In this document: positions 1 to 24,777 of the stretch, one piece after another
Layout of the letters: each line of letters starts with the position of its first letter
Numbering within the stretch: the stretch's first letter is position 1
IMG/VR virus record: IMGVR_UViG_3300046010_005063
Coordinates: 1-24,777 of that record
Origin: a virus
Reading direction: 5' to 3' (one strand)
DNA: 24,777 bases
The notes under the pieces: generated by a model
Told to the model about the DNA's origin: nothing
Database searches by the model: none
Seen by the model: only the letters and a program-made list of their open reading frames with translations
Made by a program: the position numbers and the translations under genes

Positions 1-42
1 AAAGATCCAAGCTGCAAAATTGGCAGAAGGGACCCACTAGCC

Positions 43-76
43 GGGGGGGTGGGGGGTAGGGGTTTGGCTTATGGGG
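43..76 (+). other. G-rich run able to form a G-quadruplex
   Basis: Runs of 7, 6, 4 and 4 G are separated by T, TA and a 10-base loop. The first two runs alone can supply three tracts of G3. It lies just past the last early gene, on the strand opposite to transcription. The role is unknown; it could affect replication or transcription, or have none. Confidence 0.5.
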
Positions 77-118
77 TGCTTTCCCCCATTAGCCTTCTGC
101 GTTTTAGCCATCGGCCGC

Positions 119-328
119 TCATCCTGCTGCGTCACGCCTCGCCCTCCAGCACTGTTTCGGCATCCGCTCAATGCCGTAGGTCCGTTTAATGTCCCAGTAC
201 GCCAGCCGCTCCGATTCCCACCGCCGCCACCACGCTGGCTTGTACCGCCAGAACACATCGATGCTACAGCCTTCCTCGATGATGGCCGCCCGCTCGTCCC
301 ATAGTTCGATGATGTCAGCCTCGCTCAT
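119..328 (-). CDS. Small phage protein of unknown function
   Basis: A 69-aa protein that begins inside the 3' end of the preceding gene (14-base overlap), as is usual in this early operon. It is rich in Trp, Arg and acidic residues (Trp-Trp-Arg-Arg-Trp near residue 34), with no membrane segment or Cys pair. I recognise no family. The position, last visible gene after the replisome organizer and its small partner, suggests an accessory role in replication or recombination, but this is only context. The tight coupling supports a real gene. Confidence 0.65.
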   Translation of the reverse strand: MSEADIIELWDERAAIIEEGCSIDVFWRYKPAWWRRWESERLAYWDIKRTYGIERMPKQCWRARRDAAG

Positions 329-686
329 ACTCGATCACCTGCTGCTCAAGCTGCGACACGAACTCAGCCACCTCACCGGCCGTCACGCCGGGGTTGGCCA
401 GCCGGTAGACCCGCACCGCTTCCGCTATCCGCTGGCCGTGTGCGACCTTTGGATTGTGGCTTCGCCGGTTCCAGCTGCGATGCTCAATCACCGCACGCCG
501 CACGACGCTGGCAGGCGGCATGCAGTCACGAGTGCGGCCGACCTTCAGAATGGCGGCCGACAGCTCGTCACGGTCGAACTCGCCCAGCACTAGATGCCAG
601 GCGTTGACATCGACCTCGGTTAGCTCGCGGCCGAACAGGCTGAACAGTGCCGCCAGCATCAAACCCAGTTCACTTCGATTGACCAT
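315..686 (-). CDS. Putative small replication-associated protein (helicase-loader-like position)
   Basis: A 123-aa protein. I chose the ATG at 686 because GGAGG lies 5 bases upstream; longer readings in this frame have no SD. It overlaps the end of the replisome organizer by 17 bases. The N-terminal 65 residues look all-helical, with the pattern seen in phage proteins that follow replication initiators (LTEVDVNAW, LGEFDRDELSAAI, then MPPASVVRRAV). That arrangement, initiator then small helical protein, recalls lambda O/P or DnaD-like/loader pairs, so a helicase-loader or initiator-partner role is plausible. No Walker motif is present, so it is not an ATPase loader. Function inferred mainly from context. 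Confidence 0.7.
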   Translation of the reverse strand: MVNRSELGLMLAALFSLFGRELTEVDVNAWHLVLGEFDRDELSAAILKVGRTRDCMPPASVVRRAVIEHRSWNRRSHNPKVAHGQRIAEAVRVYRLANPGVTAGEVAEFVSQLEQQVIEYERG

Positions 687-1443
687 TACCGCCTCCGATG
701 AATCCTGCCACGCCTGCCTCCTCCTGAGCCTTAATCCGCTGCAGCATCTCGGCCATGTTCTGCTGCCGCTGCTGGCCAAAGGTGACCGGCTTGGCGCTGG
801 CCTTGCCGCCGTTGCCTCGCAGGTCGTTGCGTTCCCATTGGCGAACAGCCGCCTTCCAGTCCTTCATGGGATTCTTGCCGACCTTCCAGCCGTTGGCCGT
901 GTAGTGGTCCATCCACGACTGCGGGTCGACGGTGTTACCCCGTTCCTTGCAATACGCCACGACGTCCTCGATTGTCGGTCGCGCCATTGAGATACCACTC
1001 TTAGTGGTATCTCTCTCTTCTCTTCTCTCCTCTCCTCTGGTCACACTTTTGTCACGCTCGCTGCGTGACGATTCTGTGACACCAGCGTGACGCTTTTTTG
1101 ACTGGCGTTTTGCCGCCAAAAGCCGCTTTTTTGCGGATTCTGCCATCCATCGGTCCCAGTTTGGGAACCGCACAAACGGCCTCCCATCGTCGCCGATGCC
1201 ATGCTCCAGCCACCCGGCTTGCACCATCAGGTCGGGGAAGTTGGGTAGTGATGTCACGCGACCGAGTGACATCAGCGTGACATTTGTCACGCTCCCACCG
1301 TGACACTGGCGTGACGCCCATGCCCATATTCGATGCAGGTAGCCGACAACGACTTCCTCCCGAACTTGCAGCTGCTCAGCCATAAAGGCAACTGCCGGGT
1401 CTTCGTACAGGTCGAGCCGCATTGCGATCCAGTCACCAGCCAT
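670..1443 (-). CDS. Replisome organizer / phage replication initiator (DnaD-like C-terminus)
   Basis: A 257-aa protein. ATG 1443 is preferred over the adjacent GTG 1446 because AGGAGG is well spaced from the ATG. Residues about 1-95 look like the winged-helix domain of phage replisome organizers (start MAGDWIAMRLDLYEDPAVA). A charged, low-complexity linker (about 105-150, Lys/Arg then Glu/Arg rich) follows. The C-terminal part has the DnaD-type signature with DHYTANGW near 180 and KDWKAAVRQW after it. Such proteins bind the origin and recruit helicase. The gene itself carries two clusters of GTGAC/GTCAC motifs, a 28-bp purine tract and a perfect hairpin, exactly in the linker and N-domain coding parts, as lambda ori lies in gene O. 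It is followed by a small putative partner and preceded by a methyltransferase. Confidence 0.85.
   Translation of the reverse strand: MAGDWIAMRLDLYEDPAVAFMAEQLQVREEVVVGYLHRIWAWASRQCHGGSVTNVTLMSLGRVTSLPNFPDLMVQAGWLEHGIGDDGRPFVRFPNWDRWMAESAKKRLLAAKRQSKKRHAGVTESSRSERDKSVTRGEERREERDTTKSGISMARPTIEDVVAYCKERGNTVDPQSWMDHYTANGWKVGKNPMKDWKAAVRQWERNDLRGNGGKASAKPVTFGQQRQQNMAEMLQRIKAQEEAGVAGFIGGGNGQSK
989..1013. repeat. Perfect 11-bp inverted repeat, 3-base loop, in the candidate origin
   Basis: GAGATACCACT, CTT, AGTGGTATCTC on the plus strand. It lies inside the replisome organizer gene at the junction between linker and C-terminal domain, directly beside a 28-bp homopurine/homopyrimidine tract (1011-1038). 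No T-run follows it on the coding strand, so a terminator is unlikely. A structural element of the origin is the best guess. Confidence 0.8.
1040..1091. repeat. Iteron-like cluster A (five GTGAC/GTCAC motifs)
   Basis: GTCAC starts at 1040 and 1051; GTGAC starts at 1065, 1076 and 1087. Start-to-start spacings are 11, 14, 11 and 11 bp, close to one helical turn. The wider form is often CGTGACG. It lies in the linker coding region of the replisome organizer. Likely initiator binding sites (inference). Confidence 0.6.
1253..1315. repeat. Iteron-like cluster B (six GTGAC/GTCAC motifs)
   Basis: Motif starts at 1253, 1266, 1277, 1286, 1300 and 1311, again mostly 9-14 bp apart, in both orientations. 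Together with cluster A this gives eleven copies of a 5-mer within 276 bp, inside the part of the gene that encodes the DNA-binding domain. Candidate initiator-binding array. Confidence 0.6.
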
Positions 1444-1453
1444 CACTCACCTC

Positions 1454-2422
1454 CTAGAAAAGCACGCCCTGTTCAAGTCGCTTCTGGCTCAGTTCCACAT
1501 ATGCCGGATTTAGCTCGATTCCAATAAACCGGCAGCTCAAGTTTCTTGCGACCATTGCAGTGGTTCCTGAACCGCTGAACGGGTCAATCACAGCACCGCC
1601 TTCTGGGCAGCCCGCCTTGATACAAGGCTCGACGAGGTCGGCAGGCATCACCGCGAAGTGTGCGCCGCTGTACGGCTTCGTGGTGACGGTCCAAACCGAG
1701 CGGCGATTGCGGGTTGGGTATGTAGTGCCAGCTTGGTTGCTGCGTCCATTCAGGAACCCAAGGCGGGTGGCACCGAATTCGGTAGGATCACTCTCCGCAA
1801 GAGCGTGGTGCTTTCTTGGCCTCCTGCCGTTGATGCTTTCTTTATCGACGCTCTTTTCGTGAATGGCCTCCGAGTCGTAGAAATACCGCTCGCTCTTGGT
1901 GAGCAGGAAAACGTACTCGTGTGCCTTGGTACAGCGGTCCCGCACGCTCTCGGGCATCGGGTTTGGCTTGTGCCAGATGATGTCCTGCCGCAGCCACCAA
2001 CCATCTGCTTGCAGGGCGAAGGCGACACGCCACGGGATGCCGACGAGGTCTTTGGGCTTGATTGACTCTGGCCGCTTGCGGGTGCCCTGCTTGCCGGGCG
2101 TAGCCGACCCTACGCGATGGCCGCCCTTCGGCCTTGGCAAGGTGTCGTCGTCATTCCGCCCGATTGTTCCGCTCGCGTAGCTATCCCCCAGGTTCAGCCA
2201 CAGCGTGCCGTCGTCGCGCAGCACCCGGCGCACCTCGCGGAACACTTCCACCATGCGGGCGACATAGGCTTCCGGCGTGGCCTCTAGGCCGATCTGCCCG
2301 TCGTGCCCGTAGTCTCGCAGTCCCCAGTAGGGAGGACTGGTGACGCAACAGTGGAAAGTGTCGTCGGGGATTTGTTTTAGTACCTGCAGAACATCCCCGC
2401 AGATAATCTGGTCCAGCTCCAT
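1454..2422 (-). CDS. Beta-class DNA methyltransferase (N4-cytosine or N6-adenine)
   Basis: A 322-aa protein. The motif order is catalytic TSPPYWGLRDYG (about residue 28) followed far downstream by the AdoMet-binding DPFSGSGTT (about 280), then IGIELNPAYV; this order defines the beta class. SPPY is commonest in N4-cytosine enzymes but also occurs in N6-adenine ones, so the base is not settled. The middle carries a target-recognition-like insert (about 85-125 and 190-245). The start overlaps the rusA stop as TGATG; a GTG one codon earlier is the alternative. No restriction endonuclease is adjacent, so this looks like an orphan phage enzyme, probably for escaping host restriction. Confidence 0.9.
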   Translation of the reverse strand: MELDQIICGDVLQVLKQIPDDTFHCCVTSPPYWGLRDYGHDGQIGLEATPEAYVARMVEVFREVRRVLRDDGTLWLNLGDSYASGTIGRNDDDTLPRPKGGHRVGSATPGKQGTRKRPESIKPKDLVGIPWRVAFALQADGWWLRQDIIWHKPNPMPESVRDRCTKAHEYVFLLTKSERYFYDSEAIHEKSVDKESINGRRPRKHHALAESDPTEFGATRLGFLNGRSNQAGTTYPTRNRRSVWTVTTKPYSGAHFAVMPADLVEPCIKAGCPEGGAVIDPFSGSGTTAMVARNLSCRFIGIELNPAYVELSQKRLEQGVLF

Positions 2423-2853
2423 CACTCACCCCACTTCACTAAAACTTCCGTGTGCGGCTGCTCGCCTGCCGCCGCCTTGAACTTGTTCAGATTCGCCTGG
2501 TACACCCGTGAATCGTCCAGCCACAGCTGCCCGTTCAGTGCGTCCGCCAAGCTCTTAAACAGGTTGTCCACGTCCGGCCTGCCCAGATGCGGCATCCGCT
2601 CCGTGCCCGCTTTCTTCGGCACGCTGGCCGGACGGGGGAACACGAACCGCACCAGCACCGAAACCGGCACGTTTAGCGGCTCGCCTTGGTACGCTTCGGC
2701 AGCCGCAAACTTGGCTGCTGCCTTGAACGCATTAACCGGGTCGCGTGCTGGCGTGTAGTTCATGGCCATTGCCTTGCCGTGCATCTGGACCACGCGATGG
2801 CGCTGCCGTGGCTGAGCCACCGGAATGCCGGGAATAACAAACCGTAAAAGCAT
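2422..2853 (-). CDS. rusA: RusA-type Holliday junction resolvase
   Basis: A 143-aa protein, the usual RusA length (about 120-150). ATG 2853 is set by GGAGG five bases upstream; readings extending further would run through a tRNA-like RNA. The signature is clear: FVIPGIPVAQPRQRHR at the N-terminus, then GRPDVDNLFKSLADALNG with acidic residues at about 94 and 96, and WLDDSRV at about 111, matching the three catalytic aspartates that bind Mg2+ in RusA. The enzyme resolves four-way junctions made during recombination. It fits with the RecE-like and RecT-like genes upstream in the same operon. It ends in a one-base overlap with the methyltransferase. Confidence 0.92.
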   Translation of the reverse strand: MLLRFVIPGIPVAQPRQRHRVVQMHGKAMAMNYTPARDPVNAFKAAAKFAAAEAYQGEPLNVPVSVLVRFVFPRPASVPKKAGTERMPHLGRPDVDNLFKSLADALNGQLWLDDSRVYQANLNKFKAAAGEQPHTEVLVKWGE

Positions 2854-2916
2854 TTCAACCTCCGTGATTTCCTGCGCCGATTGAACCTTTTCCCCGACAT
2901 TTATCCCGACATCCAA

Positions 2917-2985
2917 TGGTCCCGGCTGGACTCGCACCAGCACCTTCCGGCTTGTCGCCTCGCGTCTACATTCCGCCACGGGACC
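2917..2985 (-). tRNA. tRNA-like RNA with a short, abnormal anticodon arm
   Basis: A 69-nt element. Read on the minus strand it has a perfect 7-bp acceptor stem (GGTCCCG with CGGGACC), TG at positions 8-9, a D-arm of the tRNA-Leu/Ser type (GCG, loop GAATGTAGA, CGC), a perfect 5-bp T-stem (GCTGG/CCAGC) with loop TGCGAGT, and discriminator A. CCA is not encoded. Only about 20 nt separate D-arm and T-stem, and the best hairpin there is GGC-GACAA-GCC (3 bp, 5-nt loop), so there is no normal 7-nt anticodon loop. It is probably not a decoding tRNA; a tRNA mimic or degenerate tRNA is likelier. It lies in the only long untranslated gap of the early operon. Confidence 0.6.
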
Positions 2986-3052
2986 AAATGCGGCACTCTC
3001 TCCGCCCGTCACGCACACTCTAGTCGAGCCGACGCCGCTAGTACGTTTCGCT

Positions 3053-3106
3053 GGCCTTTCTCTCCTCAGGCAGGACCGCAGATTCACCGACTGCGGAACC
3101 AAGGCC
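3053..3106 (-). ncRNA. Possible folded intercistronic RNA (three-way junction)
   Basis: An outer 6-bp stem (3101-3106 with 3053-3058, GGCCTT/AAGGCC) encloses two hairpins: CCGCAG/CTGCGG (3091-3096 with 3076-3081) and TCCT/AGGA (3072-3075 with 3063-3066). It lies between the end of the 80-aa gene and the tRNA-like RNA. Only pairing potential is seen; covariation is unknown. Confidence 0.3.
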
Positions 3107-3111
3107 TGTTC

Positions 3112-3354
3112 CTATTCAGGCCCTGCGGTTTCTCGCACAAACTCACCGTCGACCGTCGCCTCGTCCGTCAGCACTTCGGCAACGCAGCTGGCCCACTCGA
3201 CCGGCTGGCCGTCCTTCTCGTCGATGCAGATGCTGCACTGCTGGCTGACAACGTCGAACGCAACCTCGACGATGTCCTGCTTGGCCATGTCGTAGCCATC
3301 TGGCACCGTGACCGTCACGAGGACCGGAAACTCGACTTCTACTGTTTTTGGCAT
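3112..3354 (-). CDS. Small acidic protein of unknown function
   Basis: An 80-aa acidic protein. It overlaps the end of the preceding gene by 16 bases. It begins MPKTVEVEFPVLVTVTVPDG, a beta-rich pattern, and contains a CSIC pair near residue 41 and another Cys near 57. There are no membrane segments. I do not recognise a family. It follows the RecT gene, the terminator and a 76-aa unknown, and it precedes the 258-base gap with folded RNAs. Confidence 0.65.
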   Translation of the reverse strand: MPKTVEVEFPVLVTVTVPDGYDMAKQDIVEVAFDVVSQQCSICIDEKDGQPVEWASCVAEVLTDEATVDGEFVRETAGPE

Positions 3355-3569
3355 TGATTGCTCCGTTGTTTTTCTTCAACAATTTCAAAACTGTTAAACG
3401 CTACTGGCATGGCTGCGCCATTTTCAAACTGCACGTATGCAAAATGGTCGAAAGATGCGTATCCTTCGCGACTTTTAGTAGTCCAGCCAATGCAGCCAGG
3501 CACACATCTGGTATCGTATTTGGTTAAATCAGCTTTCAATCGCACTTTTCGCGGTGCTAGATAGTCCAT
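3339..3569 (-). CDS. Small protein of unknown function
   Basis: A 76-aa protein. The ATG at 3569 is chosen because GGAGG lies seven bases upstream. A longer reading from GTG 3671 has no SD and would translate straight through the terminator hairpin at 3595-3625, although its CPVC start is suggestive of a zinc motif, so that form is not excluded. The product begins MDYLAPRKVRLKADL and contains a two-Cys segment (TRCVPGCIGW, about residue 20). Base composition is visibly more AT-rich than the neighbours. No family recognised. Confidence 0.6.
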   Translation of the reverse strand: MDYLAPRKVRLKADLTKYDTRCVPGCIGWTTKSREGYASFDHFAYVQFENGAAMPVAFNSFEIVEEKQRSNQCQKQ

Positions 3570-3594
3570 CACTTCCTCCGTCATGTAAAACTTC

Positions 3595-3625
3595 AAAAAA
3601 CGCGACAGGTTCCCACCGCTGTCGC
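3595..3625 (-). terminator. Rho-independent terminator after recT
   Basis: On the minus strand GCGACAG (3625-3619) pairs perfectly with CTGTCGC (3608-3602) around a 10-base loop, and GTTTTTT follows at once (Ts at 3600-3595). It lies 54 bases past the recT stop and would end or attenuate the early transcript before the 76-aa gene, rusA and the replication genes. Confidence 0.7.
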
Positions 3626-3678
3626 ACCGGCTGGTTAAACGTATCCGGCGGGACTCACAAACCGGACACACCAGGGGT

Positions 3679-4347
3679 TTACGACTCCAGCACTTCCGCC
3701 GATTCCGCCTCGATGGCTGGCAGCGGTTGCAATTCGTTGAGGTTGCTCAGCTGCACGACAGACGGCATCCTTCGCTTGTCTACGAATGGCCCTGCGTCCT
3801 CCAGTTCGTCCACCGTGTGCAGGCCTAAGCCAATCTCTGGTGCAATGGTGCGAATTAGGAAAGTCGCCGCCCGGTATCGCAGCATCTGCTCCGGTATCGT
3901 TTGCCACTTGCTGCCAGCCTTGGCAAACCAGCCCTCCTTCTTGGCAATGCCGACCGTCACCCTCGTGCCAGTCAGTTCTTCCTGTGTTCCAAGCTCGACG
4001 CAGTAGGCGGTGCATCCCCAGTCGTCCGTGTCAACCTTGCCGCTGAACCGGTAGCGGATGGCGCTGAACCGGCCGCAGCTGTTGAAAGTGCCGATCAGGA
4101 ACTGGGCCGACCAGCCAGGCCGACCGTGAACCAGATACAGGTTCTGCATCACCATCAGCACGTCCGCTCCCATGCGGCTGGCCATGTTCTGTGCAATCAG
4201 CACGTTGCCTACGTTCTTCTGGTACTCCTTGGGAACCAAACTGCTCTCGCTGTAAACCTTGGCCTTTCGCTGGGCCAGCTCGAACATCTTCTCCTCTGCT
4301 GAAACCTCGTCGATTGCCATTCCAATAGTTGCTACCGTCGTTGTCAT
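3679..4347 (-). CDS. recT: RecT-family single-strand annealing protein
   Basis: A 222-aa protein, somewhat shorter than E. coli RecT (about 270). The hallmark C-terminal stretch is present at about residues 148-185 (KWQTIPEQMLRYRAATFLIR followed by the PEIGLGLHTVDELED segment), as is the central LYLVHGRPGWSAQFLIG segment. RecT coats and anneals ssDNA after resection. It starts in an ATGA overlap with the RecE-like exonuclease, so the pair is translationally coupled, the classic RecET arrangement. The C-terminal 35 residues are acidic and probably disordered. A terminator follows. Confidence 0.93.
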   Translation of the reverse strand: MTTTVATIGMAIDEVSAEEKMFELAQRKAKVYSESSLVPKEYQKNVGNVLIAQNMASRMGADVLMVMQNLYLVHGRPGWSAQFLIGTFNSCGRFSAIRYRFSGKVDTDDWGCTAYCVELGTQEELTGTRVTVGIAKKEGWFAKAGSKWQTIPEQMLRYRAATFLIRTIAPEIGLGLHTVDELEDAGPFVDKRRMPSVVQLSNLNELQPLPAIEAESAEVLES

Positions 4348-5132
4348 ACGCTCACCTCACTTGCCACAGTAATCTTGCGAACGAGCCACGCTGGCGCGGT
4401 CGCCATTTTGATTGGCCGGTCCAAGTACTCGTCGATGTCAAAGTCGACTAAGTCCTCGACCGCCCGGTGCATCCGTGCCTCGCTGTCCAGCTCTTCCATC
4501 AGCTGGGTAAAGTCCAAAGGGAAAATCTCATGCCCGCCCTGCGACTGGATGCCGACCACCATCACCTGCGGCCGTTCGCCAGTCAGCGTCTGGATGCCGT
4601 CCCTGTAAAACGCCAGGCGAACGTCGTAGAACATATTGGCGGCCTGCTTGATAAACTCCTCCTCTGTCTCAGCCGAGGTCGTCTTCCAGTCAATCAGCAC
4701 GCCGCTCGTCAGCATGTCGACCTTGGCCCGGCACTCGACGCCGCTGGACTTGTGCGTCCAGAAGATTTCCTTCTCCGTGTGGCCAGTGCCGAGGAACTTG
4801 CGAACCTGGCTGCAGGCGTTCAGGTGCGTCCAGATACGCTCCAGCCCGGTCCACTCGTCATCGGTGACGATTTGACGGCCAGCGTTCTCAGCCTTCCACG
4901 CCTTGCCCTCCTTGGTTCGCAGGTCGATGCCTGCAGGCCGCCGCACGATGTCCAGCCGGTCAGGCCCGCCAAGCTCGATCATCGTGTGGACCAGCGTGCC
5001 GAACTGCATCGCTGCGGTCGGCTCGTCCTTCGGCCAGTCCTCCAGCGTGTAAACGTGGTGGAACAGGATCGGGTCTTTTAAGAACTGTGCCAGCTGGCTG
5101 CTGGATAGTTCGGGTCTGCTGTGGTAGTTCAT
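4344..5132 (-). CDS. recE: RecE/Exo VIII-like PD-(D/E)XK exonuclease
   Basis: A 262-aa protein. ATG 5132 is supported by AAGGA about eleven bases upstream; the reading frame is open further up but lies in another gene. The start resembles DUF3799/RecE C-terminal nuclease domains (SRPELSSSQLAQFLKDP). Core residues visible are His in FGTLVHTMIE (about 49), Glu in EKEIFW (about 122), Asp in RAKVDML (about 139), the D-x-K in VLIDWKTT (148, 150), and Tyr in RLAFYRDGI (about 176), matching the RecB-like fold. The enzyme would resect dsDNA 5' ends to give 3' tails for RecT, with which it is coupled by ATGA. Confidence 0.9.
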   Translation of the reverse strand: MNYHSRPELSSSQLAQFLKDPILFHHVYTLEDWPKDEPTAAMQFGTLVHTMIELGGPDRLDIVRRPAGIDLRTKEGKAWKAENAGRQIVTDDEWTGLERIWTHLNACSQVRKFLGTGHTEKEIFWTHKSSGVECRAKVDMLTSGVLIDWKTTSAETEEEFIKQAANMFYDVRLAFYRDGIQTLTGERPQVMVVGIQSQGGHEIFPLDFTQLMEELDSEARMHRAVEDLVDFDIDEYLDRPIKMATAPAWLVRKITVASEVSV

Positions 5133-5155
5133 TGGTAAGTGATTCCTTTTTATGG

Positions 5156-5692
5156 TTAAGAATTTCCGCCACAAAATTTGTATATCTCTGCCCACACAAT
5201 GCGGCGAGGAACAAAAACGCATTCGCTGTGGTAGTTGCTAGGTTTTGTCAGTTGCCTTTGTAGTCCGTATTCACTTCCCCACTTTTGCCATTTTTGCTTA
5301 AAAACAGCGCACAGTTCACGGAACGGAATTAAGCACCATCGCTTCGTCTCAATCCAGTACCAAAACACGTAGTCGCACTTTTTACTTTCGTCCCTGGTCC
5401 ATCCAATTGACTGGTTTTCGACAACCGACCAAGTTTCTAAAGCCAAATCATCTTTATCCTTGTCTCTTGCTGCCCAGTCTATTTCACGGACTTTCACGTC
5501 TACTGCCAGATGTCCGCAATTGACTGTTTCAATCCAATAATCAACACCTTTTTTGTCGTTTTGTGTTGCCGACTTATGTACATTCAAAGCGCCTGGAATG
5601 ACCTGCAGCAGTACCTGACAAATATCATCAGTTGCCGCTTGTCCGTTAGACATTTCAAGCTGTCCTGAAAACGTGTAATCACTTACTTGCAT
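5156..5692 (-). CDS. PD-(D/E)XK-type endonuclease, putative
   Basis: A 178-aa protein starting 14 bases inside the 3' end of the MT-A70 methyltransferase gene; a G-run lies upstream of ATG 5692, and ATG 5653 is an alternative. The core pattern is KKGVDYWIE (Asp about 51) followed by HLAVDVKVRE (Asp 65, Lys 67), the D...(D/E)XK arrangement of restriction-type nucleases. The rest is rich in Trp and Tyr (DYVFWYWIETKRW). Codon and base composition is distinctly AT-richer than the flanking genes, a sign of recent acquisition. With the overlapping methyltransferase it could form a restriction-modification pair, or it could be a phage recombination nuclease. Confidence 0.7.
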   Translation of the reverse strand: MQVSDYTFSGQLEMSNGQAATDDICQVLLQVIPGALNVHKSATQNDKKGVDYWIETVNCGHLAVDVKVREIDWAARDKDKDDLALETWSVVENQSIGWTRDESKKCDYVFWYWIETKRWCLIPFRELCAVFKQKWQKWGSEYGLQRQLTKPSNYHSECVFVPRRIVWAEIYKFCGGNS

Positions 5693-6818
5693 TACTGTTT
5701 TCCCCCCAAGTTATCCATCCATTTCGATTGGACCTAGAAAACATTTCTAGAAACGGTCCGGGGCTGCACGACTCGACAAGATCAAGAAACTCCTTCGGCT
5801 TGCTGCTGTGTCCGCCATCGCCACGAGCGGCCGCCAAGACTGTGCCAGCGTCCTTTCTCTTTAGTGGCTGGCTACCCTTAACGCCGAAAAGAACGTGCTC
5901 GGTCTGGCCGCGAAAGTAGTTGCCCATGCCGAAGTGCGGCTTCACCCAAGTGATTGCCGTGATGTACCGAAAGCCCCAGGCTTCAAGCAGGCGAAAGCCC
6001 TTTGGCAGCGAACGATTGGTAATCCACATGTAGATGTGGCAATCAACGTCCGACAGCGAGGCAACGTCAAGACGTTCCAGTTGCTCAATCGACATAGTGC
6101 TGTAGTCAGGGCGAGCGCGGCCGAGTTGGTCTTGGTCGCCTTCGTCGCCCCAGTCCCACGGCGGGTCGATGACGATGGTGGCGTACTTTGCATGAGCAAC
6201 GGCGGCGGCCTTCTCTGGCTCAGGCACCGCAGCGATCTTCTGACGGTTCTCTTCGCGACGGGCTTCGCGTGCCTGCTCTTTCAGTTCACGCTTGACCTGC
6301 AGGACAGGCCGCCCCTCTTCAACCGCCTGCTTCAACTCTGGCATTCTCTCCACCTCGTCGTAGAACTTCGCCGCCCTGTACGCCGTTGGAGTTGAAACGC
6401 CATGATCCTTGGCCACATCGGCCACGGCCGCACCTTTATCATTTTGAGAAAGGTCGGTGCGCGCCCCGCTTCCGCACATGGCACGCTTTACTCGACGGCC
6501 AAGCAAGTAGTTAAACGAGTCCGCTGTCAGATTTCGTCGGCCTAGTTGATTCTTGTCGATCCAGTCTTCAGCCTCGTCTCTGCTTTTAAAACGCAGTTCG
6601 TGAACATCGAACGGCAGGCCAAGCCGCGTGCAAATCTCGTAGCGGTTGTGGCCGTCTAGCAGCGTCAGCGTCCCCTTGCTGGCCCACACCACCAGCGGGT
6701 CGCGTGCGCCGCCATGTTCGGCGATGTTTTTCTCTAACTGTTCTCGTTCCACTGGCGTCAGCGGAGGAATTAAATCTCGAAACTGACTATCAATCTGAAT
6801 TTCCATTTCCGAACGCAT
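5679..6818 (-). CDS. ParB-like domain fused to MT-A70 adenine methyltransferase
   Basis: A 379-aa two-domain protein. ATG 6818 has GGAGG seven bases upstream. Residues about 10-90 are a ParB/Spo0J-type N domain (LTPVEREQLEKNI, LLDGHNRYEICTRLGLPF), followed by an HTH-like segment (about 125-155, VADVAKDHGVSTPTAYRAAK) and a basic/acidic helical linker. Residues about 205-370 are an MT-A70-type methyltransferase with the catalytic DPPW at 218-221 and the GNYFRGQTEHVLFGVKG motif near 299. MT-A70 enzymes methylate adenine N6 (DNA in phage and M.MunI-type enzymes). The ParB part probably helps bind DNA. Its stop overlaps a PD-(D/E)XK nuclease gene. Confidence 0.9.
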   Translation of the reverse strand: MRSEMEIQIDSQFRDLIPPLTPVEREQLEKNIAEHGGARDPLVVWASKGTLTLLDGHNRYEICTRLGLPFDVHELRFKSRDEAEDWIDKNQLGRRNLTADSFNYLLGRRVKRAMCGSGARTDLSQNDKGAAVADVAKDHGVSTPTAYRAAKFYDEVERMPELKQAVEEGRPVLQVKRELKEQAREARREENRQKIAAVPEPEKAAAVAHAKYATIVIDPPWDWGDEGDQDQLGRARPDYSTMSIEQLERLDVASLSDVDCHIYMWITNRSLPKGFRLLEAWGFRYITAITWVKPHFGMGNYFRGQTEHVLFGVKGSQPLKRKDAGTVLAAARGDGGHSSKPKEFLDLVESCSPGPFLEMFSRSNRNGWITWGENSNASK

Positions 6819-6830
6819 TACTTACCTCCG

Positions 6831-7151
6831 TTAAATTAACTTCCACCCTTCAGCCAACTTCCCCGTAAACGGACACCTTCTCAGCTCGGCCAGCTCGATA
6901 AACTTCAGCCGCTCCAGCTCTGATGCCCGCTTCCGCACGCTCTCAACTTCGCTATGCAGTCCCATCTCCCGCGCCCGCTCGCCAACTTCCCGCGCCGTGC
7001 GAATCCCGCCGAGGTCCGCCAGTGCAATCAGGAACACCTCCCGCAGTCCGTGCAGCTTCGGCCGCACCTCTTCCGCCGCCGCCTGGCTCGTCACCGGGTC
7101 CGACTGCCGGGCCAGCTGGGGGCCGTCGTCAAACAAACTAAGCTGGGTCAT
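6831..7151 (-). CDS. Small winged-helix-like phage protein
   Basis: A 106-aa protein with a good SD (AAGGAGAGGACT before ATG 7151), overlapping the upstream gene by 14 bases. It begins MTQLSLFDDG, then SDPVTSQAAAEEV, a pattern common in small phage proteins with a winged-helix fold. The middle (ALADLGGIRTAREVGERA, about 45-62) and the following ESVRKRASELERLKFIEL look like recognition and wing helices. It is likely to bind DNA and could regulate early genes or act in recombination. No exact homologue can be named from sequence alone. Confidence 0.7.
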   Translation of the reverse strand: MTQLSLFDDGPQLARQSDPVTSQAAAEEVRPKLHGLREVFLIALADLGGIRTAREVGERAREMGLHSEVESVRKRASELERLKFIELAELRRCPFTGKLAEGWKLI

Positions 7152-7461
7152 AGTCCTCTCCTTCGTCTTGCAGTTCTCGCAGTCGCCGAATCAATTCGTC
7201 CGTGTCCGCCCACGGCTTGCCCGTCAGGTACTCGTCACTCATGCTGTCCAGCATTTCCAGCACCTTGCCGGTCGCGTCGTTCAGCTGGTAGCAAGGCGTT
7301 GTCACCAACCACAGCGGGAACCCGTCAAGTGTTCCGCCGCTGATGTCGAACACCTCGCCAGCCCATTTCACGCGGCACGTCTGCTGCTCCAAGTACAGCT
7401 GCTCGATGTGGCAGCCGGGCAATGCGTGCCGGATGATTTGCACAAACTGGACGCTGTTCAT
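7138..7461 (-). CDS. Early-region protein of unknown function
   Basis: A 107-aa protein joined to the preceding gene by an ATGA overlap. It is acidic towards the C-terminus (DEGEDYDPA) and has an alpha/beta-like pattern with a beta stretch about 22-38 (IEQLYLEQQTCRVKWAGEVF). There is no membrane segment and no recognisable catalytic motif. Tight coupling on both sides supports it as a real gene of the early operon. Confidence 0.65.
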   Translation of the reverse strand: MNSVQFVQIIRHALPGCHIEQLYLEQQTCRVKWAGEVFDISGGTLDGFPLWLVTTPCYQLNDATGKVLEMLDSMSDEYLTGKPWADTDELIRRLRELQDEGEDYDPA

Positions 7462-7838
7462 CGCAGCCCCTCGCCAACGCAGGCGTCAATCGAAACACGC
7501 ACCCGGCACAGCACTTCCTCTTCGCTGCGGCTGGCTTCGATCAGCGCCTCTTCCCAAGTCTTTCGCAGCAGGCCCGGCCCGCTTGGATACCGGTTCAGCC
7601 AGTAGACTTCCCGGATGCGGGACTTCGGCCCGGTCTCCGTCAGCGTGTGCATCCGGTGCCGGTCCTTGCCGCTGGCGTTCCACATAGCCGGATACCAAAT
7701 TGGACTCGCTGTCTCGTCTTCCTGCAGGTTGACGCGGCCGACCAGCTGGCCGTCCTCCGTCACCGCATCGACCACGACACGCAGCCCGCCGTCAGTGAAG
7801 TAATTCCCAATCCCAAAAGTCTTTTCTGCCACGCTCAC
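7458..7838 (-). CDS. Early-region protein of unknown function
   Basis: A 126-aa protein. The start is taken as GTG 7838, which overlaps the TGA of the upstream membrane-protein gene (GTGA) and has GGAGG seven bases upstream; a longer reading has no such support. It contains GNYFTDGGLRVVVDAV and a Trp/Tyr-rich middle, followed by a helical segment (KTWEEALIEASRSEEEVLCR, about 92-111). No family recognised. Confidence 0.6.
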   Translation of the reverse strand: MSVAEKTFGIGNYFTDGGLRVVVDAVTEDGQLVGRVNLQEDETASPIWYPAMWNASGKDRHRMHTLTETGPKSRIREVYWLNRYPSGPGLLRKTWEEALIEASRSEEEVLCRVRVSIDACVGEGLR

Positions 7839-8170
7839 AGCACACCTCCCGCTAGTAAAAAACAAGTCACCATCAGCCCAATTCCCACCAGTCCCATCAG
7901 CGCCATACACGTTCGTTCGATGCGGTCGCTCGCCTCAGCCTGCTTGGCCTGCTCCTCGCGGCTGGCATTGACAACCGCCTCGGCCTGCTCCAGCCAGGCG
8001 AAGATGGCCAGCCGTGTCTCGACTGGAATCCTTCGCTCCAGCCGCACGTACTGCCGCAGCCGCCAAAGCTCCCAGTCGTGCGACACCCGCGTCCACTTCA
8101 GGCCGGGCACGTTGACCCAAACCAAGCCCCGCTCGCGTCCCGCCTGCCACTGTTCGCATTCCATCAACAT
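7835..8170 (-). CDS. Small protein with C-terminal membrane anchor
   Basis: A 111-aa protein. ATG 8170 (or ATG 8164) follows AGGAGG. The soluble part is rich in Arg/Trp (WELWRLRQYVRLERR, about 33-47) with a helix containing many Ala/Glu/Gln (about 60-85). The last 25 residues form a single hydrophobic segment (MALMGLVGIGLMVTCFLLAG), so the protein is probably tail-anchored in the inner membrane with its bulk in the cytoplasm. Function unknown; exclusion or host-takeover roles are typical for such early phage proteins, but nothing here proves it. Confidence 0.65.
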   Translation of the reverse strand: MLMECEQWQAGRERGLVWVNVPGLKWTRVSHDWELWRLRQYVRLERRIPVETRLAIFAWLEQAEAVVNASREEQAKQAEASDRIERTCMALMGLVGIGLMVTCFLLAGGVL

Positions 8171-8207
8171 CGTTCCGCCTCCTAGAAAAATGCGGCCTCC
8201 GTGCCGC

Positions 8208-8648
8208 TCAGAAAATAAAGTTTGTCGGTTTGCCAAAATCGGTTTCGTCGTTGTTCTGCCAGTGCCGGCGCTGCTGTTCGCTTTCTGTCCACCCGCTGCG
8301 AATCTCAGCAGTCTTGGCCGCAATCTCATCTGGCGTCGGCAGGTAAACAGACGGGTCGTCAACGCACTCGTCAGGCTCTTCTTCTTTGATGACCACCGGA
8401 GCCGGTCGCTTGCCGGTTTTGCTGGCCGCCTCATGCCGGTGCCGTAGGTCGTCGAGCTGGGCACGGCACAGCGCCAATCCCTCCGCCTGTTCCCATGCTT
8501 CGGTGCGGCCGTCACGGTCGTTGACCTTTGCCCGCTGCTTGGCCTTGTATCTCAGGTTGGCTTCTTCCCTGACCAGCCACGCTCGCAGGTCGAACACGAC
8601 CGAGTGCCAGCCGAGCTTGTCCATCTTGTGTGCGTCATCGTTTTTCAT
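8208..8648 (-). CDS. Early-region charged protein of unknown function
   Basis: A 146-aa protein read from ATG 8648; a GTG at 8654 sits at better spacing from the AGGAG upstream and is an equally good start. It overlaps the preceding gene by 14 bases. It is highly charged and helical (about 20-75, with LRAWLVREEANLRYKAKQRA), then carries a Pro/Lys linker and an acidic tail region. No membrane segment, Cys motif or catalytic motif. Unknown function. Confidence 0.6.
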   Translation of the reverse strand: MKNDDAHKMDKLGWHSVVFDLRAWLVREEANLRYKAKQRAKVNDRDGRTEAWEQAEGLALCRAQLDDLRHRHEAASKTGKRPAPVVIKEEEPDECVDDPSVYLPTPDEIAAKTAEIRSGWTESEQQRRHWQNNDETDFGKPTNFIF

Positions 8649-8865
8649 TGGCACGCCTGTCTCCTCTGTACTGCCGTCCCTGATCGATTCGCTTTTTGCG
8701 AACAATGTCCCGCTCGGCCCTCGCCGCCAGCAGCTCGAACATCCGCACCATCTCGCTCACGCAGATGCCCGCTGCCCGCTCGATTGCTTCGTCGTCGCTC
8801 CATCGTTCGCGGCATTCCATCACCCGCGCCATCTCGTCGTCTGTTAGTTCCAGTCCGATAACCAT
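8635..8865 (-). CDS. Small helical protein of unknown function
   Basis: A 76-aa protein starting three bases after the stop of the HTH gene. It starts MVIGLELTDDEMARVMECRE and ends in a very basic tail (RKKRIDQGRQYRGDRRANEKR region), so nucleic-acid contact is possible. It is predicted all-helical. Its location directly behind a HTH protein and a zinc-finger protein at the head of the early operon suggests a regulatory or takeover role. I recognise no family. Confidence 0.6.
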   Translation of the reverse strand: MVIGLELTDDEMARVMECRERWSDDEAIERAAGICVSEMVRMFELLAARAERDIVRKKRIDQGRQYRGDRRANEKR

Positions 8866-8868
8866 TTG

Positions 8869-9096
8869 CTAGACCTCCATGCGTTGACGTACTGCAGCTG
8901 CTCTCCCAGCTGTCTGAATCCATGCAATCAACTCGTCGCCGCTGTACCACAGCCGATTGGCCAGCAGCACCGGCCGCAGCATTCCTGCTTGGCGACCTTC
9001 TTCTAAAGCCTTCACTGACAGGCCGACCGCCGCATTGATGCCGTCAGCCGTGTAAAGGCGTCGCTCGTCGATGTAGCCGTCTCGCCGCGTGTTCAC
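8869..9096 (-). CDS. Excisionase/MerR-like HTH protein
   Basis: A 75-aa protein beginning at GTG 9096 in a GTGA overlap with the zinc-finger gene. Residues about 13-60 follow the pattern of the small winged-helix HTH of excisionases and MerR-type domains: YTADGINAAVGLSVKALEEG (helix-turn-helix), then the wing with NRLWYSGDELIAWIQ. Proteins of this shape act as recombination directionality factors or as early regulators. As second gene of the leftward operon, opposite the integrase operon, it is the best excisionase candidate in the window, but a Cro/CII-type role is also possible. Confidence 0.7.
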   Translation of the reverse strand: MNTRRDGYIDERRLYTADGINAAVGLSVKALEEGRQAGMLRPVLLANRLWYSGDELIAWIQTAGRAAAVRQRMEV

Positions 9097-9341
9097 TTGG
9101 CAACTCCCAGAAACGGGTTGTCAGTCGTCAGGATTCGCACGTGTCCAGCGGCGAGAATGTTTTCCGCTGCAATTTGCGACTCCTCGAAATCGGCCTGCTG
9201 TTTCTTTGGAAGTGCCAGCATCGTTCGGCGGAACTGCATGTAGTGCTTGACGCACAATCCACGCTGATGCTCGGCGCTTTCACAGTGCAGACAGACGCCC
9301 GCCCGCACTCGCTCCTTCGTTGTTTCTTTGTTCTTTCCCAT
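9093..9341 (-). CDS. Zinc-finger protein heading the early operon (candidate switch regulator)
   Basis: An 82-aa protein with SD AGGGAG before ATG 9341. Residues about 17-33 form a metal site CLHC-x9-C-x2-H with the RGLC core (RGLCVKHYMQFRRTM), a knuckle seen in many phage DNA-binding and HNH-like proteins, here without any HNH nuclease domain. The protein aligns along about 50 residues with the divergently transcribed gene at 9522-9917: same C-L-x-C, QRGLC, K, Y, FR, M and L positions, then FE.....A..IL. It is the first gene after promoter 9387-9415, a position held by Cro in lambdoid phages. A transcription-regulator role is inferred. Confidence 0.7.
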   Translation of the reverse strand: MGKNKETTKERVRAGVCLHCESAEHQRGLCVKHYMQFRRTMLALPKKQQADFEESQIAAENILAAGHVRILTTDNPFLGVAK

Positions 9342-9375
9342 GTCTCCCTGCCTGCAGTTTGAATTGGACGTTTGT

Positions 9376-9401
9376 TCGACGTGGTGATATTATCGACGTG
9401 G
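9376..9401. promoter_or_regulatory. Candidate operator: direct repeat TCGACGTGG
   Basis: Two perfect 9-bp copies, at 9376-9384 and 9393-9401, 17 bp start to start. One covers the expected start point and the other lies inside the spacer of the leftward promoter, so a protein bound there would block it. A related TTGGACGT occurs at 9364-9371. Inference from position. Confidence 0.5.
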
Positions 9402-9415
9402 AAACCACATAGCAA
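9387..9415 (-). promoter_or_regulatory. Leftward early promoter, sigma70-like
   Basis: On the minus strand TTGCTA (9415-9410), 17-bp spacer, TAATAT (9392-9387). Transcription would start near 9380 and give a leader of about 40 nt before the zinc-finger gene. It is the best promoter match in the divergent region and overlaps the TCGACGTGG repeats. Confidence 0.6.
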
Positions 9416-9438
9416 GACTAGACTAACTCCAGACTAAC
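9415..9438. repeat. AGACTA(AC) direct repeats in the divergent control region
   Basis: AGACTA at 9415, AGACTAAC at 9420 and AGACTAAC at 9431; the last two are 11 bp apart, one helical turn. They lie immediately upstream of the leftward -35 box and of a TTGACA at 9446-9451 that could be a rightward -35 (no good -10 at normal spacing). Possible second operator family. Confidence 0.4.
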
Positions 9439-9472
9439 CATTTATTTGACACGTTTGGTCCGGCTTAATTAC

Positions 9473-9499
9473 GCAAGTCCTTGTCAGATACGGACTTGC
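9473..9499. promoter_or_regulatory. Inverted repeat GCAAGTCC-N11-GGACTTGC
   Basis: Perfect 8-bp arms (9473-9480 and 9492-9499), 19 bp centre to centre, about 23 bp before the rightward zinc-finger gene. The geometry suits a dimeric repressor; as RNA it would be a 5' leader hairpin. It has no following T-run, so it is not a standard terminator. Confidence 0.5.
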
Positions 9500-9521
9500 A
9501 ACGACAAAAAAACATGAAAAA

Positions 9522-9917
9522 ATGTTTTGCATGAACACAAAAACAAAAACTTGCTTGCAATGCAGTCAGCCCAGCAAGCAGCGTGGGCTTTGCCAGAAGT
9601 GCTACAGCCGCTTTCGCAATGCCATGCAGCGACTTGAACACGGAAAAAAGAAGCCTTTTGAACAGGCCTTGGTTGACGCTGGGCAGATTTTGCCGCCAGC
9701 CAAAAGAGAACCAGACAGCCACGACCCGTTTGGAGAACTGGCCGACCAGCTGCAGAATGCAGACGCAGATGAAGTCAGCGGAATCATCGAAGATTTCCGC
9801 AGCAAAAATAAAAAGTCGCAGAAACCAACTGTCCAGCAGGAAGCAGAGGACGTAGTTCGGAGGGCCAAGAAGGCCGCTAAACGAAAAGGCATCACGCCAA
9901 AAGACAAACCTACTTAG
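9522..9917 (+). CDS. Zinc-finger protein heading the integration operon (candidate repressor)
   Basis: A 131-aa protein. Residues about 11-27 form a CxxC-x9-CxxC site (CLQC, RGLCQKC) followed by YSRFRNAMQRL; it is a paralogue of the 82-aa protein encoded on the other side of the control region. The C-terminal 80 residues are extra: an acidic helix (about 70-92) and a very basic tail (RRAKKAAKRKGITPKDK), a plausible oligomerisation plus DNA-contact part. Neither ATG 9522 nor ATG 9531 has an SD, and ATG 9522 sits in an AT-rich hairpin (9509-9528), so the message may be leaderless or regulated. By position it corresponds to CI of lambda-type switches. Function inferred. Confidence 0.7.
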   Translation: MFCMNTKTKTCLQCSQPSKQRGLCQKCYSRFRNAMQRLEHGKKKPFEQALVDAGQILPPAKREPDSHDPFGELADQLQNADADEVSGIIEDFRSKNKKSQKPTVQQEAEDVVRRAKKAAKRKGITPKDKPT

Positions 9918-9929
9918 GAGGTTCCCGCC

Positions 9930-10208
9930 ATGAGTACAGCTCCCCAGCAATCACAAAAAACGCAAGGAAACAACACCGCCGATTTGCTAAACGACCTTGG
10001 CGAGGAAATGGCACACGTCAACCGGCAACTGAGAGTCGCGCTCGAATCTCTGCGAATGATGCAAGGGTTTATGGTTCTTACTTTCTTTGCGACCGCACTG
10101 CGAGCTGTTCCAGAAAAGTCTGGCTTGCTTGGCTTTGGTTTTGTCGTGATTTTGACCCTGTTATTGCTTGGCGTTATACAGTGGTTTGCTACTAAGCGAA
10201 TTAAGTAG
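9930..10208 (+). CDS. Small two-TM membrane protein
   Basis: A 92-aa protein with a strong SD (AGGAGG, eight bases before ATG 9930). The N-terminal 40 residues are polar and helical (LLNDLGEEMAHVNRQLRVAL). Two hydrophobic segments follow: about 46-60 (weaker) and 67-87 (FGFVVILTLLLLGVIQWF), ending in a basic TKRIK, so both ends probably face the cytoplasm. It sits between the zinc-finger gene and the integrase genes. A lysogeny-expressed exclusion protein is plausible. A holin is possible by topology, but no lysin is nearby and the operon context argues against it. Confidence 0.65.
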   Translation: MSTAPQQSQKTQGNNTADLLNDLGEEMAHVNRQLRVALESLRMMQGFMVLTFFATALRAVPEKSGLLGFGFVVILTLLLLGVIQWFATKRIK

Positions 10209-10333
10209 TGACCAAAGGTGTCGGCCGCCGTTACAAACTACCAGCCGACGGAATAGTGAACACTTGGCCACGGATGGCTCTTTCACCGAGGAAGGAGAAC
10301 CATCTGTGTTTGAACGGCTCGAGCATCTGCTAA
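10208..10333 (+). CDS. Possible 41-aa peptide
   Basis: GTG 10208 overlaps the TAG of the membrane-protein gene (TAGTG) and the frame runs to TAA 10333, overlapping the next gene by 28 bases. The product begins MTKGVGRRYKLPADG. The start-stop overlap matches the style of this operon, but there is no independent support and it may be only the leader that carries the SD of the next gene. Confidence 0.3.
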   Translation: MTKGVGRRYKLPADGIVNTWPRMALSPRKENHLCLNGSSIC

Positions 10334-10743
10334 TTGATTACCCCACGTCCACGCTCCTGCAAACGCAGTGGACCTTCAAGCGTCGCCGCCTGCAGGTGGT
10401 CGACGTGCGTGACCTTTACACCGACCCGCTGACGCCTGCGGAATACTTGCGGCGTCCGTTGATTCACCGTGGCCGGTATCTAGTAAAGGCAACCGACCTA
10501 GATTGCCAGCAAGTAAAGCAGTTCTACCTAGCCAGCTCGCAGGAGTTCTACCGGCCGACCGGTTTGCGGTTGGCCCTTTACTGGCCCGACACCATCGGCC
10601 AGCCACCTGAGCGAATCATCAGCAAACGGTTTGCTGCGCTGCGTCGTGATCGAATTGTCCTGGCGAAAGCCGTGACGCAGCTGCTCGAGACCGACTGGCA
10701 AGGCTTCCAGCTGCGAGTCACCGTCGACCGTAGGACCAGCTGA
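10306..10743 (+). CDS. Integrase-coupled protein of unknown function
   Basis: A 145-aa protein. GTG 10306 is chosen because AAGGAG lies nine bases upstream; longer readings in this frame have no SD and run back into the membrane-protein gene. It ends in TGATG with the integrase start, so both are made in fixed ratio. The sequence is rich in Arg, Leu and Tyr (WTFKRRRLQVVDVRDLY, about 23-39; a second conserved-looking block RGRYLVKATDLDCQQVKQFY about 56-75). No HTH or metal site is obvious. It could be an integrase accessory factor. Unknown family. Confidence 0.6.
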   Translation: MFERLEHLLIDYPTSTLLQTQWTFKRRRLQVVDVRDLYTDPLTPAEYLRRPLIHRGRYLVKATDLDCQQVKQFYLASSQEFYRPTGLRLALYWPDTIGQPPERIISKRFAALRRDRIVLAKAVTQLLETDWQGFQLRVTVDRRTS

Positions 10744-11885
10744 TGAAGCACAGCGTCAACGTCACCGTCCGCAAACGTCCTGACACTGGCTACTACCAGC
10801 TCCGCGCCATCAGTCCGCTGAACGGCAAAGAGCTGCGGCGTAGCGCCAAGACCACGCAGCTAAAGGAGGCACTGAAAGCTGCCGCTGCATGGGAGGCGGA
10901 ACTTGAGCAGGGCATTTACACGAGGCGGATGACATGGGAACAGCTTGCCGTTCGGTTCGCCGATGAATACTTGCCGAGGCTCAAGGCCAATTCTCGCTCA
11001 ACAATGCGGGCAACGCTGACGGCGTTCGGCAAGTTCGTCGAGCCGCAGGCTGGCATCTCGGCCATCACCGGCAGCACTATCAGCCAGTGGACCGCACGGC
11101 TTCGGCAAAGCGGCCTTCGAGAGTCGACGATTGCCCGCCACCTGCGATGCCTCAAGTGCGTTCTTAACTGGGCCGTCTCGACCGAACTAATGGCGCGGCG
11201 ACCGTCGATCACGATGCCAGCGGGCGGCAACAAGAAGCGGTTTCTGAAGGGCAGAGCACTGACCGAGGCAGACTTCTCGCTACTGTGCCAGACGGCAGAC
11301 CGCATCAACCCGACGTTCACGCCGCTGCTGAACCTGCTGTGGCTGTCCGGCCTGCGGATTAGCGAAGCCTACCGTCTGTCGTTCGACGCTGGCCCGAATC
11401 AGGTTGACCTGGCGAATCGGCGGTTTGTGTTCCTCGCCGCTGGCCAAAAGTCAGGCCACGACGAAACGATTCCGCTGCTGCCGGAGCTGTACGACTGGCT
11501 CGCATCGCTAGGACGCACCAGCGGCCCGGTCGTGCGTCCACTCGTCGGCGGCAAGCCTGTGACCCTCGACACGACCAAGCGTCAAATCAGTGCCATTGGT
11601 GCAGCGTCAGGACTCGTCACCGGCAGCGAAACAGGCAAGCACGTCACGGCTCACGACCTGCGGCGTTCGTTCGGCACACGCTGGGCACTGAAGGTCCATC
11701 CGCTGGTACTCAAGAAACTGATGCGTCACGAAACGCTGGACACGACGCTGCGGTTTTACGTCGACCTAGATGACAGTCAGATAGCCGACGCCATCGCCAA
11801 TTCACCGTACACGGGATCGTACATCTCGGCTGGCTCATTCAGTGATTCGCGGCAAACGAACCAGCGGAAAACACGGGTAAAATGA
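10743..11885 (+). CDS. int: Tyrosine recombinase, phage integrase
   Basis: A 380-aa protein. Residues 1-60 look like an arm-binding AP2-type domain (TVRKRPDTGYYQLRA), about 62-160 are the core-binding SAM-like domain (TWEQLAVRFADEYLPRLKA), and about 170-345 the catalytic domain. Visible catalytic residues are Arg205 (SGLRISEA), Lys236 (GQKSGHDE), His304 and Arg307 (HDLRRSFG), His329 (LMRHETLDTT) and nucleophile Tyr339 (LRFYVD). It catalyses site-specific integration between attP and a host attB. The attachment site candidate, a tRNA-Leu half, begins 34 bases past its stop. It is coupled to the upstream 145-aa gene by TGATG. Confidence 0.95.
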   Translation: MKHSVNVTVRKRPDTGYYQLRAISPLNGKELRRSAKTTQLKEALKAAAAWEAELEQGIYTRRMTWEQLAVRFADEYLPRLKANSRSTMRATLTAFGKFVEPQAGISAITGSTISQWTARLRQSGLRESTIARHLRCLKCVLNWAVSTELMARRPSITMPAGGNKKRFLKGRALTEADFSLLCQTADRINPTFTPLLNLLWLSGLRISEAYRLSFDAGPNQVDLANRRFVFLAAGQKSGHDETIPLLPELYDWLASLGRTSGPVVRPLVGGKPVTLDTTKRQISAIGAASGLVTGSETGKHVTAHDLRRSFGTRWALKVHPLVLKKLMRHETLDTTLRFYVDLDDSQIADAIANSPYTGSYISAGSFSDSRQTNQRKTRVK

Positions 11886-11886
11886 C
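11877..11886. repeat. GTAAAATGAC direct repeat, copy 1 (copy 2 at 12168-12177)
   Basis: Ten identical bases at 11877-11886 and 12168-12177, bracketing the whole non-coding att region. Copy 1 includes the integrase stop codon. They may be outer arm-type integrase sites, or chance. Confidence 0.3.
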
Positions 11887-11918
11887 GAACTTCCGGCAGC
11901 GTTCCTGCTTGCTCAGAT

Positions 11919-11956
11919 TTTTAAGTCCTGAGCGTCTGCCATTCCGCCACTCGGCC
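11919..11956 (-). other. attP: attP candidate: 5' half of tRNA-Leu(UAA)
   Basis: On the minus strand the sequence starts with acceptor strand GGCCGAG, then TG, D-arm GCG-GAATGGCAGA-CGC, the 5' anticodon stem CAGGA and loop CTTAAAA (anticodon UAA), and then diverges: no matching anticodon 3' strand, long variable arm, T-arm or acceptor 3' strand follows. This is the 5' half of a tRNA-Leu gene, ending in the anticodon loop, a standard crossover point for tyrosine integrases. The breakpoint is framed by GCTCAG-N11-CTGAGC (11911-11933), which fits a pair of core-type integrase sites. The integrase gene is adjacent. Confidence 0.65.
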
Positions 11957-11968
11957 GAGTGCGTTTTT
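11943..11968 (+). terminator. Possible terminator of the integrase operon
   Basis: The 14-bp perfect palindrome CACTCGGCCGAGTG (11948-11961) is followed by CG and five Ts (11964-11968). Read as RNA it gives a 5-bp stem with a GGCC loop. It overlaps the tRNA-Leu 5' end, so the palindrome may partly reflect tRNA sequence. The stem is short for an efficient terminator. Confidence 0.35.
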
Positions 11969-12007
11969 CACGGTGTTTTTAGCGTTTTCCGGTTTGCCGT
12001 ACATCTC

Positions 12008-12139
12008 ACCGTGCGGGAAACGTACACGGCGCACCGATTAAACGTGCAGGCATTGTAGCGACCGCCTTGCATGTCCTCCAAGGTCACTCCCGAACGGGAA
12101 CAAAACCCGCCAAATCCCGCCGTTTTACCGTGCGGGAAA
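12008..12139. repeat. ACCGTGCGGGAAA direct repeats, candidate integrase arm sites
   Basis: Thirteen identical bases at 12008-12020 and 12127-12139, with an inverted partial copy (CACGGTG) at 11970-11976 and related CGGGAA between them. They lie on the side of the tRNA half away from int. Repeated sites flanking a core are typical of attP arms; binding is not shown. Confidence 0.4.
12052..12081 (-). promoter_or_regulatory. Promoter-like sequence reading toward the tRNA-Leu half
   Basis: On the minus strand TTGGAG (12081-12076), 18-bp spacer, TACAAT (12057-12052). The start would be near 12045, about 90 bases before the tRNA 5' end. After integration this phage-borne promoter would drive the rebuilt host tRNA-Leu. 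Confidence 0.4.
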
Positions 12140-12286
12140 ATTAACAGAAGGCCAGCCTCCAGCCAGCGTAAAATGACCACAGACGGCGAAGTCGGCACCG
12201 GTCACGCAAGGAGGCGGCGATGTGGGAAGAAGAAGACGACGACGACATCGAGTGCTGGCTGACTGTGCTTTGGGGGTACGCTAGGT

Positions 12287-13288
12287 CTAGCCAGAACGCA
12301 CAACGTAGTCAGCGTTTAGCCGCAGGTTGCTCACCTGAAACTGGCCGCCGGCGTCAACGACCACTTCGCAGAGGCCGTGGTTGTGCTTGTTGATTCTCGA
12401 AAAATCAGGCGACAGGTCGGCAAGGCAACCAACTGACCAGCAAGCGATCTCCTCGTGCTTCCAGTTCGGTTCAGTGTGGCTGCTGGTGCGGTGGTGGTGT
12501 CCAATCATGACGCTGGCCGTGGTTCGCATGAACGCTCCTCGTGCGGCGTTGACTGGCGAGAAGATGCCGCCGCCCAGCTCGTGCCCGTGGAAGATGGCCA
12601 GCTTGCCAGCCATTACCGGCCTGCCGTCACCGACCACGTCGATGCCAAGTTTCTTACAGCCGAGAATTGACGGCAGGCGAACTTGCGGCAGGTCGCTGAT
12701 TTCCGGTGCGTGATTCCACAGCCAGTGGTCGAATCGTTCGTCGTGGTTCCCCAGCTTGTAAACCAGCCGTGCCTTCGGAAACTGTGACCGCAGCCACTGC
12801 AGGCCTTCCCGCTGCAGTTTGATTTCTCGCTTGAAGTTTCGCTTCTTTGGATTCTTTAAAAACCGGCTGATTGTGTAAAAGTCGCCGTAGTCGCCGTTGA
12901 GTAGTACGACATCAGGCCGACGCTTTTTCAGATACTCCACGGCGGCGGCCAGTGCCTGCTCGTCGTGGTACGGGATGTGGATGTCGCACAGAACGCCGAC
13001 ACGGATGCCGCACCCCAAGTCAAACGGCTCCCACTTCTTCGCCAGCGACGGCGGCAACTGCGGCTTTGTGCCTGCTTTACCCTTTGGCCGGAACAGCGAC
13101 TTGTCGGTCGTCTTCTTGCGGTGGTTGCTGCCGATCGCGCCGCGAATCCGTCTGATGGTGGCCCGTGCCTGCTCAATCGTACACTTGCATTCCTGGGCGA
13201 TTCGCTTGGCCAGCGTGCGGTTTGGTGCGTCGGGGAACTTGCGGCAGAGATTCTCAGCTGCCAGCCGCTGCGTTGTCTTCTGGGTCAT
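12287..13288 (-). CDS. Calcineurin-like metallophosphoesterase with HTH-like N-terminus
   Basis: A 333-aa protein. ATG 13288 follows AGGAGG at good spacing; a longer open reading would overlap the Cys-rich gene entirely. Residues about 10-50 resemble a HTH (NRTLAKRIAQECKCTIEQAR). From about 95 the five metallophosphoesterase blocks follow: LCDIHIPYHD, LLNGDYGD (about 133), LGNHDERFD (about 185), FHGHELGG (about 237), and IGHHHR (about 268), giving the usual His/Asp/Asn two-metal site. The substrate is unknown; phage members act on nucleic-acid or nucleotide phosphoesters. It is the last gene of the late operon, overlapping the small Cys-rich gene by 35 bases. Confidence 0.85.
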   Translation of the reverse strand: MTQKTTQRLAAENLCRKFPDAPNRTLAKRIAQECKCTIEQARATIRRIRGAIGSNHRKKTTDKSLFRPKGKAGTKPQLPPSLAKKWEPFDLGCGIRVGVLCDIHIPYHDEQALAAAVEYLKKRRPDVVLLNGDYGDFYTISRFLKNPKKRNFKREIKLQREGLQWLRSQFPKARLVYKLGNHDERFDHWLWNHAPEISDLPQVRLPSILGCKKLGIDVVGDGRPVMAGKLAIFHGHELGGGIFSPVNAARGAFMRTTASVMIGHHHRTSSHTEPNWKHEEIACWSVGCLADLSPDFSRINKHNHGLCEVVVDAGGQFQVSNLRLNADYVVRSG

Positions 13289-13484
13289 GCTGGGCCTCCT
13301 TGGTTTGGCATGTGTAATCGTCACAGGCGAGGCAGCATCGCTCGAGCTGTCCGTGCCGGTATTTCGTGAGGGTGCAGATGACGTGCAGCGGGCAGCGGTA
13401 AACCGGAACATGCACGCCACGAGTGCCGCAGAGCTTGCTGGGGACGTGTCGCCAGACTTCGCCGAGGTGGGTGCAGGGGGTCAT
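13254..13484 (-). CDS. Small Cys-rich, probably zinc-binding protein
   Basis: A 76-aa protein starting in an ATGA overlap with the upstream virion-gene stop. It has eight Cys (about 4, 19, 31, 37, 50, 51, 54, 59) and several His, with the pattern CTHLGEVWRH, KLCG, RCPLHVICT, CCLACDDYTC, which resembles a double zinc ribbon. I have the impression of similar C-x-HLG proteins in planctomycete genomes, but cannot verify it here. The tail is acidic. The role is unknown; coupling to the preceding virion gene suggests assembly or a structural metal protein. Confidence 0.6.
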   Translation of the reverse strand: MTPCTHLGEVWRHVPSKLCGTRGVHVPVYRCPLHVICTLTKYRHGQLERCCLACDDYTCQTKEAQHDPEDNAAAGS

Positions 13485-14479
13485 GTTTTGAACTGCGGGT
13501 CAAAAACTAGGTCGTCCCAATATCTTGTGTCTTGCGGATTCGTGCGCCAAACAAAGTGAGTTCCGCCCGACAGCGGAAGCCTTTTAGATACGAACAAATT
13601 TCCGTAATCGAAATAGGCGCAATTCAGGTATCGCCAATAGTCTGGCGTTGCCGTGCATTTAACCCAGCGGAAACCTCGGCTTGCCATGCTGGAAACTTCT
13701 TCTTGGTAAACGGTTGAGCCGTTTAGCTTTAGCTCAATAAAAACCTGCGGCGTGTCTGGATACGCAAACGGAGCTGACTTTATCTTCATAGCTAGCTCGT
13801 GAGTGCCCCACGGAATTTCAATCTCGTACAACGGCGTCACGTTTAGGCCGCTGGTAAATCCCGGTTTCCAGATGGTGTAGTACAGCCTAGGAGTTCCAAG
13901 GATTGGATACTCGCCCGCAAAGAACATCGCAGGCATCCGCAACTTAACCGCAACGCCATGCGTGATTACCTGCTGCAGCCCGAAGCTGGCGTCTTGGAAT
14001 CTTATCTTTGATTCGCCCATTCCAAAGTATTCGTTGCGTTCTGGCAGCAAAGGATTGGAACTTGTCCACAGATAAAACGGGGAGTATTCGCTTGGCGTTG
14101 TCACTTTTATTTTGTATTCGTAGTCACGCTCATTCAGTGCTATTTGATTTGCAAAAGAATTTTCTCGCAAAAAATGCAGCGAGTTCCAATCTCCGGTCGC
14201 AGCCCACCCCTGCCAACCGCTGGTGCTGTCGTAAAGGTCAAATCCATCTGTCGGAAAATGATAAGAACGGCCTTGCCGATACCATCTTGTTATGTCGGCG
14301 GTTGTTACTGGATTTTGAGTGAAGAAAAAATGCGAGCTAGGCAATCCGCTGCTGATGTCGTGGTCCCACGTGTAGTTGTTTCGCTGGAAGTATTCGGCGC
14401 AGTTGCACCCGTTGTAGTTTGGCGGGTCGTCGTTGCCGGGTTTTGTTTGGCAACATCCGCATCCAAGTTTGCCGACCAT
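13481..14479 (-). CDS. Large virion-associated protein, possible tail fibre/receptor-binding
   Basis: A 332-aa protein with AGGTGA before ATG 14479. It opens with a Cys cluster (LGCGCCQTKPG ... NGCNCAEYF, residues 4-29) and is then very rich in Trp, Tyr, Phe, Asn and Ser, predicted beta. This composition is typical of carbohydrate-binding jelly-roll folds, so a receptor-binding or tail-tip role is plausible; no catalytic motif is seen. It lies at the end of the tail module. Its base composition is clearly AT-richer than neighbours, as is common for exchanged host-range genes. Family not recognised. Confidence 0.7.
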   Translation of the reverse strand: MVGKLGCGCCQTKPGNDDPPNYNGCNCAEYFQRNNYTWDHDISSGLPSSHFFFTQNPVTTADITRWYRQGRSYHFPTDGFDLYDSTSGWQGWAATGDWNSLHFLRENSFANQIALNERDYEYKIKVTTPSEYSPFYLWTSSNPLLPERNEYFGMGESKIRFQDASFGLQQVITHGVAVKLRMPAMFFAGEYPILGTPRLYYTIWKPGFTSGLNVTPLYEIEIPWGTHELAMKIKSAPFAYPDTPQVFIELKLNGSTVYQEEVSSMASRGFRWVKCTATPDYWRYLNCAYFDYGNLFVSKRLPLSGGTHFVWRTNPQDTRYWDDLVFDPQFKT

Positions 14480-14486
14480 TCGTCAC

Positions 14487-14909
14487 CTATGTAGCAAAGT
14501 AAAGGCCGGACACGGCGTCAAAGTCCAGCGTAAACGTCTGGCCGCTGGCAACTGTGACGCTGTAGCCGTAGTCGAGATAGCCAATCAGCTCGTCGTTGGT
14601 CGCCGTGTCGTTGTAAAAGACCGCATAGCGGAATGGGCCGATGCTCCCGCCGCTGGCCGTGAAAGTGACGTCCGTGGCAATGAGGGTGTATAAGCCGCTG
14701 GACTGGGCCGAACTCGTTACGGGCACCGTCGCCCCACCGGACGTGTATCCATTGGCCGTTGACAGCTCGCCGCTGATGTCGCTTTTCTGCGTGTTGCTTA
14801 GACTTGGTGCCGTGTTGGTCAGCAGCACCTTCAGCGTGTCGCTGCCGAGGTTGTGCTTCTTTTCGTGAATCGCTTCAACGAAGCTGTAGAACTTGGTCAG
14901 TGTTGGCAT
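14487..14909 (-). CDS. Conserved phage structural protein (small, beta-rich)
   Basis: A 140-aa protein. The opening block KFYSFVEAIHEKKHNLGSDT and then LKVLLTNTAPS is a widespread signature of phage proteins of unknown fold, usually found among virion genes after the tape measure and often annotated as tail proteins. The rest is Thr/Ser/Gly-rich beta sequence ending in a short segment with DFDAVSGLYFAT. It starts two bases after the stop of the upstream gene. A tail or decoration role is likely, but enzymology is not expected. Confidence 0.75.
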   Translation of the reverse strand: MPTLTKFYSFVEAIHEKKHNLGSDTLKVLLTNTAPSLSNTQKSDISGELSTANGYTSGGATVPVTSSAQSSGLYTLIATDVTFTASGGSIGPFRYAVFYNDTATNDELIGYLDYGYSVTVASGQTFTLDFDAVSGLYFAT

Positions 14910-14911
14910 TG

Positions 14912-15796
14912 TTAAGCCGGGCCGCTGCCCGTTCCTGTTCCAGTGAAGTTGACGTTGTAGAATTGCCCAGTGCTGACGGCAGGCGTGATTGTGCTGGTAT
15001 CAATCGCCTCGGCGACCTTGCCGCCTGAACCGCTCCCCGTTCCCGGCCCGACCGTCGAGCCTTCATCGTTGCAGTCTTCGCTGACGATGTGCCACTTGCC
15101 ATCGATCACACTGGCCAGCCCGTAGCGGTCGCCCGTTGCACAGGCCGCAGACGTGGCCCAGTTGTGGACCTTGACGGCAAGTGTGCTGGCCGCAAGCTGG
15201 TCGTTCGATGTGTTCCTCGTGATAATCGTGCAGGTCGCCGAACCCATCAGCGAACCGACGCGGCCGGGGATGCCGCCGCTTGGTGCCTGAATCATCAGCG
15301 TTGAAAACGGAATCAGCCGCGCCAGTGCGACCTTGTTCGTGGAATCGGCAACGTCTTCAATCAGCACCTGAAAATAAGGCTTGCCGCTGGGATAGCTGCG
15401 TGCCTTAAATCCGTCGATGCCGTACCAGTCACGAGCCGATGGACTGTCTGCCGAATCGTAGACGACCTTGACCAGCGGGCCGGATTGCAGAGCGCCATAC
15501 TTGCCAGCCTCGACGGCGATGCCGCCGTTGGCCATGAATGACGAACCGGGACCGCCATCGGCAACGCCCGGCTTTTTAACTTTCAGCACCTCGCGGCCGC
15601 CGATTGTCACCGTGCCGTTTACTCGCACGATGCCATAGGCCGGAACCGTCTCGCCGGTGTCGTTATAGAACGTCGTGCTGTCCGGCGACTCCTCGTAGAA
15701 CTGCGAGCCGCGACGGCTGTGCGTGCCCTGCCGCATCTTGGAATGCTTGGCGACCCACTCAGCAGACTTCTGATCGAGAACGTAGCGGCGAGGCAC
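14912..15796 (-). CDS. Virion protein of unknown fold
   Basis: A 294-aa protein read from GTG 15796, with AAGGG upstream. It contains the block YNDTGETVPAYGIVRVNGTV (about 43-62), which I associate with phage virion proteins of various hosts, a central beta-rich part, and a Gly/Ser/Thr-rich C-terminus (GPGTGSGSGGKV) that resembles a flexible linker to a short terminal segment. Between tail genes, so probably a tail-tip or appendage component. Exact function unknown. Confidence 0.65.
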   Translation of the reverse strand: MPRRYVLDQKSAEWVAKHSKMRQGTHSRRGSQFYEESPDSTTFYNDTGETVPAYGIVRVNGTVTIGGREVLKVKKPGVADGGPGSSFMANGGIAVEAGKYGALQSGPLVKVVYDSADSPSARDWYGIDGFKARSYPSGKPYFQVLIEDVADSTNKVALARLIPFSTLMIQAPSGGIPGRVGSLMGSATCTIITRNTSNDQLAASTLAVKVHNWATSAACATGDRYGLASVIDGKWHIVSEDCNDEGSTVGPGTGSGSGGKVAEAIDTSTITPAVSTGQFYNVNFTGTGTGSGPA

Positions 15797-15798
15797 GT

Positions 15799-16416
15799 TT
15801 AGCCCTTCACGGTTGGAAGCATGTAGAGCTTCATAATGCGGCCGATGACTGCCGTGCCAGTGCCGGAATCGGTGATCGCAATCGTGACGCGGATGTCCAG
15901 CTCGTCACCGGCAGTCAGGCCAGTCGGGTCGATGGTGAATGCCTTGTCCGCAGCGGTCAGGCTGTTGATGGTCGTGGCCGAAGTGCTGACAAGGTCGCTG
16001 CCCACCAGCCCGGTGTTGTCGTTCTTTTTGTAGGCCTCGAAGTCAATCGTGGCAGTGCCGTTGGCAACGGTCGTTTTCATTCCAGCCCACGCAACAGCGC
16101 TGATAAGCTGGCCGCTGACGTAGTTGTGCGGCAGACGGTAGGTGAACCGTGCCCGCTGCGTTGCCGTTGTGTTCTTGGCGTCGCTGGTCTGGACGACAAC
16201 GGCATCAGTTCCGAACGTGCCGATAATCAGGCCGAGGTCGTCGCTGCTGGCCGATGTCGGCAGGTTGGTCTGGAACGCATCATGGACTCGTAGCAGCTCC
16301 AGCGGGATGTTGTCCTTCAGCTGTTCACTTGCCAGCTTGCTGCGTTCGATGGCGGCCGAGGCTGCGATCTGGCTGTTTGCGATTTCGCCTGATGGAATGA
16401 GTACAGTGATCGGCAT
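15799..16416 (-). CDS. Virion protein of unknown function
   Basis: A 205-aa protein with AAGGAG ten bases before ATG 16416. The N-terminus is helical (IANSQIAASAAIERSKLASE, about 12-31) and is followed by a beta-rich domain with many Thr/Ala/Gly. The pattern, a short N-terminal attachment helix then a beta-sandwich, is usual for proteins decorating tails or baseplates. No enzyme motif is seen. It lies three genes after the tape measure, in the expected place for tail-tip components. Confidence 0.65.
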   Translation of the reverse strand: MPITVLIPSGEIANSQIAASAAIERSKLASEQLKDNIPLELLRVHDAFQTNLPTSASSDDLGLIIGTFGTDAVVVQTSDAKNTTATQRARFTYRLPHNYVSGQLISAVAWAGMKTTVANGTATIDFEAYKKNDNTGLVGSDLVSTSATTINSLTAADKAFTIDPTGLTAGDELDIRVTIAITDSGTGTAVIGRIMKLYMLPTVKG

Positions 16417-16434
16417 TTGTTTATTCTCCTTAGA

Positions 16435-17349
16435 TTAGAATCCCATGCTGCCGAAACTGACATCGGCAAACACAGGGAACAGCAGGTAATTCGCTTCGAC
16501 GCTCAAGGCGTCTTTCGGGTGGACTTTTTCTGTGCCGTCTTCGTTCAGCAAAACCGGCTTGGTAACTGGCTTGCCTTCTTCGTCGGTTGCCCTGCGGTAG
16601 AAAACAGCGCTTGTTCCAAACGGGTCGGCGTCTTTGATTCGATAGCCCTCGTGACGGACTCGCTTGTACCACGCCTCGACTGGCTCGCACTGGTACGGCT
16701 TGCGTGCGTGTATCTCAACGCTGACGCTCCAGAACGGGACTTCGTTGTCGTCTTGGTCGGTGTAGAACTGTTCGTCGGCGCTGATGTTTGCGATTCGCAG
16801 CGTGCCAGGTGGAAAGCCGAGAAAGGTGTCGCTGTTCACGCAGTCGATGAAAAGGTAAAAGCTGGCCGGGTCGAACGTGCCGAAGTTCTTCTGTAGCCGC
16901 ACGCCGAGGTCGCTGATCGGTCTGGTGATGCCCTCAATCGGCTCGCCGTTGGCCGTGGCGATTGCCTTGCCTTCCACGTCGTCTTCGATTGGCTCTTCGC
17001 TGGTGATCGTGAAATAGCTGATCACGGTCGGCTGTGTCAGCGGTGACTGGTTGGCGTCGTTCTCGTCGCCTTCCTTGTAGGGCATGCTCTGATAGTCGGC
17101 GCTGACTTCGTAGTGCAGCGGCCCCCGCCTGCTGATGTCAATGCCCATGCAGCGCAGCTGGCGGAAGTACGGATGTCGGCTCTTTTCATACGGGACTCGA
17201 ACGTCGGCTCGCACGATGCCTTCGTTGTCACCGACATCATTACAAAAGGCGTTGAACCGCAGCTGAGCCGAGGCGGTCGTGAATCCCTTGTCGTCAACGC
17301 TTGTTTTGACTCCGCTGCTAAACAGCAGGTCGACGTGCTGCACTGCCAT
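16435..17349 (-). CDS. Tail protein following the tape measure (distal-tail position)
   Basis: A 304-aa protein starting three bases after the tape-measure stop. In siphophages this position usually holds the distal tail protein that closes the tube. The sequence is an alpha/beta, mostly beta mixture, with a Tyr/Phe-rich centre (FDPASFYLFIDCVNSDTF, about 163-180) and an acidic C-terminal region. I cannot confirm the Dit family from sequence alone, so this name rests on gene order. Confidence 0.65.
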   Translation of the reverse strand: MAVQHVDLLFSSGVKTSVDDKGFTTASAQLRFNAFCNDVGDNEGIVRADVRVPYEKSRHPYFRQLRCMGIDISRRGPLHYEVSADYQSMPYKEGDENDANQSPLTQPTVISYFTITSEEPIEDDVEGKAIATANGEPIEGITRPISDLGVRLQKNFGTFDPASFYLFIDCVNSDTFLGFPPGTLRIANISADEQFYTDQDDNEVPFWSVSVEIHARKPYQCEPVEAWYKRVRHEGYRIKDADPFGTSAVFYRRATDEEGKPVTKPVLLNEDGTEKVHPKDALSVEANYLLFPVFADVSFGSMGF

Positions 17350-17352
17350 CGT

Positions 17353-18975
17353 TTAGCCCTCCACAATTGCAAGTTCTGTGACGCCGCGACGTTTCTGCAG
17401 GTCGAGCTGCTCACGCTGCAACCTTTCGATTTCTGCCGTCAGTTCCGCCGTCTTCTCGGTGGCCTTGGCAACACGGTCGCCGCCGCCAGTGCTGACGCGG
17501 GACAGCAGCCGGGACTGCATCGCCTGCAGCGGTGCGGTTGCCGATATTTGCTTGTCTACTGCTGGTTTGTTTGCCTGCTTTTGCAGTTCGGCTTCTTTCT
17601 TGGCTTTTTCTTCCAGTTCCTTGTTTTGTTCTGAAATGGCTCGGCCTTGCTCAATAGCTTCTTCGCTGATGCCTCGCTGTGCGGCAGCGAACTCTTGCGC
17701 TGCTTGCGTTCCTTGCGTCAATTCAATGTTGCGCTGCCGCAGGTTGTTGAGATAATCCTCATCCCGCTTGGCCTGATCCTCCATCGCTTTTTGAGTGTCT
17801 TCAATTGATTTTTTCAATTCCGCATAAGCGGCCGCCTCTGCGTTTCGCGTCTCTTCAATTGAAGCTCGCATTTCGTCGCGGCCTTCCTGCTCGATTCGGA
17901 ACCGCTCCTCGGCCTCGGCACGTGTGGCCCGCAGGTTCTCAAGCTCCATTCGCTGCGCTTCGGTGACGCCATCGGCGTTGAACATTTCCTCAACCCGTCG
18001 CCGTTCATTTTCGCCTGGGTTATTCATTTCGCGGATTTCCGCCCGCATGCGGTTAAGTTCTTCCTCTGCCGTTTTGCTTGCTGCTTGTCGCTGCTGTTCT
18101 AATTCCAGCTTTTGCCGTGCTGCCTTGACTTGTTCGTTTTCAACTTCAAGCTGCTGGTCCAGTTGGTTTTTTTGCTCTTGCAGAGCTTTAAGTCTTTTTT
18201 CTTCCTCGGTCAAAATGTTTTCGACAATCTGCTGATCTTCGTTGTTGTTGTACAGTCCGCCTGTAACGCTTTCCGCTAATGCGTTGACGCGGCCGCCAAA
18301 ACTGTTGGCCGCTTCTTCTTGCGTCTTTCGCATTTCCTCGACTAGCTTTTGCTGGGCTTCCAGCTTGACCACAATTTCGGCCTGCGCCGCTTTCAGCATC
18401 TCCTCGCGGATGACGCGGTCGCTCTGCAAGTTGGCGATCTGAATCTGAACGTCGAGCTGTTCTTTTTGTTTTTTCAGGTTGAAGTCAACCTGTTGCTGAT
18501 GCTGCTCCATCAACCGGTTCATTTTCATCTGCCAGCCAGCCGATCCGGTTATGTATTCGACGATCGGTTTGGCGGCCTCGGCAATTCCCCTTGCCCGGTT
18601 CAGTCCATCGCCCAATGAATTGGCAAACTCAGTAGCCGATTCACCGAACCCAGGACCGCTTTGCATTTCCTGCTGAGCTTGTGCGGCCTTCTCTGTTTGC
18701 TTGGCAAGTTCCTCTGCAGCACTAGCCGCTTCTTTAGCCGCTTCAATCTGCTGCTTTAGTGCCATTGCAGAATTGATCGTCTCTTCGGCAAATCCCATCT
18801 CGGACAGCTTAAACCGCTCGGCCGCTTCGGCTCCCTGCTCCAACGCAATCAGCTGCTCCTTCAGCTTGCTGATGTACTTATTCTCATTGTCGACGAGCTT
18901 CTGCGTCACCTTGTCCATGACAGGCGTGGCGTTATCCACGCCGTTCAGCACAATCTCGACCGATTCAGCAGCCAT
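17353..18975 (-). CDS. Tail tape measure protein
   Basis: A 540-aa protein. ATG 18975 overlaps the stop of the frameshifted chaperone as TAATG; upstream in-frame starts would lie within that gene. The N-terminus (MAAESVEIVLNGVDNATPVM) is typical of tape measures, and residues about 30-500 are almost entirely Glu/Gln/Lys/Ala coiled coil with few Pro. No transmembrane segment and no lytic domain is visible. At about 0.15 nm per residue this predicts a tail of roughly 80 nm, short for a siphovirus. The position after the G/G-T chaperones is canonical. Confidence 0.85.
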   Translation of the reverse strand: MAAESVEIVLNGVDNATPVMDKVTQKLVDNENKYISKLKEQLIALEQGAEAAERFKLSEMGFAEETINSAMALKQQIEAAKEAASAAEELAKQTEKAAQAQQEMQSGPGFGESATEFANSLGDGLNRARGIAEAAKPIVEYITGSAGWQMKMNRLMEQHQQQVDFNLKKQKEQLDVQIQIANLQSDRVIREEMLKAAQAEIVVKLEAQQKLVEEMRKTQEEAANSFGGRVNALAESVTGGLYNNNEDQQIVENILTEEEKRLKALQEQKNQLDQQLEVENEQVKAARQKLELEQQRQAASKTAEEELNRMRAEIREMNNPGENERRRVEEMFNADGVTEAQRMELENLRATRAEAEERFRIEQEGRDEMRASIEETRNAEAAAYAELKKSIEDTQKAMEDQAKRDEDYLNNLRQRNIELTQGTQAAQEFAAAQRGISEEAIEQGRAISEQNKELEEKAKKEAELQKQANKPAVDKQISATAPLQAMQSRLLSRVSTGGGDRVAKATEKTAELTAEIERLQREQLDLQKRRGVTELAIVEG

Positions 18976-19325
18976 TACATCCGCCTGTAGGCTTCCGCTT
19001 CCGCTCGGTTTTGCTCCGACCGGAAGCACTCGTAAAACGACACAAACCACGCCGATTGATCCAGCACACCGCCAGCCACCGGCGGCAGTCCCTGCTTCAT
19101 GAGGTCCGCCATCCGAATGGCCCTGAGCAGGCCGCGATCAATCATTTCCTTCGGGCATCCGGTTAGTTCGACGTAACCGCTCTGCCCGCACTCGTCACAC
19201 CCGGCTTCGTTGCAGCTGCTGCAGGCAATCGACACGCTGGCCACTTCAGTTGGCCGGTCGTGGCATTTGCCCGCCGTGCAGCTACCGCACAGCAGCCCCT
19301 GCCGGATCAGGGCTGCGACGCGGAG
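18975..19325 (-). CDS. T extension of tail assembly chaperone, made by -1 frameshift
   Basis: Read in the -1 frame from the slip site, this adds 116 aa to the first 121 aa of the G protein, giving a fusion of about 237 aa. The frame is open all the way from the slip site (LRVAALIRQGLLCGSC...), so no separate start is needed; GTG 19244 is a weak alternative. The extension carries paired Cys (CGSC, KC, CSSC, CDEC within about 40 residues), a zinc-ribbon-like pattern, then a helical region (EMIDRGLLRAIRMADLMKQG). By analogy to lambda gpGT it would bind the tail tube and tape measure during assembly and be absent from the virion. Confidence 0.8.
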   Translation of the reverse strand, partial: LRVAALIRQGLLCGSCTAGKCHDRPTEVASVSIACSSCNEAGCDECGQSGYVELTGCPKEMIDRGLLRAIRMADLMKQGLPPVAGGVLDQSAWFVSFYECFRSEQNRAEAEAYRRM

Positions 19326-19687
19326 TTTTTTTCGTCGGCCTTGCTCGTGCTGCCGCCTGCCAGAACCTTGCGAAACACCTCATAGGCTTCGGACGTGGTG
19401 AACACGTCGCGAAGTGCCTCACGGGTGTAGGGAATCTCGCCACCCGTTGCCGGGTCTCGAAAGTTCCGCCAGCCCGTGATGACTTCGCTCAGCCCCTGCT
19501 CAAGTGCCTCGTAAAATTCCCTCGTGCTGCCAGCCTTTGGCGCTTCGTCCAGCAGCTGGCCGAGGCGTTCCTGCCGTCGCATCGAAAGTGCGACCGTGTA
19601 AATCGTCGGCCGCTGGTCTTCTGGTTTGTCCATGTCCCAGTCGAGAACGATTGGGAATCGCTCGCCGGGTTCCAATGCTCGCCCCAT
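19307..19687 (-). CDS. Tail assembly chaperone, G-like
   Basis: A 126-aa protein with AGGAGG seven bases before ATG 19687. It is small, helical and acidic (LDWDMDKPEDQRPTIYTVAL; later TREFYEALEQGLSEVITGW), lies between the tail tube and the tape measure, and contains a slippery heptamer in codons 120-121 near its end. These three features together identify the G-type chaperone of siphophages even without sequence similarity. Most ribosomes stop at 19307 to give the short form; a minority shift to make the G-T fusion. Confidence 0.85.
   Translation of the reverse strand: MGRALEPGERFPIVLDWDMDKPEDQRPTIYTVALSMRRQERLGQLLDEAPKAGSTREFYEALEQGLSEVITGWRNFRDPATGGEIPYTREALRDVFTTSEAYEVFRKVLAGGSTSKADEKNSASQP
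19325..19331 (-). other. -1 ribosomal frameshift site A_AAA_AAC
   Basis: On the minus strand the zero-frame codons are GAA AAA AAC, so A_AAA_AAC fits the X_XXY_YYZ rule exactly. After a -1 slip the next codon is CTC and the new frame runs 116 codons to TAA at 18975. The zero frame ends 16 bases beyond. A downstream structure was not modelled. Confidence 0.85.
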
Positions 19688-19714
19688 TGGTTCCTCCTAG
19701 TTAAGTATGTTTGA

Positions 19715-20650
19715 TTACGGTGCTGAGAAAGTAAACGAAAGCTCATCGTTGCCAGCCGCTGCCGACTTGTTGCACTGGAACGTAATCTCATCGGTGACCA
19801 CGCCGTTGCGGTCGCCGATGGCTACGTTGGTCCGCTGCAGTTTGGGTGCTGCAATGGCAAACTTGTCGGTTGCGTTTTCAAGGTCGAAAGCCAACGCTTC
19901 CTCGGTCATGCTGGTCCAGATGTCGTAGTTGTCCTTTGTGCCGTCCAGTTCCATTTCTGGGTTGATGGTTCCGGTCACGGATCGGTCGGTGATGATGGCG
20001 GCAGCGTAGCCGGTGCCGTCCGTGTTGGTTGCACACTCCCGCAGGACGACCGTGTTGCCGGCGTCGATGGTCATCGACTGCCAGCAAGGCGACCAACTGC
20101 CGATGGTGAACGTGGCGTTGCCGACCCGCAGCGGCAGGGCCGTTGGGTAGGTTGGTGCCAGAAGCGAGACGGCCGAGTTGCCGACAAAGACGCCGGTGAA
20201 CGTCCAGTTGATGCTGGCGATCTTGCCAGTCTCAAAGGTCATACTGAACGTCCCGGCACAGCCTCGCATCAGCAGGCGGTTGCCGTCGATGTAGGCTCCG
20301 ATGGTCAGCGTCTTGACGTTGCTGCCTGGCGTTTCTGACTTCGGCGTGAACACGCCACCGGCCGCAGTCCAGCCGCAGGCAGGCAGAAAGGTCGACGCCC
20401 AGCCGGGAACAGTTCCCGAGCCAGTGCCGTAGACTTCGGTCCTGAATGTGCAGGTGCCGCCGTACAGTTCCGGCACGGCTGGCAGGCTTGAGAAGCTGCC
20501 TTGACTTGGACGCGGCGTCATCGCAATTGTCGGCGTCATCGTCAGGTCAAAGACGTTGAACGCAGCATCGGCAGCGACGAGGCTTTCGGCACTTCCGCTA
20601 GTGACTTCAATCTTGGCAGCAAGGACGCTTTTTCGGCGAAGTAGTGGCAT
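19715..20650 (-). CDS. Major tail tube protein
   Basis: A 311-aa protein with AAGGAG six bases before ATG 20650. It has the long, beta-rich, Gly/Thr/Ser-rich sequence of siphophage tail tube subunits: N-terminal LAAKIEVTSGSAESLVAADA, a GTCTFRTEVYGTGSG segment (about 65-79), and a C-terminal SFTFSAP. Length is close to that of larger tube proteins with an extra domain. It directly precedes the tail chaperone genes, the usual order. No catalytic motif. Confidence 0.8.
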   Translation of the reverse strand: MPLLRRKSVLAAKIEVTSGSAESLVAADAAFNVFDLTMTPTIAMTPRPSQGSFSSLPAVPELYGGTCTFRTEVYGTGSGTVPGWASTFLPACGWTAAGGVFTPKSETPGSNVKTLTIGAYIDGNRLLMRGCAGTFSMTFETGKIASINWTFTGVFVGNSAVSLLAPTYPTALPLRVGNATFTIGSWSPCWQSMTIDAGNTVVLRECATNTDGTGYAAAIITDRSVTGTINPEMELDGTKDNYDIWTSMTEEALAFDLENATDKFAIAAPKLQRTNVAIGDRNGVVTDEITFQCNKSAAAGNDELSFTFSAP

Positions 20651-20668
20651 GGGGATCTCCTTATGTGG

Positions 20669-21397
20669 TTATTTCTTTTTTCCGCGCATCATGTAGCCGT
20701 TGGCATCGAAACGCATTCGGGTGTTGGGGTTGCTGCGTTCCAGTTCTTGAAACGCAACCATCTTCTCGACGTTCTTGATGAACTGCTGCTGCATGTACTC
20801 GCCGATCTTGGCCCTATTCCCAAGTCCTGCGACCATGCCCCAGACGCTGACGCCTTGCAGAAACACGAGCCGCTTGTCTCTGGATTTTTGCTTTTGATGC
20901 GGCAGCCCAACACCCGCTCCCTTGTAGTCCTTCGCGTTTACGGCAACCCAGCGGCCGACCTGTCCTTGCCGCACAATGGCGTTAGGGATGACTTTTTTGC
21001 TGCCGCCTTTGAGAACCTTGTAGCTGACCTGCGTGGGTGAATTGCGAGGCATGCCCTTAACGGATGGCGGCGTCTGCTCCGCCTCAAAGTAACTTAGGCC
21101 CAGACGACGCCCAGGATCAACGGACAGTTTGCCCGTGTAAACGTCCTGTGTTCGTGCCGCTTTGTGCATTTGTATCTTGTCGATCACGTCTTTTTGGCGG
21201 ACGTTGTACTTGCCTTTTCCCTCGTCTCGGCCAGCCAGCAGCTTGGCTGTTTGCCGTCGTCCCTGCGGCAGCGTTTTGTTGATGGCCTGCAGAATTGCAT
21301 TCGGCAGCGCAGCCGTCCACTTGCTGAGCCTTGCGGAGTAGTCCGCCATCTGGCTGGCATCCACGAAGAATGTAAGAGGTGGTTTCGGCTTCGCCAT
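20669..21397 (-). CDS. Minor tail protein Z-like
   Basis: A 242-aa protein. ATG 21397 (one base overlap, TGATG) is preferred; GTG 21400 is the alternative. It is very basic and helical, with the pattern of the lambda Z / prophage minor tail Z family: ALPNAILQAINKTLPQGRRQ (about 30-50), then KGKYNVRQKDV (about 61-72) and a C-terminal segment with basic clusters ending RGKKK. Z completes the tail before joining to the head. The order (FII-like, U-like, Z-like, tube) fits. Confidence 0.75.
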   Translation of the reverse strand: MAKPKPPLTFFVDASQMADYSARLSKWTAALPNAILQAINKTLPQGRRQTAKLLAGRDEGKGKYNVRQKDVIDKIQMHKAARTQDVYTGKLSVDPGRRLGLSYFEAEQTPPSVKGMPRNSPTQVSYKVLKGGSKKVIPNAIVRQGQVGRWVAVNAKDYKGAGVGLPHQKQKSRDKRLVFLQGVSVWGMVAGLGNRAKIGEYMQQQFIKNVEKMVAFQELERSNPNTRMRFDANGYMMRGKKK

Positions 21398-21882
21398 CAC
21401 GTCCTCACCGTGTAGGGGTTGTTTTCCGAAACACGAAACACAATCGTCAGCGAGAGCTTAAATCCGCTGGTTTCTTCGGTCGTGATGTTGTCCACTTGGC
21501 TGATGGTGGAATCAATCGCCAGCGTGTCCCAGTTGTGCCAGCTGGCCGCCGGTGTGCAGATGGCCTTGATGCAGTCTGCGGCGAACGTGTTCCGCAGGGC
21601 GTCAATCTTTGACGTGTTGCTTTCGGTCGGCATCAGCAGACCGGCAATCGTAAACTCGAGGTCGTAGGCGGTTCGTGGTGGGTTGCCCGGTGCGGACAGT
21701 TCATCGTTTCGGGTCAGCGGTCCCTGCGTCACAATCAGCTGGTTGTTCTGCGGCCGGAATCCGTCGTAACGAATTGGCCGAGCCACCTCGGAAACGGTCA
21801 GCTCGTAACCGCCAACAACGGTGATCAGCGCTAGCCTCGTGGCCAGCTTCTGTGCAATCTGTTCGCTGATCGGGGTTGCCAC
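21397..21882 (-). CDS. Tail completion/terminator-like protein (U position)
   Basis: A 161-aa protein from GTG 21882. It starts with an amphipathic helix (MATPISEQIAQKLATRLALI) followed by beta-rich sequence (ELTVSEVARP, YDLEFTIAGLL, FKLSLTIVFRV), the alpha/beta layout of tail terminator proteins such as lambda U. It lies between the head-tail joining protein and the Z-like protein. No direct family signature, so the assignment is from length, layout and order. Confidence 0.65.
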   Translation of the reverse strand: MATPISEQIAQKLATRLALITVVGGYELTVSEVARPIRYDGFRPQNNQLIVTQGPLTRNDELSAPGNPPRTAYDLEFTIAGLLMPTESNTSKIDALRNTFAADCIKAICTPAASWHNWDTLAIDSTISQVDNITTEETSGFKLSLTIVFRVSENNPYTVRT

Positions 21883-21891
21883 GGTTTCGCC

Positions 21892-22245
21892 TTATCCGTT
21901 TAGAGCCAGAACAATCACGCCTGCGTCGTCGCTGAGCTTGCGTGTTACCGTCATTCGGGTCGTTGCCGTGTCATCGACGCGGCGTTTTACGTCAACGCTG
22001 TCTTGGCCACGGTTGACCTCGTTGCTCAGCACGCCGCTGGTTGCGTGCCGCTTGATGCGGATGACCATCTCAAACAGCATCGGGTTACCGGCTTGGTCAA
22101 AAATGGCCGGAGGGTTACGCTCCAGAATGGCGTCAATGGAGCGTGAACCCCCTCCGGCAAAATAATAGACGACCGGCTCCGCGAACTCGGCGAGTAGTTG
22201 CGGAAACGCGGCCGTCTGGAAACTCTGATCAAACCGACTCGCCAC
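21892..22245 (-). CDS. Head-tail joining protein (FII-like position)
   Basis: A 117-aa protein. GTG 22245 is chosen because TTGGAG lies nine bases upstream; TTG 22260 would be an alternative start with no SD. It has a helix at the N-terminus (about 1-22), then beta strands and a C-terminal strand (GVIVLALNG). Length and place directly after the capsid gene match lambda FII, the last head protein that docks the tail. The sequence itself gives no sure family. Confidence 0.65.
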   Translation of the reverse strand: MASRFDQSFQTAAFPQLLAEFAEPVVYYFAGGGSRSIDAILERNPPAIFDQAGNPMLFEMVIRIKRHATSGVLSNEVNRGQDSVDVKRRVDDTATTRMTVTRKLSDDAGVIVLALNG

Positions 22246-22263
22246 GGTTGCTGGCTCCAATCA

Positions 22264-23241
22264 CTAGGTGGTGATGTTGCTCAGCAAGTGGCCAGCCTGT
22301 GCGTACAGCACAACTTCGTCCACGTCGTGACGGACACGGATGATGTTGCCGCGGACGATTTCGTCCCGGTAGCTTTCGACAGTGCCGCCAGGGCTGCTGC
22401 CGTCTTCCGACCAATGGAACATTCGGCCGATGCAAGGCTCGGCCATGTCGGCCGAGGTTGCGACGCGGCAGACCATTGCGTACTCGTCCGACCAGATTTG
22501 CGAGGCCGCAAACGTCTGACCTTCCTTGGCGCTGTTTCGGCTGGCACCGGCCACAATGACGAAGTCAAGACCAAACACCGATGCCAGTTGTGCGGCAGTG
22601 ATGTCCGATTGCTTGGACGGGTCGCCAGCACCATTGGATTCAATGGCGTCGATGACTTGATTACAGCGCCGCAGGTTGCGAAAGACCTTCTGGTTGATGA
22701 TCAAGGCATTGGCCCACAGGCCGCTGCCGTCCCAAACCTTCTTGACCGCAGCGTCAACATCGGTGATCGGCACGGCGTTGATTGTGTCATCCCATTCGTG
22801 GGTAATGCCGGTGGTCAGGCTGGCACCGTTCCATGTCGTCGTGTTAAACACGGCGTCCGCGACCCGCTGCTCTGCATTTCGCAGAACGGCGGAAAATGCT
22901 CGCAGGGTCGAAACCTGCTCGGCGTCGAAGTACTCGCGGTACATCTTCGCTTGGCGGTCGTCGACTGGCTCTTCTGCACCGTGTTCTTCGCAGGCGAAGG
23001 TTGCAGTGCTGAAGGTGAAGTTGCCTCGGCTGTAACCGCTGCCGGGTGATCGGTTGGTGGTCCGCTGCTGCAGCAATTGCTCAACAGGGATCACGCCGAA
23101 AACACCAGCTTGGCTGGCGACATCAATGACGGGGAAGACCTGCGAGGCGACGTAGCCGAGGCGGTCGCTTTCGAGGTCGAACTCCAAAAAGCTGGCCAAG
23201 TCTGGCCGCAGTGTGGTTAATGCACTGGTGGGTGATGGCAT
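22264..23241 (-). CDS. Major capsid protein
   Basis: A 325-aa protein with AAGGAG nine bases before ATG 23241. Features expected of the capsid: an N-terminal arm (TLRPDLASFLEFDLESDR), a long helix about 105-145 (the spine-helix region, with STLRAFSAVLRNAEQRVADA), a central region with Trp and Asn (LWANALIINQKVFRNL), and a beta-rich end. It lies after the decoration protein and before the head-tail proteins, as in lambda (D then E). The fold is probably HK97-like, though the family cannot be fixed from sequence. Confidence 0.85.
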   Translation of the reverse strand: MPSPTSALTTLRPDLASFLEFDLESDRLGYVASQVFPVIDVASQAGVFGVIPVEQLLQQRTTNRSPGSGYSRGNFTFSTATFACEEHGAEEPVDDRQAKMYREYFDAEQVSTLRAFSAVLRNAEQRVADAVFNTTTWNGASLTTGITHEWDDTINAVPITDVDAAVKKVWDGSGLWANALIINQKVFRNLRRCNQVIDAIESNGAGDPSKQSDITAAQLASVFGLDFVIVAGASRNSAKEGQTFAASQIWSDEYAMVCRVATSADMAEPCIGRMFHWSEDGSSPGGTVESYRDEIVRGNIIRVRHDVDEVVLYAQAGHLLSNITT

Positions 23242-23269
23242 GTGAAAGCTCCTTTTTCAGTTTTGGTTA

Positions 23270-24010
23270 TTAGGCTTCGACGACGTAGCTGAGAAGTACG
23301 TCGATGTTGGTGGACGTGGTCAACGTGCCGGATGCGGTGATCGTGATCGCAGTGTTGGCATCGCATGGCGCGAACGATGCACCGTCTGCGAGGATGCTGG
23401 AGTTGGCGGTAACGCCAGCCAATACGCGGGTGCTTTGGGTCAAAGCGCCTACGGTGTTGCTGACCAGCTGCACGCCAGAGGCGGCTTGCGTGGCAGAGAT
23501 GCGGACGGCCGTTGCGCCACCCGCATTGCCGCCAATTGAAATCATCGTCGCATCGACGAGCCGGTAACTGCGGCCGGGAATCGCTGGCAGCAGGGTCGCT
23601 CCGGCGTTGACGTTGGCCGTGGTTGTTCGCGCCCGCAGGTGCTGCACGCCGCCAGTGTTGCCGTCGACCAAGACTTCGATCACGTCGCCGTCGGCAGTGG
23701 CGGCTTCGAGTGCCGTTCCGTAGCGAACAGATCCGCTTGCGCCGACCTTGCCCGATGCGGCCAAGTAAACCGGGTCGCCGACAGTGATCGCGGCGTTGGC
23801 CACGCACTTGCGGGTGCCCATAGCGCTGTTCAGCCGAACACCGACCTGCTCATTGGCAGCCGTTGCCGGGTCTTCCATCGTTCCGATGCCGTAGTCGTTT
23901 GCTCCTGCCAGTGCCAGCGTGTTGCTGGATGTGAGGTACACTCGCAGGTGCTGACCAATTGCAGCCGAGGCGGTAAAGCCGCGGACTGATGCTTCTACAT
24001 ATTGACTCAT
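23270..24010 (-). CDS. Capsid decoration / cement protein (DUF2190-like N-terminal domain)
   Basis: A 246-aa protein with AAGGAG nine bases before ATG 24010. Residues about 1-115 look like DUF2190-type capsid cement proteins (ASAAIGQHLRVYL, GVRLNSAMGTRKCVANAAIT, VGDPVYLAASGKVG), which sit on capsid axes. The remaining 130 residues form an additional Ala/Thr/Gly-rich domain (RARTTTANVNAGATLLP, ending IDVLLSYVVEA), beta-rich, that may be an outward-facing domain. It lies in the lambda D position, between protease/scaffold and major capsid. Confidence 0.75.
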   Translation of the reverse strand: MSQYVEASVRGFTASAAIGQHLRVYLTSSNTLALAGANDYGIGTMEDPATAANEQVGVRLNSAMGTRKCVANAAITVGDPVYLAASGKVGASGSVRYGTALEAATADGDVIEVLVDGNTGGVQHLRARTTTANVNAGATLLPAIPGRSYRLVDATMISIGGNAGGATAVRISATQAASGVQLVSNTVGALTQSTRVLAGVTANSSILADGASFAPCDANTAITITASGTLTTSTNIDVLLSYVVEA

Positions 24011-24031
24011 GTTTTCGCTCCTTGTGTTTGT

Positions 24032-24508
24032 TTACTTGTTGTTTGCTTCGGCGATGACCGCATCACGCAGGCCAGCGTGTTCGCGTGCCGCCTTGCGGGC
24101 AGCGTCGGCCTTCTTCAGTCCTTGTGCCGTGTAGGTTGCGACAACGCCTTCCCACTGGGCCTTGGCGCTGGCGACCGGCTTTAAGGCGGTGACAGACGCC
24201 ACCGGAGCCACGCCAGGACGAGCCTTGGCGGCTGGCATCACGACCATCTTTTCTTCTTCGTCGTCTTCTTCGACTTCGGTGACGGTCATCTCTTGGGCCT
24301 TGGCCTTGAGTGCAACCATCTCCTCTTCCATCGCAGCGATCTTGGCCTTGAGCATTTCATTCTCTTTGACCATCTCGCTGTGATACATTTCTGCGACTTG
24401 CTCGTCGGTCATCTCTTGGTCGAGTGCGGCGACGATAAAGTCAGACTTAGCCGACGGCCAGCGGAGCTTGATGCTCTTGGTCGTGGCCAGAATCTTTGGA
24501 TTGCTCAT
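24032..24508 (-). CDS. Nested scaffolding protein (in-frame start inside the protease gene)
   Basis: From ATG 24508 the same frame gives 158 aa, MSNPKILATTKSIKL onward. The ATG is preceded by AAAGGA with nine bases spacing, a real SD inside the longer gene. The product has a glutamate-rich coiled coil (residues about 35-65, EMVKENEMLKAKIAAMEEEM) and an acidic stretch, then a helical C-terminus (KKADAARKAAREHA), the usual scaffold layout in which the C-terminal helix binds capsid. The arrangement equals lambda Nu3 inside C. Both proteins would come from one mRNA. Confidence 0.7.
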   Translation of the reverse strand: MSNPKILATTKSIKLRWPSAKSDFIVAALDQEMTDEQVAEMYHSEMVKENEMLKAKIAAMEEEMVALKAKAQEMTVTEVEEDDEEEKMVVMPAAKARPGVAPVASVTALKPVASAKAQWEGVVATYTAQGLKKADAARKAAREHAGLRDAVIAEANNK

Positions 24509-24777
24509 GGGGTTATTTCCTTTCTGAGTTTCCACTTCGCCGCTCGAGTGGCCGCTGGCATTCAGCGACGACTGCACCCGCTCCGGCATGTTTCCTGTGA
24601 ATCTGGCAACGGCCACGCTCTTGCGGGCAGTCGGCAGAATTGAATCGACGTATCCGCTGGCCTGTGCCTCGCGGGCATCCAGCCAAGTCTCGGCACGCAT
24701 CGCGGCCTCGACTTCTTCGCGGCTCTTTCCTGTCTTGGTTGCGTAGGCGTTCACCATGCTGTCCCGCAGCTTGCTCC
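24032..24777 (-). CDS. ClpP-type prohead protease with scaffold C-terminus (partial, N-terminus outside window)
   Basis: The frame is open to the window edge, so the start and the catalytic Ser and His are not visible. The visible N-terminal part has the end of the S14/ClpP-like fold (VNAYATKTGKSREEVEAAM, then AETWLDAREAQASGYVDSI), where the Asp-containing GYVD segment matches the phage ClpP family. It continues as the scaffold domain described for the nested start. Such proteases cut scaffold and themselves during capsid maturation. The portal and terminase should lie beyond the right edge (inference from the lambda-type order). Confidence 0.8.
   Translation of the reverse strand, partial: SKLRDSMVNAYATKTGKSREEVEAAMRAETWLDAREAQASGYVDSILPTARKSVAVARFTGNMPERVQSSLNASGHSSGEVETQKGNNPMSNPKILATTKSIKLRWPSAKSDFIVAALDQEMTDEQVAEMYHSEMVKENEMLKAKIAAMEEEMVALKAKAQEMTVTEVEEDDEEEKMVVMPAAKARPGVAPVASVTALKPVASAKAQWEGVVATYTAQGLKKADAARKAAREHAGLRDAVIAEANNK

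Follow-up and report, generated by a model that had tools for sequence, protein, structure and literature searches.

How does a temperate phage choose between lysis and lysogeny when the two genes that face each other across its control region both encode small zinc-finger proteins? To our knowledge, the phage switches studied so far rely almost without exception on repressors of the helix-turn-helix type. In the stretch of DNA analysed here (a virus record of 24,777 bp, called the window below) the first gene of the early operon and the first gene of the integration operon are of this kind, and the first-pass annotation had proposed them as a switch occupying the place of CI and Cro.

Two divergent zinc-finger genes and their relatives

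Both open reading frames described in that annotation were located. The early gene, ZnEarly (9093..9341, minus strand), encodes 82 aa with a CLHC-x9-CxxH motif followed by two helices. The integration-side gene, ZnLate (9531..9917, plus strand), encodes CLQC-x9-CxxC, two helices, an acidic stretch and a basic tail. Its open reading frame begins at 9522, and this had given a protein of 131 aa and a gap of 180 bp. The ATG at 9522 is absent in the relative G001 and that at 9531 is conserved, so we set the start at 9531; the protein is then of 128 aa and the gap of ~189 bp.

Relatives were collected by IMG/VR searches with both zinc proteins, the 75-aa product of the second early gene, the integrase and the conserved protein p145 as queries. 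These were G001 (3300049043_000026, 41.5 kb), G002 (3300046007_005088), G003 (3300007735_000267), G004 (3300036770_004178), G005 (3300048839_000711, truncated at p145) and G006 (3300010052_000201). Five phages have the divergent pair placed between the integrase and the early genes: the window and four other IMG/VR phages (G001, G002, G003 and G006), two of which are very distant (distant pairs share 27-38% identity). ZnEarly is kept in six phages and ZnLate in five. Zinc and winged-helix alignments were run in two scans against 84,980 species genomes of bacteria and archaea, and no relative came up. Among named phages ZnLate had no match and ZnEarly matched only hypothetical or HNH-like knuckles of Gordonia and Streptomyces phages (E 0.1-0.7); the gene block holding these matches lacks the divergent pair. 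A literature search for zinc-type immunity repressors gave no match.

The suggested kinship of the two proteins was borne out. BLASTP aligned them with E 6e-11 (33% identity over 70 aa), and comparison of the early-group and late-group profiles with hhalign gave a probability of 99.2 and E 5.4e-20 over 65 columns. The likeness extends beyond the zinc motif into a helix with FE..L..G.IL, and for the post-motif part alone 52 of 20,000 shuffles scored as high. By these comparisons ZnEarly and ZnLate are true homologues. The tree of the family has long branches and does not separate early from late proteins, so a single ancient duplication behind the early/late split cannot be claimed.

All 10 aligned members keep the four Cys/His ligands, with either C or H in fourth place, and both proteins are expected to bind zinc. 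The difference in the fourth ligand, to which a role-specific meaning had been attached, is real in the window, G001 and G002 (His early, Cys late); both ligands are His in G003 and the order is reversed in G006 (Cys early, His late), which rules out the ligand as a marker of role. The C-terminal extension, in agreement with the first-pass annotation, is confined to the integration-side protein in all five pairs. In the model of the 82-aa protein (pLDDT 76) short strands surround the knuckle and a helix begins at the second ligand pair, a predicted geometry like that of treble-clef zinc modules. A fold search with the zinc protein model found no significant match among solved structures, and neither zinc protein matched any DNA-binding family at the curated cut-off.

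Purifying selection acts on ZnEarly (dN/dS 0.17-0.25) and on the zinc part of ZnLate (0.07-0.21), beside which the C-terminal tail of ZnLate (9738-9914) evolves fast (0.45-0.51). The ZnLate gene of G001 carries a 1-nt insertion relative to the window, leaving the conserved C-terminal tail out of frame (L006, about 9275-9290); this may be a real mutation or an assembly error. G001 has the facing pair and no third member of the zinc family, an extra match being the detached tail of its ZnLate gene.

The control region

The control region between the divergent genes (9342..9530) was aligned with those of G001 and G002. Its most conserved block (9365..9398) is identical to G001 at 32 of 34 positions, against 37 of 76 in the middle of the region (binomial P ~6e-7 for the block at 55% neutral identity). 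Within the block lies a plus-strand promoter-like sequence, TGGACG-N17-TATTAT, with a TG before the second hexamer (0.1 expected), and a minus-strand -10-like TAATAT overlaps it. Read from the sequence, a possible -35 for the early operon, TTGCTA (9410..9415, minus strand; TTGTTA in G001), stands 17 nt upstream of TAATAT; the resulting TTGCTA-N17-TAATAT is the weaker of the two sites, with 8 of 12 consensus bases. We infer promoter roles for both sites; if they are real, they overlap and would therefore be mutually exclusive.

The same block contains GACGT direct repeats 11 bp apart (9367 and 9378). GACGT-N6-GACGT occurs in the window only at 9367 and once, at the same place, in both G001 and G002; it is absent in G003. 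Excisionase sites in phage 186 have a like 11-bp spacing (PMC7498355). A further block (9473-9503), with 25 of 31 positions identical between the window and G001, holds an inverted repeat, GCAAGTCC-N11-GGACTTGC (9473..9499), which lies upstream of ZnLate and is unique in the window. It is identical in G002; its outer 6 bp are kept in G001 and GGACTTGC-n-AC is kept in G003. An RNA hairpin at this repeat was considered and dropped (z -1.3 for a 106-nt stretch, not significant). No operator common to all the phages was found.

The integration operon and exchange of the cassette

ZnLate is followed in the integration operon by a gene for a 92-aa protein with two apparent membrane helices, as read from the sequence (9930..10208, plus strand); G003, G004 and G006 have membrane-protein genes of other sequence at its place. 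The next gene, p145 (10306..10743, plus strand, GTG start), is conserved, stands directly before the gene for the tyrosine integrase (10743..11885, plus strand) and has no family match in Pfam or NCBIfam. Right after int, 45 bp (11912..11956) are identical in G001 and G002 and are flanked on both sides by CGTACA repeats; this is probably the attP core. Its minus strand reads like what we take to be the 5' half of a tRNA-Leu(UAA) gene.

On the other side, the second early gene (8869..9096, minus strand) shares 4 bp with the end of ZnEarly and encodes a predicted winged-helix protein of 75 aa. Its model (pLDDT 77) has the order helix-helix-strand-strand-helix, and its weak fold matches include MerR proteins and two excisionases, TorI and 2kvv. 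Two sequence matches can serve as leads only: the best PDB sequence-profile match, RdfS (E 0.37), and excisionase PHROG_539 (E 0.1). RdfS is a winged-helix directionality factor (PMC11963761). No curated excisionase or HTH_17 model matched the 75-aa protein.

The backbones of G001 and G003 are collinear, with 73-85% DNA identity on both sides of the cassette. The alignment breaks behind the phosphoesterase gene, at G003 position 10,757, and is picked up again in the last bases of ZnEarly, at 13,734. The non-aligning ~3.0 kb comprise attP and int, p145, the membrane-protein gene, ZnLate, the control region and ZnEarly. Within this stretch the ZnEarly proteins are 34% and the integrases 37% identical. 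The adjoining winged-helix gene is not part of the exchanged cassette; its identity is 95% at the protein level and 94% at the DNA level. Because the two phages differ over the whole stretch and are then 94% identical, ZnEarly, as judged from this alignment, moves in one block with ZnLate, the control region and int. Divergence also shifts at the ZnEarly/winged-helix junction between the window and G002 (dS 0.37 vs. 0.07) and between the window and G001 (0.68 vs. 1.20). The 75-aa protein does not track integrase specificity, since it is unchanged when int is exchanged, and it is unlikely to be the dedicated partner of one integrase. In lambdoid immunity regions exchange takes the first lytic gene along with the lysogeny gene and the intervening DNA; cro travels with cI. 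The exchange between G001 and G003, one clear recombination event, is the best evidence we have pointing to a switch.

In G004, ZnEarly and the winged-helix gene are present and the integration-side gene lacks the zinc ligands; as this gene does not encode a zinc protein, two zinc paralogues do not appear to be always needed. A conserved tail that by eye seemed common to ZnLate and this gene gave BLASTP E 0.002 and profile E 0.08 and is not claimed. The integration operon of G006 encodes a Bro-N-type protein (L029, 1796-2644, minus strand), a weak match (E 7e-4) below the curated cut-off. The Bro-N family is known from phage antirepressors.

Candidate regulators and comparison with known systems

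One tail gene of G001 is continuous across the ends of the record, from last base to first, so that this record probably represents a complete genome, circularly permuted. Searches with HTH_3 and S24 profiles gave nothing above the cut-off in six records, and the control genomes were positive. No known repressor family was among the Pfam matches listed (25 of 31 families) for the 54 proteins of G001. This apparently complete phage thus seems to have no recognisable CI-type repressor, near int or elsewhere. The first-pass annotation had seen no helix-turn-helix repressor of the usual kind near int; this stands for HTH_3 and S24 proteins and has to be qualified by the predicted winged-helix protein encoded by the second early gene. 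In G001 some proteins match terminase gpA nuclease, Hint/intein and LAGLIDADG profiles, which suggests an intein in one of its genes.

The explanation that we favour, at about even odds, is that ZnEarly and ZnLate are paralogous specificity regulators in an immunity-and-integration cassette of temperate phages. The homology of the two proteins, their divergent layout in five phages, the lack of a canonical repressor, the cassette exchange, the conserved control-region block with its promoter-like site and the treble-clef-like model of the 82-aa protein speak for such a switch; it has lost the meaning once given to the metal ligands, and is weakened by the winged-helix candidate in the early operon, which could be the real regulator, and by the integration-side gene of G004. 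Against it also stand the negative searches for a DNA-binding family, a matching solved structure and an operator common to all the phages, the tree that leaves early and late proteins unseparated, and the single recombination event behind the clean cassette boundary. A stricter version, in which lysis and lysogeny are run by two diverged zinc-finger copies in place of helix-turn-helix CI and Cro, from overlapping divergent promoters, and heteroimmune variants arise by exchange of the zinc pair and int, is somewhat less probable. In the favoured explanation ZnLate, the first gene of the integration operon, would be the lysogeny-side repressor, binding the shared control region, silencing the leftward early promoter and tuning its own. 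ZnEarly, which opens the lytic operon, would play the part of Cro: by means of the zinc fold common to both proteins it would contend for the sites that ZnLate binds or for others close by, or else combine with ZnLate, and it would turn off the rightward promoter of int. Overlap of the two promoters within the conserved block at 9365-9415 is probable, and therefore only one polymerase would be accommodated at a time.

The same cassette could be laid out on the Cox/Apl model. In P2 and 186 the repressor gene lies in the int operon and the excisionase in the lytic operon, a plan that the present gene order resembles. The 75-aa winged-helix protein would then be an excisionase that represses the int-operon promoter from the GACGT repeats, which lie one helix turn apart, with ZnLate as the immunity repressor and ZnEarly as an accessory protein or an antirepressor pairing with its paralogue. 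The winged-helix model, its weak matches to TorI, 2kvv and MerR proteins, the RdfS and PHROG_539 leads and the placing of the repeat in the window, G001 and G002 fit this arrangement. We nevertheless hold it to be unlikely: the winged-helix gene matches no curated family and stays 95% identical between G001 and G003 despite integrases of 37% identity, and the GACGT repeat is missing from G003, whose 75-aa protein is nearly the same. Exchange together with int would also suit a ZnEarly that acts as a recombination directionality factor, and as a transcription regulator besides, matched to integrase and attachment site, with ZnLate modulating int expression. Such factors are small, basic and very diverse. 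However, we know of no zinc-finger directionality factor for a tyrosine integrase, and no repeats common to attP and the control region were seen; this explanation appears very improbable.

Improbable too, if less so, is the idea that the two proteins are relics of HNH-nuclease zinc modules, or related to them, and serve an unrelated purpose, such as counter-defence or RNA binding, their position being incidental. The best family likeness of the 82-aa protein is indeed to the N-terminal knuckle of an HNH endonuclease, PHROG_5351 (E 2e-4), which 7 of 10 members match (best 3.6e-5). Yet the HNH catalytic part is missing, purifying selection is evident, the divergent position is kept in five phages and the genes are exchanged with the control region. 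We give hardly any credence to a scheme in which the actual repressor is p145, or a different, so far unrecognised product of the integration operon, and the zinc proteins only assist. In the phages with both genes in sequence, p145 is kept next to int whatever the integrase type, and no family is known for it; but it shows no sign of a DNA-binding motif and does not adjoin the control region.

If the zinc pair does form the switch, the divergent-pair logic of CI and Cro has been reached with another fold, lysogeny control could be recognised in uncultured phages that seem to have no repressor, and synthetic switches would gain a compact new pair of parts. G001 and G003, with the same backbone and different cassettes, are predicted to belong to two immunity groups.

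Several known systems share parts of this arrangement. The N-terminal zinc module of phage HNH endonucleases (PHROG_5351) has the same C-x2-C-x9-C-x2-H/C knuckle with RGLC. The proteins described here differ in standing alone, in a divergent pair and without an HNH nuclease domain: neither gave an HNH Pfam match, and both are too short after the knuckle. Small zinc-binding regulators are encoded by other phages, among them P2 Ogr, P4 Delta and Mu Com. These and TraR/DksA have other cysteine spacing and are not known as a CI/Cro-like pair; the zinc proteins had no Pfam match to Ogr/Delta or TraR/DksA up to E 1. TraR and lambda Orf73 are further small phage zinc-binding regulators (PMC9239242).

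As in P2 and 186, where C or CI goes with int and Cox or Apl with the lytic genes, a candidate repressor gene comes first in the int operon and a gene for a predicted winged-helix, excisionase-like protein lies early in the lytic operon. The promoters of P2 and 186 face each other, whereas those proposed here diverge; in addition, a zinc protein is encoded ahead of the Cox-like gene, which is not exchanged with int. With the cI-OR-cro region of lambda the locus shares two divergent candidate regulators of common descent flanking one control region. As in lambda, the whole passes from phage to phage in one piece, the opening gene of the lytic operon included, here seen in one event between G001 and G003. 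It differs from lambda in having zinc-finger proteins instead of helix-turn-helix repressors, with no S24 cleavage domain and with presumed binding to the control region, and in placing int in the operon of the repressor-side gene.
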